Below are positions 1 through 64,000 of a DNA stretch of 64,000 nucleotides, piece by piece. A model generated the notes under the pieces. That model saw only the letters and a list, made by a program, of their open reading frames with translations, was not told the DNA's origin and did not search any database. The stretch covers positions 248,001 to 312,000 of the forward strand of contig NZ_JAKSXZ010000110.1 in assembly GCF_022829465.1 (NCBI RefSeq), written 5' to 3'. Within the stretch, counting starts at the first letter, position 1. Each line of letters opens with the position of its first letter. Both the position numbers and the translations under genes were made by a program. The stretch is from Methylobacterium sp. J-067 (GTDB taxonomy: Bacteria > Pseudomonadota > Alphaproteobacteria > Rhizobiales > Beijerinckiaceae).

Positions 1-325
1 CATCCGGCACTATCGTTCCTCGACCTGTCATGCGTCGCCGATGTCACTTCTGCGGGATGAGGCGGAGCCGTTCCGATCGAGAGAGACCTTCGACAATTCG
101 CTTTCGCACGAAGTCGACGCAGGCCAAAAGATTGCGCTGCAGGAAACGCAATAAACCGCATTGCGTCAATCCTGGGTCGATAAATTATTGATAGCATCCC
201 CAGGGATGTAACGAAGTCTCCGTAATAATAACCGAAGACATTATCTGAGCTGTCATATTAAACAAAATATCCGCCCGGCATTCCTACAAAGCGGGTGCCA
301 CAGGCTTTCGGCGTCTCTCGCTCGG
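1..325. other. Intergenic stretch at left edge, AT-rich, no gene seen
   Basis: No convincing reading frame lies here on either strand. Bases 170-290 are clearly richer in A/T than the rest of the window. It holds two perfect inverted repeats: a 7-bp one at 146-152/160-166 (ACGCAAT with its complement, 7-nt loop) and a 6-bp one at 195-200/203-208 (CATCCC with its complement, 2-nt loop). It lies downstream of the leftward polysaccharide operon, so it may hold that operon's terminator or the promoter of a gene beyond the edge. Confidence 0.6.
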
Positions 326-1621
326 TCAGGCCTTGATGCGATGACCGGCCAGGAAACGCAGGCCGAAGATTGCGATCAGGAAGGCGACCCAGAACGCTTC
401 GTCCCGCTGGAAGAACAGCGTTTCCATGGAGCCGAGGAAGACGGCGAACAGCCAGATCTGGAAGAACAGCAGCGCCAGATCGCGGTTTTCCGGGATGGCC
501 CGAGAGCGGGCGAAATCCAGGATCGGCAGGACGATTAACGCCCCACACGCGAGGAGGAGGCCGGGAATGCCGGTGGTGAGGGCGAGATCGAGGTAGGAAT
601 CGTGGGAGTGGGAGGCGGTGGCCGCCCAGGGGTTGCTCGCGTCATCGACCGAATAGCGGGCGTAATCGGTGTTCCAGAACCCGAGGAAGCCGTAGCCGAA
701 CAGGGGGCGCTCCCGGAACTGGTCGATGGCGAAGCTCCAGATCCCGGTGCGGTTCGTGAAGGTCGGATCGCTCATGATCCAGTCGTTGATCGCGGCGATC
801 CCCGGGAGGACGGCCGATCCGACGGTGAAGGTCAGGTACAGCGCCAGCGGCACCAGACACAGCGCCAGAAGCATCCGCAGCGACGGAATGCGCAGCCCGA
901 GATACGACCACACGAGGACGAAGGGGACGAGGGCCTGGGGCTGCTTCGCGCCGGTGAAGGCCAGGAAGGTGGTCGCCAGCACCACGAGGCTCGGCCCCAG
1001 GACGAGGCGCCTTTGCGTGGTCAAGTAGATCCCGATCAGCAGGAACACCACCATCATCGGGCCGGTGCGGGACTTGTGGTCGTAGAGCCCGCGCCACGAA
1101 CCGGCGAGGTTCACCTCCATGGCGGCATCGCTCTGGTGCACGGCCAGATGCGGCACCAGCAGGACGGCGAGAAAACAGAGGATCACGACCATCAGGGCGA
1201 CGCCGCCGAGCCAGCTCTCGAATTGCCGGCGGTCGCGGGGCAACAGCAGTAGCGAGCCGACGATCCCCATAACGATGACGGTCAGGATCAGCCGGCGCAC
1301 CGCGATCCCTGGATAGACGGCGAAGGCGCAATCCACCAGGAACCACGCCAGGACCGCCCCATAGGCCGGATGAGCCAGGGGCAGGATCCGGCGCCATCCC
1401 ATCTCCATGAGCTGCCACACGCTGAGGCCGAACAGCGTCAGGTACAGGATCTGGTTCAGCAGGTCGGACGACTCGCTCGTCTTCAGGACCGCGCCGCTCG
1501 ACAGGTCCTTCAGCGGGTCGAGGGTGATCCAGAACACCGACAGGGTGGCGATGAACAGACCCGACCGCCTCGCGAGATCGAGATCGACGCTCGAGGCCCT
1601 CGTGGCGACATCGCCCTTCAC
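326..1621 (-). CDS. O-antigen ligase / Wzy-like polysaccharide polymerase membrane protein
   Basis: This is a predicted multi-pass inner-membrane protein of 431 aa. It has many hydrophobic helices and, in the C-terminal half, a large loop with SHSHDSYLDLALTTGIPG, which matches the Wzy_C/O-antigen-ligase type motif (H-S/N-x2-L, then G). Such proteins join or polymerise undecaprenyl-linked glycans on the periplasmic face. The frame is open further upstream (to 2239), but that part is a shadow of the glycosyltransferase gene. I chose the GTG at 1621 because it overlaps the upstream gene's TGA in a GTGA, the usual sign of translational coupling. It is last in a three-gene operon. Ligase and polymerase cannot be separated from sequence alone. 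Confidence 0.85.
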   Translation of the reverse strand: MKGDVATRASSVDLDLARRSGLFIATLSVFWITLDPLKDLSSGAVLKTSESSDLLNQILYLTLFGLSVWQLMEMGWRRILPLAHPAYGAVLAWFLVDCAFAVYPGIAVRRLILTVIVMGIVGSLLLLPRDRRQFESWLGGVALMVVILCFLAVLLVPHLAVHQSDAAMEVNLAGSWRGLYDHKSRTGPMMVVFLLIGIYLTTQRRLVLGPSLVVLATTFLAFTGAKQPQALVPFVLVWSYLGLRIPSLRMLLALCLVPLALYLTFTVGSAVLPGIAAINDWIMSDPTFTNRTGIWSFAIDQFRERPLFGYGFLGFWNTDYARYSVDDASNPWAATASHSHDSYLDLALTTGIPGLLLACGALIVLPILDFARSRAIPENRDLALLFFQIWLFAVFLGSMETLFFQRDEAFWVAFLIAIFGLRFLAGHRIKA

Positions 1622-2640
1622 GACGGGCGCGCTCCGCGATGGCGATACTGCTCGGGCCGCAACCCGGCCTGCGCCGTCACCCGCCCGATGGCCTCCAGCA
1701 TCGGATGGGCGGCGATGAGGAGATCGCGGGACGTCGCGAGCCGCGACATCGCGCGGATCAGTCCGACGCCGAGAAGCGCCCCGCTCTTGAGCCAGATGCG
1801 TAGCCGCTCCGTCGGGCTCCGCGCGTTCTTGTGCTCGATCATGTAATTGATCGCGCCATAGCGCAGACTGCGCGCGATCACCCAGCGCAGGGTCGTCCGG
1901 CTCGCCGGGACGGTCTCGACCGCCCGCGCCGCCGGTTCGAAATAGGCCGAGAAGCCGGCATCGCGGGCGCGCTTGAAGAAGTCGAGATCGCCGCCGCCGA
2001 CGAAATCGAAGACCGGATCGAGATAGGGCTGCCCCAGTCGGTCCAGCACCGCCGCGCGCATCACGAAGTTGCCGCTGCCGTAGAGGAACCGCACCGGGCC
2101 GGGCGCGATGTAATACGGCTTGAACACCGGGTGATTGGCGAACCGGCCGGCATCCGGCCTTTCGAATTGCGGGAGGACGGGTCCGCCGACGAGATCGGCG
2201 CCGGAGCGTTCCTGCGCCTCCACGATTCGGCGCAGCCAATCGGGCTCGGCGATCTCGTCATCGTCGATCATCGCGACGAGGGCCGTGCCGGGATAGAGGT
2301 CCCGCGCCGCCGCGAAGGCGCCGTTGCAGGCCGAACAATGGCCCGGCTGCGAGACGACGACGGCGACCCCGTCGATCTCGCCCGCGCGGATCATCGCCTC
2401 GGCCCGCTCGGCACCTGCGCGGCCGTTGGGGTCGTTGTCGGCGACGACGCAAGCAAAGGGACGCCTGTAATCCTGTGCCTTGAGCGAGCGCAGGGTGACG
2501 GCGAGGTGGTCGGGCCGCCGCAGGGTCAGGACGCAAATGACGACGACCGGCTCATCGGATGGCCGGGCACCCCTGCCGTCATAGGCGACCGTATAGGTCT
2601 CCGCTTCGGCCCGCTGCGTCGTCATGCTGGGATCACTCAT
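1618..2640 (-). CDS. Family 2 glycosyltransferase
   Basis: The product is a 340-aa cytoplasmic or membrane-associated GT-A enzyme expected to transfer a nucleotide-activated sugar onto a growing glycan. The N-terminal Rossmann-type half starts with VVVICVLTLRRPDHL. It continues to ACVVADNDPNG and the metal-binding MIDDDEIAEPDWL segment (DxD-like). A later FVGGGDLDFF segment supplies the downstream acidic motif. The ATG at 2640 overlaps the TGA of the deacetylase gene (ATGA), and the last codon overlaps the ligase start. The middle position between a deacetylase and a ligase supports a role in building a surface polysaccharide. The sugar specificity cannot be read from sequence. Confidence 0.88.
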   Translation of the reverse strand: MSDPSMTTQRAEAETYTVAYDGRGARPSDEPVVVICVLTLRRPDHLAVTLRSLKAQDYRRPFACVVADNDPNGRAGAERAEAMIRAGEIDGVAVVVSQPGHCSACNGAFAAARDLYPGTALVAMIDDDEIAEPDWLRRIVEAQERSGADLVGGPVLPQFERPDAGRFANHPVFKPYYIAPGPVRFLYGSGNFVMRAAVLDRLGQPYLDPVFDFVGGGDLDFFKRARDAGFSAYFEPAARAVETVPASRTTLRWVIARSLRYGAINYMIEHKNARSPTERLRIWLKSGALLGVGLIRAMSRLATSRDLLIAAHPMLEAIGRVTAQAGLRPEQYRHRGARPS

Positions 2641-3407
2641 CTGGCGGCCGGCCGCATGTCGGGGGCGGATGCACCGTTACCGAGAAGCCCGACGACGGTC
2701 TCGACCCGGCAGCCCCGCGCGAGCGCTCCGTCCACAGCGTAGGCCAGACGCTCCGGCGTCACCCCGAAGCGGGTCGGCCGGTCCGCCACGTCATGCGCGT
2801 AGAAGACGAGCCACGCCCCCCGCGCGACGGCCTCGTCCAGCACCGCATCGATGCCGGCTTCGCCGATGCTAGCATTCTCCAAGGCGACGGCTTCGAGCCG
2901 GCCCCTGTCGGCACGCCGGCTCATCGGGCCTCCATGGATGCCCCGGCACGCGAGGAAGCGTCGTTGCAGCGCCAGCTTCTGCGGCAACCCGATTGCCCCG
3001 TAGGGATAGGCGAAGGTCGAGAGCGGCTGCCCGATCACCGGCGCCAGGATGCGGGCGTTCTCTTCGACGTCGCTGAGGTAGCGTTCAACCCCGGTGATCG
3101 CACCGTTCGGATGAGTGGCCGTGTGGCAGCCGATCTCGTGGCCGCGCCGGGCGAGGTCCGCCACCGTCGCAAGGCCGGCGAGGGGATAGAGATCCCACGC
3201 GGCGCCGGCGAGACCGCCGCAGACATAGAACGTCCCGCGCACGCCCCGGTCCTCCAGGATACGCGCGCCGTCCCGGGCCGCCGAATCGGCGATGTCGTCG
3301 AAGGTGAAGCTCACGGTCGCGCGGTCGAGGGCAAGCGGGACCCGGCGGGTCACCACGCGCCGTGCGAGGTGGCGCTTTACCTTTTCGTTCAAGGTCTCGC
3401 GGGTCAC
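2637..3407 (-). CDS. Polysaccharide deacetylase family protein (NodB domain)
   Basis: This CE4-type deacetylase removes N- or O-acetyl groups from a glycan. Motif 1 is SFTFDD (catalytic base and metal Asp). Motif 2 is GCHTATH, with the two metal-binding histidines. FAYPYG and WLVFYAHDV resemble the later NodB motifs. The protein is 256 aa from the GTG at 3407. The frame stays open to 3536, but the extra 43 residues do not look like a NodB protein, so I set the start at VTRETLNEK. No strong Shine-Dalgarno decides it, and a GTG at 3425 is also possible. It is first in the operon with the GT2 and ligase genes and ends in an ATGA overlap. Confidence 0.82.
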   Translation of the reverse strand: MTRETLNEKVKRHLARRVVTRRVPLALDRATVSFTFDDIADSAARDGARILEDRGVRGTFYVCGGLAGAAWDLYPLAGLATVADLARRGHEIGCHTATHPNGAITGVERYLSDVEENARILAPVIGQPLSTFAYPYGAIGLPQKLALQRRFLACRGIHGGPMSRRADRGRLEAVALENASIGEAGIDAVLDEAVARGAWLVFYAHDVADRPTRFGVTPERLAYAVDGALARGCRVETVVGLLGNGASAPDMRPAAR

Positions 3408-3702
3408 GGGCGGGGATCTCGACACTCTTCGCGTATCGTGGGGGAAGAATGTTTCAGAACTCGAAAGCGTTGAGACGACAGAGCCAGGACCGTAACTGGC
3501 TGAGGAGGCCCAACCCACCGCATCGGCAGCGGACACGGATGTCAGGCCTCACGGTATGCCATCATCGAGCCCGTCCACGAATGCAACTACAGGTCGTAGT
3601 GCGCAGCTGCGCCCTTTCGTTCCGGGCGTGATCACACCGGGAACTCGGGCTCCGCTCCATCCTTTAACACTTGCTAGTATCGAGCCGCCGAGGCGAACGA
3701 GC
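3408..3702. promoter_or_regulatory. Divergent intergenic region between deacetylase and PAS gene
   Basis: About 295 bases separate the leftward polysaccharide operon from the rightward PAS-domain gene, so both promoters should lie here. I could not assign a clear -35/-10 pair. There is no supportable gene; short frames here are extensions of the flanking genes. Confidence 0.4.
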
Positions 3703-4323
3703 ATGTCGGAGCCCACATCTCAACCTGTGCTCTCCTTTGTCCCCGATGCGCTCAGTGCATCGCAAGTCGGTGTGTGGGAAACGGATTTCGCGAAAGACCG
3801 GACGCGGGGTGACGCCACTTTGGCCGCTCTGTTCGGAGTCGATCCACTTCAGGCCGCGGAAGGTCTGCCGCTGGCGCATTACGTGCGCAACGTCGTGGCG
3901 GAAGATCGCGCCACGCTCTACGACAAGTTGAACAGTGTCCGCGAGGTGGGCGGTCTGTTCGTGATTGAATACCGCACGCGGCCTTCACCGAATAATGTGC
4001 GGTGGGTTCTGGCGCGGGGCCGCTACGAGCGAACCGAGGGCGGCGAGGCAATGACGGGCCGTGGCATCGTCATCGACATCACTGAGAGCAAGCTCGACGG
4101 GCAGATGGAAGACCGGGCGCTCTTCTTCGCGCCGAACGAGAATGTCCCCTCCCTCGATCAGGTCGCCGTGTTGGCACTGCGGGCCCGGCAGGAGATCGAC
4201 GAACTCGGCGAGCAGGAGGGCTCGCCCCTGCGCAAGGCCGTCGATGCCTTCCTGATGGCCGTCGGGCGGGCCATTGCGCAGGGTCAGACGGCGATGCGGA
4301 AGGTGAGCCGCAAGGTCAACTGA
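3703..4323 (+). CDS. PAS-domain protein, probable orphan sensor
   Basis: The product is a soluble 206-aa protein. Residues about 10-130 look like a PAS fold of the PAS_3 type: it begins SASQVGVWETD, has FVIEYRTR and VRWVLARGRYER strands, and ends in GIVIDITESK, the typical PAS/PAC exit. Residues about 140-206 are helical (VLALRARQEIDELGEQ) with no kinase, GGDEF or effector signature. It may therefore bind a ligand or partner and signal through protein contact. I chose the ATG at 3703 because GAGG lies about 10 bases upstream. The frame is open 49 codons further without a matching fold. The gene stands alone, ending 6 bases from garD on the opposite strand. Confidence 0.8.
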   Translation: MSEPTSQPVLSFVPDALSASQVGVWETDFAKDRTRGDATLAALFGVDPLQAAEGLPLAHYVRNVVAEDRATLYDKLNSVREVGGLFVIEYRTRPSPNNVRWVLARGRYERTEGGEAMTGRGIVIDITESKLDGQMEDRALFFAPNENVPSLDQVAVLALRARQEIDELGEQEGSPLRKAVDAFLMAVGRAIAQGQTAMRKVSRKVN

Positions 4324-4329
4324 CCTGCG

Positions 4330-5904
4330 TCAGGTCACGGGGGCGGGGTTGAACAGCGCGAGGTCGTTGTAGAGGCCCCAACGGTCGGACCACGGGCGCT
4401 TGCGCCCGCTGGCGACGTCGAGGATCAGCTCGAACAGGTCGTGACCCGCTTCTTCGAGGGTCCGCTCGCCGGTCGCCACGCGGCCCGCGTCGAAGTCGAT
4501 GAGGTCAGACCAGCGCTCGGCGAGTTCGGTGCGGGTGGCGACCTTGATGACCGGCGCCTGCGCAAGGCCGTAGGGCGTGCCCCGGCCGGTGGAGAACACT
4601 TGGAGCGTGATGCCCGAGGCGAGTTGCAGCGTCCCACACACGAAGTCGCTGGCAGGCGTCGCCGCGAAGATCAGACCCTTCTCCCTCACGCGCTCGCCGG
4701 GCGCCAGAACCCCGCTGATCGGGCTCGCGCCGGATTTGGCGACGGAGCCCAGCGCCTTCTCCACGATGTTGTTGAGCCCGCCCTTCTTGTTGCCGGGGGA
4801 GGGGTTCGCCCGGCGGTCGGCGCCGCCCTTGGCGAGGTAGTCGTCGTACCACGCCATCTCCCGCACCAATGCCTGCGCCACCTCCGGCGTGGCGGCACGG
4901 GGGGTGAGGAGGTGGATCGCGTCGCGAACCTCCGTCACCTCGGAGAACAGCACAGTCGCGCCGCAGCGCACGAGCAGATCGGCGCAGATGCCCATGGCGG
5001 GGTTTGCGGTCACGCCGGAGAAGGCGTCGCTGCCGCCGCATTGCAGGCCGACCACGAGGTCGGACACGGAACAGGTCTCACGGCGGCGCCGGTTCAGCAC
5101 CTCGAGGCGCTGCTCGGCCATGGTCATGATCGTGTCGATCATCATGCCGAAGCCGGCATGGTGCTCGTCCTGAAGCCGCGTCACGGCGCCGGTCTGGGTG
5201 GCATCCGGCAGGAGCCGCTCGGAGACGAGCTTCTCGCAGCCGAGGCCGACCACCATCACCTCGCCGCCGAAGTTCGGGTTGCGGGCGATGTTCTGCAGCG
5301 TGCGGATCGGGATATGCGCCTCGGGGGCGCTGATCGCGACGCCGCAGCCGTAGGTATGGGTGAGCCCGACCACGTCATCGACGTTCGGGAAGCGCGGCAG
5401 CAGCTCTTCCTTGATCTTGCGGATCGCCACGTCGAGCGTGCCCGCCACGCACTGCACGCTCGTGGAGATGGCGAGGATGTTCTTGGTGCCGACCGTGCCG
5501 TCCGGGTTGCGAAACCCCTCGAACGTGTAACCGTCGAGAGGTGGCAGCGGCGCGGGCGGACGGATCGTCATGTCGAGCGTGTCGAGGTCCGGCGCCGCCG
5601 GGGTCTCGACCCGGGATTCCTCCACCCAGCTCCCCTGGGGGATCGCCTCGATGGCGAGCCCGACGATCTCGCCGTAGCGGCGCACGGCACCGCCCTTGGC
5701 GATGTCGGTGAGCGCCACTTTGTGGCCCTGCGGCACGAATTCACGGAGGGTGATGCCCTCCGGCAGGGTGGTCCCCGCCGGCAGGCCGAAGGCGTTCACG
5801 ACGATGGCGACATTGTCGTCCGGGTGGACACGGATCGTGCGCGGGGCATCCCCCGGCAGGCGGGAGGGCCGCTCTGGTGCGGACACGTCGCTCGGCGTCG
5901 CCAT
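4330..5904 (-). CDS. garD: Galactarate dehydratase
   Basis: GarD dehydrates galactarate (meso-galactaric acid) to 5-keto-4-deoxy-D-glucarate in the cytoplasm. The 524-aa protein matches the E. coli enzyme along its whole length (523 aa). It has an N-terminal SAF-like segment ([22 protein letters not shown]) followed by the UxaA/GarD domain. Conserved stretches include [46 protein letters not shown] and the C-terminal FNPAPVT. It is last in the leftward cluster, 19 bases after the aldehyde dehydrogenase, so two sugar acids feed the same intermediate. Confidence 0.95.
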
Positions 5905-5923
5905 CGTCGTCTCGTCCCTCTGC

Positions 5924-7495
5924 TTAGGTGTTTTTGCGGCCGTCGATCGTGCGCGGCACGTTCAGCGGGTTGGCCTGCCGCAGTTCGGGCGGCAGCAGGG
6001 CGTCGGGCAGGTCTTGGTAGCAGACCGGCCGCAGGAATCGGTCGATGGCGAGGCTGCCCACCGAGGTGGTGCGCCCATCGGAGGTCGCCGGGTACGGCCC
6101 GCCATGCACCATGGCGTGGCCGACCTCGACACCCGTGCCGAAGCCGTTGACAAGGATGCGGCCGACCTTCCGTTCCAGCACCGGAAGCAGGGTGCGGGCG
6201 GTGTCGTGGTCGCCTTCGTCCATGTGCAGGGCCGCCGTCAGCTGGCCTTCGAGCCTTCCGAGGACCGCCCGGATCTCGCTTAGGTCTCGGCAGCGCACGA
6301 CGAGGGAGGCGGCGCCGAACACTTCCTCGGCAAACTTGTGGTCCGCGAGGAAGGAGCCGGCGTCGGTGGCAAACAGCGTCGCGCGCCCCTGCGTCTCGCC
6401 GCCGGCCTGACCCTGCGCGATGCGCGTGACGGCCGCGTTGGATTCGAGCGCGGCGACCCCGGCGCAATAGGCCTTGTGAATGCCGGGCGTCAGCATGGTC
6501 TGCGCCCCGACCCCTTCGAGCGCCTGCGCGGCGCCAGCGAGGAAGGCGTCGAGGCCCTGGCCCTCGACCGCGAGGATGAGGCCAGGATTGGTGCAGAACT
6601 GGCCGGATCCGAGGGTGAGCGCGCCGACGAAGGCCTTGCCGATCTCCGCCCCGCGAGCCTCCAGGGCACGGGACAACAGGATCACGGGATTGATCGAGCT
6701 CATCTCGGCATAGACAGGGATCGGCACGGGTCGCGAGGCGGCGAGCTTCATCAGCGCCGTGCCGCCCGTGCGCGAGCCGGTGAAGCCCACGGCGGCGATG
6801 CGCGGATCGGAGACGAGGCGTTTGCCGACCTCGATGCCGTTGTCGAACAGCAGCGAGAACACGCCCTTCGGCAGGTCACATGCGGCCACGGCCTTGGTGA
6901 TGGCGCGGCCGACGAGTTCCGACGTGCCGGGATGGGCCGGGTGCGCCTTGGCGACCACGGGGCAGCCGGCGCCCAGCGCCGAGGCGGTGTCACCCCCGGC
7001 CACGGAGAAGGCGAGCGGGAAGTTCGAGGCGCCGAACACGGCGACGGGGCCGACGGCGATGGCGCGCAGGCGCAGGTCCGGCCGGGGCAGGGGCTTCCGG
7101 TCGGGCAGGGCGGGGTCGATCCGCGCGGAGAGGTAGCTGCCTTCGCGCAGGACGCTGGCGAACAGGCGCAACTGGCCGACCGTGCGGCCGCGCTCGCCTT
7201 CGAGGCGGGGGCGGGGCAGGCCACTTTCCGCCATGCAGCGGACGATGAGGTCGTCGCCGATGTCGAGGATCGCCTGGGCGATAGTGTCGAGGAAGGCGGC
7301 GCGGCGCTCCGGCGTGATCTCGCGGAACGTGTCGAAGGCGTCGTCGGCAAGGGCGCAGGCGCGCGCGACCTCATTTGCCGAGGCGGCGTGGAAGACCGGC
7401 TCGATTTCGCGGCCTGTGGCCGCCTCGACCGCGCGGAAGCTATCGCCTTCGCCCGCCGCTTGGCCGCCGATGATGCTGCGTCCGGTGAGGGTCAT
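5924..7495 (-). CDS. Alpha-ketoglutarate semialdehyde dehydrogenase (2,5-dioxovalerate dehydrogenase)
   Basis: This aldehyde dehydrogenase oxidises 2,5-dioxopentanoate to 2-oxoglutarate with NAD(P)+, the last step of glucarate/galactarate breakdown. It is 523 aa. The family start [10 protein letters not shown] is present. It has the coenzyme loop [10 protein letters not shown], the general-base segment [10 protein letters not shown] and the nucleophile Cys in SGQFCTNPG, all typical of the KGSADH subgroup rather than ordinary ALDHs. The frame opens at 7507, but GGAG sits 6 bases before the ATG at 7495, so I start there (ATGs at 7498 and 7507 are alternatives). It lies between gudD (33 bases) and garD (19 bases). 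Confidence 0.93.
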
Positions 7496-7528
7496 CATGT
7501 TCTCCATCGCGCCTGAAGGGGCCCCGCC

Positions 7529-8881
7529 TCAGCGGACGAGGCAGGGGCGCTTGTTGTCGAAGGTCCAGCCCGGGATCAGGGCCTGCATCGCGGCGGCGTC
7601 GTCGCGGGCGCCGAGGCCGTGCTGCTTGTAGAGTTGGTGCGCGGTCTCGACCTCGTCCCAATCGATCTCGATGCCGAGGCCCGGCCGCTCGGGGACCTGC
7701 ACGAGCCCGTTGCGGATCCGCAGGGGATCCCGGGTCAACCGCTGCCCGTCCTGCCAGATCCAATGGGTGTCGATGGCGGTCACGCGGCCCGGCGCGGCGG
7801 CGGCGGCGTGGGTGAACATGGCGAGCGACACGTCGAAGTGGTTGTTCGAGTGCGATCCCCAGGTGAGGTCGTGGTCGCGGCAGAGCTGCGCGACGCGCAC
7901 CGCACCGGCCATGGTCCAGAAATGGGGGTCGGCGAGGGGGATGTCGACCGAACCGAGCTGGATCGCGTGGCGCATCTGGCGCCAATCGGTGGCGATCATG
8001 TTGGTGGCGGTGGGCAGGTCGGTGGCCCGGCGGAACTCGGCCATCACCTCGCGGCCGGAGAAGCCGCCCTCGGCGCCGCACGGGTCCTCGGCATAGGCGA
8101 GAATGTCGCCCTTGCCCTTGCACAGGGCGATGGCCTCGTTCAACGACCACGCGCCGTTCGGATCGAGGGTCACGCGGGCCTGCGGGAAGCGCCGCTTGAT
8201 CGCGGTGACGGCCTCCATCTCGGCTTCGCCCGCCAGCACACCGCCCTTCAGCTTGAAGTCGTTGAAGCCGTAGGCCTCGTGCGCGGCCTCGGCGAGGCGG
8301 GCGACGGTCTCGGGCGTCAGGGCCTCCTCGTCGCGCAGGCGGAACCAGCCGTCGCGGGCCTCGGGCTCGCGGTAGGGCAGGTCGGTGCGGCGGCGGTCGC
8401 CGACGTAGAACAGGTAGCCGAGCATCTCGACCGCATCGCGCTGCTGGCCTTCACCGAGGAGCGCGGCCACCGGCACGTTCAGGTATTGTCCGAGCAGGTC
8501 GAGGAAGGCGGATTCCACCGCCGTGACGGCGTGGATCGTGATGCGCAGGTCGAAGGTCTGGAGGCCGCGACCGCCGGCATCCCGGTCCGCGAAGTGGCTG
8601 CGCATCGTATTGAGGACGGCGTTCCAGGCGCCGAGCGTCTTGCCGACGATGAGGCTCCGCGCCTCTTCCAGCACCCCCCGGATGCCCACGCCGCCGGGGA
8701 CTTCACCGAGGCCGGTCGCGCCGGTCGAGTCGGTGAGCACGACGAGGTTGCGGGTGAAGAACGGGCCGTGCGCGCCCGAGAGGTTCAGCAGCATGCTGTC
8801 GCGGCCGGCGACGGGCACCACCTTCATGTCGGTGATGACGGGGGTGTTGCGGGCGGCGTGCTGGGTCTGTTCGAACGGCAT
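7529..8881 (-). CDS. gudD: Glucarate dehydratase
   Basis: GudD is an enolase-superfamily enzyme that dehydrates D-glucarate to 5-keto-4-deoxy-D-glucarate. The 450-aa protein is close to the E. coli length (446). The expected catalytic segments occur in order: DFKLKGG (the KxK base), TLDPNGAW and [10 protein letters not shown] (metal ligands), and [10 protein letters not shown] (the active-site His). The reading frame continues upstream to 10348, but only as a shadow of the transporter gene. The ATG at 8881 has GGGAGG six bases before it. It lies 71 bases after gudP in the same operon. Confidence 0.95.
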
Positions 8882-8952
8882 GGTCTGCCTCCCTGGATGC
8901 GTTTTTAGTGTTCGGAGAGGGAGGCCCGCCCCGAGGAGCGGGCCCGGGGCTT

Positions 8953-10308
8953 TCAGGGCTGGGCCTTCAGCTCGACGCGACGGATCTGGCCGACGACGAC
9001 GAGGTAGCAGAACACCGCGGCGAGGGCGTTGGCACCGACGAACACCAGGGCGCCGTTGAACGAGCCGGTCTGCTGGACGATGTAGCCGATGATAATCGGC
9101 GTCGTGATGCCGGCGGTGTTGCCGAAGGTGTTGAACAGGCCGCCGGAGAGGCCGCCGCTTTCCTTGGGCGAGGTATCGGCCACCACAGCCCAGCCCAGCG
9201 CCCCGACGCCCTTGCCGAAGAAGGCCAGCGCCATCAGCCCGACCACGAGGGCGTCGGCCTGGACGTAGTTGCAGCCGATGATCGCCATCGAGACCAGCAT
9301 GCCGGCGACGATCGGGATCTTCCGGGCGGCGGTGAGCGAGTAACCCCGGCGCAGCAGCACGTCCGAGATGAAGCCACCGAGGATGCCGCCGATGAAGCCA
9401 CAGAGGGCCGGCAGCACCGCCGCGAAGCCCGCTTGCAGGATCGAGAGGCCGCGCTCCTTCACGAGGTAGACGGGGAACCATGTGAGGAAGAAGTAGGTGA
9501 GCACGGTGATGAAGTACTGGCCGAAGTAGATGCCGAGGAGCATCCGGTTCGACAGTAGCTGCTTCAGGGTACGCCCCGCCTCGCCGGCCCCGCCGGAGCG
9601 GGCGCCGTCCATCACCATCAGGCCACCGCCTTGACGGATGTAGTCGCGCTCGGCGCGGCCCACCATCGGGTGGTTCTCCGGCCCGTAGACCACCTTCAGC
9701 CACAGCAGCGCGAAGGCGACGCCGAGCATGCCCATCACGGTGAAGACGTGGTGCCAGGAGTAGGTGTGGACGATCCAAGCCATGAGGGGCGTGAACAGTA
9801 CGGTCGCGAAGTACTGCGCCGAGTTGAAGAAGGCCGAGGCCATGCCGCGTTCGCGCGCCGGGAACCATGCCGCGACGATGCGGGCGTTGGCCGGGAAGGC
9901 GGGCGCCTCGCTGAACCCCACGAGGAGGCGCAACGCGAAGAGCATGATGACGGCGGTGAGGCCGGTGAAGAACCCGACGGCGCCCTGGATCAGGGTGAAG
10001 CCCGACCATACGGCGATGGAGGCGGCGTAGACCCACTTCACGCCGAACCGGTCCAGCAGCCAACCGCCGGGGATCTGCGCCAGCACGTAGGACCACGCGA
10101 AGGCGGAAAAGACGTAGCCCATCTGGATGGGCGAGAGGCCGAGTTCCTTGGCCATGTCCGGCCCGGCGATCGAGATCGTCGCCCGGTCGGCGTAATTGAT
10201 CGCGGTCGCCATGAAGAGCATCAGCGCGATCAGGAGGCGCACGCGGCCGCGCTTGACTCCCGAGGGGGCAGCCGCGTCCGCCGCAGCGGTGGTGGTCGTC
10301 ACGTCCAT
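8953..10308 (-). CDS. gudP: MFS transporter for glucarate/galactarate-type sugar acids
   Basis: This is a 451-aa proton-coupled importer of the anion:cation symporter (GudP/D-galactonate) branch of the major facilitator superfamily. About 12 membrane segments can be read. The first-helix signature [18 protein letters not shown] and the helix 2-3 loop [12 protein letters not shown] are typical of the branch. The position between kdgD and gudD indicates the substrate class. Exact substrate preference (glucarate, galactarate or both) is inferred from context. Confidence 0.9.
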
Positions 10309-10410
10309 GGGCGTTCTCCCGGGTGGCCGCGCCCGTTTTCGGACGCATCGTTCTCCGCCGTTGGCCGGCGTGTCGTCTTGGATAGGGGCGGCGTCACCGC
10401 CCCCGGATGG

Positions 10411-11325
10411 TCAGCGGCGGTCGCCGATCAGGGCCTTCAGCTCGGCCAGTTCGCCGGCATCGAGGTCGGTGAGCGGCGAGCGCACGGGGCCCGCGTGGCG
10501 GCCCACGGCGGTCATGCCGGCCTTCACGATCGACACGGCGTAGCCGCGCTTGCGGTTGCGGATCGCGATGTAGGGGAGGACGAAGGCCTTCAGTTCGGCA
10601 TAGACCGCGTCGCGGTCCCGGCGGCGCACCGAGTCGTAGAACGACAGCGCCCATTCCGGCAGGAAGTTGAAGATCGCCGAGGAATAGGTGGTCACGCCCA
10701 TTTCCAGGTAGGGCAAGGCGAAGGTTTCGGCGGTGGGCAGGCCGCCGACATAGGTCAGGCGATCACCGAGGCCGGCATAGACGCGGGTCATCAGCTCGAC
10801 GTCGCCGACGCCGTCCTTGAAGCCCACGAGGTTCGGGTTGCGCTCACACAGGCCGGCGAGGGTGGTCTCGTTCAGCTGCGCGTTGGCGCGGTTGTAGACG
10901 ATGATGCCGAGCTTGGTCGCCTTGCACACCGCCTCGATATGGGCGGCGAGGCCGGCCTGCTCGGAGCCGACGAGGTAGGGCGGCAGGAGGAGGATGCCGT
11001 CGGCGCCGGCCGCCTCGGCGGCCTGGGCCATCTCGACCGCGAGCGCCGTGCCCTGGCCGGCGGGGGCGATGACCGGCGTACGGCCGCGGGTCTCCTCGAT
11101 GCAGGCGCGCAGCACCCGGTCGATCTCGGCGGGGGTCAGGGAGAAGAACTCGCCCGTGCCGCCGGCCGCGAACAGGCCGGAAACCTTGTAATCGGCGAGG
11201 CGGGAAAGGTTGTCGCGGTAGGCCGCTTCGTCGAAGCTGAAGTCGTCGCGGAAATGCGTGACCGGGAACGACAGCAGGCCGGAGCCCAGCTGCTTAGCCA
11301 TCTCCGCTGGGTTCATCCGCGCCAT
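10411..11325 (-). CDS. kdgD: 5-dehydro-4-deoxyglucarate dehydratase
   Basis: KdgD belongs to the DapA/NAL class I aldolase family. It dehydrates and decarboxylates 5-keto-4-deoxy-D-glucarate to 2,5-dioxopentanoate. The 304-aa protein has [15 protein letters not shown] (carboxylate-binding loop), IIVYNRANA (the tyrosine) and [11 protein letters not shown] (the Schiff-base lysine). I start at ATG 11325 because GGGAG lies 6 bases upstream; the ATG at 11331 would sit directly on that site. It is the first gene of the operon and is divergent from the LysR regulator. Confidence 0.94.
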
Positions 11326-11433
11326 CGTCATCTCCCATGATTCGCGCCGTTCGGGCGTCTGAACTCTGGGTAGGGCTCCCTAATTGTCGCGTCCAACGTT
11401 GATTTTGGATTGATTATCCCGGATGCTGCATCA
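11326..11433. promoter_or_regulatory. Divergent kdgD / LysR control region
   Basis: These 108 bases lie between the divergent starts of the glucarate operon and its LysR-type gene, the classic layout for LysR autoregulation and inducer control. The AT-rich stretch about 11375-11420 contains the palindrome AACGTT and a repeated GATT core (GATTTTGGATTGATTAT). I could not fix one clear T-N11-A operator. Confidence 0.45.
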
Positions 11434-12324
11434 ATGTTCGATCTGGGACACGCCCGCAGTTTCGTCGCGGTGGCCGAGGAGCTGCATTTCGGCCGCGCCG
11501 CCGCGCGACTGAACCTGACGCAATCGCCCCTCTCCCGGCAAATCCAAATGCTGGAGCAGACGCTGGGGGTGACGCTGCTCGAACGGACCACCCGCGCGGT
11601 GCGGCTGACGCCCGCCGGCCGCACCTTCGTGGCCGAAGCCTACCGGGTGATCGCGGCAGCGGAGAACGCGGAGCGCGTCACCCGCCGCGCCGCCCGTGGC
11701 GAGAGCGGGATGATCCGACTCGGCTTCACCGCCGCCTCGGCCTACCGCATCCTCCCCCGCCTCGTGACGCATCTGCGCGACCGGCTGCCGGAGATCGACC
11801 TCGCCCTAGAGGAGATGGTGTCCGGCGAGCAGATCCAGGCGCTGGAGGGCAACCGGATCGACCTCGCGCTGCTGCGCCCGTCGCCGGCCCTCTCGGAGAG
11901 CGCCATCGAGGCGGTGCCGCTCACGCGGGAACGCCTGATCCTCGCGGTGCCGCAGGGCCATCGCCTCGCCCTCGGCCGGGCGCCGACCCTGGCCGATCTC
12001 GACGGCGAGCCGTTCGTGACATGGTCGCCCCGGGGCGGACGCTACTTCATCGACCTGCTCGCTGCGCTGTTCGAGGGCGGCGAGGTCCAGCCCCGCGTGG
12101 TGCAGCGGGTGAATCAGGTCCACGCGATGCTGGCTCTGGTCGGCGCCGGGCTCGGCGTCGCCCTCGTGCCGGACGGCGCCCGCAGCATCCGGGTGGCGAA
12201 CGTCACCCTACGCGCCATCCGGTTGCCGGCCTCGGCGCAGCCGGAACTGCACTTGGCCTCGCGGCGGGGCGACGCCAACCCGTGCCTCTCCTCGGTGCGA
12301 GAGGTGGTCGAAAACGCCTTTTAA
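11434..12324 (+). CDS. LysR-family regulator, probable activator of the glucarate operon
   Basis: The product is a 296-aa transcription factor. Residues 1-60 form the winged helix-turn-helix: ARSFVAVAEELHFGRAAARL and TQSPLSRQIQMLEQ are textbook LysR. The remainder is the two-lobed inducer-binding domain with IRLGFTAASAY at its start. The subgroup resembles CatR/BenM-like proteins. An in-frame TTG at 11410 would add eight residues; I prefer the ATG at 11434 because MFDLGHARSFV is the usual family start. Divergent placement from kdgD suggests it senses glucarate, galactarate or a pathway intermediate, which is an inference. Confidence 0.88.
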   Translation: MFDLGHARSFVAVAEELHFGRAAARLNLTQSPLSRQIQMLEQTLGVTLLERTTRAVRLTPAGRTFVAEAYRVIAAAENAERVTRRAARGESGMIRLGFTAASAYRILPRLVTHLRDRLPEIDLALEEMVSGEQIQALEGNRIDLALLRPSPALSESAIEAVPLTRERLILAVPQGHRLALGRAPTLADLDGEPFVTWSPRGGRYFIDLLAALFEGGEVQPRVVQRVNQVHAMLALVGAGLGVALVPDGARSIRVANVTLRAIRLPASAQPELHLASRRGDANPCLSSVREVVENAF

Positions 12325-12472
12325 GGCTCGGCGCGATTTGGTTCCATCACTATTGCCGGAGCGACAACAGGTTTGGATTGAATAATTATGCTTGTACGTA
12401 TTCGGAAGGACTTGCCTACGAGCCGCCAGCCGGACAAAGCTTAAGAAATCGTAGCTATGCCTGGAGCGAGCC

Positions 12473-13087
12473 TTGCACCGTGTGATTCGCTCAGTGACCG
12501 CCGCCGTCGTCACGATGGCCGTGGTGACGCCCTCGCTCGACGTGGTCCAGGCCGCAGGGGCGAACAAGCAATCTCAGACTGCCGGGCGTGCCGCCGTCGA
12601 GGCAAAGGACACGACCTTCATCGACAAACAGGAGAAGATGTGGGGCCGGCTCTCGGCCTCGATCTGTTCCGGCTGCATCACGGCCGCGAACCGCGTCGCT
12701 CCTTCGAGCTACGAGAAGCCGGGCAGCACGCCAGTCGCCGAAGCGAAGCTGGAGACGGTGAAGGCGGCCGTCCGCACGGCGGCGACGCCGCGCCGGTTCG
12801 TTCAGTTGAAGAAGCGCTACGCCAAGCACAATCGCCGCGAGAGGCTGCGGCTTGCGGCGCGCGCCCGGTGGAGGACGGCGATGCTCGCCAAGCGCCGGGC
12901 GCTGCACATTGCAGCCCTGAAGCGGCGTCATCCGGCCCCGGCGAGGGCCGCCTTCGTCCCGGCCTACGACGCGCGCTCGATCAATACAGTCTATCGCATC
13001 CCCACCGATCAGCCTTTCACCCCGAGCGACGACGGGCGGTGGCACGCGACGATCCTCCCGACCGCGCTACGCATGCGCCGGAGCTGA
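12473..13087 (+). CDS. Secreted basic protein of unknown function
   Basis: I do not recognise this 204-aa protein. Residues 1-27 look like a Sec signal peptide (hydrophobic SVTAAVVTMAVVT, cut near VQAAG). A CSGC pair near residues 63-66 could bind metal or form a disulfide. Residues about 100-160 are very rich in Arg, Lys and Ala (RRFVQLKKRYAKHNRRERL), so the mature protein is strongly basic and could bind DNA, lipid A or other polyanions. The start is a TTG with GGAG about 7 bases upstream. A GTG nine bases later lacks such a site. The 148 bases before it are AT-rich and probably carry the promoter. Confidence 0.65.
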   Translation: MHRVIRSVTAAVVTMAVVTPSLDVVQAAGANKQSQTAGRAAVEAKDTTFIDKQEKMWGRLSASICSGCITAANRVAPSSYEKPGSTPVAEAKLETVKAAVRTAATPRRFVQLKKRYAKHNRRERLRLAARARWRTAMLAKRRALHIAALKRRHPAPARAAFVPAYDARSINTVYRIPTDQPFTPSDDGRWHATILPTALRMRRS

Positions 13088-13180
13088 GCCCGTCGCGGGC
13101 GAGTTGACGCGCCGAGGAACCGGCCGGGCGGCCCTCCCTTGTCCGGGGGACCGCACTCAAGCGGACGGAGTTCTGAGACG

Positions 13181-13633
13181 ATGCGATTGAGACCGGCGAC
13201 CGCCCTCGGGCTGGCCCTGAGCCTCCTGCCCGCCACGGCCTTCGCACAGGGCAAGCCCCTGCCGCCGCCGGCCAGCGATGCCACGCCGCCCATCGAATTG
13301 TCGATCACATTGCAGGACGGGAAGCCGGTCTGCGCGCCGGCCGAACTGCTCGTGCCCGCCAACACCAACATCGCCCTGAACGTCGTCAGCCAGGCCAACG
13401 CCGATGTGACGCTGACCATTCCGGGCCAATTCTCGAACGGCCTCGTCGAGCACGCGGACGGCGATCTCGTCCACGTGGCGAGCGAGAAGGGCTATCTGGT
13501 GAAGCGCAACGGCAAGGGCGTGCTGAAGCTGCGGACCGAAGGGCCGGGGCAGGTAAAATACGCCTGCACCGCCACGAACAACCAGAGCCAGCCGTTCACT
13601 GGCACCTACACGCGGAAGGGGACGAACGGCTGA
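13181..13633 (+). CDS. Small periplasmic beta-rich protein (possible cupredoxin-like fold)
   Basis: This 150-aa protein begins with a clear signal peptide (TALGLALSLLPATAFAQG). After a proline-rich linker it has alternating strand-like segments: PIELSITLQDG, CAPAELLVPANTNIAL, ADVTLTIPGQF and GQVKYACTAT. The pattern, in particular LVPANTNIALNV, resembles cupredoxin_1/EfeO-type domains. The copper ligands of true blue proteins (His-Cys-His-Met) are not all visible, and two cysteines could form a disulfide instead. The function is unknown. A GGAG/GAGA region precedes the ATG. It converges on a PepSY-family gene across a strong hairpin. Confidence 0.6.
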   Translation: MRLRPATALGLALSLLPATAFAQGKPLPPPASDATPPIELSITLQDGKPVCAPAELLVPANTNIALNVVSQANADVTLTIPGQFSNGLVEHADGDLVHVASEKGYLVKRNGKGVLKLRTEGPGQVKYACTATNNQSQPFTGTYTRKGTNG

Positions 13634-13650
13634 TTCCGATCGAGACGAAA

Positions 13651-13677
13651 GCGGCCCCGGCGCTGGTCCGGGGCCGC
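13651..13677. terminator. Bidirectional hairpin terminator
   Basis: A perfect 10-bp stem (GCGGCCCCGG at 13651-13660 with its complement at 13668-13677) and a 7-nt loop lie between two convergent genes. On the minus strand it is followed by TTTCGTCT; on the plus strand it has few T residues. It probably ends both transcripts. Confidence 0.75.
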
Positions 13678-13688
13678 GTATTGGACGA

Positions 13689-14231
13689 TTAGTCGACCAC
13701 CTTGCCGTCCGGCCCGACCTTCACGGTCTGCTCCTTGTCGGCACCCGCGACCTTGATCTCGTACTGCACGGCCTTGCTGTCCTTCGACACCTCGGCCTCG
13801 TAGGCCTTGCCGCCGCCGGCCTTCTGCTCCGCGATGGCGAGTGCGTCCTTCAGGGTCGTCTTCGCCTCGTTGAAGTTCTTCGTGGTGAGGAAGGTGAAGT
13901 AGCGCTCGATCGGCTGGTTCTCGGTCTTGTAGACCGCGCCGGTGTCGGCGTTGATGCCGTATTCCACGAGCTTTCCGCTCGGGTAGACGACCTTCACGGC
14001 GTAATGCACCGGGTCCTTGCTGTCGGCCTTCTCGAAGTCGGCGTCGATGGCGCGGCCGCCCTTCTCCTCACCCTGCATCTCGGCAGTGCTGATCGCCTGC
14101 GGCAGGGCCACCTTTGCGGTCTTGGCGACCTGCCACTCCTTCATGTCCTTCATGTCGCCCGTGGTCTGGGCAAAGGCGAGGCTGGTGCCGAGCAGAAACA
14201 GGCCAGCAGTGGCGGCAAACGTCTTCGTCAT
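13689..14231 (-). CDS. Exported PepSY-domain protein
   Basis: The 180-aa product has a signal peptide (KTFAATAGLFLLGTSLAFAQ) and two PepSY-like repeats. One is around VHYAVKVVYPSGKLVEYGINADTGAVYK, described here by its KVVYPSGKLVEYGINADTG core. The other is at the C-terminus (EVSKDSKAVQYEIKVAGADK, then a Gly-Lys end). PepSY modules are small periplasmic domains linked to protease inhibition or metal/redox sensing. The start is ATG 14231; the frame runs 58 codons further without family features. It is divergent from the kdp operon, with 132 bases between. Confidence 0.75.
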   Translation of the reverse strand: MTKTFAATAGLFLLGTSLAFAQTTGDMKDMKEWQVAKTAKVALPQAISTAEMQGEEKGGRAIDADFEKADSKDPVHYAVKVVYPSGKLVEYGINADTGAVYKTENQPIERYFTFLTTKNFNEAKTTLKDALAIAEQKAGGGKAYEAEVSKDSKAVQYEIKVAGADKEQTVKVGPDGKVVD

Positions 14232-14297
14232 GGCGGGTAGAACCTCGTTTTCGAGTGTGTTGCCGTCATGAACGCCCCAGGCACGGGCCTGTTTCAT

Positions 14298-14352
14298 CGA
14301 TCCTGATACGATCCTTATGCGGATGGGCTGCGGCCCCTCTCGAACCCTCACG
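14298..14352 (+). promoter_or_regulatory. Candidate KdpE-responsive or leader element, copy A
   Basis: This 55-base segment directly precedes the kdp operon, ending 11 bases before the first ORF. It recurs in inverted orientation at 22761-22815, upstream of a small gene that converges on kdpE. My hand alignment is gap-free with 39 of 55 identical positions. Three blocks are perfect: CGATCCT, ATCCTTAT and CTCGAACCCTCACG. Its place in front of a K+-starvation operon that encodes KdpD/KdpE suggests an operator, shared promoter or conserved 5-prime leader. Confidence 0.55.
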
Positions 14353-14363
14353 CGGAGGCTGAG

Positions 14364-14492
14364 ATGATCCGAGGCGGCGGGATGAGCCCGCCGACCGGAC
14401 CGCACACCATGCTCGACCTGATCTTCGTCGCCGGAGGCCTCGCCTTCTTCGCCGCCAGCGCCGGCTATGCCGCCCTGTGCGAGCGCCTGTGA
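14364..14492 (+). CDS. Small membrane peptide upstream of kdpF
   Basis: This ORF encodes 42 aa from ATG 14364, which has GGAGG six bases upstream, or 27 aa from the in-frame ATG at 14409. The C-terminal 27 residues form one transmembrane helix (DLIFVAGGLAFFAASAGYAA) ending LCERL. It ends 10 bases before kdpF and shares the operon's orientation. I recall similar unannotated peptides before kdpF in other proteobacterial kdp operons. It may be an extra small subunit or regulator of the KdpFABC complex, but no function is shown. Confidence 0.55.
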   Translation: MIRGGGMSPPTGPHTMLDLIFVAGGLAFFAASAGYAALCERL

Positions 14493-14502
14493 GGGGGCGG
14501 CG

Positions 14503-14592
14503 ATGACCCTCGACCTCGCCCTCGGCGCCCTCGTGACCGCCGGCCTCCTCGTCTACCTCACCTACGCCCTCGTCCGCCCCGAGCGGTTCTGA
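14503..14592 (+). CDS. kdpF: K+-transporting ATPase small subunit KdpF
   Basis: KdpF is a 29-aa single-helix peptide that stabilises the KdpFABC complex in the inner membrane. The sequence has the family pattern: MTLDLALG start, a hydrophobic helix, then YALVRPERF at the C-terminus. GGGGCGG precedes the ATG. It lies between the small peptide ORF and kdpA (22 bases downstream). Confidence 0.9.
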
Positions 14593-14614
14593 GCGGCGGC
14601 ACGGACTTCACCCC

Positions 14615-16330
14615 ATGACAACCAACGGCTGGATCCAGATCGCGCTGTTCTGCGCGGTCGTGCTGGCGCTCGTGAAGCCCTTGGGCTTCTACATGACCCG
14701 CGTCTTCGGTGGGGAGCGCACCCTTCTCTCGCCCGTCCTCGGACCCGTCGAGCGCGGACTCTATCGAGTGGCGGGCCTCGATGCCCGACAGGAACAGACA
14801 TGGCTCGGCTATGCCGGCGCCCTCGTCGTGTTCCATGTGCTGGGCTTCCTCCTGCTTTACGCGATCCTGCGGTTGCAGGCGCTGCTGCCGCTGAACCCGG
14901 CGGGGCAGGGGGAGGTGGCGCCCGACCTCGCCTTCAACACGTCGACGAGCTTCATCACCAACACCAACTGGCAATCCTACGGCGGCGAGACCACGCTCTC
15001 GTACCTGTCGCAGATGCTGGGGCTGACGCACCAGAACTTCCTCTCGGCGGCCACCGGCATCGCCGTGGCGGTGGCGATGATCCGCGGCTTCAGCCGCGCC
15101 TCGTCGCGCACGCTCGGTTCGTTCTGGGTCGATGTCACCCGCGCGACCCTCTACGTGCTGTTGCCGCTCTGTGTCGTCTACGCGCTGTTCCTGGTCTGGC
15201 AGGGCATCCCGCAGACGCTGGGCGCCTCCGTCGATGCGACGACGCTGGAAGGCGCCAAGCAGAGCATCGCGCTCGGCCCCGTGGCGAGCCAGGTGGCGAT
15301 CAAGATGCTCGGCACGAACGGGGGCGGGTTCTTCAATGCCAACGCCGCGCATCCCTTCGAGAACCCCACCGCCCTCTCGAACTTCGTGCAGATGGTCTCG
15401 ATCTTCGCGATCGGCGCCGCGCTCACCAACGTGTTCGGCCGGATGGTCGGGGACGAGCGCCAGGGCTGGGCGATCCTCGCCGCCATGGGCGTGCTGTTCG
15501 TGGCCGGCGTCGCCGTCACCTACTGGGCCGAGGCGCAGGGCAGTTCCGTGCTGAACGGGCTGGGCCTGACCGGAGGCAACATGGAGGGCAAGGAGACCCG
15601 CTTCGGTATCGCGACCTCGGCGCTCTTCGCCGTGATCACCACCGCCGCCTCCTGCGGCGCGGTGAACGCCATGCACGATTCGTTCACGGCGCTCGGCGGC
15701 CTGATCCCGCTCATCAACATGCAGCTCGGCGAGGTCATCGTCGGCGGCGTCGGCGCCGGGCTCTATGGCATGCTGATCTTCGTGCTCATCGCGATCTTCG
15801 TCGCGGGACTGATGGTCGGACGCACCCCCGAATACCTCGGCAAGAAGATCGAGGCGAAGGAGGTGAAGATGGCCATGCTCGGCATCCTCTGCCTGCCGCT
15901 GATGATGCTCGGCTTCACGGCGGTGGCGGCGGTGCTGCCGGCGGGGCTCGCAGGCCCGGCCAATGCCGGCCCGCACGGGTTCTCCGAGATCCTCTACGCC
16001 TACACCTCGGCGGCGGCGAACAACGGCTCGGCCTTCGGCGGGCTGACGGCGAACACGCTGTTCTACAACTCGACGCTCGGCATCGCGATGCTGGTCGGCC
16101 GGTTCTTCGTGAAGATCCCGGCGCTTGCCATCGCGGGCTCGCTCGCCGCCAAGAAGACGGTGCCTGCCTCCGCCGGCACCTTCCCGACCCATGGCGGGCT
16201 GTTCGTCGGCCTGCTGGTCGGCGTGGTGCTCATCATCGGCGGGCTGACCTTCTTCCCGTCCCTCGCGCTCGGCCCGGTGGTCGAACACCTCGCGGGCGCC
16301 GCCGGCCAGACCTTCGGCACGGGCGGCTGA
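14615..16330 (+). CDS. kdpA: K+-transporting ATPase subunit A
   Basis: KdpA is the potassium-selective channel-like subunit of the high-affinity Kdp pump. The 571-aa protein is of usual family length, with about 10 membrane segments. Selectivity-filter regions are visible: [56 protein letters not shown] and [16 protein letters not shown]. These are the four P-loop-type repeats of the SKT superfamily. It is followed by kdpB after 41 bases. Confidence 0.97.
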
Positions 16331-16371
16331 CCGCCCGCCGCCGTCATCCCATCCCCATTCGGACATCTCCC

Positions 16372-18456
<2,085 letters not shown>

Positions 18457-18470
18457 ATTCGAGTTCGCCC

Positions 18471-19076
18471 ATGCTCACCCAGCTTCGCCCCGCCCTCGTC
18501 CTGATGGTCGCCCTCACCGCGATCACCGGCCTCGCCTATCCCCTCGCGGTCACGGGAATCGCGGGGGCCGTCTTCCCGGCAAAGGCCGCCGGGAGCTTCA
18601 TCGAGCGGAACGGCCAAGTCGTCGGCTCGTCGCTGATCGGCCAGAACTTCACCTCGGCCGGCTATTTCCATGGCCGCCCTTCCGCCACCACGGCCGCCGA
18701 CCCGGCCGACGCGACCAAGACCGTGCCGGCGCCCTACAACGCCAGCAATTCCGCCGGCTCGAATCTCGGGCCGACCAGCGCGGCCCTGTCCGAGCGGGTG
18801 AAGGGCGACCTCGATACCCTAAAGGCGGAGAACCCCGGCGCCGCCGTGCCGGTGGACCTCGTGACCACCAGCGGCTCCGGCCTCGATCCCGACATCAGCC
18901 CGGAGGCCGCCCTGTTCCAGGTGCCCCGCGTCGCCAAGGCGCGATCCCTCCCCGAGGATCGTGTGCGGGCCTTGGTGACGTCGCGCATCGAGGGCCGTAC
19001 CCTCGGCGTTCTCGGCGAGCCCCGCGTGAACGTGCTGGCCCTGAACCTCGCCCTGGACGATCTCTCCCACCCCTGA
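18471..19076 (+). CDS. kdpC: K+-transporting ATPase subunit C
   Basis: KdpC is the single-span periplasmic subunit that assists assembly and ATP affinity of KdpB. The 201-aa protein has one N-terminal membrane helix ([20 protein letters not shown]). The periplasmic domain carries family motifs: [32 protein letters not shown], and [14 protein letters not shown] with VPRVA. Only 4 bases separate it from kdpD. Confidence 0.96.
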
Positions 19077-19080
19077 CCCG

Positions 19081-21795
19081 ATGCCAGAGACCGGACGCGA
19101 CCCGAACCGCCCCTCGCCCGACGCGCTGCTCGACGCCGCGCGCCGGGAGGAGCGGGGGCGCGGCCGGCTCAAGGTGTTCCTCGGCGCCGCTCCCGGCGTC
19201 GGCAAGACCTACGAGTTGCTGACCATCGGCCGGGCGCGGCTGAAGGCCGGGGCCGACGTGGTGGTCGGCGTGGTCGAGACACACGGGCGGGCCGAGACCG
19301 AAGCCCTGCTCGACGGGTTCGAGACGATCCCGCGAATCCGCGTGCCGTATCACGGCACCGTCTTGCAGGAGATGGACCTCGACGCGCTCCTCGCCCGCCG
19401 CCCCGACCTCGCCCTGGTGGACGAACTCGCCCACACCAACGCGCCGGGCTCGCGCCACCCGAAGCGCTATCAGGACGTGGAGGAATTGCTCGACGCGGGC
19501 ATCGATGTCCTGACCACGCTCAACATCCAGCACGTCGAGAGCCTGAACGACGTGGTGGCCGCGATCACCCGCATCCGCGTCCGCGAGACGGTGCCCGACA
19601 GCGTGCTCGACCGGGCGGACGACATCGAGGTGGTCGACCTCAACCCCGACGACCTGATCCAGCGCCTGAAGGACGGCAAGGTCTACGTGCCGGCCAATGC
19701 CGAGCGGGCGCTGAACCATTACTTCTCGCGCGGCAATCTGACGGCTCTGCGCGAACTCGCCCTGCGCCGCACAGCCGACCGGGTCGATGACGAGCTCATC
19801 AGCTACATGCGGGCCAACGCCATCGCCGGCCCCTGGGCGGCGGGGGAGCGACTGCTGGTCTGCCTCAACGAGGATCCGCGCGGGGGGAGCCTCGTGCGCT
19901 ATGCCAAGCGCCTCGCCGACCGGCTGCACGCCCCCTGGACCGCCCTTGTGGTGGAAGGTGCGCGCTCGGCCTCCCTCACGGAGGCGCAGCGCGACCGGAT
20001 CGCCGACGCCCTGCGCCTCGCGGACAGGCTCGGCGGCGATGCCGTGACCATCCCCGGCGGGCGCCGCGTCGCGGAGGACATCCTGGCCTATGCCCGCTCG
20101 GCGAACGTGAATCACATCGTCGTCGGCAAGGCGTCGCGCTCCTGGCTGTTCGAATTGCTGAACGGCTCGGTGGTCCATGATCTCGTGCGCGGCTCGGGGG
20201 CGATCAGCGTCCACGTCGTACCCGGCGAGGCGATGGCGCCGGAGGCCGCGAAATCCCGGGGCATCGCGGTCGCCGCCGCGCGGCGCGAAGGTTTCGGGCC
20301 GTATCTCTTCGCCATGCTCGTCACCGCCACCGGCCTCGGCCTCGCGCTGGCGGCGCAGCCGAGTCTCGGCTCGGAGAATGCGGACTTATTTCTGCTGACA
20401 GGCGTCGTCGCCGTGGCGATCCGCAGTGGGCTGGGGCCGTCCCTCGCGGCGGTGGTCGCGGCCTCGCTCGCCTACAACTTCTTCTTCCTGCCGCCCCTCT
20501 ACACCTTCACCATCGCCGACCCGTCGAACGTGGCGGCGTTCGTGCTGTTCACCATCGTCGCCGTGCTGGTCTCGAACCTCGCGGCGCGCTCGCGCCTGAC
20601 GGCGGTGATCAGCCAGTCGCGGGCGCGGGCGACGGAACGACTCTACGGCTTCTCGCGCAAGCTCGCGGGCTGCGGTACCCTCGACGACGTGCTGTGGGCC
20701 ACCTGCGCGCAGATCGCCGCCATGCTGAATGTGCGGACGGTGCTGCTCCTGCCGGAGAACGATACCGTCACCGTCCATGCCGGCTACCCGCCGGAGGACA
20801 GGCTGGACGAAGCCGACCTCGCCGCCGCCCGCTGGGCCTTCGACAACGACCGCCCGGCCGGGCGCGGCGCCGACACCCTGCCGGGCGCGCGACGCCTCTT
20901 CATCCCCATGCGCACCGGGCGCGGCACCATCGGCGTCGTCGGGCTCGATGCTGACGGGACGGGGCCGATCCTCACCCCGGAGGACAGGCGCCTCCTCGAC
21001 GCCCTGGCCGACATGGGGGCGCTCGCCATCGAGCGCGTCCGCCTCGTCGAAGACCTCGACAAGGCCGAGCGCGCCGCCGAGACCGACCGCCTGCGCCAAG
21101 CCTTGCTTACCTCGATCAGCCACGATCTGCGCACGCCGCTCTCTTCCGTGCTCGGCGCGGCGAGCACCCTGCGCGACCTCGAGGCCGCGCTGCCGCCGGA
21201 GGCGAAGGCCGACCTGCTCGGCACCATCATCGAGGAATCGGAGCGGCTGAACCGGTTCATCGCCAACCTCCTCGACATGACCCGATTGGAGGCCGGCGCC
21301 GTGGCCCCGAACCTCGCCCTGCAGGATGTCGGCGAGATCATCGACACAGCCTTGCGCCGGGTGGACAAGGTTCTGCGAGGCCACCGGGTGGTGGTCGATG
21401 TCGAGCCGGATCTCCCCGCCCTGCGGCTCGACCCCGTCCTGTTCGAGCAGGTGCTCGTGAACATCCTCGACAACGCCGCGAAATACGCCCCCGAGGGCTC
21501 GGTGGTGACGGTGCGCGCCCGCCGCGCGGGATCCCAACTGCGCATCGAGGTGACGGACGAGGGCGACGGCCTGCCCGAGGCGGATACCGAGCGCGTGTTC
21601 GACAAGTTCTACCGCGCCCGCAAGGGCGACCGGGTGCGAGCCGGAACGGGGCTCGGCCTCGCCATCTCGCGCGGCTTCGTGGAGGCGATGGGCGGGCGCG
21701 TCACCGCTGCCAACCGGCGCGACCGCCTGGGCGCCTGCTTCACGATCAGCCTGCCCGTGCCGGAGGGGCGGACCTCGAAGGACATCGCCGCATGA
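19081..21795 (+). CDS. kdpD: Osmosensitive K+ sensor histidine kinase
   Basis: KdpD senses low K+ or osmotic stress and phosphorylates KdpE. The 904-aa protein has the KdpD N-terminal domain with a Walker A motif (GAAPGVGKT, residues 35-43) and [15 protein letters not shown], followed by a Usp-like domain ending near residue 385. Four closely spaced membrane helices lie at about residues 400-510. A GAF-like region follows. HisKA contains [12 protein letters not shown] with the phosphoryl His at 681. HATPase has [13 protein letters not shown] and [10 protein letters not shown]. Its last codons overlap kdpE (ATGA). Confidence 0.96.
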
Positions 21796-22478
21796 GCGCC
21801 ACCGTCCTCGTGATCGACGATGAGCCGCCGATCCGTAAATTGCTGCGCATGGGGCTCTCGACGCAGGGTTACACGATTCTCGAAGCGCCGGACGGGCGCA
21901 CTGCCCTCGACGTTCTGAAGCGCGAGGGCGCCGACCTCGTCATCCTCGATCTCGGCCTGCCCGACATGCGCGGGCACGACCTGTTGAAGGCGATCCGCTC
22001 CGCCCATCCCGACCTGCCGGTGGTGGTGCTCTCCAGCCGCGACGACGAGGGCGGCAAGGTCGAGGCTTTGGACCTCGGCGCGGACGATTACGTCACCAAG
22101 CCCTTCGGCATGGCCGAGTTGCTAGCCCGCTTGCGCGCCGCCCTGCGCCACCAATTGGCCACGCAGGGCGAACGGCCGATCTTCCGCGTCGAGGGGCTGA
22201 TGGTCGATCTCGTCCGCCGCATCGTCCGCGTGAACGACGCGGAGGTGAAGCTGACCCCGCGGGAATACGATTTCCTGCGGGTGCTGGTGAACCATGCCGG
22301 CAAGGTGCTCACCCACGCGCAACTGATGCAGGCGGTCTCTACCTCGTCGGACCCGCAATACCTGCGGGTCTACATGCGCCAGCTTCGCCAGAAGCTCGAA
22401 GCCGATCCCGAGCGCCCGCGTCTCCTGCTGACAGAGACCGGCGTCGGCTACCGGCTTCGCGCCCCAGACGCGCCGTAG
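21792..22478 (+). CDS. kdpE: Response regulator of the kdp operon
   Basis: KdpE is an OmpR/PhoB-class DNA-binding regulator of 228 aa. The receiver domain has the acidic pair VIDDEPP, the phospho-Asp53 in [12 protein letters not shown] and the conserved Lys in DYVTKPFG. The C-terminal winged helix carries [20 protein letters not shown] and [14 protein letters not shown]. It is encoded in one operon with its kinase and target genes, so it likely autoregulates. It ends one base from the convergent small gene at 22480. Confidence 0.96.
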
Positions 22479-22479
22479 A

Positions 22480-22719
22480 TCAGGTGCGCAGTTCGATGCG
22501 GTCGCCCGAGACGAGCACCGCGTCGGGCCGGCGGCCCGTCTCGACGCAGGCGTAATGGAACGCGGCCTGCCGGTCGCGGAACAGGCCGCCACCGCGCCCA
22601 TGAATCTCGACGGCGACCCAGCGCCCCCGGGAATCCTGTCCGACGACGAAGGTGTTCATGGGCGCCGGCGCGGCGCTGACGAGAAGAGCGGGTGACATGG
22701 ATGGGGAGGAGGGGTTCAC
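22480..22719 (-). CDS. Small conserved-looking protein, possibly co-regulated with kdp
   Basis: I do not recognise a named family for this 79-aa soluble protein. Its core (NTFVVGQDSRGRWVAVE, then GGLFRDRQAAFHYA and ETGRRPDAVLV) is a compact alpha/beta pattern, reminiscent of DUF2188-type small domains with a W-x-V strand and an x-G-G-x-F-x-D-R-x-A-A helix. The GTG at 22719 has AGAGG about 6 bases upstream; internal ATGs at 22698 and 22659 lack a ribosome site. It converges with kdpE. The element in front of it is an inverted copy of the one before kdp, so a K+-stress role is a reasonable guess. Confidence 0.65.
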   Translation of the reverse strand: MNPSSPSMSPALLVSAAPAPMNTFVVGQDSRGRWVAVEIHGRGGGLFRDRQAAFHYACVETGRRPDAVLVSGDRIELRT

Positions 22720-22760
22720 TCGATCCTCTGAGGACCGCGACCCCCATGTGAGCCCGCCGG

Positions 22761-22815
22761 CGTGAGGGTTCGAGGGGGCGAGCCGCCGGCCGCGATAAGG
22801 ATGTCGTGAGGATCG
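22761..22815 (-). promoter_or_regulatory. Candidate KdpE-responsive or leader element, copy B
   Basis: This is the inverted second copy of the 55-base element found before kdp at 14298-14352 (39 of 55 positions identical, no gaps). Read on the minus strand it ends 41 bases before the GTG of the small gene at 22719. The longest perfect block (CTCGAACCCTCACG) lies nearest the gene in both copies, so the two are oriented alike relative to transcription. Confidence 0.55.
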
Positions 22816-22818
22816 GCC

Positions 22819-23205
22819 TCAGAGCGCCCGTTCTGGCTTCCTGCTCGTCAGCCGCAGGCTCAACGGGCGCCCGGCGATGGCGCCACCGAGTCCGTCGGTG
22901 ATCGCCATCGGCAGGCAGCGCGACACCGCGCCGAGCGCCGCCGCGATGAAGCCGCGCTGCTCGTCACCCGTCCCGACGAGGCGAGAATGGGTGATGCGCG
23001 GCTGGCCGAGGAGCGAGCCGTCGCGCTTCAGGCTGAACAGCACCGTTACCTCGGAACCCATCGCCCCTGGCGGCACGTCATCGAGCGTGGCGCAGGTACC
23101 GAGCGTCTGCCAGAGCGTGGCGAGGTTGTCCGCCGGGGCGGCGTAGGCCCCAGCGGGATGGGCCGCGACGCCGAGGGCAAGGAGGGCGGCGCGGCTCCGG
23201 CGCAT
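22819..23205 (-). CDS. Secreted TonB/TolA C-terminal-like protein
   Basis: The 128-aa protein begins with a signal peptide (ALLALGVAAHPAGAYA). The mature part resembles a TonB_C-type domain: VTVLFSLKRDGSLLGQPRIT is the beta-alpha start (V-x-F-x-L-x2-D-G), and AAALGAVSRCLPM the following helix with a Cys. Cysteines near TCATLDD and SRCLP may pair. It starts 3 bases after the stop of the glutathione-transferase gene, so the two are probably co-transcribed. Function unknown. Confidence 0.65.
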   Translation of the reverse strand: MRRSRAALLALGVAAHPAGAYAAPADNLATLWQTLGTCATLDDVPPGAMGSEVTVLFSLKRDGSLLGQPRITHSRLVGTGDEQRGFIAAALGAVSRCLPMAITDGLGGAIAGRPLSLRLTSRKPERAL

Positions 23206-23208
23206 GGC

Positions 23209-23913
23209 CTAGCGGGGCGTGAGGGAGGCGGTCTGCCCGAACATGATCTTCTTGGCGTCCTCGCTCATGGTCTTCCCGAAATCCGGGTTGATCTTCGGGG
23301 CGTGGGCGTAGGCCGCCTTGGTGCCGGGTCGCTCCGCGATGGCGTGGAACCAGCGCTTCAGGTGCGGATGCTCGTCGAGGTCCTGGCCCTGCTTCTCCCA
23401 CGGAACGATCCACGGGTAACAGGCCATGTCTGCGATGGTGTAATCCGGCCCCGCCACGAACTCGCGGTCGGCGAGGCGACGGTCGAGGACGCCGTAGAGC
23501 CGGTTGGTCTCGTTCACGTAGCGCTTGATCGCGTACTCGATCTTCTCCGGCGCGTACTGGCTGAAATGGTGATTCTGGCCGAGCATCGGGCCGAGGCCGC
23601 CCATCTGCCAGAACAGCCATTGCAGCACCTCGTAGCGCCCGCACATCTCCTGCGGGATGAAGCGCCCGGTCTTCTCCGCGAGGTACAGGAGGATCGCGCC
23701 CGATTCGAACAGGCTCATCGTGCCGCCGCCTTTCGGCTCGTGATCCACAATGGCCGGCATGCGGTTGTTCGGGGCGATCTTGAGGAAGTCCGGATCGAAC
23801 TGCTCGCCCTTGCCGATGTTCACGGGCTTGATCGTGTAGGGGAGCCCGGCCTCTTCCAGGAACATCGTGACCTTGTGGCCATTCGGCGTCGGCCAATAAT
23901 GCAGATCGATCAT
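23209..23913 (-). CDS. yfcG: Nu-class glutathione S-transferase / disulfide-bond oxidoreductase
   Basis: YfcG-type proteins reduce disulfides with glutathione rather than conjugating xenobiotics. The 234-aa sequence matches the family well: the N-terminal thioredoxin fold starts with MIDLHYWPTPNGHKV, where Thr and Asn of TPNGHK are the active-site residues. APNNRMPAIVDH and LFESGAILLYLAEKTG bind glutathione. WQMGGLGPMLGQNHHF is a family signature in the helical domain. The frame is open to 24042, but ATG 23913 starts the conserved fold. Confidence 0.92.
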   Translation of the reverse strand: MIDLHYWPTPNGHKVTMFLEEAGLPYTIKPVNIGKGEQFDPDFLKIAPNNRMPAIVDHEPKGGGTMSLFESGAILLYLAEKTGRFIPQEMCGRYEVLQWLFWQMGGLGPMLGQNHHFSQYAPEKIEYAIKRYVNETNRLYGVLDRRLADREFVAGPDYTIADMACYPWIVPWEKQGQDLDEHPHLKRWFHAIAERPGTKAAYAHAPKINPDFGKTMSEDAKKIMFGQTASLTPR

Positions 23914-24081
23914 CGCACGTCCTCGTTGGAGGCCGTCATCCCGGCCCGGTGCAGACGCGGAGGAGGTGGGACGGAACACCCTTCGGATCAAGCGGGCCGA
24001 ACCGAATCGCGCCGCCGGACTTAAATGCTTGGTCGCCGCCACGCCTGATCCGAACGAGCGCGCGGCCGGAGGAGCGAGCCT

Positions 24082-24330
24082 ATGCCGTGGTACGCCGTGC
24101 GTCCGCGCGATCCCGCCGACCCGCGCTGGCCCCTGCCGGGGACGGAGCAGATCGTCCTGAAGGCCGATGACCCCGACCAGGCACGGTCGCGATTCCAGGA
24201 AGCCTACCCGAGCGAGCCCTATGGCAGCCCCAACGTTCCGGTGCGCGATGCCGGGATCGGCAGCTTCGGCAGCGAGCCCGATGCCCTGACGATCGAAGAG
24301 ACGAGTGAACCTCCCTCACCGAAGGAGTGA
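24082..24330 (+). CDS. Small hypothetical protein
   Basis: This 82-aa acidic, proline-rich protein has no recognised domain. It starts MPWYAVRPRDPADPRWPLPG, contains LKADDPDQARSRFQEAYPSE, and ends in a Glu/Pro tail. GGAGGAG lies just upstream of the ATG. It is followed 4 bases later by another small gene, so the two form a likely operon, divergent from yfcG. Confidence 0.6.
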   Translation: MPWYAVRPRDPADPRWPLPGTEQIVLKADDPDQARSRFQEAYPSEPYGSPNVPVRDAGIGSFGSEPDALTIEETSEPPSPKE

Positions 24331-24334
24331 TGTC

Positions 24335-24571
24335 ATGGACCGCAAGACAGCGCGTTTGCGGGTGACCCTCGACGGCCAACTCGTGGATTACTGGTCGCGC
24401 GAGGCGGCCCGCCTCGACGCCCTGGCCGCCAAGGCCCGGTTCGCGTGGCAGAAGCGCGGCTTCCTCCGCAAGGCCGAGCGCGCCCGTGCCCAGGCGGAAC
24501 GCAGCCGCAGCCGGGAGGCCGCGCGCAAGGGCCAGATGCCCAACACGCCCGCCGAGTTAAGCCTGGGCTAA
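24335..24571 (+). CDS. Small basic helical hypothetical protein
   Basis: The product is 78 aa with a helical, Arg/Ala-rich C-terminal half (AKARFAWQKRGFLRKAERAR). I recognise no family. AAGGAG sits 8 bases before ATG 24335; the frame opens at a GTG at 24305 that overlaps the upstream gene. It is probably co-transcribed with the 82-aa gene before it. A short gap of 87 bases leads to the CDF transporter. Confidence 0.55.
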   Translation: MDRKTARLRVTLDGQLVDYWSREAARLDALAAKARFAWQKRGFLRKAERARAQAERSRSREAARKGQMPNTPAELSLG

Positions 24572-24658
24572 GAGGTATTCCCGGCACTCGAAGCTTTGCC
24601 ATGGTCTTCCGGGGGTGTCGTCGGATATGCAGCCGGCGTTCACCCATACGGTTCGACC

Positions 24659-25546
24659 ATGGAACGCTCGCAGCAAGCCGCCCTGCTCAGCGCGGGGATC
24701 GGCGTCGCCGTCACGGCGCTGAAATTCTACGCCGCGTGGCTCACCGGGAGCCTCGCGCTGTATTCCGATGCGCTGGAGAGCATCATCAACGTGGTCGCGG
24801 CGGCGGGCGCGTTCATCGCCCTGCGCATTGCCGCTCAGCCGGCCGACGAGGACCACCCCTACGGCCACCACAAGGCCGAGTTCTTCTCGGCGGTGATCGA
24901 GGGCGCGCTCATCATCGTGGCCGCCCTGCTGATCCTGCGTGAGGCCTATAACGGCTTCCTCGCTCCGAAGCCCCTCGATGCCCCCGCCGCCGGCTTGGCG
25001 ATCAACGCCGTCGCGGGCGTCGTCAACGCGGCGTGGGCCTGGGCGCTGCTGCGCTGGGGCCGGGAATGGCGCTCGCCCGCCCTGATCGCCGACGGCCGGC
25101 ACATCTTCGCCGACGTTTTGACCTCGATCGGTGTTCTCAGCGGCGTCGCGGCGGTGTGGTTCACGGGGATGCCGGTGCTCGATCCGGCCATTGCGGGCCT
25201 CGTGGCCCTCAACATCCTGTGGTCCGGCTACCGCATGGTCCGCGAGTCGGTCGATGGGCTGATGGACAAGGCCGCGTCGCCCGAGGTCGTCGGGCAGGTC
25301 CGCGCCCTCATCTCGCAGCACGGGGAGGGCGCCCTGGAGGCGCACGACGTACGCACCCGCTCCGCTGGCAGCGCGACCTTCGTGGATTTCCACCTCGTCG
25401 TGCCGGGGGAGATGACGGTCGCGGAATCGCATTGCATCTGCGACCGTCTGGAAGACGCCCTCGCCACCACGATTCCCGGCACCGTGGTGACGATCCATGT
25501 CGAGCCCGGCGACAAGGCCAAGGCGCGCGGCGTGCCGGTGCTCTGA
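24659..25546 (+). CDS. Cation diffusion facilitator metal exporter
   Basis: This 295-aa inner-membrane antiporter of the CDF family exports divalent metals (Zn, Fe, Co or Ni) in exchange for protons. It has six membrane helices. Helix 2 carries YSDALESIINV, the loop HPYGHHKAE is histidine-bearing, and helix 5 has DGRHIFADVLTS with the H-x3-D metal site. The C-terminal cytoplasmic domain (HDVRTRSAGSATFVDFHL) is the usual ferredoxin-like CDF tail. The frame starts at 24596, but the membrane fold begins at ATG 24659. Metal specificity cannot be fixed. It converges on sfnB with 11 bases between. Confidence 0.9.
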   Translation: MERSQQAALLSAGIGVAVTALKFYAAWLTGSLALYSDALESIINVVAAAGAFIALRIAAQPADEDHPYGHHKAEFFSAVIEGALIIVAALLILREAYNGFLAPKPLDAPAAGLAINAVAGVVNAAWAWALLRWGREWRSPALIADGRHIFADVLTSIGVLSGVAAVWFTGMPVLDPAIAGLVALNILWSGYRMVRESVDGLMDKAASPEVVGQVRALISQHGEGALEAHDVRTRSAGSATFVDFHLVVPGEMTVAESHCICDRLEDALATTIPGTVVTIHVEPGDKAKARGVPVL

Positions 25547-25557
25547 CGCGGGCGGAC

Positions 25558-26811
25558 TCAGCTCCAGGCGTGGAACGGCGGGTTGACGCCGTTGAGCGCG
25601 TGGTTGCCGACGATGGCGTATTTCCAGCGCACCGGATCGTGCAGCGTGTGGGTTCGGGCGTTGCGCCAGTGCCGGTCGAGATTCTCGGCGGCGAGGGTCG
25701 AGCGGGTGCCCGCGAGCTCGAACAGCTTGTTCGACGCGGCCAGCGCGATCTCGGTGGTGAGCACCTTCGCCTCCGCCACAGCGAGTTGCGCGGCGGCGAC
25801 CGTCTCCGCATCCGGCGCGGCGATGGCGGCGTCCAGCGCCTCGCCCGCCCGGTCGAGCAGCGCCTCGGCGGCGTGCTGGCGGATGGTGAGGTCGCCGATG
25901 GCCTGGATCGTATAGGGATCGTCCGAGGCGCGCTCCTGCCCGCTGTCGATCCATGGCCGGGCCTTCTCCCGCACGAAGGCGATGGTGTCATCGAGCGCGG
26001 CGCGGCCGATGCCGGCATCGATGGCCGCCTGGATGATCTGGAACACCGCCCCGTCCGTGCGCGGCCCTTCGTAGCCCTTCCAGGCCGGGACGAGGTGCGT
26101 CTTCGGCACCCGGACATCCTCGATGAGCACGGTGCCGCTCGCCGTGCCGCGCTGGCCGAAGGCGGACCAATCGTCGATGACCGTGAGGCCCGGCGCATCC
26201 CGCTCCGCGATGGCGTACCACGCGCGCCCCTCGGTATCGACGGCGACGATCGGCACGAGATGCGCGAGCAGGGCGCCCGTTGCGTAGAACTTCTGACCGC
26301 GCACCATGACGTGGTCGCCGTCATCCACGAAGCGGGTCTCGAAGTCGGCGGCGCGCTTCGTGCCCCGCTCCGAGAAGGCGTTGCCGAAGCGGACGCCGCG
26401 CAGCACCTCCCCGAACAGCAGCGCCTGCTGCGCCTCGTCCGAGACGGTCCTGATCGCCGCGACGATTCCGAGATGGTTCTGCGCGATCTGTCCGACGGAC
26501 GGGTCCGCCGCCGAGACGATGGCGATGACCCGCGCCAGCGTCCGGTAGGACACCTCCGGCCCGCCATGGGTCTTCGGCACGTTAATGGACCAGAGGCCGC
26601 TCTGCGAGAAGGCATCGACCTCACGCAGGGGCCGTACCGCGTCGCGGTCCCGCTCCGACGCGCCCGTGCGGATCTCGGCCGCGAGGCTGGTGGCGACCCT
26701 GATCGCCTCCGCGTCGTCGCGGATCACGCGGGCCGGCGTCGCGGGCTTGGGCGGCCCGGGCACCCCGGCCGCGCTGCCGCCGAGGGAATGAGGGGCGAGG
26801 GCAATGGTCAT
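25558..26811 (-). CDS. sfnB: SfnB-family acyl-CoA-dehydrogenase-like flavoprotein (sulfur acquisition)
   Basis: The 417-aa protein has an acyl-CoA dehydrogenase fold: a helical N-domain (WSINVPKTHGGPEVSYRTLA), a middle beta domain with WSAFGQRGTASGTVLIEDV, and a helical C-domain (FELAGTRSTLAAENLDRHW). This subgroup is close to SfnB/DszC-like monooxygenases rather than true acyl-CoA dehydrogenases, and ends in HDPVRWKYAIVGNHALNG as they do. It lies 14 bases after sfnG. The pair implies use of sulfones or related organosulfur compounds. The frame continues upstream to 27318 only as a shadow of sfnG; ATG 26811 is the start. Confidence 0.88.
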   Translation of the reverse strand: MTIALAPHSLGGSAAGVPGPPKPATPARVIRDDAEAIRVATSLAAEIRTGASERDRDAVRPLREVDAFSQSGLWSINVPKTHGGPEVSYRTLARVIAIVSAADPSVGQIAQNHLGIVAAIRTVSDEAQQALLFGEVLRGVRFGNAFSERGTKRAADFETRFVDDGDHVMVRGQKFYATGALLAHLVPIVAVDTEGRAWYAIAERDAPGLTVIDDWSAFGQRGTASGTVLIEDVRVPKTHLVPAWKGYEGPRTDGAVFQIIQAAIDAGIGRAALDDTIAFVREKARPWIDSGQERASDDPYTIQAIGDLTIRQHAAEALLDRAGEALDAAIAAPDAETVAAAQLAVAEAKVLTTEIALAASNKLFELAGTRSTLAAENLDRHWRNARTHTLHDPVRWKYAIVGNHALNGVNPPFHAWS

Positions 26812-26825
26812 GGCAGCCTCCGCGC

Positions 26826-27944
26826 TCAGGCCGCAGCGGCGGCGGGCGCCGCCTGACGGGCCGCTTCCAGGGCGCGGACCCTCGGCAGGATCTCCCGGCC
26901 GAAATACTCCACCTCTTCCTGGAAATGCAGGAAGGCCAGCAGAACGAGGTCGGCTCCGGCATCCTTGAGGGCGATGATGCGCTCCGCGATCTGGTCCGGC
27001 GTGCCGATCAGATTCGAGCGGAAGCCGTCGTTGTATTGGACCAGATCCTCGAAGGTGGATTTCGCCCAGTTGCCCTCGCCCTCCGGGCTCGCCTTGCCGG
27101 CGTTCTTCACCTCGTGCCCGAACGCCTTCACCGCATCCGAGTCGGCATGGGCGATGATGTCGTTGAGGACGGCGCGGGCGTCCTCCTCGGTATCGCGGGC
27201 GATGACGAAGGCATTCACACCGATCTTCGGCGCGTTGCCGTTCTCGGCCGCCTTGGCGCGGATGTCCTCGACCTGCGCGCGGATGGCCTCCGGCGTATTG
27301 CCGTTCGTGAAATACCAATCGGAGACCCGCGCGGCCATGTCCCGCGCCGCCCGCGACGAGCCGCCCTGGAAGATCTCCGGCAGGGGTTCGGCCGGCTTCG
27401 GCTTCAGCGTGTAGTTCGTGTAGCGGTAGAAATCGCCGCGGAAGGTGAAGTTGTCCTGCGTCCAGATCCCCCGCAGGGAGCGGATGAACTCCTCCGAGCG
27501 GCGATAGCGCTCGTCATGGTCGAGCCAGGGTTCGCCGATGGCGCGGAACTCGCCGGAGAACCAGCCCGAGACGATGTTCACCGCGATGCGTCCGCTCGTC
27601 AGCTGCGAGATCGTGGCGATCTGCTTGGCGGCGAGCGTCGGGTTCCATGGGCCGGGAAGGATCGCGGCAATGACCTTCAGCTTGGTCGTGGCGGCAAGCA
27701 GGGCGTGGCTGAAGGCGACCGACTCGTGCTGGTACTCCGCGCCGTAGCCGGCCGTGAAGCGGATCTGCGTGAGCGCGTAGTCGATCCCCGCCTCTTCCGC
27801 GATTTGTGCCAGTTTGCGGTTGTATTCCGCGTCCCAGCTCGTCCGTTGCGGGATACGGCTGATGACGAGGCCGCCGGACACGTTCGGCACCCAATAGGCG
27901 AAACGAACGGGCTCGGAATTGGTGTGCTCGCGACGAATGCTCAT
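26826..27944 (-). CDS. sfnG: Dimethylsulfone monooxygenase
   Basis: SfnG is an FMNH2-dependent luciferase-like monooxygenase that converts dimethyl sulfone to methanesulfinate, freeing sulfur (and one-carbon units) for growth. The 372-aa sequence is very close to the Pseudomonas enzyme as I recall it: RFAYWVPNVSGGLVISRIPQ, YALTQIRFTAGYGAE, VNIVSGWFSGEFRAIGEPW, IFQGGSSRAARDMAARVSDW and NLIGTPDQIAERI. The start is ATG 27944; sixteen earlier in-frame codons lack similarity. A partner FMN reductase is not in the window. Confidence 0.95.
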   Translation of the reverse strand: MSIRREHTNSEPVRFAYWVPNVSGGLVISRIPQRTSWDAEYNRKLAQIAEEAGIDYALTQIRFTAGYGAEYQHESVAFSHALLAATTKLKVIAAILPGPWNPTLAAKQIATISQLTSGRIAVNIVSGWFSGEFRAIGEPWLDHDERYRRSEEFIRSLRGIWTQDNFTFRGDFYRYTNYTLKPKPAEPLPEIFQGGSSRAARDMAARVSDWYFTNGNTPEAIRAQVEDIRAKAAENGNAPKIGVNAFVIARDTEEDARAVLNDIIAHADSDAVKAFGHEVKNAGKASPEGEGNWAKSTFEDLVQYNDGFRSNLIGTPDQIAERIIALKDAGADLVLLAFLHFQEEVEYFGREILPRVRALEAARQAAPAAAAA

Positions 27945-28064
27945 GGCGCGGCGAAGTCCTTCTGAAGGGCGATGTACATCGCGACGTCTCATGGCGTCCG
28001 CTGAAGTACTTCGGCTGATCCGACCGTCAGAGTATCGCCAGCCTATTTCGTCCCGTCAAAGGAA

Positions 28065-28084
28065 CGTTCGGCTATTTTCGAACG
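28065..28084. repeat. Inverted repeat upstream of sfnG
   Basis: A perfect 6-bp inverted repeat (CGTTCG at 28065-28070, CGAACG at 28079-28084, 8-base spacer) lies 121 bases upstream of sfnG, within the 224-base gap between sfnG and the SURF1 gene. It could be an operator. No other sign of its role is visible, and 6-bp repeats arise by chance. Confidence 0.3.
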
Positions 28085-28168
28085 AGGACCCGGAACGACG
28101 TGCCACCGCCCCCACGTCTGCGAGGGCGGTTCGTTCTCTTGTCCAAATGTATGCAGAAACGGGGTGGG

Positions 28169-28909
28169 TCAGGCCGGCTCGTGCAGCCGCCGCCACGCGA
28201 ACACGCCGAACACGCCGACGAGGCAGGCGGCGATGCCGTACCAGGTGAAGGCATATTGCAGGTGGTTGTTCGGCAGGTCGACGCGCAACTGGCCGCCGCG
28301 CGGCCACGTCGTCTGACCCGGCACCGCATCGGCCTCAATCAGGTAGGGCGCGACGTCACCGAGCCCCCGCGCGACGGCGATGCCGGCCACGTCGCGGTTA
28401 AACCATTCGCCCTTCGCGGGATCCGGCGCCGGCACGAACATCCCACGCGGCTCGCTCGCCCGCAGGATGCCGGTGACATTAGTCTCACCCTCGATCAGCC
28501 CTGCGAAGCGGTCGGCCTGCGCCTTCAGTTCCGTCGGCACGAAGCCGCGATTGACGAGGACGGTCCCGCCATCGTCGCGCACGAAGGGGGTGATGACGTA
28601 GTAGCCCTGAAGCGCCCGTCCCGGCGTCTCGCCTGCGGCGAGACCATGAACCAGCGTCTCCTTGTCGTTGAGGAAATGGCCCGCCACGCGCACATGCCGG
28701 AACTCGTCGGCCGGATCCCAGGCTGCCGAAGCGGGCGGCGCCACCGGCTCGGCCCTGGATTGAGCGATGATCCGCGCGATCAGATCCTCTTTCCACGACT
28801 TGCGCTCGACCTGCCACGTTCCGAGGCCGATCAGAATCGCCAGCGCGATCAAGGCAGACAGACCCGGCGCAATCAGGTCGCGCCACGCACCGGCCCGAAT
28901 ACCGCTCAC
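28169..28909 (-). CDS. SURF1-family cytochrome c oxidase assembly protein
   Basis: SURF1 proteins help insert heme a into oxidase subunit I. The 246-aa protein has the family plan of two membrane helices at the ends (ALIALAILIGLGTWQVERKSW at the N-terminus, shown here by ALAILIGLGTWQVERKSW, and YGIAACLVGVFGVFAWRRL at the C-terminus) with a periplasmic domain between. Family signatures include VRVAGHFL, GYYVITPF, VLVNRGFVP and NNHLQYAFTWYG. The GTG at 28909 overlaps the DUF983 stop (GTGA), indicating coupling. Confidence 0.92.
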   Translation of the reverse strand: MSGIRAGAWRDLIAPGLSALIALAILIGLGTWQVERKSWKEDLIARIIAQSRAEPVAPPASAAWDPADEFRHVRVAGHFLNDKETLVHGLAAGETPGRALQGYYVITPFVRDDGGTVLVNRGFVPTELKAQADRFAGLIEGETNVTGILRASEPRGMFVPAPDPAKGEWFNRDVAGIAVARGLGDVAPYLIEADAVPGQTTWPRGGQLRVDLPNNHLQYAFTWYGIAACLVGVFGVFAWRRLHEPA

Positions 28910-29265
28910 AGCTCGAAGCGGCCCTCCTCGGCCTTGTTCTTGAACTGCAGCGCGATCAGCAGCCCCTTCAGCGGACGCACCAGCAACAGACTTAAGCCGA
29001 TGGAGAGGGTACCCGCCACCAGGGCATGGACCCAAATCGGCGGCTCGTAGCTGATCTCCAGCCAGAGGGCGGTGCCGACGACGATCAAGCCGACGATCGA
29101 CATGACGAAGAAGGCCGGCCCATCCGCCGAATCGAAACCCGAATAGTCGAGGTGGCAGACCTCGCAGCGGGGCCGCAGCGCGAGATAGCCTTGGAACAGG
29201 TGGCCTTCGCCGCAGCGCGGACAGGCGCCGCGCAAACCTGTCGGTATCGGCGGGGGGGTGGGCAT
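28906..29265 (-). CDS. DUF983 membrane protein with zinc-ribbon start
   Basis: The 119-aa protein has a four-cysteine ribbon at its N-terminus (ACPRCGEG and PRCEVCHLDY), then two membrane helices (FFVMSIVGLIVVGTALWL and LVAGTLSIGLSLLLVRPLKG). DUF983 genes sit in alphaproteobacterial cta operons beside ctaE and SURF1, as here, so a role in oxidase assembly is likely but unproven. It is separated from ctaE by a hairpin and coupled to SURF1 by a 4-bp overlap. Confidence 0.9.
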   Translation of the reverse strand: MPTPPPIPTGLRGACPRCGEGHLFQGYLALRPRCEVCHLDYSGFDSADGPAFFVMSIVGLIVVGTALWLEISYEPPIWVHALVAGTLSIGLSLLLVRPLKGLLIALQFKNKAEEGRFEL

Positions 29266-29322
29266 GGCGATCCAGTACGTTGAGTCTATCGTTGAGATAA
29301 GGGATCGCCGCGGAACGAAGAA

Positions 29323-29342
29323 GGGGCGGCCAAAGCCGCCCC
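29323..29342 (-). terminator. Hairpin downstream of ctaE
   Basis: A perfect 8-bp GC-rich stem (29323-29330 with 29335-29342) closes a CAAA loop. On the minus strand it is followed by TTCTTCGTT, a weak U-rich tail. It probably ends or attenuates the ctaC-to-ctaE transcript before the DUF983/SURF1 pair. Confidence 0.65.
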
Positions 29343-29383
29343 GTCATGTGTTTGGATCAGTGTTCTTTTCGGTTACGCGCCCG

Positions 29384-30241
29384 TCAGTGGGCCGCGTGAC
29401 CGATTCCCGAGCCCCACACGTAGATGGCAGCGAAGAGGAACAGCCACACCACATCGACGAAGTGCCAGTACCAGGCCGCGAATTCGAAGCCGAGATGCTG
29501 CTTAGGCGTGAACGAGCCGGCATAGGCCCGCATCAGGCAGACGGCGAGGAAGATGGTGCCGATGATGACGTGGGCGCCGTGGAAGCCCGTCGCCATGAAG
29601 AACGTGGACGAGTAGATGCTGCCCGCGAAGCCGAACTCCGCGTGGCTGTACTCGAAGGCCTGGCAGGCCGTGAAGATGACGCCGAGGACGATCGTCAGCC
29701 ACAGGCCGTACTTCAGGCCCTTCCGGTCCCCTTCGAGGAGGGCGTGGTGCGCCCAGGTGATGGTGGTGCCGGAGGTGAGCAGGATCAGCGTGTTGAGCAG
29801 CGGCAGGTGCCACGGGTCGAACGCCTCGATGCCCTTCGGCGGCCAGACACCGCCGGTGAACTCCACGCGCGACACCTGGATCGGGTCGGCGGTGTAGAGG
29901 GCGGCCTCGAAGAAGGCCCAGAACCACGCGACGAAGAACATCACTTCGGAGGCGATGAACATCATCATGCCGTAGCGGTGATGGAGCTGCACGACGCGGG
30001 TGTGATCGCCGGCATCGGCCTCGTGCGCGACGTCCTTCCACCACGAGTACATGGTGTAGAGCACGCCGACCGCGCCCAGGCCGAACACGTAGGGGCCCGG
30101 CGACAGGGTGCCGATCTGCAGGCTCTTCATCCAGAACACGGCGCCGAACGCCATGAGGAACCCGGAGAAGGCGCCGATCAGCGGCCACGGACTCGGCGCG
30201 AGGATATGGAAGTCGTGATTCTTGGCGTGCGCCTCAGCCAT
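29384..30241 (-). CDS. ctaE: Cytochrome c oxidase subunit III
   Basis: This 285-aa inner-membrane subunit stabilises the aa3 oxidase core. It has seven helices. [14 protein letters not shown] at the start, [16 protein letters not shown] with its conserved Glu, [14 protein letters not shown] and [12 protein letters not shown] are typical COX3 segments, ending in [15 protein letters not shown] chose ATG 30241 ([11 protein letters not shown]) over the GTG at 30259, with GAGGAG upstream. It is the last structural oxidase gene. Confidence 0.95.
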
Positions 30242-30350
30242 CGTCCCGTCGCTCCTCACGCGGCGGTGTAAGCCCTTCCGGCACCACCGCTCTTGCCCAG
30301 CTTACCCGCAGCTTTAATCGCTCCGGGCCCTTATTGTCACGCGCCCGCGA

Positions 30351-30980
30351 TCAGAAATCGCGTTTCGTCCCCGACGGTGCCGTGTTGGCCACGGATGCCG
30401 TCACCGGCTGGCCGTTCTTCGAGGCGAAATACGTGTACGACAACGTCATCTCCGACAGATGCGCTGTGTTCGAATCGTCGCGCACGGCCGGATCGACGTA
30501 GAAGACGACAGGCACGTCGATGGTCTCACCCGGCTGCAGGGTCTGCTCATTGAAGCAGAAGCAGGCCACCTTCACGAAGTACCCGCCCATCAGGCCGGGC
30601 TGAACGTTGAAGGTCGCGACACCCGTCGTGGGCTTGTCGCTCGCGTTCTTCACGCGGAAGAAGACGGTCTTGGTTTCGCCGAGCTTCGCCTCGACCTGGT
30701 TCGCCTCTGGCGCGAACTTCCACGGCAGGCCGGGGGCGACGTTGGTGTCGAAATGGACGACCATGCTGTCGTTGCTGTGCGCGGCGGCGACCGAGAGGGC
30801 CGGGCCCTGCCGGGGCGTGCCGTCGTAGCCCGTCGCCTTGCAGAAGGCGTTGTAGAGGGGCACCGACGCGTAGGCGAGGCCGACCATCCCGAAGGCCACG
30901 CCCGCGCAGATCACCGCCGTGCGGGCGGCGCCGCGTGTGGTCGGGGGGCGAGGGGAGGGACCGGGGGACAGGGCAGTCAT
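30351..30980 (-). CDS. ctaG: Cytochrome c oxidase assembly protein (CuB insertion)
   Basis: CtaG/Cox11 delivers copper to the CuB site of oxidase subunit I. The 209-aa protein has one N-terminal membrane anchor (VICAGVAFGMVGLAYASVPLY). Its periplasmic immunoglobulin-like domain has the copper-binding CFCF motif (Cys140 and Cys142) followed by NEQTLQPGE. VPVVFYVDP and LSYTYF complete the family pattern. It is placed between the small membrane gene and ctaE. Confidence 0.96.
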   Translation of the reverse strand: MTALSPGPSPRPPTTRGAARTAVICAGVAFGMVGLAYASVPLYNAFCKATGYDGTPRQGPALSVAAAHSNDSMVVHFDTNVAPGLPWKFAPEANQVEAKLGETKTVFFRVKNASDKPTTGVATFNVQPGLMGGYFVKVACFCFNEQTLQPGETIDVPVVFYVDPAVRDDSNTAHLSEMTLSYTYFASKNGQPVTASVANTAPSGTKRDF

Positions 30981-30991
30981 CGCGTCTCCCT

Positions 30992-31159
30992 CTAGAGCGG
31001 CCGGTTGAGAACCTGCGGACCGAGCTTCGCGATGGTCAGCACGAAGAACAGCAGGACCATCGCCCCGAGCGCCAGGGCGATCGCCACCGAACGCTTGCGG
31101 CGGCGCGCTTCTTCCTCAGGGGTGAGCGGACGATACTCGACCTTCGGATCCGGCATCAT
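30992..31159 (-). CDS. Small cta-operon membrane protein, CoxF-like
   Basis: The 55-aa product has a charged cytoplasmic start (VEYRPLTPEEEARRRKRS) and one membrane helix (VAIALALGAMVLLFFVLTIA), matching the short CoxF-type proteins found between ctaB and ctaG in Rhizobiales. It starts at one of two tandem ATGs, 3 bases after ctaB, and ends 11 bases before ctaG. Its role is unknown; oxidase assembly is inferred from place. Confidence 0.85.
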   Translation of the reverse strand: MMPDPKVEYRPLTPEEEARRRKRSVAIALALGAMVLLFFVLTIAKLGPQVLNRPL

Positions 31160-31162
31160 GGC

Positions 31163-32098
31163 TCAGGCCACGACTGCACGGAACAGGCCGAGGCTCTGCT
31201 CGGCCAGCAGCGCCGAGAACAGCGCAAAGAGATAGAGGATCGAGAAGCCGAACAGGCCCATCGCGGCCTTCTTCTCGGCCTCGCCGGTCTTGTTCTTCAG
31301 CACGCGGACGCTGAGCGCCACCATACCGATCCCGCCCACGGTGCCGACCACGGCGTAGAGCAGGCCGCCGAAGCCGAGGGCAACCGGGACGAGGCCGAGC
31401 GGCGCCAGGAAGAGCGAGTACCAGACGATCTGACGGCGGGTCGAATCCGGGCCGGCGACGTTCGGCATCATCGGGATGCCGGCGCGGGCGTATTCACCGG
31501 CCTTGATGAGCGCCAGCGCCCAGAAGTGCGGCGGCGTCCAGATAAAGATGATGGCGAACAGCACCAGCGACTCGATGCCGACCTGCCCGGTGACGACCGC
31601 TTGCCCGATGACCGGGGGCAGGGCACCCGCCGCGCCGCCGATGACGATGTTCTGCGCGGTCGCCCGCTTCAGCCACATCGAATAGATCACGGCGTAGAAG
31701 ACGATGGTGAAGGCGAGGAGCGCCGCCGAGAGCCAGTTCGCGGCCAGCCCGAGCACCATCACCGACGCCACGGAGAGGAACAGGCCGAAGCCCAGCGCCT
31801 CGCTGGAGGTAATCTTGCCGGCCGGGATCGGCCGGCTCGAAGTGCGGGTCATCACCGCATCAATGTCGGCGTCCCACCACATGTTGAGGCAGCCCGAGGC
31901 GCCCGCGCCCACCGCGATGGCGAAGAGCGAGATCGCGCCGATGGCCGGCGAGACATGGCCGTGTGACACGCTCATTCCGACCAGCGCCGTGAAGATCACG
32001 AGCACCATCACCCGCGGCTTCAGCAGGGCGAAGTAGTCTGGAACGTCGCCGCCGACGGACGCGACCGCAGGGCTCAGGGTGTTGGTGGCACTCGTCAT
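31163..32098 (-). CDS. ctaB: Protoheme IX farnesyltransferase (heme O synthase)
   Basis: CtaB adds a farnesyl chain to heme b to make heme O, precursor of the heme a in the aa3 oxidase. The 311-aa membrane protein has about nine helices. The UbiA-family first motif [20 protein letters not shown] binds the prenyl diphosphate through its Asp residues. A second region, [20 protein letters not shown], is typical of heme O synthases. ATG 32098 is preferred over the upstream GTG at 32128. Confidence 0.96.
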
Positions 32099-32267
32099 CA
32101 GGTTCGCTGCTGCTCGGCCCGCGACCACGGGGCGGCATGCGCCACGGGGTCGTCACTCAGGTGCAAGTCCGTTCAAGGTGTCGGGGCTCTGCGGCCCGCG
32201 TCCCCCGGCAATCGGCCCCGGGGCGCCCTTGCCGGGAGGTCGCTTGCGGCGGCCTCCGGGGAAGGGC

Positions 32268-32287
32268 GGGGGCCGCGAACGGCCCCC
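32268..32287 (-). terminator. Hairpin downstream of ctaD
   Basis: A perfect 8-bp GC stem (32268-32275 with 32280-32287) closes a CGAA tetraloop 13 bases past the ctaD stop. There is no U-run. It may attenuate the operon so that the core subunits are made in excess over ctaB and the later genes. Confidence 0.55.
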
Positions 32288-32300
32288 GGCGATGGATGAC

Positions 32301-33944
<1,644 letters not shown>

Positions 33945-33983
33945 TTAAGGATGGACGGGTGCGTTGCGGAGGCCGGGCGCGGG

Positions 33984-34832
33984 TCAGCGCGCCTCGGCGA
34001 AGCTCTTGCCGTTGTCGATGGCGGCGTACTTGGTCTTGGCCTCCTTCAGCCATTCCGCGTAGGCCTGGTCGCTGACGACGCGCACGACGATCGGCATGTA
34101 GGCGTGCCGCTGGCCGCACAGCTCGGAGCACTGGCCGTGGAACGTGCCTTCCTTCTCGGCCTTGAACCACATCTGGTTCAGGCGGCCGGGGACGGCGTCG
34201 ATCTTGAAGCCGAAGGCCGGCATCGCCCAGGAATGCAGCACATCGGCGGCGGTGACCTGGATCTTTACGACCTTGTTCACCGGAACGACCATTTCGTTGT
34301 CGGTCTGCAGCAGGCGGGGCTGCTTGTCCTCATCGATGTTGGCGTCGAACGTGAAGCCGCCGCCCTGCTCGGTCTGCGGATACTCGTAGGACCAGTACCA
34401 CGCGTGCCCGATGACCTTCACGATCATGTCCGCCTTCGGGTCCGAGAGCTGCGTGCGCAGCAGGCGGAACGAGGGGATCGCGACGGCGACGAGGATCAGA
34501 ACCGGCACGATGGTCCAGGCGACCTCGATGGCCGTGTTGTGGGTGAAGCGCGAGGGGGACGGGTTGCGCTTCTCGCCGAAGCGGAACACGCACCACAGGA
34601 TCAGGCCCAAAACGAAGAGGGAGATTGCCAGCGAAAGCCAGTGCAGGCCGATCTCGAAATTCAGGATGTCGCGGGCGTTTTCCGTGACCGGGATCTGCCG
34701 GCTCATCTCCCACGGCACAGGCTGGCCGAACCCGCCGGCCGAGGCCGGAGCGGCGCCTACAAGCAATGCGCCGAGGAACGGCAAGGTCGTCAAGGACCTG
34801 GTGATCGTCCGCACCGTCCGCATTCCTCTCAT
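33984..34832 (-). CDS. ctaC: Cytochrome c oxidase subunit II
   Basis: Subunit II takes electrons from cytochrome c at the CuA centre. The 282-aa product has a signal peptide (TTLPFLGALLVGAAPASAGG), two membrane helices, and a periplasmic cupredoxin domain with GHAWYWSYEYP, DVLHSWAMPAFG and the CuA motif GQCSELCGQRHAYM. The frame opens at 34916; I start at ATG 34832, with ATG 34823 as an alternative, because the signal peptide follows. It is first in the oxidase operon. Confidence 0.95.
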   Translation of the reverse strand: MRGMRTVRTITRSLTTLPFLGALLVGAAPASAGGFGQPVPWEMSRQIPVTENARDILNFEIGLHWLSLAISLFVLGLILWCVFRFGEKRNPSPSRFTHNTAIEVAWTIVPVLILVAVAIPSFRLLRTQLSDPKADMIVKVIGHAWYWSYEYPQTEQGGGFTFDANIDEDKQPRLLQTDNEMVVPVNKVVKIQVTAADVLHSWAMPAFGFKIDAVPGRLNQMWFKAEKEGTFHGQCSELCGQRHAYMPIVVRVVSDQAYAEWLKEAKTKYAAIDNGKSFAEAR

Positions 34833-34962
34833 GGCTCCCCGTCCATTCGCTGCAGGTCGTTCGCCCCGTCTTGACTGCGCGGGGACCATCGCCGACCTGA
34901 CGGAATGCCCGATCATTCACTGAACGGGCTTCCGCGGATGGCTTCAGATCACAAGGACGATC

Positions 34963-35835
34963 GTGGTGCAACCACCCAAGCGTCGCATGGAGGGCTTTCC
35001 AAAGGCTGGAAGCGTCGCGCAGCAGCAACACAACTCGCTTCTTTCCGTCGATGCACAGATGAGTGTGGTCGACTACGCCCAAATGGCATTCCGCGACGGG
35101 ACGAGGCCGCTTGCCGTCGAGGCGCCGGTCAACCTCGTCTACGGCAGCGTGCCGCATGCGGTGATGATGACCACACCGGGCGATCTCGAAGATTTCGCCT
35201 ACGGCTTCAGCTTGACTGAAGGTATCGTCGAGGATGCTTCCGAGATCCGCGACGTCCAGGTCGAGGAGGTCGAGGGCGGGCTTCGTCTCCTGGTCGAGCT
35301 CGCCCCCGGCCGGCTGCGCGAACACCTCGCGAGGAAGCGCGCGATCAGCGGGCGGACGGGATGCGGCGTTTGCGGGATCGAGAATCTGGACTCCCTGCCA
35401 CGGGCCCAGACGCGGGAGGGGACGTCGCTGCGCGTGCCGGTCGCGTCGATCGCCAAGGCGCTCGAAGCCCTCGATTCGGCGCAGACGCTCGGCGCGAGGA
35501 CACGGGCGGTCCATGCGGCGGCCTGGGCGCTGCTCGACGGGACATTGCTCGCGGTGCGCGAGGATGTCGGCCGCCACAACGCCCTCGACAAGCTCATTGG
35601 CGCGATGATGCGGGCCGGCACCGACCCGGCCGAGGGATTCCTCGTCATCACGAGCCGCTGCTCGTTCGAGATGGTGGAGAAGACGGCTCGCCTCGGGGCG
35701 GGAATGGTGGTCGCGATCTCGGCGCCGACCTCGCTCGCCCTCGAACGGGCGAAGGAGCACGGGATCACCCTGTGCGCCATCGCCCGCTCCGATTCCCTCA
35801 CCGTCTTCACGGGTGGCGAGAGGCTCGTACGCTGA
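34963..35835 (+). CDS. fdhD: Formate dehydrogenase accessory sulfurtransferase
   Basis: FdhD passes sulfur from a cysteine desulfurase to the molybdenum or tungsten cofactor of formate dehydrogenase, which is needed for formate oxidation. The 290-aa protein has the redox pair in TGCGVCGIENL (C-x2-C), plus FAYGFSLTEGIV, EDVGRHNALDKLIG and ITSRCSFEMVEKTA, all family signatures. The GTG at 34963 has AAGGA five bases upstream; an ATG at 34987 is possible. It stands alone, divergent from ctaC. No formate dehydrogenase genes lie in the window. Confidence 0.94.
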   Translation: MVQPPKRRMEGFPKAGSVAQQQHNSLLSVDAQMSVVDYAQMAFRDGTRPLAVEAPVNLVYGSVPHAVMMTTPGDLEDFAYGFSLTEGIVEDASEIRDVQVEEVEGGLRLLVELAPGRLREHLARKRAISGRTGCGVCGIENLDSLPRAQTREGTSLRVPVASIAKALEALDSAQTLGARTRAVHAAAWALLDGTLLAVREDVGRHNALDKLIGAMMRAGTDPAEGFLVITSRCSFEMVEKTARLGAGMVVAISAPTSLALERAKEHGITLCAIARSDSLTVFTGGERLVR

Positions 35836-35838
35836 CGA

Positions 35839-36672
35839 TTATTGCGCGGCCTCGCCGTCCTTCCCAGGCGTGCCCGGCACGACGGTCGCGCCGCCGATCA
35901 CGCGGACGTTGCGCTTGCCCTCGGCGGGCGGGTCCTTCCAATCCGGCTTCGGCGTCGCCACGGCGGCGACGGGCTTCGGCTCAGCCGGCGGGTTGGCGAT
36001 GGCCGTCGGGGTCGCGGGTTCGGCGGGGGGCTGCGCGGCCTCCGGCGCCGGCTTCGGCGCGGGGGCGACGGGGCTCACCTTGGCAAGGGACGGCTTCTCC
36101 GGCGCCTTGGTCGGGCTGGTGCGGGCGACCTTGCGCGGGGGTTCGGCACGGTGGCTGCCATCGGGGTTCAGGCCAAGGGGATTGCCCTCGGGCGGACGCA
36201 AGGCCTCGGCGCCGGGCCGGCGCGGCTGGCGGAAGGACGGGCCGGGTTCGTAGGGGGCAGGCTGCGGCGGTCGGGCGACGTCATCCTCCGTCCAGCCGTA
36301 GCCGGGCATGGAGCGAACGGGCGGCCGTTCGAGGCGGGCGTAGACGTCCTGGCCCGGCATCCGCTCCCGGCCGACGATGGCGCCACTGGTTGGATCGACC
36401 ACCACACGCACCGGCATGCCGGCGGGGCTGATCGCGTCCACGAGATAGAAGCGGCCGTCGTAGCGCGGGCGCGTCACCCCGGTGAAGCCCCGGTCGGCCA
36501 GACGCCACGCGATGACGCGCGGCGGCAAAACGTCATCCTCGAAGAAGGTCCGGGCGAAGCCCTGCGCGCTCGCGCCGCCGGCCGAGGCCGCGACGAGGCC
36601 CGCCGACAGAAGGGCGGCCCGCAGCACGCGGGATCGCAGCTTGGCGCTCATCGGATTGGCGCTCACGCTCAT
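35839..36672 (-). CDS. Secreted proline-rich protein with PepSY-like N-domain
   Basis: The 277-aa protein has a signal peptide (RAALLSAGLVAASAGGASAQ). A short globular part follows (LPPRVIAWRLADRGFTGVTR, then YLVDAISPAGMPVRVVVDP), which resembles a PepSY-type domain. About 150 residues of low-complexity sequence rich in Pro, Ala, Lys and Glu follow, ending KRNVRVIGGATVVPG. It could span the periplasm or bind peptidoglycan, but no function is known. It converges on fdhD with three bases between. Confidence 0.68.
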   Translation of the reverse strand: MSVSANPMSAKLRSRVLRAALLSAGLVAASAGGASAQGFARTFFEDDVLPPRVIAWRLADRGFTGVTRPRYDGRFYLVDAISPAGMPVRVVVDPTSGAIVGRERMPGQDVYARLERPPVRSMPGYGWTEDDVARPPQPAPYEPGPSFRQPRRPGAEALRPPEGNPLGLNPDGSHRAEPPRKVARTSPTKAPEKPSLAKVSPVAPAPKPAPEAAQPPAEPATPTAIANPPAEPKPVAAVATPKPDWKDPPAEGKRNVRVIGGATVVPGTPGKDGEAAQ

Positions 36673-37171
36673 CACATTCGTTCCCGTTTCTGGAGACCCG
36701 GCCGGGTAGTCCGGTTCCGGCATGGCCCGCCCGGTTCGCCCGGTTCTCGGCCATGCCGGCGAGGTCGTTGCCCCGCATGCCGCTTGTGCTCGGCCCTTTC
36801 CGTAGACAAGCCGATTCTGGCGATATTGCGAATGGCGCCGGCCGTATCGCGCCGGAAGTGCAACCACCGGAGGTCGCAACCTCGGCAAAGCGCTGGAGCC
36901 CTTGCTGAAACCACTCCAATCTGCCAACTTCGCCGATTAGGACAGTAGCACTGTCCCATTCGCCTTGATCGCGCGTCGCGCGCGGGCGCAATCGTCGGCA
37001 GAAGAGACCGCGCCGCTGTTGTGCGAGCGGGCCTCCGGGCACCGCCACACGGGGCGGCCCCCTGCGTCTTTTGCGCTCCGGCCGGTCGAAGGTGATATCG
37101 AGGCACGAAACCTGCTGGCGGAACCCGAAGGATCGGGCGCGGCTCGTGACGAGGGAAGGACGAGAGGAAGC
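36673..37171. other. Upstream region of gltB, no gene seen
   Basis: These 499 bases separate the secreted proline-rich gene from gltB. I find no supportable reading frame; the frame that leads into gltB is open but lacks a plausible earlier start. The main feature is the perfect inverted repeat at 36940-36956. The gltB ribosome site AGAGGAAG lies just before ATG 37172, and the gltB promoter presumably lies around the repeat. Confidence 0.55.
36940..36956. promoter_or_regulatory. Perfect 7-bp inverted repeat, candidate operator
   Basis: GGACAGT at 36940-36946 and ACTGTCC at 36950-36956 form a perfect palindrome with a 3-base spacer, about 215 bases before the gltB start. The compact 17-bp form suits a homodimeric regulator (TetR, MarR or GntR type) better than a terminator, as it has no U-run. 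Which regulator binds is unknown. Confidence 0.5.
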
Positions 37172-41869
<4,698 letters not shown>

Positions 41870-41886
41870 TCCAGCCGCGACCAGTC

Positions 41887-41910
41887 GGCGCGCGGAAAGG
41901 GCCGCGCGCC
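41887..41910 (+). terminator. Strong hairpin in the gltB-gltD gap
   Basis: A perfect 9-bp GC stem (41887-41895 with 41902-41910) closes a 6-base loop, 17 bases after the gltB stop. No U-run follows, so it is more likely a partial terminator or an mRNA-stabilising structure than a full stop signal. Confidence 0.5.
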
Positions 41911-41972
41911 GGAGCCAGCACTAATTTCAGGCCCCGGATCGGACGATCCGCGACGGCCTCAAGGGTTGATCG

Positions 41973-43406
41973 ATGGGCAAGATCACGGGCTTCCTCGAAT
42001 TCGATCGGCAGGAGCAAAAGTACCAGCTCGCCGCCGACCGCGTTCGGCATTTCCGCGAGTTCACGCTCCCGCTGGACGAGCATGACCTGACCAAGCAGGC
42101 GGCCCGCTGCATGGATTGCGGCATCCCGTTCTGCCACGGGCCGACCGGATGCCCGGTCCACAACCAGATCCCGGATTGGAACGACCTCGTCTTCCAGTCG
42201 GATTGGGAGGAGGCCTCGCGCAACCTCCATTCCACGAACAATTTCCCCGAGTTTACGGGCCGCATCTGCCCCGCCCCGTGCGAGGAAGCCTGCACGCTGA
42301 ACCTCGAGAACCAGCCGGTCGCCATCAAGACGATCGAGCAGGCCATCGCGGATCGCGCCTGGAACATGGGCTGGATCAAGCCCGAGGTGCCGGAGATCCG
42401 CACCGGCAAGCGCGTCGCGGTGATCGGCTCCGGTCCGGCCGGCATGGCGGCGGCGCAGCAGCTCGCCCGCGCCGGGCACGACGTCCACGTCTTCGAGCGC
42501 GAGCCGAAAGCCGGTGGCCTGCTCCGCTACGGCATCCCGGACTTCAAGATGGAGAAGCGCCACATCGACCGGCGCGTGAAGCAGATGGAGGCCGAGGGCG
42601 TCGTCTTCCACTACAACGAGAACATCGGCGTCACGAAGTCCGTCGAGGAGCTCAAGGCCAAGTTCGACGCGGTGATCTTCTGCGGCGGCGCCGAGGATCC
42701 CCGCAACCCGAACCTGCCGGGCCAGGAGTTCGAGGGCGTCCATTACGCGATGCCCTACCTCGTTCAGTCGAACCGCCGGGTCGGCCAGGAGCCGATGCGA
42801 GGCAACGGCGAGGCGCCGATCCTGGCGAACGGCAAGAACGTCGTGGTGATTGGCGGCGGCGATACGGCTTCCGATTGCGTCGGCACGGCCTTCCGCCAGG
42901 GCGCCTTGTCGGTGACGCAGCTCGACATCCGCCCGCGCCCGCCGGAGCGCGAGGACAAGCTGACCGTGTGGCCCTACTGGCCAACCAAGATGCGGACCTC
43001 TTCCAGCCAGGCCGAGGGCGCCGAGCGCGAGTTCCAGGCGGCGACCCTGCGCCTCGAAGGCAACAAGAAGGGCGTGCTGACCGGCGTCGTCTGCGCCCGC
43101 GTCGATGCCAAGCGGCAGCCGATCCCCGGCTCGGAATTCGTGCTTCCGGCCGATCTCGTCTTCATGGCGATCGGCTTCGCCGGTTCGGTACAGAAGGGCC
43201 TCGTCGAGCAGTCCGGCGTGACCGTCGACAAGCGCGGCAACATCACGGCCAACGAAGAGGATTACCGCACCTCCGATGCGAAGATCTGGGCGGCGGGCGA
43301 CATGCGTCGCGGCCAGTCCCTGGTCGTCTGGGCGATCCGCGAGGGCCGTCAGGCCGCCCGCGCCATCGACGAAGCGCTGATGGGCGCCAGCGTCCTGCCG
43401 CGCTAA
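41973..43406 (+). CDS. gltD: Glutamate synthase small subunit
   Basis: GltD is the NADPH-oxidising flavoprotein partner of GltB. The 477-aa protein has N-terminal 4Fe-4S cysteine motifs (CMDCGIPFCHGPTGCPVHNQ and CPAPCEEACTLN), an FAD-binding GSGPAGMAAAQQLARAG and an NADPH-binding VIGGGDTASDCVGTA. AAGDMRRGQSLVVWAIREGR closes the FAD site. It follows gltB after 103 bases. Confidence 0.97.
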   Translation: MGKITGFLEFDRQEQKYQLAADRVRHFREFTLPLDEHDLTKQAARCMDCGIPFCHGPTGCPVHNQIPDWNDLVFQSDWEEASRNLHSTNNFPEFTGRICPAPCEEACTLNLENQPVAIKTIEQAIADRAWNMGWIKPEVPEIRTGKRVAVIGSGPAGMAAAQQLARAGHDVHVFEREPKAGGLLRYGIPDFKMEKRHIDRRVKQMEAEGVVFHYNENIGVTKSVEELKAKFDAVIFCGGAEDPRNPNLPGQEFEGVHYAMPYLVQSNRRVGQEPMRGNGEAPILANGKNVVVIGGGDTASDCVGTAFRQGALSVTQLDIRPRPPEREDKLTVWPYWPTKMRTSSSQAEGAEREFQAATLRLEGNKKGVLTGVVCARVDAKRQPIPGSEFVLPADLVFMAIGFAGSVQKGLVEQSGVTVDKRGNITANEEDYRTSDAKIWAAGDMRRGQSLVVWAIREGRQAARAIDEALMGASVLPR

Positions 43407-43415
43407 GGCGGCAGG
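43394..43415. terminator. Bidirectional hairpin at the end of gltD
   Basis: A perfect 8-bp stem (CCTGCCGC at 43394-43401 with its complement at 43408-43415) spans the gltD stop codon, which lies in its loop. It is centred between two convergent genes, gltD and the SGNH hydrolase gene, only 12 bases apart. A U-run is lacking. Confidence 0.5.
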
Positions 43416-43418
43416 GAC

Positions 43419-44819
43419 TCAGCCGGGCGGCCAGCGGAAATCGTCGGCCCGTCCCGGCTGCGGGGCGGGGGCGTTGCCGCGCTGGAGGGTGCGCTCCACC
43501 GTTCCCATGGAATCGCCTTCCTGCGGGCGGCCGCTCAGCAAAGCGCCGCCGGGCGACGTCTCGTTGCGCAGCAGCGGCACGACCGGTCCCGCCGCCGGCT
43601 TCACCGGCAGGGCGGGAATCCCGGCGGGCTCGGGCAGGCTCGGCAGCATCGCGGTGATCTGACGGTCGATGGCCGCCGTGTCGCCGGGCTGCGCGTCGCC
43701 ACCGTCGAGGCTCGCCCCCGGCACGCCGGCCGGCACACCCGGCGCGACGGCGGCCGTGGCAGGCTGCTCGGGCAGGGACGGCGCGGCCGTCCCCATCAGC
43801 CGCTTCAGCTCGACATCGGCAAAATGCGCGAGCTTGCGGTTGCCGGCCTTGGTGAAATGCACGCCGTCCGAGGTGCGCAGCTTGGCGATCTGCCCCTCCG
43901 GGTCCGGACCCGACGCGGTATAGCGGTCGCGGTCGTCCACGAAGCCGGGCCAGATGTCGACATAGGTCCCGCCGGCCTTCGTCACCGTCTCCCGCACCAT
44001 GTCGTTGATCGCTTCGAGGTCGCGGGTCAGGCTCTGGCTCTGCATCGGCGGCAGCCCGACCCAGATCAAGGGAATCTTCCGGTCGGTGAAGGGCTTCACC
44101 AGGGCCTCGACTCGTGCGCGGTAAAGCTCCTTCCAGCGATCGGTCAGCGGATCGACCGTCGTGTCGCCGTCCTTGATCGGCTGGCGGTCGTTGGCCCCGA
44201 CCATGACAAGCCCGTAACGGACCTTGGGGTTAGCGGTCAGGTAATCGTCGGCCACCTTCGGCCAATCGACCACGTCCTTGCGGACGAGGCCGCTATCGCC
44301 CTTCGCCCGGTCGACCACGGCGATATCGGAATTGTCCTCGAAGGCGTCGTCCAGGCCCTTGGCGAGATGGTCGGCCAGGGAATCGCCGAACACCGCGATC
44401 TGCACGCTGGGATCGGTCTTGGCGGCGACGGCCTTCGGCGGCTCCGGCGGGCGCACCCGCTGCGGTCGCCGCTGGACGCTGGGTGACCGCTGGCTGTCCG
44501 CGTTACCGTAGTTGCGCTGGCGCGGCGGCGGCGGGCGATAGGCGCGCTCGGGCTGCGGCGCGGCCTGCTGCGGCCTGTCCTCCCACGGCCAATAGAATTG
44601 GCGCTGCGGTTCGGGCTGCGGCGCGTAGCGCGGCGGGCGGTTGTAGGCGCCGTCATCGCGATAATAGGCGTCGCGCGGCCGGCGGCGGGGGGGCGCCTGA
44701 TAATAGCCGCCGCGCGGATCCGAATAGCCGTCGCCCCATTGGGCGGCGGCCTCACCCGGCGCCAGGACCATCAGGGCGAGCACGGCCGCCAGGGAGAGGG
44801 GAGAGAAGGATCTCGTCAT
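43419..44819 (-). CDS. Secreted SGNH/GDSL hydrolase (DUF459-like)
   Basis: The 466-aa protein has a signal peptide (LAAVLALMVLAPGEAAAQW), a Pro/Arg/Tyr-rich stretch (residues about 30-120), and an SGNH hydrolase domain. The domain has the nucleophile block VFGDSLADHL, GLVMVGANDRQ (block III Asn) and the final SDGVHFTKAGNRKL with the Asp-x2-His pair. DUF459 members may act as acyl-esterases on surface polysaccharide or peptidoglycan. It follows the lytic transglycosylase in the same direction, which favours a cell-envelope role. The substrate is unknown. Confidence 0.85.
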   Translation of the reverse strand: MTRSFSPLSLAAVLALMVLAPGEAAAQWGDGYSDPRGGYYQAPPRRRPRDAYYRDDGAYNRPPRYAPQPEPQRQFYWPWEDRPQQAAPQPERAYRPPPPRQRNYGNADSQRSPSVQRRPQRVRPPEPPKAVAAKTDPSVQIAVFGDSLADHLAKGLDDAFEDNSDIAVVDRAKGDSGLVRKDVVDWPKVADDYLTANPKVRYGLVMVGANDRQPIKDGDTTVDPLTDRWKELYRARVEALVKPFTDRKIPLIWVGLPPMQSQSLTRDLEAINDMVRETVTKAGGTYVDIWPGFVDDRDRYTASGPDPEGQIAKLRTSDGVHFTKAGNRKLAHFADVELKRLMGTAAPSLPEQPATAAVAPGVPAGVPGASLDGGDAQPGDTAAIDRQITAMLPSLPEPAGIPALPVKPAAGPVVPLLRNETSPGGALLSGRPQEGDSMGTVERTLQRGNAPAPQPGRADDFRWPPG

Positions 44820-44910
44820 ACGCTCACGCCTTCCGTCCAGCTTACCCGGAGGAAGCGCCCACGATAGCGGAACGAACCTGCGCCGTCTAAGCGCGCAGGC
44901 CTGCGATGGT

Positions 44911-46098
44911 TCACCGCCCCCTTAGATGCGCGAGCAGGGCGGGAGAGGCGTAGCCATCCGCCGGAAGACCCGCATCGATCTGGTAGCGGCGCACCGCCTC
45001 GCGCAGTTTCGGCCCGGCCCGGCCGTCCGCCTCGCCCTGGTAGAAGCCCTTATCGGCGAGGCCCTGCTGCAGCGCCTTGATGCCGGCGCCGTCGAGGCGC
45101 GGCGCAGCCGTCGGCCAGGGGGCGGCGAGGGCTGGGCCGCCCGCGAGACGATCCGCCAGATGGCCTACGGCGAGGGCGTAGGAATCGGAGGTGTTGTAGC
45201 CCCGGATCACCTCGAAATTGTCGGTGAGGAGGAAGACCGGCCCGCCGCGCCCGCCCGGCAGGAACAGGCTCGCCTTCCCGGAACGGGGAAGGGCGCCGCC
45301 ATCCGCCCGCGCCACGCCCCGCGCGGCGAAATCCGAGAGGTCGCCGGCATAGCGGCTGAGGTCGAAATCGTCCGGCAGGCGCACCTCGTAGCCCCACGAG
45401 ACGGCGGGGTTCCAGCCGAGATCCTTGAGGTAGGCGGCAATGGAGGCGAGGGCGTCGGCCTCGTCCCGCCAGATGTCACGCCGTCCATCGCCGTCGAAAT
45501 CGACCGCATGGCCGAGATAGGTCGAGGGCAGGAACTGCACCTGCCCCATCGCGCCGGCCCAACTCCCGCTCATCGTCGCCGGGGTGATGTCACCGCGCTG
45601 CAGGATCTGAAGTGCGTCGAGCAATTCGTTCCGGAACAAGTCGCCGCGATGGCCGGCGGCAGCCAGGGTGGCGAGGGCCTTCACGGTGGAGATCGTCCCG
45701 GCGCTGGCGCCGAAGTCCGACTCCACCCCCCAGATCGCCAGCACGACGCTCTCGGGTACGCCGTAGCGCGATTCGATGCCCTTCGGGGTCGCGGCCAGGG
45801 CCTGAGCCCGCGCCCGGCCCCGCGCGATCCGCCCCGGCGTCACCGCCCCGACGAGATAATCCCAGACCGGGCGGCTGAACTCGCCTTGCTTCTTCGTCCG
45901 CGCGAGGACGGCCGGGTCAGGACCCTTCACGTCGCGGAAGGCCGCCGCAAAGGTCCCGTCCGACACCCCGCGCGCGGCGGCATCCCGGCGCAGGTCGGCG
46001 AGGAAGCCCACGAAGGATGGGCTTCCCTCCGGCTTGGCCGAAGACGGCGCGGCAGCCAGCAGCCCGAAGGCGACGAGGGACACCGCGAGATGGCGCAT
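44911..46098 (-). CDS. Lytic murein transglycosylase (MltB/SLT_2 family) with peptidoglycan-binding domain
   Basis: This secreted enzyme cleaves peptidoglycan glycan strands to 1,6-anhydro products. The 395-aa protein has a signal peptide (HLAVSLVAFGLLAAAPSSA), then the SLT_2 domain with the catalytic Glu in AIWGVESDFGA and FLPSTYLGHAVDFDGDGRRD. A C-terminal PG_binding_1 domain is seen around IKALQQGLADKGFYQGEADG. It starts 3 bases after galE, so the two are co-transcribed. Confidence 0.93.
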   Translation of the reverse strand: MRHLAVSLVAFGLLAAAPSSAKPEGSPSFVGFLADLRRDAAARGVSDGTFAAAFRDVKGPDPAVLARTKKQGEFSRPVWDYLVGAVTPGRIARGRARAQALAATPKGIESRYGVPESVVLAIWGVESDFGASAGTISTVKALATLAAAGHRGDLFRNELLDALQILQRGDITPATMSGSWAGAMGQVQFLPSTYLGHAVDFDGDGRRDIWRDEADALASIAAYLKDLGWNPAVSWGYEVRLPDDFDLSRYAGDLSDFAARGVARADGGALPRSGKASLFLPGGRGGPVFLLTDNFEVIRGYNTSDSYALAVGHLADRLAGGPALAAPWPTAAPRLDGAGIKALQQGLADKGFYQGEADGRAGPKLREAVRRYQIDAGLPADGYASPALLAHLRGR

Positions 46099-46101
46099 GG
46101 C

Positions 46102-47094
46102 TCAGACCCGGTTGCGCTTGCTGAGGTGATCCTCCCAAGCGAGGGCCTGGGTCACGATGGTCTCCAGGTCGTCATAACGGGGCACCCAGCCGAGGCGCTC
46201 GCGGATCTTGTCCGCCGCCGCCACGATCCGCGCAGGGTCTCCGGGACGACGGGGGGAGATGCGCACCGGGAAGTCCTTGCCCGATACCTTCTTCACCACC
46301 TCGACCACTTCGAGCACGGAATAGCCGAGTCCGTAGCCGCAATTCAGCACGAGGCTTTCGCCGTCGCCCCGGAGATAATCGAGAGCGAGGCGATGGGCTT
46401 CGGCGAGGTCTGTGACCTGAATGTAATCGCGCAGGCACGATCCGTCCGGGGTCGGGTAATCCGTGCCGTAGACGTCGAGGCGTTCCCGCTGGCCGAGGGC
46501 GGCCTGGGTCGCGACCTTGATGAGGTGCGTCGCGTTCGGGGTCGATTGACCCGAGCGTCCCTTCGGATCGGCCCCGGCGACGTTGAAGTAGCGGAGCACC
46601 ACGTAGGTGAAGCCGAGCGCGGCGGCGGCGTCCGCGATCATCCACTCGCTCATCAGCTTGGAGCGGCCGTAGGGGTTGATCGGGTTGAGGCTCACGGTCT
46701 CCGTCACCGGGACCACCTCCGGCTCGCCGTAGACGGCCGCCGTGGAGGAGAAGATGACGTGGCGGACGCCCGCCTTCACCGCCGCCTCGATGAGCGCCCG
46801 GGTCTTCACCGTGTTGGCGAGGTAGTAGCCCAGCGGGTCGGACACCGATTCCGGCACCACGATCTTGGCCGCGAAATGCGCCAGCGCGTCGATCTTGTGT
46901 TCGCGGATGGTGCGGGTGACGAGGTCCTGATCGGCCACATCGCCCACCACGAGGGTCACACCCTCCGGCACCGCCCAATCAAAGCCTGTCGAGAGGTCAT
47001 CGAGCACCACGACGGCCTCGTGTCCGGCATCCAGCAGCGCGAGCACCATATGGCTGCCGATATACCCGGCCCCCCCTGTCACCAGCACCGCCAT
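46102..47094 (-). CDS. galE: UDP-glucose 4-epimerase
   Basis: GalE interconverts UDP-glucose and UDP-galactose for polysaccharide synthesis. The 330-aa short-chain-dehydrogenase fold has the NAD loop VTGGAGYIGSH, the catalytic Ser and Tyr/Lys in FSSTAAVYGEP and NPYGRSKLMSE, and the substrate loop FNVAGADPKGR. LRDYIQVTDLAEAH is a typical GalE segment. It is divergent from galU, whose product makes its substrate, across a short region with two palindromes. Confidence 0.95.
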   Translation of the reverse strand: MAVLVTGGAGYIGSHMVLALLDAGHEAVVVLDDLSTGFDWAVPEGVTLVVGDVADQDLVTRTIREHKIDALAHFAAKIVVPESVSDPLGYYLANTVKTRALIEAAVKAGVRHVIFSSTAAVYGEPEVVPVTETVSLNPINPYGRSKLMSEWMIADAAAALGFTYVVLRYFNVAGADPKGRSGQSTPNATHLIKVATQAALGQRERLDVYGTDYPTPDGSCLRDYIQVTDLAEAHRLALDYLRGDGESLVLNCGYGLGYSVLEVVEVVKKVSGKDFPVRISPRRPGDPARIVAAADKIRERLGWVPRYDDLETIVTQALAWEDHLSKRNRV

Positions 47095-47123
47095 CGCATT
47101 GTCTCCGTTGAAGCCGAGAATTA

Positions 47124-47162
47124 ACGCTACCCGTAGCGTCCGCCGATATATTTACGGCGGAC
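47124..47162. promoter_or_regulatory. Two adjoining palindromes in the galE-galU divergent promoter region
   Basis: A 7-bp perfect repeat at 47124-47130/47133-47139 (ACGCTAC, 2-base spacer) directly abuts an 8-bp one at 47138-47145/47155-47162 (GTCCGCCG, 9-base AT-only spacer). They lie between the divergent galE (start 47094) and galU (start 47261). The AT-only spacer could hold a -10 element. A shared regulator of sugar-nucleotide supply is a plausible reading. Confidence 0.45.
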
Positions 47163-47260
47163 TGCTGGGCAGTATCATGAAACGGACCTTGCGATGACCG
47201 TTGCGGTCTGTCTCATCGTCGGGTCCATCCTCAACTCTATCGCTTCAGGGCCAACGCACG

Positions 47261-48127
47261 ATGAAACCGATCCGCAAGGCCGTCCTCCCCGTCGCGGGCC
47301 TGGGCACGCGTTTCCTGCCGGCGACCAAGGCCGTTCCGAAGGAAATGCTGACCGTCGTGGACCGGCCGGTCGTCCAGCACGTCGTGGACGAGGCGCGCGA
47401 GGCGGGCATCGAGCATTTCATCTTCGTCACCGGCCGCGGCAAGGCCGTGATCGAGGACCATTTCGACATCGCCTACGAGCTGGACAAGACCCTGGTTGAG
47501 CGCGGCAAGCAGGCCGCCTATGACGAGTTGAAGAAGGACCTGCCCCAGGCGGGCCAGACGAGCTTCACCCGCCAGCAGGCGCCGCTGGGCCTCGGCCACG
47601 CCGTGTGGTGCGCCCGCGAGATCGTCGGCGACGAGCCCTTCGCCGTGCTGCTTCCCGACATGCTGAGCCGGGGCTGCATGGGCCAGATGCTGGCCGCCTA
47701 CGAGCGGCACGGCGGCAACGTCATCGCCGTCGAGGAGGTCGCCCCCGAGGAGACGCATCAGTACGGGATCGTCAGCGTCGGCGACACCTTCGGCCAGACC
47801 TTCGAGATCACCGGCATGGTCGAGAAGCCCAAGCAGGGCACCGCGCCGTCGAACTTCATCATCTCCGGCCGCTACATACTGCAGCCCGAGATCTTCGGCA
47901 TTCTGGAGCATGGCAAGAAGGGCGCGGGCGGCGAGATCCAGCTCACCGACGCCATGATCGACCTCATGGCCGAGCAGTCCTTCTACGGCATGCGCTACGA
48001 GGGCCGGACCTACGACACCGGCTCGAAGCTCGGCTTCCTCACTGCCAACGTCGCCTACGCGCTGGAGCGCCCGGACCTCGCCGGCCCGCTCAAGGCCGAG
48101 ATCGCGAAGCTGCTGGCCGACCAGTGA
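47261..48127 (+). CDS. galU: UTP-glucose-1-phosphate uridylyltransferase
   Basis: GalU makes UDP-glucose from UTP and glucose 1-phosphate, feeding GalE and glycan synthesis. The 288-aa nucleotidyltransferase begins [19 protein letters not shown] with the nucleotide loop, followed by [15 protein letters not shown], the [10 protein letters not shown] metal site and [16 protein letters not shown]. The frame opens 20 codons earlier; ATG 47261 starts the conserved fold. Confidence 0.96.
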
Positions 48128-48191
48128 GCGAGTCCCCTGTTTCGGCGGGGGTGCCATGCGCCGAAAGCAGGATCTGCGGCAAGAACGGACC

Positions 48192-48219
48192 TTGTCTTTT
48201 GTGCGCCGCACTGTATTTT
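48192..48219 (+). promoter_or_regulatory. Sigma70-type promoter of the sRNA
   Basis: TTGTCT at 48192-48197 and TATTTT at 48214-48219 are separated by 16 bases. This predicts a transcript starting near 48226 and ending at the terminator at 48316. It lies 65 bases past galU. Confidence 0.55.
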
Positions 48220-48225
48220 GTGCAT

Positions 48226-48316
48226 CGCAGGAACGCGATGGCGTCGCGGTCCTGTTGCCCTTCTTGGGCGTTTCCTCCCTAGACTTCGGGCCGCTCCTTC
48301 GGGAGTGGCCTTTTTT
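48226..48316 (+). ncRNA. mmgR: MmgR/alpha-r8-type small RNA (Rfam suhB-like)
   Basis: A promoter, three stem regions and a strong terminator define a transcript of about 91 nt. The 5-prime hairpin pairs 48228-48238 with 48244-48254 (one mismatch). A short GCCC/GGGC stem follows. The single-stranded linker at 48271-48280 reads UUUCCUCCCU. That 10-mer is, as I recall, the fully conserved core of the alpha-r8 family whose Sinorhizobium member MmgR limits polyhydroxybutyrate storage with Hfq. The CCUCCC core is complementary to ribosome binding sites, so it probably represses mRNAs by pairing. The 5-prime end is inferred from the promoter. Confidence 0.75.
48289..48316 (+). terminator. Rho-independent terminator with UUCG tetraloop
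   Basis: A 9-bp stem (48289-48297 with 48302-48310, one G-T pair) closes a TTCG tetraloop and runs straight into six T residues at 48311-48316. It ends the sRNA and any galU read-through. Confidence 0.92.
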
Positions 48317-48330
48317 CTGTGCGGTAGGCT

Positions 48331-49242
48331 TTATTCGGCCGCCATCCGGGGCAGGGAGACGTTGCCCGCCCCCTTCGCCACCGCCGCGACGATTGATTCG
48401 AGCGCCGTGACCAGCGCGGGAAAATCCCGGGTCAGGGCGAGGCTGGATTCGTTCATGTACAGTGCGCGGTTCATCTCGATCTGAAGGGCATGGCGCCCGA
48501 GGTTCGGCTCGCCGTAATGCTCGGTGATGAAGCCGCCGGCATACGGCTTGTTGCGCACCACGCGGAACCCGTGCGCCTGGAACTGCGCCTCGAAGGCGTC
48601 GATGAGTGCCGGGCTGCAGGCGGTGCCGTAGCGGTCGCCGAGCACCACGTCGGCCTTCGCCTCCTCCCGCCCGAGGCTGCTCGACGGCATGGAGTGGCAA
48701 TCGATCAGGATGCAGGTGCCATGCGCCTTCGCCGTGCGCTGGATCAGCGCGCGCAACATGCGGTGGTACGGCTTGTACAGTGTCTCGATCCGCGCCACCG
48801 CCTCCTGCGCGGTGATGCGGCCGGCATAGATCTCCTGCCCGTCGGCCACCACGCGGGGCACGGTCCCGAGCCCGCCCGCCACCCGCATGGAGCGCGTGTT
48901 GGCGTAGGGCGGCAGCCGCCCCTCGAACATCCGCGGGTCGAGTTCGAAGGGCTCGCGGTTCACGTCGAGATAGGCGCGGGGGAAGTTCGCCCGCAGCAGC
49001 GGGGCGCCGAGCCGCACCACCGGCTCGAACAGCCGGTCGACATGCGCGTCCTCCGAGCGGCGCAGGCTCAAGCCGTCCAGGCGGGAGGCCGCGAGGAAGC
49101 TCGGCGGATAGACCGCGCCCGAATGCCCGGTGTTGAACACGAACGGGATGGAATGGCTCTCCGGCTCGTCCACCGCGAAGGGTGGGGCGAACAGAGAGGC
49201 GGGCCCGGTCGGCCCTGACGTTTCCGTGTCGGAGATTGTCAT
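48331..49242 (-). CDS. N-formylglutamate amidohydrolase family protein
   Basis: The 303-aa protein belongs to the FGase family (hydrolysis of N-formyl-L-glutamate, or related N-acyl amino acids). FVFNTGHSGAVYPPSF, RRSEDAHVDRLFEPV, FPRAYLDVNREPFELDP, ILIDCHSMPS and ALQIEMNRALYMNE are family signatures with likely zinc ligands in His, Asp and Glu. A frame extension to a GTG at 49344 exists; I start at ATG 49242 because the added 34 residues look unstructured. There is no histidine-utilisation gene nearby. In Rhizobiales this gene commonly neighbours cpdR. Confidence 0.88.
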   Translation of the reverse strand: MTISDTETSGPTGPASLFAPPFAVDEPESHSIPFVFNTGHSGAVYPPSFLAASRLDGLSLRRSEDAHVDRLFEPVVRLGAPLLRANFPRAYLDVNREPFELDPRMFEGRLPPYANTRSMRVAGGLGTVPRVVADGQEIYAGRITAQEAVARIETLYKPYHRMLRALIQRTAKAHGTCILIDCHSMPSSSLGREEAKADVVLGDRYGTACSPALIDAFEAQFQAHGFRVVRNKPYAGGFITEHYGEPNLGRHALQIEMNRALYMNESSLALTRDFPALVTALESIVAAVAKGAGNVSLPRMAAE

Positions 49243-49383
49243 CGTCGGCGTGGACGCTCCGGCTGCGATCCCGTATCCCGTCTGCACAGTCTGGGGCGCG
49301 GATTCGCGCCTGTCCACTGGCCGCGTGCTCGGTTGCAACGACACAACGGCCCGTAGGTCATCAGTTTGCGGTACCCGCTTTGG

Positions 49384-49398
49384 TTACCCGTTGTTTAC
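49384..49398. promoter_or_regulatory. CtrA-like box upstream of cpdR
   Basis: TTAC, seven bases, TTAC matches the spacing of the CtrA consensus TTAA-N7-TTAA with one mismatch per half. It lies 54 bases before the cpdR start. CpdR acts in the CtrA proteolysis pathway, so feedback would make sense. The match is imperfect. Confidence 0.3.
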
Positions 49399-49452
49399 CA
49401 AGCCGTCCCTTTGTGGGATCAACGCTTCGACTCAAGGTCTCGGAACCGTCCG

Positions 49453-49809
49453 ATGAAAATTCTGCTGGCGGAAGACGACAACGACATGCGCCGGTTCCTG
49501 GCCAAGGCGCTGCAGAACGCAGGCTACGACGTGCTCTCGTTCGACAACGGCCTCTCGGCGTATAACCGCCTGAGGGAGGAGCCGTTCGAACTTCTCCTCA
49601 CCGATATCGTGATGCCGGAGATGGACGGGATCGAACTGGCCCGCCGGGCCACCGAGCTCGACCCGGACATCAAGGTGATGTTCATCACCGGCTTCGCGGC
49701 CGTGGCGCTGAACCCGGACTCGAAGGCCCCGAAGGACGCGAAGGTGCTCTCGAAGCCGTTCCACCTGCGCGATCTCGTCAACGAGGTCGAGAAGCTGCTC
49801 GCCGCCTGA
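49453..49809 (+). CDS. cpdR: Single-domain response regulator CpdR, ClpXP adaptor control
   Basis: CpdR is a stand-alone receiver that, when unphosphorylated, directs ClpXP to degrade cell-cycle regulators such as CtrA; the CckA-ChpT relay phosphorylates it. The 118-aa protein has the acidic pair LLAEDDND, phospho-Asp51 in LLLTDIVMPEMDG, and the conserved Lys in VLSKPFHLRDLV. It has no output domain and closely follows known CpdR sequences. Confidence 0.93.
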   Translation: MKILLAEDDNDMRRFLAKALQNAGYDVLSFDNGLSAYNRLREEPFELLLTDIVMPEMDGIELARRATELDPDIKVMFITGFAAVALNPDSKAPKDAKVLSKPFHLRDLVNEVEKLLAA

Positions 49810-49894
49810 CACGGCTGCGCGTGACCGCGCTGCCATAGGCAAGTTCCGCGCGAAGCCCCTATATGGGTGATCTTCCGCGCGGGACGCAGCGACA

Positions 49895-50164
49895 ATGCAG
49901 CCGGTCACCATCTACACCACGTCCTGGTGCCCATATTGCGCGGCGGCCAAGAGCCTGCTGTCGCAGAAGGGCGTGGCCTTCCAGGAGATCGACGTGGAGC
50001 GCGCGGCCGGCGCCCGTGCGACGATGGTCGAGCGGGCAGGCGGCCGCACGAGCGTGCCGCAGATCTTCGTCGGCGCGACCCATGTCGGCGGGTGCGACGA
50101 TCTCTATGCCCTCGACCGCTCGGGCAAGCTCGATCCGCTGCTGAAGGCACCGGCCGATGCCTGA
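49895..50164 (+). CDS. grxC: Glutaredoxin 3
   Basis: GrxC is an 89-aa glutathione-dependent dithiol reductase. The active site CPYC is at residues 12-15 (TTSWCPYCAAAK). RTSVPQIFVG has the cis-Pro, and HVGGCDDLYALD binds glutathione. It overlaps the nitrilase-family gene by 8 bases. Confidence 0.95.
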   Translation: MQPVTIYTTSWCPYCAAAKSLLSQKGVAFQEIDVERAAGARATMVERAGGRTSVPQIFVGATHVGGCDDLYALDRSGKLDPLLKAPADA

Positions 50165-50996
50165 GCGCTTCATCGCCGCCTGCGTCCAGATGCGATCCGG
50201 GCGCGACCCGGCGGCCAATCGCGATGCCGCCGTCGCGGGCCTGCGCGAGGCGGCGGGGCAGGGCGCCAGCTATATCCAGACCCCGGAGATGACCTCCCTG
50301 GTGGAGCGCAGCCGCGAGCGGCTGTTCGCGGTCGTCACGGACGAGAACTCCGATCCCACCCTCACCGCCCTGCGCCAGACGGCGCGGGAGGTTGGCGCCT
50401 GGGTGCAGGTCGGCTCCATCGCCGTGCGCAACGGCGAGAAGATCGCCAACCGCGCGTTCCTCATCGACCCGGAGGGCGGCATCGCCGCCTCCTACGACAA
50501 GCTGCACCTGTTCGACGTGGATCTGCCGAGCGGCGAGAGCTGGCGCGAATCCTCAACCTATACCGGCGGCGGCTGTGCCGTGGTGGCGGAGACGCCGCTC
50601 GCCACCTTCGGCCTGACGATCTGCTACGACATCCGCTTCCCGGCCCTCTACCGGGCGCTGGCGGAGGCCGGTGCCACGGTCCTCACCGGCCCGGCCTGCT
50701 TCACCCGGCAGACCGGGGAGGCCCATTGGCTGGTCCTGCAACGGGCGCGGGCCATCGAGACCGGCTCGTTCATGATCTCCGCTGCGCAGGGCGGCGTCCA
50801 CGAGGACGGCCGCGAGACGTATGGCCACTCGATCATCGTCGATCCGTGGGGCCGCGTCCTCGCCGAGGGCGGCACCGAGCCGGGGGTGATCCTGGCCGAG
50901 ATCGACCTTTCCCAAGTCGCGGATGCGAGGGCGCGCATCCCGTCGCTTCGCCATGCCCGGCCGTTCAGCGTCGAACGGATCGTGGCGAAGTCCTGA
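50157..50996 (+). CDS. Carbon-nitrogen hydrolase, Nit1-like (deaminated glutathione amidase type)
   Basis: Nit1-type enzymes repair deaminated glutathione. The 279-aa nitrilase-superfamily protein has the Glu in ASYIQTPEMTSLV, Lys in SYDKLHLFDVDLP and the nucleophile Cys in GLTICYDIRFPALYR. The partner grxC upstream makes a glutathione-linked role attractive. It is followed by the DUF1178 gene after 19 bases. Confidence 0.9.
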   Translation: MPERFIAACVQMRSGRDPAANRDAAVAGLREAAGQGASYIQTPEMTSLVERSRERLFAVVTDENSDPTLTALRQTAREVGAWVQVGSIAVRNGEKIANRAFLIDPEGGIAASYDKLHLFDVDLPSGESWRESSTYTGGGCAVVAETPLATFGLTICYDIRFPALYRALAEAGATVLTGPACFTRQTGEAHWLVLQRARAIETGSFMISAAQGGVHEDGRETYGHSIIVDPWGRVLAEGGTEPGVILAEIDLSQVADARARIPSLRHARPFSVERIVAKS

Positions 50997-51015
50997 GACA
51001 CCGAACCGCACGCGA

Positions 51016-51468
51016 ATGATCCGGTACAATCTGGTCTGCGAGGCCGCGCACGGCTTCGAATGCTGGTTTTCCTCCTCGGATTCGTACGAGATCCAGGTCT
51101 CGCGCGGCCTCGTGACCTGTCCCCATTGCGGCAGCGGGTCGGTCTCCAAGGCCATCATGGCGCCGATGATTGCGCGCAAGGACCGCGCGGAGGTGCCCAT
51201 CCCGGCGCCGACGCCCGAGACGCCGGTGCGGATGATCGCCGAGCCGGAGCGCAAGCTGCGCGAGATGATCAAGGCGCTGCACGACCATGTGGCGGCCCAT
51301 TCCGAGCATGTCGGCGAGCGTTTCGCCGAGGAGGCGCGGAAGATCTATTACGGCGAGGCCGAAGGCCGCTCGATTCACGGGCATGCGAGCCTCGACGAGG
51401 CCCGCGCCCTGATCGATGAGGGGATCGAGGTCGCCCCGATCCCGATGCTACCGGACGACCGGAACTAG
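51016..51468 (+). CDS. DUF1178 family protein
   Basis: The 150-aa protein has an N-terminal zinc-ribbon-like start (MIRYNLVCEAAHGFECWF, then LVTCPHCGSGSVSKAIMAP with C-x2-C). KIYYGEAEGRSIHGHAS and GIEVAPIPMLPDD are DUF1178 signatures. Function is unknown, but the order grxC, nitrilase, DUF1178 is common in alphaproteobacteria. It overlaps the convergent DsbB-like gene by 4 bases. Confidence 0.9.
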   Translation: MIRYNLVCEAAHGFECWFSSSDSYEIQVSRGLVTCPHCGSGSVSKAIMAPMIARKDRAEVPIPAPTPETPVRMIAEPERKLREMIKALHDHVAAHSEHVGERFAEEARKIYYGEAEGRSIHGHASLDEARALIDEGIEVAPIPMLPDDRN

Positions 51469-51953
51469 CGCCGGAGCGCCGTCGTCCCCGCGAAGGACGC
51501 CAGGACGAAGGATACGAGCGCGCTCCATCCGGCGAGGGAGACGCCGAGGACGCGCAGGGCCGCCACCGAGCAATCCACCACGCGCACGCTCTGGAGCGAG
51601 TTCATGAAGTCGCCGACGGCGGCAGGGTTGGCGCCCGTGCCGCCGCCGCAATCGGTCGGGCCCGGCCAGAAGCCCCATTCGGCGCCGGCATGATAAACGC
51701 CGACACCCGCGCCATAGAGCAGGCCGAGGGCTGCGAGGCCGAGGGCGAGCCGAGCGAGCCGCTCCGGCGCGAATAGGGCCACGAGGCCGAGCGGCACCGC
51801 CGCGTAATAGGGCAGACGCTCGGTCAGGCAGAGCTTACACGGCACGTAGCCGTAGCCGTATTGCAGCACGAGCGCGGCGCCGACTGTCACTGCCGCGACG
51901 AGGGCGAGCCAGAGGCCGGCTGTCTTCAGGCGGACGGCAGCACGCGTATCCAT
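51465..51953 (-). CDS. DsbB-family disulfide bond formation protein
   Basis: This 162-aa inner-membrane quinone reductase has four helices and two cysteine pairs: CKLC (Cys39 and Cys42) after the first helix, and the TDCGGG/VVDCSV pair in the second periplasmic loop. It should re-oxidise a DsbA-like thiol oxidase. The longer frame to 52289 is a shadow of the YqaA gene; ATG 51953 is the start, 2 bases after that gene. Confidence 0.88.
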   Translation of the reverse strand: MDTRAAVRLKTAGLWLALVAAVTVGAALVLQYGYGYVPCKLCLTERLPYYAAVPLGLVALFAPERLARLALGLAALGLLYGAGVGVYHAGAEWGFWPGPTDCGGGTGANPAAVGDFMNSLQSVRVVDCSVAALRVLGVSLAGWSALVSFVLASFAGTTALRR

Positions 51954-51955
51954 CA

Positions 51956-52537
51956 CTACAAAATCACCTTGAACAGGACGAAGCCGAGGACGATCACCGC
52001 CATGGAGATGGCGGCCACCGCGTTGAGATGCCGATCGAGCACGCCGCGGATCTGCACGCCGTAGCGGCCCAGTAGGGCGGCGAGGATGAAGAACCGCGCC
52101 CCGCGGGTGATGATCGACAGCACCGTGAACCAGAACAGGCTGTAATGGGCCAGTCCCGACGTGATGGTCACGAGCTTGTAAGGGATCGGCGTGAGGCCCT
52201 TCAGCAGGATCACCCAATGGCCGTACTCGGCATAGGAGCGCTGGAAGGCATCCGCCGAGTTCTGCAGGCCGTAGAGCTTGATGACCCATTCGCCGAGGGA
52301 ATCGAACAGCAGCGCGCCGATGCCGTAGCCGACCAACCCGCCGAGGACCGAGCAGACCGTCGCGACGGTCGCGTAGAACCAGACCCGATCCGGGCGGCTC
52401 ACCGCCATCGGCACCAGCATGGCATCCGGGGGCACGGGGAAGAACGAGCTTTCCGCGAACGCCACCGCGCCGAGGGCGTAGGGCGCGGAGGGCCGGTCGC
52501 TCAGGGCGAGGATCCAGGCGTAGAGCCGCCGCAGCAT
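51956..52537 (-). CDS. YqaA/DedA-like membrane protein
   Basis: The 193-aa protein has about four membrane helices with SSFFPVPPDAMLVPMAVSRP and VILLKGLTPIPYKLVTITSG, the paired Pro/Gly/Arg motifs of the DedA/VTT superfamily, and the YqaA-type length. VTT proteins are thought to act as lipid scramblases or proton-linked carriers. ATG 52537 begins LRRLYAWILALSDRPSAPYA. It is upstream of and almost abuts the DsbB-like gene. Confidence 0.88.
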   Translation of the reverse strand: MLRRLYAWILALSDRPSAPYALGAVAFAESSFFPVPPDAMLVPMAVSRPDRVWFYATVATVCSVLGGLVGYGIGALLFDSLGEWVIKLYGLQNSADAFQRSYAEYGHWVILLKGLTPIPYKLVTITSGLAHYSLFWFTVLSIITRGARFFILAALLGRYGVQIRGVLDRHLNAVAAISMAVIVLGFVLFKVIL

Positions 52538-52666
52538 CAAGTCGTCCGGGGAGTGCGAGGAAAGCGGCGACCCTTCAAGCACAGCCCACCGCGTAACGCC
52601 AGAGAGGCGGAGGGCGGGAGAAAACTCTTGGCCGCACGGGGCGACCTGTGCGATGAGCGCCACCGC

Positions 52667-52751
52667 GCGGGTATGGCGGAATTGGTAGACGCGGGCGACT
52701 CAAAATCGCCAGCCGCAAGGCGTGGGGGTTCGATTCCCTCTACCCGCACCA
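52667..52751 (+). tRNA. tRNA-Leu (anticodon CAA)
   Basis: The 85-nt cloverleaf has acceptor arms GCGGGTA (52667-52673) and TACCCGC (52741-52747), discriminator A and an encoded CCA. The anticodon loop CTCAAAA gives anticodon CAA at 52701-52703. The long variable arm and the GGTTCGATTCC T-arm mark a class II leucine tRNA. Confidence 0.97.
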
Positions 52752-52760
52752 CAAGCCGGC

Positions 52761-53276
52761 TCAGTCCTCTTCGGACAGGTCGCGGAACTCGATCTGCACA
52801 GAGCTGTAGAGCCGCTTCAGCCACATCTGCGCTTCCGCGAGCTTGGCCCGGTTCAGCTCCGTTTCCTCCTCCGCGCGCCGCGCGCGGGCATCGGCCATCT
52901 GCGCCGCGAGTTCGGCCCGCTCGGCGCGCAGATGCGCGTCCCGCGCCGCCGATTCCGCGAGGCGCAGGCGGCGCTCCGTCTCTTCCAGGCGGTGCATCGT
53001 GCCGTCGAGGACAGCCTGCGAATGCTGCACGACGTCCTGCGCGAAGCGGCGTGCCTGGCGCATCCGCGAGCCGACATCGCGGATCAACTCGATGGCGGCG
53101 GGCCAGTTCGGCTCGTCCTCCATCTCGTCCGCGCGAGCCGGCTCGGGGAAGAGCTGCACCACGCCGCTTCCGTGCCCTGGGGCCAAGAGTTGGCGCAGAG
53201 TCGGGCGGTTCTCCCAATCGTTGTCGGACAAGGCGTCCCCGTCGGTGTCCGGGCGATCGTGGAGTTGGCGCGACAT
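52761..53276 (-). CDS. Coiled-coil paralog A of an unrecognised four-member family
   Basis: I do not recognise this 171-aa protein. It has no signal or membrane segment. After a disordered N-terminus (1-55), NWPAAIELIRDVGSRMRQAR (Trp58) matches a helical motif in three other genes of the region. A long heptad-rich coiled coil (about 75-148) is rich in Arg, Glu and Ala. The C-terminal motif AEAQMWLKRLYSSVQIEF (WL at 152-153) is the second shared signature. ATG 53276 overlaps the TGA of paralog B by one base, so the two are coupled. It lies 9 bases from tRNA-Leu. A structural or polar-localisation role is conceivable. Confidence 0.75.
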   Translation of the reverse strand: MSRQLHDRPDTDGDALSDNDWENRPTLRQLLAPGHGSGVVQLFPEPARADEMEDEPNWPAAIELIRDVGSRMRQARRFAQDVVQHSQAVLDGTMHRLEETERRLRLAESAARDAHLRAERAELAAQMADARARRAEEETELNRAKLAEAQMWLKRLYSSVQIEFRDLSEED

Positions 53277-53779
53277 CAGCGCGGGGCCTCGTCGAGGACG
53301 GTGAACTCGTTGAAGATCGTCTCGTGGATCTGCTTGAGCCACGCTTCCGAGATCCGGGCGCGCTCCTCGGCCTGGGCGGCGCGCTCCTCGGCGGCGCGCA
53401 CCCGCTCCATCGCGGCGACTTGCAGATCGGAGGCCTGCGCCTCCGCCGCCCGGACGCGCTCCTCCGCCATCCTCATGTCGGCGCGGGCGCGTTCCAGCAA
53501 TTCCTCGACATGCGATTCCCGCTCGCGGGATTGCGCCTCGACCTCGCGGATGCGGGACGCCGTCGAACGGATGCGGTCGATGAGGACGGACCAGTCCGTA
53601 TTGGGCTCGCGCATCGTGGACCTCGACAAGTCATCGTCGATGGAAGACCCGAAGGCCCTCAGGATCGTCGCAATGCTGCCCGTCGGCTGCGCGGCTGCGG
53701 GGGCGGTCACGGTCGGTGTCTCGAAGTCTTCGCTCCGTTCAAACCGCAGTTTCTTCACGGGATTGATGTTCGGAAACAT
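53276..53779 (-). CDS. Coiled-coil paralog B of an unrecognised four-member family
   Basis: This 167-aa protein is first in a two-gene unit with paralog A. The N-terminal 55 residues look disordered (TAPAAAQPTGSI). DWSVLIDRIRSTASRIREVE (Trp63) is the shared N-side helix. The coiled coil (ERVRAAEAQASDLQVAAMER) runs to SEAWLKQIHETIFNEF (WL at 147-148), the shared C-side motif. No enzyme domain or export signal is present. The family resemblance to paralogs D and E is by my reading of the motifs. Confidence 0.75.
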   Translation of the reverse strand: MFPNINPVKKLRFERSEDFETPTVTAPAAAQPTGSIATILRAFGSSIDDDLSRSTMREPNTDWSVLIDRIRSTASRIREVEAQSRERESHVEELLERARADMRMAEERVRAAEAQASDLQVAAMERVRAAEERAAQAEERARISEAWLKQIHETIFNEFTVLDEAPR

Positions 53780-54150
53780 GGTGGACGGTGCCCGCAGGAA
53801 GGCAAGGCTCGACGCTGAGCCTTGTCGTTAATTTTGTCTGAATTGGCCTGCGACTCAAGTCCCGCCGCCACGGAGCGGCCAAGTTTTCCCTGATTTCGAG
53901 GGCGTTTCGCCCGTTCATCCGCAATGACAGTTAATGTCCATCGGCGCGCGAGAACTTCGCTTTAGAGCCCCGCGACAATCGCTGCGGCCGGCTGCCTAGA
54001 GTTGTACAATTGGGGTTGGGCAGCCTCACCCAGCCCACGGGTGTGGAAACTGACCGTGTGCAACCTTTCCAGGGAAAACGAAAAATGTGATCAATCCGCT
54101 GCGCGAGACGGGCGAGAGCAGCCAATTCCGTCACCGCAGGCTTGGATGGG
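53780..54150. other. Divergent intergenic region, no gene seen
   Basis: The 371 bases between paralog B and the metallophosphoesterase contain no supportable ORF. An 8-bp palindrome (TTGTACAA, 54002-54009) and an AT-rich run near 54075-54100 (GGGAAAACGAAAAATG) are the only points seen. Both divergent promoters should lie here. Confidence 0.5.
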
Positions 54151-54801
54151 ATGAACACCTACGCCATCGGCGATATTCATGGTTGCGTCGATGGCCTTCG
54201 TCTCGTCCTGGAGCGGATCGCGACGCATGCGGGCGAGGATCCGCACCGGATCGTCTTGCTCGGCGACTACGTCAACATCGGCCCGGATACGCGCAAGGTG
54301 CTCGATCTGCTGATTGACCGGCCCGCGGTCATGGCGCTGCGCGGGCACCATGACATGATGCTGCTGGCCGCCGCGCGGGGCGATGCGCGCTCCATCTGGA
54401 ACTTTGATTATCATGGCGGCGGCGCGACCCTGCGCAGCTTCGGGGTCGCGAAGGCCGCCGAGATCCCGGCTCTCTACATCGACTTCCTGCGGCAGAAGCT
54501 GCTGCGCTACGTCGAGGACACCGAGCGCGTCTTCGTCCACGCCTCCATCGACCCGGCGGTCGGGAACATGGAATATCAGGACGACACGATGCTGCTCGGC
54601 GCGCGGACGCCGCTCGCCCCCGCAGCCGATCTCGGTGCGCCGTACCTCGTCCACGGGCATTTCCCGCAGGCCGATGGGCTGCCGGAGATCCTGCCGCACC
54701 GCTGCAACCTCGACACGGACGGATGCCGCACGGGCGTGTTTACCTGCGGCATCTTCGACGAGTCCCAGCCTGATCCGGTGGATATCATCCAGGTGCGTTA
54801 G
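54151..54801 (+). CDS. Metallophosphoesterase, PP2A-like family with altered metal motifs
   Basis: The 216-aa protein has a calcineurin-like phosphoesterase fold. GDIHG (residues 7-11) is intact and LLGDYVNIGPD keeps the GD pair (38-39). However, the usual GDxVDRG reads GDYVNIG (Asn42 for Asp), and the usual GNHE/D reads GHHD (His66 for the metal-ligand Asn). VHASIDP and VHGHFP supply the later histidines. A protein or nucleotide phosphatase role is possible with changed metal use or specificity. GGATGGG precedes ATG 54151; a TTG at 54142 is an alternative. It sits between coiled-coil genes. Confidence 0.82.
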   Translation: MNTYAIGDIHGCVDGLRLVLERIATHAGEDPHRIVLLGDYVNIGPDTRKVLDLLIDRPAVMALRGHHDMMLLAAARGDARSIWNFDYHGGGATLRSFGVAKAAEIPALYIDFLRQKLLRYVEDTERVFVHASIDPAVGNMEYQDDTMLLGARTPLAPAADLGAPYLVHGHFPQADGLPEILPHRCNLDTDGCRTGVFTCGIFDESQPDPVDIIQVR

Positions 54802-55139
54802 CCCGGCTTACTTTTGCCGGGGATGCCGCGAAGACGATGGCTGAAGGTTGCAAATATGCAACAAGCAGAAAAACCTCTACTTTGGAGTGTTTTCACAGGC
54901 AATGCGCTCACGTGGAAATTGAGATCCGTCTGGCAAAATCCCGAATTGACTGGCGCCGGGGGCAGAAGTTAAGCGACGAGAACGGCTCGGTGGGCCGGCG
55001 CAACCTCGCGAAACGCCCCTCGGGCTGTTCACGGCGGGCGGTGCCGCTCTGGTCTTGATGCCTGTAAATCAATAGGGTCTCTCAACCGCGCGATACGAGG
55101 GGTGGCCGGGTTGTGGCTGAGCGCGGAGGAGATCGGGCA
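54802..55139. other. Intergenic region upstream of the large coiled-coil gene
   Basis: These 338 bases have no convincing gene. A 6-bp hairpin at 54802-54821 just past the phosphoesterase stop could be a weak terminator. A 5-bp repeat TTGCA/TGCAA is at 54848-54861. The stretch 54840-54900 is AT-rich and may carry the promoter of the large coiled-coil gene, whose ribosome site GGAGGAG lies at about 55125-55131. Confidence 0.5.
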
Positions 55140-56846
55140 ATGGCATGGATGCCGATCAAACGCCTGCTGGGGCAGGGATCGGGATCGTCGGATTCGTCGC
55201 GGAACTCGGACTCCGCGTGGCTGCCGGAACTGGAACTTGAGTCCCTGAGGCCGGAGCCGAAGCGCCAGCAGCATCCGCCGCAGCAGCGCCAGCCGCAGCA
55301 GCAGCAGCCGCGTCAGCAGCAGCCCACCCCGCCGCCGCCGCGCGAGCGCGACCCCGACGAGTATGAAGAGATGCGGCAGGCGCCGCGCGAGCAGCCGCGC
55401 CAGCAGCAGGAGGCGCCGGCGGCGCATCCCTACAGCGCGTTCGACGCCATCGGCCAGCGCAACGAGATGGTGCGCGTGCGCATCAGCCAGATGATGGAGC
55501 GGCTGGACGACCTGAAGACCCTTCAGGCGGATTTCGCGCAGATCCTCGAGCCCCTGGCCGGCGTCGCGGACGAGCTTCCGCAGGCGAAGATCAAGATCGC
55601 CGAACTCGAAGTCCTGCTCGCCCGCGAGCAGGAGCATATGCGCAACCTGCACCGCGAACTGAACGAGGTGAACGGCCGGGCCGCGTCCTCGTCCAACGAA
55701 CTCGCGGCGGTCTCGACGGAGTTGCAGCGCCTCGAAACGCAGTTGCGCGAGCGCGACGCTGAGAACGAGGAGTTGCGGGTGCGCGTCCGCGACCGGACGG
55801 TCGCGGTCGAGAACATGGAGCGCCAGCTTTTCGCGGAGACCGAGCAGGTCCGCGCGCTGACCGGCGAGAACAAGTCGCTGCGCATCGAGGCGCAGGCCGC
55901 CGACCAGGCGATGACCCGCGCCGAGCGCGAGTTGAACGACCTGGGCGAGCGCCTGTCCCTGAGCGAGCAGGACGCAAGGCGCCTTCAGGCCCTGGCCGGC
56001 GAGCAGGCGGTGCGCCTGTCCGAGGCCGAGGCGCGGGTGGTCGAGCTGACCCAGCAGATCGAGGTGCTGCGCCAGCGCGCCCGCGATCTTGAAACGCAGC
56101 TGAGCACCGAGATCGCCACGCGCGAGCGGGCCGAGGGCCAGTTCGAGACCGAGATGGCGGCGATCCGCGCCGACCGCGCGAACCTCGCCATGAAGCTGGA
56201 CGCGTCCCTCGGCCGGGCCGCGACGCTGGAACAGCTCCTCGCCCAGGTGCGCAGCCAGTTGCGCGAGCGGGAGGAGAACGCCCGCACCGCCGACCGGACG
56301 CTCAAGGAGCTTCAGATCGAGCGGACGACCCTCGACCGGCGCCTTGAAGGCTTGCAGGCCGAGCTTCAGCGGCAGACGGAGCGCGTCTCCGAGATCCAGC
56401 GCCTGCGGGCGGAGGCGGATAGCCGCGCCGACATGCTCACCAAGGCGCTGGCGGCCAAGGAAGCCGCCATGGATCAGTCGCAGACCCGCGTCGCCGCCCT
56501 GGCCGACCGGATGGAACAGCTGGGCCGTCGGCACGAGGCCGAGAAGGCTGAATTGCAGGCCGCCAACCGGCGTCTCGTCGAGGAGTTGCAGAACGAGCGC
56601 TCCGAGCGGGCCCTCGCGCAGGGCGCCCTCGACATCGCCCGCGAGACCCGCGCCTCGCTGCAGAAGCAGCATGAGGGTTTGAAGCGCGCCGTCCGCAACC
56701 TCCATGGGGTCGATCCGGCCACGCTGCTCGGGCTCTCGATGCCCGAGGCGCGGACCGAGCGCGCCGAGGAGAGCAATGTCACCCCGTTCGCGCCGCCGGA
56801 GCGCGAGGGACGTGACACGAAGCCCAATAACGACATGAATGCGTGA
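55140..56846 (+). CDS. Large filament-like coiled-coil protein
   Basis: The 568-aa protein has a short basic start (MAWMPIKRLLGQGSGSS), a Gln/Pro-rich low-complexity segment (residues about 40-95), and a nearly unbroken coiled coil from about 110 to 525. The coil is rich in Glu, Arg, Ala, Gln and Leu heptads (for example IKIAELEVLLAREQEHMRNL). A short tail ends SNVTPFAPPEREGRD. There is no membrane or enzyme segment. Crescentin-like or other intermediate-filament-like proteins of alphaproteobacteria have this plan, but coiled coils mislead similarity. ATG 55140 follows GGAGGAG. Its stop overlaps paralog D (GTGA), so both are made together. Confidence 0.78.
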   Translation: MAWMPIKRLLGQGSGSSDSSRNSDSAWLPELELESLRPEPKRQQHPPQQRQPQQQQPRQQQPTPPPPRERDPDEYEEMRQAPREQPRQQQEAPAAHPYSAFDAIGQRNEMVRVRISQMMERLDDLKTLQADFAQILEPLAGVADELPQAKIKIAELEVLLAREQEHMRNLHRELNEVNGRAASSSNELAAVSTELQRLETQLRERDAENEELRVRVRDRTVAVENMERQLFAETEQVRALTGENKSLRIEAQAADQAMTRAERELNDLGERLSLSEQDARRLQALAGEQAVRLSEAEARVVELTQQIEVLRQRARDLETQLSTEIATRERAEGQFETEMAAIRADRANLAMKLDASLGRAATLEQLLAQVRSQLREREENARTADRTLKELQIERTTLDRRLEGLQAELQRQTERVSEIQRLRAEADSRADMLTKALAAKEAAMDQSQTRVAALADRMEQLGRRHEAEKAELQAANRRLVEELQNERSERALAQGALDIARETRASLQKQHEGLKRAVRNLHGVDPATLLGLSMPEARTERAEESNVTPFAPPEREGRDTKPNNDMNA

Positions 56847-57346
56847 GTGAAGTCACCATGATGGAACAGGTTCGCATGCCCATCGAGGACGACGCCGATG
56901 CGGCGGCCTATGCCGCGCTCAAGGCTCATGCCGCTGCTGCCGCCGCCGCGGCCGAAGCCGTGCAGAACTTCGAGCCGGTACCGCTGCCGGGCAACGTCTC
57001 GTTCTTCCCGTCGCAGCCGCAGCCGAGCGAGGGCGGCCCCGTCCGCGACTTCAAGTCGGCCATCGACCTCATCAAGGAAGCGAGCGAGGCGATCCGCTTC
57101 TCCGAGGAGCGCGCCTCCGAGTTGGAGCAGCAGCTCCATCAGGTTTCCGGCCGCGCGGCCGAGCAGGTAAAGGCCCTCGAACTTCAGGTCGCCGCGCTGG
57201 AGCGCCGGCTGATCAAGTCCGAGGAGCGCGCCCGCGCCGCCGAGGTCCGCGCCAACGATGCAGAGACGTGGCTGTCGCGCCTGCACGACACGATCATCAC
57301 CAGCTTCCGCCGCCCGCTCCACCCCGGTGAGGGCGAGTCGCACTGA
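56843..57346 (+). CDS. Coiled-coil paralog D of an unrecognised four-member family
   Basis: This 167-aa protein begins at a GTG overlapping the large coiled-coil gene's stop; an ATG at 56858 is an alternative. An Ala-rich start (residues 18-40) is followed by DFKSAIDLIKEASEAIRFSE (the N-side helix, Phe70 in the Trp place), a shorter coil, and AETWLSRLHDTIITSF (WL at 143-144), the C-side motif. Translational coupling suggests it partners the 568-aa coiled-coil protein. Confidence 0.75.
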   Translation: MSEVTMMEQVRMPIEDDADAAAYAALKAHAAAAAAAAEAVQNFEPVPLPGNVSFFPSQPQPSEGGPVRDFKSAIDLIKEASEAIRFSEERASELEQQLHQVSGRAAEQVKALELQVAALERRLIKSEERARAAEVRANDAETWLSRLHDTIITSFRRPLHPGEGESH

Positions 57347-57528
57347 GGTTCATCCGCGCGCAGGTCGTGGCGGGTCCGGCGCCGGGGGGCGCCGTGAAGG
57401 TATCCGTTCGGGCACCCTACGGTCTCTGAGCCGCGCGGTGGCCCTGTCGGAATCATGCTGAGGGGACCGGCCGTCTCGGCGCCCGGCCTCACCGTGAGCG
57501 GCGTTGCGATCTGGAACGGGGCGGAGCG

Positions 57529-58011
57529 ATGGCTGAGGGCAACCGGGTGGTCGAGACGCGGGACAGGACGCTGGATACCGCGCCGCTCATGATGACGCCG
57601 ACCATGCGTAAGGAATTGAAGGCGCTCAGCCCGATCGAGCGCGGCGGCGAGATCGCCAAATCGGGCTCCGACCTGCCAAAGCCGATCAAGCGGTTCGGCC
57701 AGGAGGAATGGGCGGCCGTCTGCGAACGCATCCAGGATGCGGCGGAGTACATCCAGGAGATCGAGGCGAGCCGGCATCAGCAGGAGATGCAGGCCCAGAA
57801 GATCTTTGCGAACATGCAGGACGAGATCGCCGCCGCCAATGCCCGCGCCCTGGCGGCCGAGCGGATGCTGCAGGACGTGCAGCACCGGGCGACCAATGTG
57901 GTGAAGACCCTCGAAGACAAGCTTCAGGCGGCCGAAGACCGCGCCCGCGAAGCCGAGGATTGGCTCAACCGCATCTCCGAGGCGGTGCGCTCTAATCTGA
58001 ACTTCCCGTAG
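57529..58011 (+). CDS. Coiled-coil paralog E of an unrecognised four-member family
   Basis: The 160-aa protein starts at ATG 57529 with GGAG upstream. Residues 1-55 carry no known domain. EWAAVCERIQDAAEYIQEIE (Trp61) is the N-side motif. A coil (IFANMQDEIAAANARALAAE) leads to AEDWLNRISEAVRSNLNF (WL at 145-146). It is 182 bases after paralog D, so it may have its own promoter. It converges on the GT21 gene. Confidence 0.75.
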   Translation: MAEGNRVVETRDRTLDTAPLMMTPTMRKELKALSPIERGGEIAKSGSDLPKPIKRFGQEEWAAVCERIQDAAEYIQEIEASRHQQEMQAQKIFANMQDEIAAANARALAAERMLQDVQHRATNVVKTLEDKLQAAEDRAREAEDWLNRISEAVRSNLNFP

Positions 58012-58021
58012 GCCGCGCGCC

Positions 58022-59164
58022 TCAGGCGGTCCGGATCCGCCCGGGCTTCGTCTCGATGGCCATCGCATTGCCGCGCCAGACGACGCAGCTGCGCATCCAG
58101 GCGCGTGTCCAGACGAAGGGAATGAGCAGGTCGCGGGCGATGAAAGCCGCAATCAGGGCGGGCGAGCGCAACCACCCGGCCCGGATGGCAAGGGCGTATT
58201 CGCCGGCATAAATCAGGGCGACCAGTGCGCCGAGGCCGAGGGAAGCCTCCGCCGAATGGGCGTAGAGCGCGGCCAGCAGGCAGGGGACGAGCATCCCGCT
58301 GGCGATCTCCGGGGCGAAGAACAGCGGGAACGTCACCCGGCGCAAACGCGCCCAGCGGATCTGGCGGGACCAGATCTCGGCGAAGCTCCGCTGGCCCAGG
58401 GGCTGCGAGAACGGCGCCGCGACAAGGTTCACCCGCCGTCCGGCCGCCCGCACGATCTTCGTGGCGGCGGCGTCCTCCGCGATCTCGGCGGCGAGGGCGC
58501 GTATGCCGCCGACACCATCGAGGAAGGGGCGGTGCCAGAGCATGCTCTTGCCTTGGGCGAAGCCGAGGCCCACCGCTTCGCCGGCATATTGCCAGCGCGC
58601 CTGAAGGGTGTTCAGGAAGGCGCATTCCACCAGGGCCCAGAACCCGTCCGGCCGGGCGCCGATGGGGGTCGCGCAGACGAGGCCGGTGTTCGGCCGCCAC
58701 GCGGCCTGAAGGGTCTGAAGGTAGTCGGGCGGCATCATCACGTTGGAATCGGCCAGCACGATCCAATCGTGCTCGGCCGCGTCCCAGCCGCGCACGCAAT
58801 TGTTGAGCTTGGGATTGTCGCTAACCCGCTCCTCGCCGACGATGATCCGCGAGCGGATCCGCGGATGCCGGGCCATCAGCCGCCGCACCAGGGGCAGGAC
58901 GGGATCGCCTGCGTCGGCGACGCAGAAAATCAGTTCGTAGTCGCGGTAGGCGAGGCGGAAGCCGCTCTCCAGCGTCTCTTCGCTGAACCGCTCCAGCCCG
59001 CAGACCGGGCGGATCAGGGACACCGCCGCACCGTCGGGGAAGGTCGAGCGGGGCATGTGACGCCTGAGGCGGAAGCCGGCCAGGGCGAGGCTCACGAGGT
59101 TCACCAGAGCCATCGCGAGGCAGGCCGTTAGCGCAAGAAAGACGCCGTCCAGCGCGCTGATCAT
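58022..59164 (-). CDS. GT21-type glycosyltransferase (ceramide glucosyltransferase / HpnI-like)
   Basis: The 380-aa membrane enzyme has an N-terminal helix, a GT-A domain, and three C-terminal helices. VSLIRPVCGLE starts the fold. ELIFCVADAGDP is the D1 segment, WIVLADSNVMM the metal-binding D2, AEDAAATK the D3, and WSRQIRWARLRR the product-site (Q/R)xxRW. This pattern fits ceramide glucosyltransferases and the hopanoid enzyme HpnI. Hopanoid partner genes (hpnJ, hpnK) are not nearby, so sphingolipid or hopanoid substrate is open. Confidence 0.85.
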   Translation of the reverse strand: MISALDGVFLALTACLAMALVNLVSLALAGFRLRRHMPRSTFPDGAAVSLIRPVCGLERFSEETLESGFRLAYRDYELIFCVADAGDPVLPLVRRLMARHPRIRSRIIVGEERVSDNPKLNNCVRGWDAAEHDWIVLADSNVMMPPDYLQTLQAAWRPNTGLVCATPIGARPDGFWALVECAFLNTLQARWQYAGEAVGLGFAQGKSMLWHRPFLDGVGGIRALAAEIAEDAAATKIVRAAGRRVNLVAAPFSQPLGQRSFAEIWSRQIRWARLRRVTFPLFFAPEIASGMLVPCLLAALYAHSAEASLGLGALVALIYAGEYALAIRAGWLRSPALIAAFIARDLLIPFVWTRAWMRSCVVWRGNAMAIETKPGRIRTA

Positions 59165-59307
59165 GCGGGAAAGCCGTCGGGCGCCGAGCCGGGCGCGTCG
59201 TGGGAGCGCACCTGCGCCCGTGGCGTCCGGCTAACAGCCGCAGCATATCAGTTGTGTGACGCGGTGCAGCTCCCTCCGGCGTCCCCCTACGGCACGTTGC
59301 GAGAGGC

Positions 59308-60216
59308 ATGCGACCCCCCATCTGCTTCCATCGGGCCTACGAAGCCCCGCTTCCGGAAGGCCACCGGTTTCCCATGCGCAAATATGGGCTCCTCGCGGAG
59401 GCGCTGAAGGCGCGCGGGCTCGTGCCCGATGGGTTCGTCGAGCCCGAACCGGCGAGTGCGGCCATGCTCGAACGGGCGCACGACCCGGCCTATGTCGCGT
59501 CCATCCTCGCCTGCGACGTGCCGAAAGCCATCGAGCGGGAGATCGGTCTGCCGGTGAGCGAGGCGCTGGTCCGCCGCTCGCGGGCAAGTGTCGGCGGCAC
59601 GGTGCTGGCGGGCCGGCTGGCGCTCCAGCATGGGTTCGCGGGGAGCGCGGCCGGTGGAAGTCACCATGCCCGGCGGGCGCAGGGGGCGGGCTTCTGCGTC
59701 CTGAACGACGTGGCCGTGGCGGCGCTCACCCTGCGGGAGGAGGGCCTGATCGGCCGGGCGATGGTGGTCGATCTCGACGTCCACCAGGGCGACGGCACCG
59801 CCGATTGCCTGAGCCGCGAGCCCGACCTTTTCACCCTGTCGATCCATTGCGAGCGGAACTACCCGTCGCAGAAGATCCCGGGCGATCTGGATATCGGCCT
59901 GCCCGATGGGCTGGACGATGCCGCGTATCTCGCTGTGCTGGACGCACGCCTGCCGCCGCTGCTTGATGCGTTTCAACCGGACATCGTCTTCTACAATGCC
60001 GGGGTGGACCCGCACCGGGACGACAGACTCGGCCGACTGAACCTGTCGAACGAGGGATTGCGGGAACGCGACTGCTTCGTGGTCCGGGCGGCCCGGGTGA
60101 GGGGTATCCCCATCGTGGGGGTGATCGGCGGCGGCTACTCGACCGATGTCGAGGCCCTGGCCGGACGGCACGCCATGGTCTTCGAAGCGCTGGCGGCCGA
60201 GGCGGAACTGGGCTGA
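59308..60216 (+). CDS. Histone-deacetylase-family (acetylpolyamine or acyl-Lys) deacetylase
   Basis: The 302-aa protein is an arginase/deacetylase-fold Zn hydrolase of the bacterial HDAC branch. GGSHHARR holds the active-site His pair (119-120), VVDLDVHQGDGTA the zinc Asp157 and His159, and YNAGVDPHRDDRLGRL the third ligand Asp. VIGGGYSTD carries the substrate-side Tyr. The natural substrate is unknown. A GAGAGG site precedes the ATG. It is divergent from the GT21 gene. Confidence 0.9.
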   Translation: MRPPICFHRAYEAPLPEGHRFPMRKYGLLAEALKARGLVPDGFVEPEPASAAMLERAHDPAYVASILACDVPKAIEREIGLPVSEALVRRSRASVGGTVLAGRLALQHGFAGSAAGGSHHARRAQGAGFCVLNDVAVAALTLREEGLIGRAMVVDLDVHQGDGTADCLSREPDLFTLSIHCERNYPSQKIPGDLDIGLPDGLDDAAYLAVLDARLPPLLDAFQPDIVFYNAGVDPHRDDRLGRLNLSNEGLRERDCFVVRAARVRGIPIVGVIGGGYSTDVEALAGRHAMVFEALAAEAELG

Positions 60217-60365
60217 GGCTTCCCGGCCACGTCGCTTGTGCAATGCGGTGAAATCGTTTCGTCGTAAGGTTTTGAGAAGGTGCGGACCCGAGGATCACGG
60301 TAACGACGCCCGGTGCCGATGGACGGCCCGGGTGCGATCAACCGGGGCGCCGTCGAGGTTCGACC

Positions 60366-60533
60366 ATGTTCGCGCGGAGCTGGGAAGCGATCAAGGCGAC
60401 ACTCGCGGTCGCGGCGCTGATCGCGGCCGCCCTGATCTCGGCGGACAAGCTCGACCGACAGAAAGCGTCGCCCGCGCGGGACGCCGCCCTGGTCGAGCCC
60501 ATCGTGACGGGGGCGATCCCGCCCGCGCGCTGA
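60366..60533 (+). CDS. Small single-helix membrane protein
   Basis: The 55-aa product has one membrane helix (TLAVAALIAAALISADKL) and a short polar tail ending VTGAIPPAR. GAGG lies 9 bases before ATG 60366. It ends directly beside the convergent secreted-protein gene. I do not recognise a family. Confidence 0.55.
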   Translation: MFARSWEAIKATLAVAALIAAALISADKLDRQKASPARDAALVEPIVTGAIPPAR

Positions 60534-60983
60534 TCAGCCCGGCGGGATGCGGCCGACCGAGCAGAGGGTCCGCATGGTGCTGCTCGTCGGGTCGGCGTAG
60601 CAGCTCGCGGACCAGCCGTTCTGCTGGATGAAGGATTTGCGCCCGTCCGAGACGGCGGTGCGGTAGGCCTTCGCGATGATCGGCTCCACCGTCGAGGCCG
60701 ATTCCCCGGTCAGGATTTCGGACGCCGTCGAGAGTTCGCGGAAGAACGTGGCCGAGGGCTGCGGCTCGGCCGAGATCGCCTGAACGATGGGCTCGGCCCG
60801 GCAGGTCACGTCGAACCGGTTCGGCCCCGGCAGGCGGATGTCGATGCTCGGGCCGGAGCGCTTGCCGACCTTGCCGCCGATCGCGCCCGCGATCTGTCGG
60901 GTGAGGTCGTCGCACTCGTCGGCATGGGCCGCGAGAGGCGCCAGGGCGAGGCAGGCGGCGAGGAGGATGGGCAGGCGCGGCAT
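60534..60983 (-). CDS. Secreted hypothetical protein
   Basis: The 149-aa protein has a signal peptide (PILLAACLALAPLAAHADE). The mature part starts CDDLTRQIAGAIGGKVG and holds Cys residues at CDDL, VTCRAEP, ASCYADP and TLCSVGR, so two disulfides are likely. Function is unknown. The frame is open to 61079, but ATG 60983 begins the signal peptide. Confidence 0.65.
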   Translation of the reverse strand: MPRLPILLAACLALAPLAAHADECDDLTRQIAGAIGGKVGKRSGPSIDIRLPGPNRFDVTCRAEPIVQAISAEPQPSATFFRELSTASEILTGESASTVEPIIAKAYRTAVSDGRKSFIQQNGWSASCYADPTSSTMRTLCSVGRIPPG

Positions 60984-61107
60984 GAGGTGTTGGTCCCTTC
61001 GATCTGGCGCATTAAACAGGGGCTGTCGGTGGCTCGCGGCAGCCGCCAGGCCCTTGAAACGATGGGGTTCTTTTGCCAAATCACCCCTCCCGCCACAGGA
61101 GTGATAT

Positions 61108-61284
61108 ATGGCCGAGCAGACTACCGAACAGACGTATTATGGGCTCACCCTCGCGCAGCACCGCGAGCGCATCAAGAAGCTGGGGGCCGAGAAAGGTCTC
61201 AAGGGCGAGCATCTCGAGCGGATCACCGCGAAGGCCCTCGCAATGCTCCCGACGATCCGCTTGGACGAGTCGGCCCAGCGTTGA
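61108..61284 (+). CDS. Small conserved-looking protein, unknown
   Basis: The 58-aa protein begins MAEQTTEQTYYGLTLAQHRE and continues RIKKLGAEKGLKGEHLERIT, a helical, charged pattern with no known domain. AGGAG lies 6 bases before ATG 61108. It ends 2 bases from the convergent dnaE2 stop. Confidence 0.6.
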   Translation: MAEQTTEQTYYGLTLAQHRERIKKLGAEKGLKGEHLERITAKALAMLPTIRLDESAQR

Positions 61285-61286
61285 TG

Positions 61287-64000
61287 TCAATGGAAGTCGC
61301 GGCTGCGATAGGGTTGCCTGTGTGTCGGCGCCCCGAAATCGGTGGTCTCCGCCGGTAGAGCCAGCCCGGCTTCCCGCAGGTCCCGCAGGGACTCAGTGAG
61401 GTCGCGAAACCCCTCGGCGACGAGGTGGACCACCTCTCCGGCCCGCTGGACCCGACCCCGAACCGCCAGGAACCGCCCTTGCATGGCGATCCGACGGTTC
61501 GCCTCGAACACCTTCTTCCACACGATGATGTTGGCGATGCCGGTCTCGTCCTCGATGGTCAGGAAGACTACGCCCTTGGCCGTGCCCGGCCGCTGACGCA
61601 CCAGCACGATTCCCGCCACCATCGCCCGCGTTCCCTGGGGCAGGGCGGGGTCGAGATGGGCGCGGGCGGTCATGGCGCCGATCCGCCCCAGACGCTCCCG
61701 GAAGAACGCCACCGGATGGCCGCGCAGGGACAGGCTGGTCGTAGCGTAGTCGTCGGCGACGGTCTCCGAGGGGGCCATCGCCGGCAGGTCCGCCGCCGGC
61801 TCGTGCCGGAACAGGCCGTCATCGGCGTGCCACGCGAAGAGCGGCAGCGGCGCGTCCAGCAATTCGGCCCGGCGCCCATTCTCCGCATGGGCCGCCGAGG
61901 CACGGCGCGACAGCCCTTCCAGGGCCCGCACCGCCCAGAGCGCATCCCGTCGCGAGAGGCCGAGCGCCCGGAACGCATCCGCCTCCGCCAGCCGTTCCAG
62001 CACGTTGCGCGGCAGGGCGAGGGAAGCTTGCAACCCTTCGATGCTGGCATAGCCGTTGGCCCGCAGCCGCACGAGGCGGCGCATCGCGCCCTCCGGCAGG
62101 CCGCTCACCAAACGCAGCCCGAGGCGGACGGCGTGCAGGCGCGGCGTCTCGGAGGGTTCGAGGGTGCAATCCCACTCGCTGGCATTCACGCAGACATGGC
62201 GCACCTCGACGCCGTGGGCGCGGGCGTCGCGGACGAGCTGGGCCGGCTGGTAGAAGCCCATTGGCTGCGCGTTGAGGATCGATGCCAGGAACACATCCGG
62301 GTGTGCGCATTTCATCCAGGCCGACGCGTAGACGAGGAGCGCGAAGCTCGCCGCGTGGCTCTCGGGGAAGCCGTAGGTGGAGAAGCCGCGGATCTGCGCG
62401 AAGCAGCGTTCCGCGAAGGCCTGCGGGTAGCCGCGCCGGGTCATCCCGCCCACGAACTTCTCCGCGAACCCGCCGATGGAGCCGACATGGCGGAACGTCG
62501 CCATGGCCCGGCGCAGGCCATCGGCCTCGGCCGGGGAGAAGCCCGCCGCCGTGATGGCGATCTGCATGGCGTGCTCCTGGAAGAGCGGAACGCCGTAGGT
62601 CTTCTTCAGCACCTCCTCCAATTCGTTCGCCGGCCCGTGATCCGGGTGTGGGGCCGGGTACACCACCGGCTCCTGCCCGCAACGGCGCTTCAGGTAGGGG
62701 TGGACCATGTCCCCCTGGATGGGGCCGGGGCGGACGATGGCGACCTGCACTACGAGGTCGTAGAACTCCTTCGGTTTCAGCCGTGGCAACATCGACATCT
62801 GCGCCCGGCTCTCGACCTGGAACACACCGACGGAATCGGCCTTCGACAGCATCGCGTAGGTGGCCGGATCCTCCGAGGGCAGGTCGGCGAGCGTCGGGTA
62901 GTCGATGCCGTGGTCGCGCTTCAGGAAGTCGAGCCCGCGCTTGAGGCAGGTGAGCATCCCCAAAGCCAGCACGTCGACCTTCATCAGGCCGAGGACGTCG
63001 ATGTCGTCCTTGTCCCACTCGATGAAGGTCCGGTCGGGCATCGCGGCGTTGCCCACGGGCACGGTCTCGTCCAGACGCCCGCGCGTAAGGACGAACCCAC
63101 CGACATGCTGCGACAGGTGCCGAGGGAAGCCGATCAGTTGCAGGGCGAGGTTCAGGGCCTGCCGCAGGGCCGGGTTGGCGGGGTCCAGCCCGGCCTGCAT
63201 GACATGGGCGTCGGGCAGGTCCTTGCCCCACGATCCCCAGACCGTATCCGCGACGGAGGCGGCCACGTCTTCCGACAGGCCGAGCACCTTGGCGACCTCG
63301 CGGATCGCCATGCGCGGGCGGTAATGGATCACCGTCGAGCATAGGGCCGCCCGCTCGCGGCCGTAGCGCTCGTAGAGGTGCTGGATCACCTCCTCCCGCC
63401 GCTCGTGCTCGAAATCGACGTCGATGTCCGGCGGCTCGCCCCTGTTCTCTGAGATGAAGCGTGCGAAAAGTAGCCAGTGCTTCGACGGATCGACGGCGGT
63501 GATGCCGAGGCAGAAGCACACGGCGGAATTGGCCGCCGAGCCGCGCCCCTGGCACAGGATGCCCTTGTCGCGGGCGAAATCCACGATCTGGCTGATCGTT
63601 AGGAAGTAATGGGCGAATTTTTGCTTGGCGATGAAGGCGAGTTCCGTCGCCAGGGTCTTTTCGACCGTCTCGGGGATGCCGTCCGGATAGCGCCAGTAGC
63701 GGGCGCGGTGCCACGTCTTCTCCGCCAGATACTCCTGGGCCTCCCGGCCGGGGGGCACGGGCTCATCCGGATATTCGTAGTGGAGTTGCGACAATTCGAA
63801 ATCGCAATGGGCGGCGATCTCGGCGGTGCGCGTCAGGGCCTCGGGATGGTCGCGGAACAGCCGTGCCATCTCGGCTTCGGGCTTCAGATGCCGCTCGGCA
63901 TTGGCTTCCAGGCGATAGCCGGCCGCATCGAGGGTGCAGCCCTCGCGGATGCAGGTGAGCACGTCCTGCAACGGGCGCCTGTCCGGGTGGTGGTAGAGGG
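61287..64000 (-). CDS. dnaE2: Error-prone DNA polymerase DnaE2 (ImuC), 5-prime part outside window
   Basis: DnaE2 is a C-family polymerase that, with ImuA/ImuB, copies damaged DNA after the SOS response. About 904 codons are present; the frame continues past the right edge ([17 protein letters not shown] is read before 63971), so the PHP domain's N-terminal part is missing here. The palm is intact: [30 protein letters not shown] (catalytic Asp pair) and [13 protein letters not shown] (third Asp). The C-terminus has a helix-hairpin-helix region and an OB fold ([20 protein letters not shown]). imuA/imuB would be beyond the edge. Confidence 0.95.

Follow-up and report, generated by a model that had tools for sequence, protein, structure and literature searches.

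The window, i.e., the whole 64,000-nucleotide stretch of Methylobacterium sp. J-067 DNA analysed here, encodes four small proteins (A–D) that, by sequence, are true paralogs and make up a single unnamed coiled-coil family. A 568-residue neighbour is, by its homology, a crescentin-like and intermediate-filament-like protein, and paralog C is encoded directly behind it. Only the branch of the family to which C belongs is strictly tied to crescentin, which is the best known intermediate-filament-like protein of bacteria and forms a cell-bending filament. The features of the locus are:

52761..53276, minus strand: paralog A, 171 aa; W58 to the WL pair (152), 94 residues; no family over cut-off
53276..53779, minus strand: paralog B, 167 aa; W63 to WL (147), 84 residues; upstream of A
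53294..53593, minus strand: predicted (AF2) continuous helix of B, residues 63-162, beginning at the N-motif Trp
55140..56846, plus strand: crescentin-like protein, 568 aa; PF19220
55575..56651, plus strand: crescentin rod domain, Rod_CreS 1-359
56772..56789, plus strand: SNVTPF, a motif in the C-tail of crescentin; conserved pattern [x]N[VI]xx[FLIMV]
56843..57346, plus strand: paralog C, 167 aa; F70 to WL (143), 73 residues; crescentin-linked branch
57044..57112, plus strand: N-end motif of C, residues 68-90, RDFKSAIDLIKEASEAIRFSEER
57239..57307, plus strand: C-end motif of C, residues 133-155, AEVRANDAETWLSRLHDTIITSF; conserved in orthologs and in the family alignment
57529..58011, plus strand: paralog D, 160 aa; W61 to WL (145), 84 residues

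The A and B genes have one base in common, at 53276. The crescentin-like frame is open from a GTG at 55113 (577 aa) and could also start at 55149 (565 aa). C begins with a GTG and overlaps the crescentin stop by four bases.

A coiled-coil family with conserved ends

A model built from any three of A–D finds the remaining one, and none of 500 heptad-phase shuffles did equally well. Searching the whole genome with the family model, which was clean down to E 0.51, revealed three further paralogs (E–G) outside this locus. All seven proteins show an N-end motif, a coil and a C-end WL motif, in that order, with a spacing of 66+7a+11b residues; M replaces the N-side Trp in paralog F. The end motifs exceed the middle of the coil in conservation and specificity, and the N-end motif of C is strongly conserved in 30 crescentin-linked orthologs as well as in the family alignment. 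AF2 models of single chains of B and C predict one continuous helix, which in each of the two begins with the aromatic of the N motif. The helix of C comprises residues 70-155 and terminates in the C-end motif; in B, 10-residue mean pLDDT is 88-98 along the helix and mostly below 50 in the N tail.

No entry in Pfam or NCBIfam claims A–D over its curated cut-off, and PHROGs and PADLOC gave no clear match; E–G and seven relatives likewise have no Pfam family over cut-off. In PADLOC the top match (E 2e-4, 18 bits) falls in a coiled-coil stretch, and a match of C to PRK09039 (E 4e-6, 26 bits against a cut-off of 615) is generic and below cut-off. A distant relative, P0136, does exceed the cut-off of Pfam Alanine_zipper (PF11839; 26.3 vs 23.1 bits). 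The PF08364 label on P0028 marks a real IF2-associated stretch, and this protein, which C matched over 34% only, was not counted as family; a precomputed PF27881 label on P0057 was absent from the output of the Pfam library copy used. The Lpp/OprI alanine-zipper lipoprotein and tropomyosin-like coils are also Ala-rich, short heptad coils with weak matches, but A–D score below their curated cut-offs, and we know of no conserved W/WL ends in these families. FilP and Scy are cytoskeletal proteins that are coiled coils, as A–D are, but they are much longer. Both are named as other bacterial intermediate-filament-like proteins (excerpt of PMC10873595).

Several origins were considered and rejected. 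Descent of A–D from crescentin received an hhalign probability of 1.5%; A–D are thus not crescentins, whereas the 568-residue protein is a colinear homolog of CreS. A phage or plasmid source found no match for B in phages or for B and C in plasmids, and for defence-system membership PADLOC offered weak generic coiled-coil matches only. PF05974, as an opening search, was unproductive.

The preliminary description had proposed a real signature shared by four members of an unnamed family. The leave-one-out models and phase-preserving shuffles confirm the former, and the lack of any curated family over cut-off for A–D bears out the latter. It had also considered that the end motifs might be those of random coiled coils or of known but unrelated annotated families; neither was seen, the first in the shuffles and whole-genome search, the second in the curated-library searches. 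Its reading of the family, the ends and the coil lengths stands, but it overlooked the three extra paralogs and the crescentin identity of the 568-residue protein.

Linkage to crescentin

This protein matches PF19220 (Rod_CreS) over profile positions 1-359 with E 4.1e-109 and 365.3 bits (cut-off 100). At E <= 1e-5, a PDB search returned Caulobacter crescentin and no other coiled coil; the two are colinear over the solved rod (8afl 103-518 vs 28-443, E 1.5e-13), and a profile search against the Caulobacter structure gave E 3.1e-33.

Crescentin is present in 37 of 111 genomes of the host genus (Methylobacterium-like), and each of the 37 crescentin genes is followed closely by a family gene in the same orientation. 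Because the gene caller missed genes (e.g., crescentin in loci L229 and L246, family genes in L245, L250 and L063), adjacency was counted from six-frame matches. The gap between crescentin and C ranges from -4 to 197 nt in the 30 loci examined (30/30). In a 38th genome (G816), C lies at the edge of a contig, directly behind a crescentin tail; it is the sole genus member of the C branch away from crescentin in the family tree, which was built from 141 distinct sequences among 143 anchor-complete copies. A gene precedes the locus in 34 of the 38 cases, with 19 different first-upstream labels, and by our own grouping crescentin loci occupy about 14 neighbourhoods. These genus counts are not independent, since the genomes are related. 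Some family member also occurs in 44 of the 74 genus genomes without crescentin; thus, specificity for crescentin does not extend to the entire family. Within the genus, the co-occurrence that the preliminary description had wished to see checked is strict for the C branch only. That description, which had noted the couplings within the window, also overlooked that the strict tie is limited to the C branch and that tandem pairs and triplets exist elsewhere. Because it is found directly behind crescentin in every crescentin-bearing genome of the genus, this branch supplies good candidates for filament partners.

Behind C, 27 of 30 loci have an additional small ORF; D fills this slot in the window, and a divergent small ORF does so in other genomes. 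Three groups of these third ORFs (20 loci) are remote relatives (hhalign 95, 89 and 54%, against 6, 0.2 and 1.5% for a reversed control). Away from crescentin, 23 of 31 family runs, drawn from 30 loci picked among the better matches, are tandem pairs or triplets, and these have varied neighbours.

In the crescentin tree, partnered crescentins fall in one branch (42 of 45 rows, SH-aLRT 99) that apparently includes one loss. The tree was made from hits spanning at least 200 residues; seven of the 37 genus crescentins, having no locus, were left out, and three genomes and one G095 locus appear twice. A genome from another taxonomic family, G346, carries crescentin, C and a third gene. Its crescentin is nested in the genus branch, its C protein falls among genus C proteins in the family tree, and the two genes were apparently transferred together. 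Elsewhere in the taxonomic-family sample, outside the genus, a family gene adjoins crescentin in eight of 23 crescentin genomes and none lies beside it in the other 15. Crescentin occurs in four of five family-bearing genomes of the order sample; G017 has both genes, not adjacent. Across the class, either protein was found in one of 385 genomes (the source itself), an absence that is weak evidence because scoring covered no more than 5 or 9 candidates per genome. Single family members in other genera adjoin genes that we take, from their N-terminal letters, to be EttA-like, MoeB/ThiF-like or citrate-lyase-like.

A crescentin-like clade in Hyphomicrobiales has been published, and in Caulobacter without creS the crescentin of Chelatococcus reniformis is sufficient by itself to bring back curvature (excerpt of PMC12700997), so that not every crescentin needs a partner. 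No gene of this type was described as a crescentin partner in the literature that we searched.

Quantised coil length and the tails

The preliminary description held that the coil changes length by heptads and hendecads. This proved correct: the Trp-to-WL spacing equals 66+7a+11b in 140 of 143 copies, these being the aligned domain hits, among 181, with residues in both anchor columns. The family, its linkage and its quantised length are established at the sequence level.

Crescentin and the family also have motifs in their tails, each defined by a pattern picked after the tails had been viewed. The crescentin motif [x]N[VI]xx[FLIMV] occurs in 48 of 62 distinct tails, as opposed to 1.2% of shuffled ones; with a partner the figure is 38/39, and without one it is 10/23. 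The family motif, x[VI][VILMF]x[FL], peaks 25-26 residues ahead of the Trp and is found in 76 of 141 N-tails (5.3% of shuffles), but in only 16 of the 37 that are crescentin-linked. A single motif common to both was rejected: when 37 crescentin tail 8-mers were made into a PSSM, 15 of 141 N-tails scored at p<=0.05, which is about twice expectation among related sequences, and no such claim is made.

Proposed role of the rods

We favour the view that the family comprises accessory coiled-coil rods, with the C branch and the next gene dedicated to crescentin and probably hetero-oligomeric. In each rod, an N-tail of some 55-70 residues (predicted to lack order in B and, for the most part, in C) precedes one long predicted helix (86 residues in C and 100 in B) whose conserved end motifs lie in fixed superhelical register. 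Most probably, C and the product of the small gene behind it (D here) join into one short hetero-oligomeric coiled coil, which would use its conserved ends and its tails to dock onto crescentin or the dimer-dimer joints of crescentin. Such docking could tether, crosslink or limit the filament and so influence cell shape. B with A, and likewise the tandem pairs and triplets at other sites, would be sister modules, some of them working without crescentin; that A–D are subunits of one putative assembly is plausible. An interactor of crescentin has been reported in Caulobacter, where the CTP synthase CtpS is said to regulate curvature (excerpt of PMC10873595). CtpS resembles C in this proposed respect but is an enzyme, not a small coiled coil.

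It is possible, if doubtful, that family members are instead self-sufficient short oligomers (scaffolds or cytoskeletal rods), and that C shares the crescentin operon for co-regulation and makes no contact with the filament. The many members with no crescentin nearby or in the genome, the tandem runs with varied neighbours, and the single members beside EttA-like, MoeB/ThiF-like or citrate-lyase-like genes in other genera would suit this idea. It fits less well with the linkage of one branch in 37 of 37 genomes over some 14 neighbourhoods and with the apparent joint transfer to G346; further, the family tree places no genus member of the C branch off crescentin, bar the one at a contig end.

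We consider it quite unlikely that C and its neighbour have a regulatory instead of a structural function and control crescentin levels or assembly, i.e., as chaperones or inhibitors that keep crescentin dimers in reserve until they are required. The same linkage, the small size of the proteins and the gene overlap in the window are consistent with such a function, and the helix ends might cap coiled-coil termini, but crescentin is said to polymerise without co-factors (excerpt of PMC10873595) and so should require no assembly chaperone. The present data on C fit either a structural or a regulatory role. Finally, a convergent coiled-coil composition in four unrelated genes is exceedingly improbable: the Ala- and Glu-rich coils, the weak generic matches below cut-off and the Alanine_zipper score of P0136 might suggest it, but it is contradicted by the leave-one-out models and phase-preserving shuffles, and the searches speak against it, the whole-genome search being clean to E 0.51 and the A–D model having no crescentin-only protein among its matches listed at E <= 10.

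As accessory rods of crescentin, which is the reading we prefer, these proteins have a wider interest. An unnamed, compact family that travels with crescentin is a concrete candidate for a filament partner, one accessible to genetic tests, and it provides a natural series of coils whose length varies nearly always in steps of 7 and 11 residues. The 2024 crescentin structure paper suggested that membrane attachment is likely via another, unidentified cellular component (excerpt of PMC10873595). On a more speculative and rather unlikely extension, the crescentin of Methylobacteriaceae and relatives would be a multi-protein cytoskeleton, in which at least two kinds of length-coded rod join a filament and either anchor it to the envelope or fix its register. 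The rods might then supply the proposed attachment component, and pairs and triplets of the family could build related short rods free of crescentin.

The crescentin locus and its small coiled-coil family

The region at about 52.7-58.0 kb of the window (home genome, 5.36 Mb) carries two small coiled-coil paralogs, B then A, on the minus strand, followed on the plus strand by a phosphoesterase, a 568-aa coiled-coil protein and two further paralogs, C and D:

52761-53276, minus: A
53276-53779, minus: B
54142-54801, plus: calcineurin/ApaH-type phosphoesterase
55140-56846, plus: 568-aa coiled-coil protein
56843-57346, plus: C
57529-58011, plus: D

B and A have one base in common, and C overlaps the stop of the 568-aa protein by four bases. 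The B-A pair, whose second gene is A, ends 9 bases from the 3' terminus of a tRNA-Leu(caa) (window 52667-52761); tRNA 3' ends are a frequent type of site for DNA insertion.

By sequence, the 568-aa protein is crescentin-like. It covers all 359 positions of Pfam Rod_CreS (365 bits; cut-off, 100), its only PDB match at E <= 1e-5 is Caulobacter crescentin (residues 103-518 against 28-443 of 8afl), and a 12-row profile matches that structure at E 3.1e-33. Its nearest counterparts among the named loci are in Methylobacterium sp. J-076 and a Beijerinckiaceae MAG. Crescentin-like proteins of Hyphomicrobiales have been published previously (available text of PMC12700997).

Judged by profile searches, A-D are one family. 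Any three recognise the fourth, and none of 500 phase-preserving shuffles matches as well. A four-row profile ranks A-D and three paralogs from a second cluster, E, F and G, ahead of all other home-genome proteins, the next lying at E 0.51. None of A-D exceeds the cut-off of a curated family; below the cut-offs, C comes closest, matching PRK09039 at E 4e-6 (26 bits against a cut-off of 615). Searches for A-D yielded no match in PHROGs at E <= 0.01, only weak matches in PADLOC, all coiled-coil, and generic coiled coils in the PDB (best E 0.0056). In a profile search of a large protein set, 129 of 7,996 scored candidates matched at E <= 1e-5. Those among the 120 listed that are named at all are called hypothetical or bear generic labels (Zn-ribbon twice, segregation ATPase once). 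One relative, the protein P0136, exceeds the Pfam Alanine_zipper cut-off.

The family's end motifs include an aromatic (Trp/Phe) on the N side and a WL pair on the C side. Models trained on A-G were scored on 12,529 segments, with 159 family segments from other loci among them. Built from the end motifs, they ranked 137 of the 159 ahead of the first non-member; built from the middle, 56. Both counts reflect loci in which the family is enriched and segment labels taken from a related profile (A3). Several top-scoring non-members of the end-motif test are, by their coordinates, small genes following C or preceding crescentin. In four other genomes, the gene immediately preceding crescentin encodes a further small coiled coil that resembles the family weakly (E 4e-5 to 4e-4; L053 7946-8515; L054 10404-10946; L055 8361-8855; L062 9037-9459).

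Helix anatomy and spacing

AlphaFold2 predicts one confident helix in C (70-155), with an additional, less certain helix at 16-41, and one helix in B (63-162). Both main helices begin at the N-motif aromatic, behind a low-confidence N-tail. Aromatic-to-WL spacings are 66, 73, 80, 84, 87, 91, 94, 95, 98, 101, 102, 108 and 117; three weak members have 82, the sole value off the series 66+7a+11b. The series thus holds for 140 of 143 copies and 13 of 14 values (chance P 8e-5, with base 66 picked post hoc and subfamilies not independent). Crescentin-linked C proteins (30 loci) have 73 (17) or 66 (13). Because coiled coils tolerate heptad and hendecad length changes, this series supports an unbroken coil whose two ends are kept in register.

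The N-tails often carry a short motif, x[VI][VILMF]x[FL] (76 of 141 tails; 5.3% of shuffles), mostly 25-26 residues before the Trp. Examples are SGVVQLFPE in A and NVVPLFAE and DRVVALFSG in relatives; it faintly resembles the crescentin tail motif described below.

Linkage to crescentin and its history

In the genus, all 37 crescentin-bearing genomes of 111 have a same-strand family match 181-454 nt past the rod match, and the gap between the crescentin gene (creS) and the family gene is -4 to 197 nt in 30 of 30 loci. A 38th genome (G816) has a crescentin-type tail immediately upstream of C, which lies where a contig ends. Family matches (E <= 1e-4) occur in 81 of the 111, including 44 of the 74 crescentin-less genomes; the Fisher p for co-occurrence, 5e-7, is indicative only, since the genomes are related. 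Neighbours outside the trio of creS, C and the next gene vary: the first gene upstream, readable in 34 of 38 loci, bears 19 different labels, and we group the 38 loci into about 14 neighbourhoods.

Among 119 genomes of the taxonomic family, crescentin exceeds the cut-off in 25, the small family reaches E <= 1e-5 in 21 (our count) and both occur in 10 (Fisher p 0.002). Beyond the genus, a family gene adjoins crescentin in 8 of 23 crescentin genomes (G007, G013, G048, G051, G054, G073, G111, G116); in G048 it is truncated by a contig end, and in G051 an in-frame stop breaks the crescentin-like gene (L029 and L059 9261-10763), with two family genes downstream. The order sample (n=297) has the small family in 5 genomes, crescentin in 5 and both in 4, two of them from this genus; the genes are adjacent in 3 of the 4. 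In the class sample (n=385), where search sensitivity was low, the home genome alone has either protein. G095 has two tandem crescentin-like genes (L049 8619-10091, 10276-11715), the small partner not alongside, and in G110 a divergent coiled-coil frame with weak crescentin similarity (25.6 bits; L112 ~7900-9102) directly precedes a C-type gene.

In the crescentin tree (66 rows), all 42 partnered rows fall within one 45-row branch (SH-aLRT 99); the tree needs two label changes, where shuffled labels need 19.7. The branch's three partnerless rows (G032, G070, G099) look like one loss of the partner, the inner forks being partly open. G346, from another family, nests within the genus in this tree, its C is placed among genus C proteins in the family tree, and its gene order is creS-C-third; joint transfer is the simplest reading. 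In the family tree, whose fork supports are not given, C, B/D/F, A and G members cluster by type and spacing.

Probable partners and a possible role

In 27 of 30 loci C is followed, 8-182 nt on, by the start of a further small ORF (143 aa or longer); in the window's own lineage D occupies this slot. In three groups (20 loci), hhalign scores this third gene against the family at 95, 89 and 54% (reversed controls, 6, 0.2 and 1.5%; crescentin, 1, 0.1 and 2.4%), which marks it as a remote relative, weakly so in the third group. Of the 31 runs examined that do not adjoin crescentin, 23 are tandem (15 pairs, 8 triplets) and 8 are single. From the ORF after C and these tandem sets, we infer that the partners form hetero-oligomers.

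The second home-genome cluster (L047 7637-9548, contig C58) encodes E, F and G (247, 172 and 183 aa; spacings 117, 84 and 102) between what we take to be aldo/keto-reductase-like and spermidine-synthase-like genes. Similar triplets recur at different places in other genomes. Single members recur at particular sites in other genera (L098, L099, L101, L102, L103, L105, L106), presumably beside EttA-like, MoeB/ThiF-like and citrate-lyase-like genes; this recurrence suggests that some members act without crescentin.

Crescentin tails carry a conserved motif, N[VI]xx[FLIMV], typically SNVRPF, starting 10-26 residues from the C-terminal end (window 56772-56789). It is found in 48 of 62 distinct tails (1.2% of shuffles), namely 38 of 39 with a partner and 10 of 23 without. 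It is a possible docking site, though also present where there is no partner. The most economical account of these sequence patterns is that C and its neighbouring small protein would form a short rod, which would dock on crescentin and may tether, link or limit its filament.

Our searches of PMC open-licence papers turned up no account of an operon partner for crescentin. A 2024 structure paper (PMC10873595), in its available text, describes no convincing demonstration of direct crescentin-membrane binding in vitro and considers attachment via another component likely, which a lineage-specific partner fits. The same text reports that crescentin curves E. coli too, and that of PMC12700997 that the Chelatococcus reniformis crescentin-like protein brings back curvature in Caulobacter. 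These experiments argue that the partner is a modifier of crescentin rather than a requirement for it.
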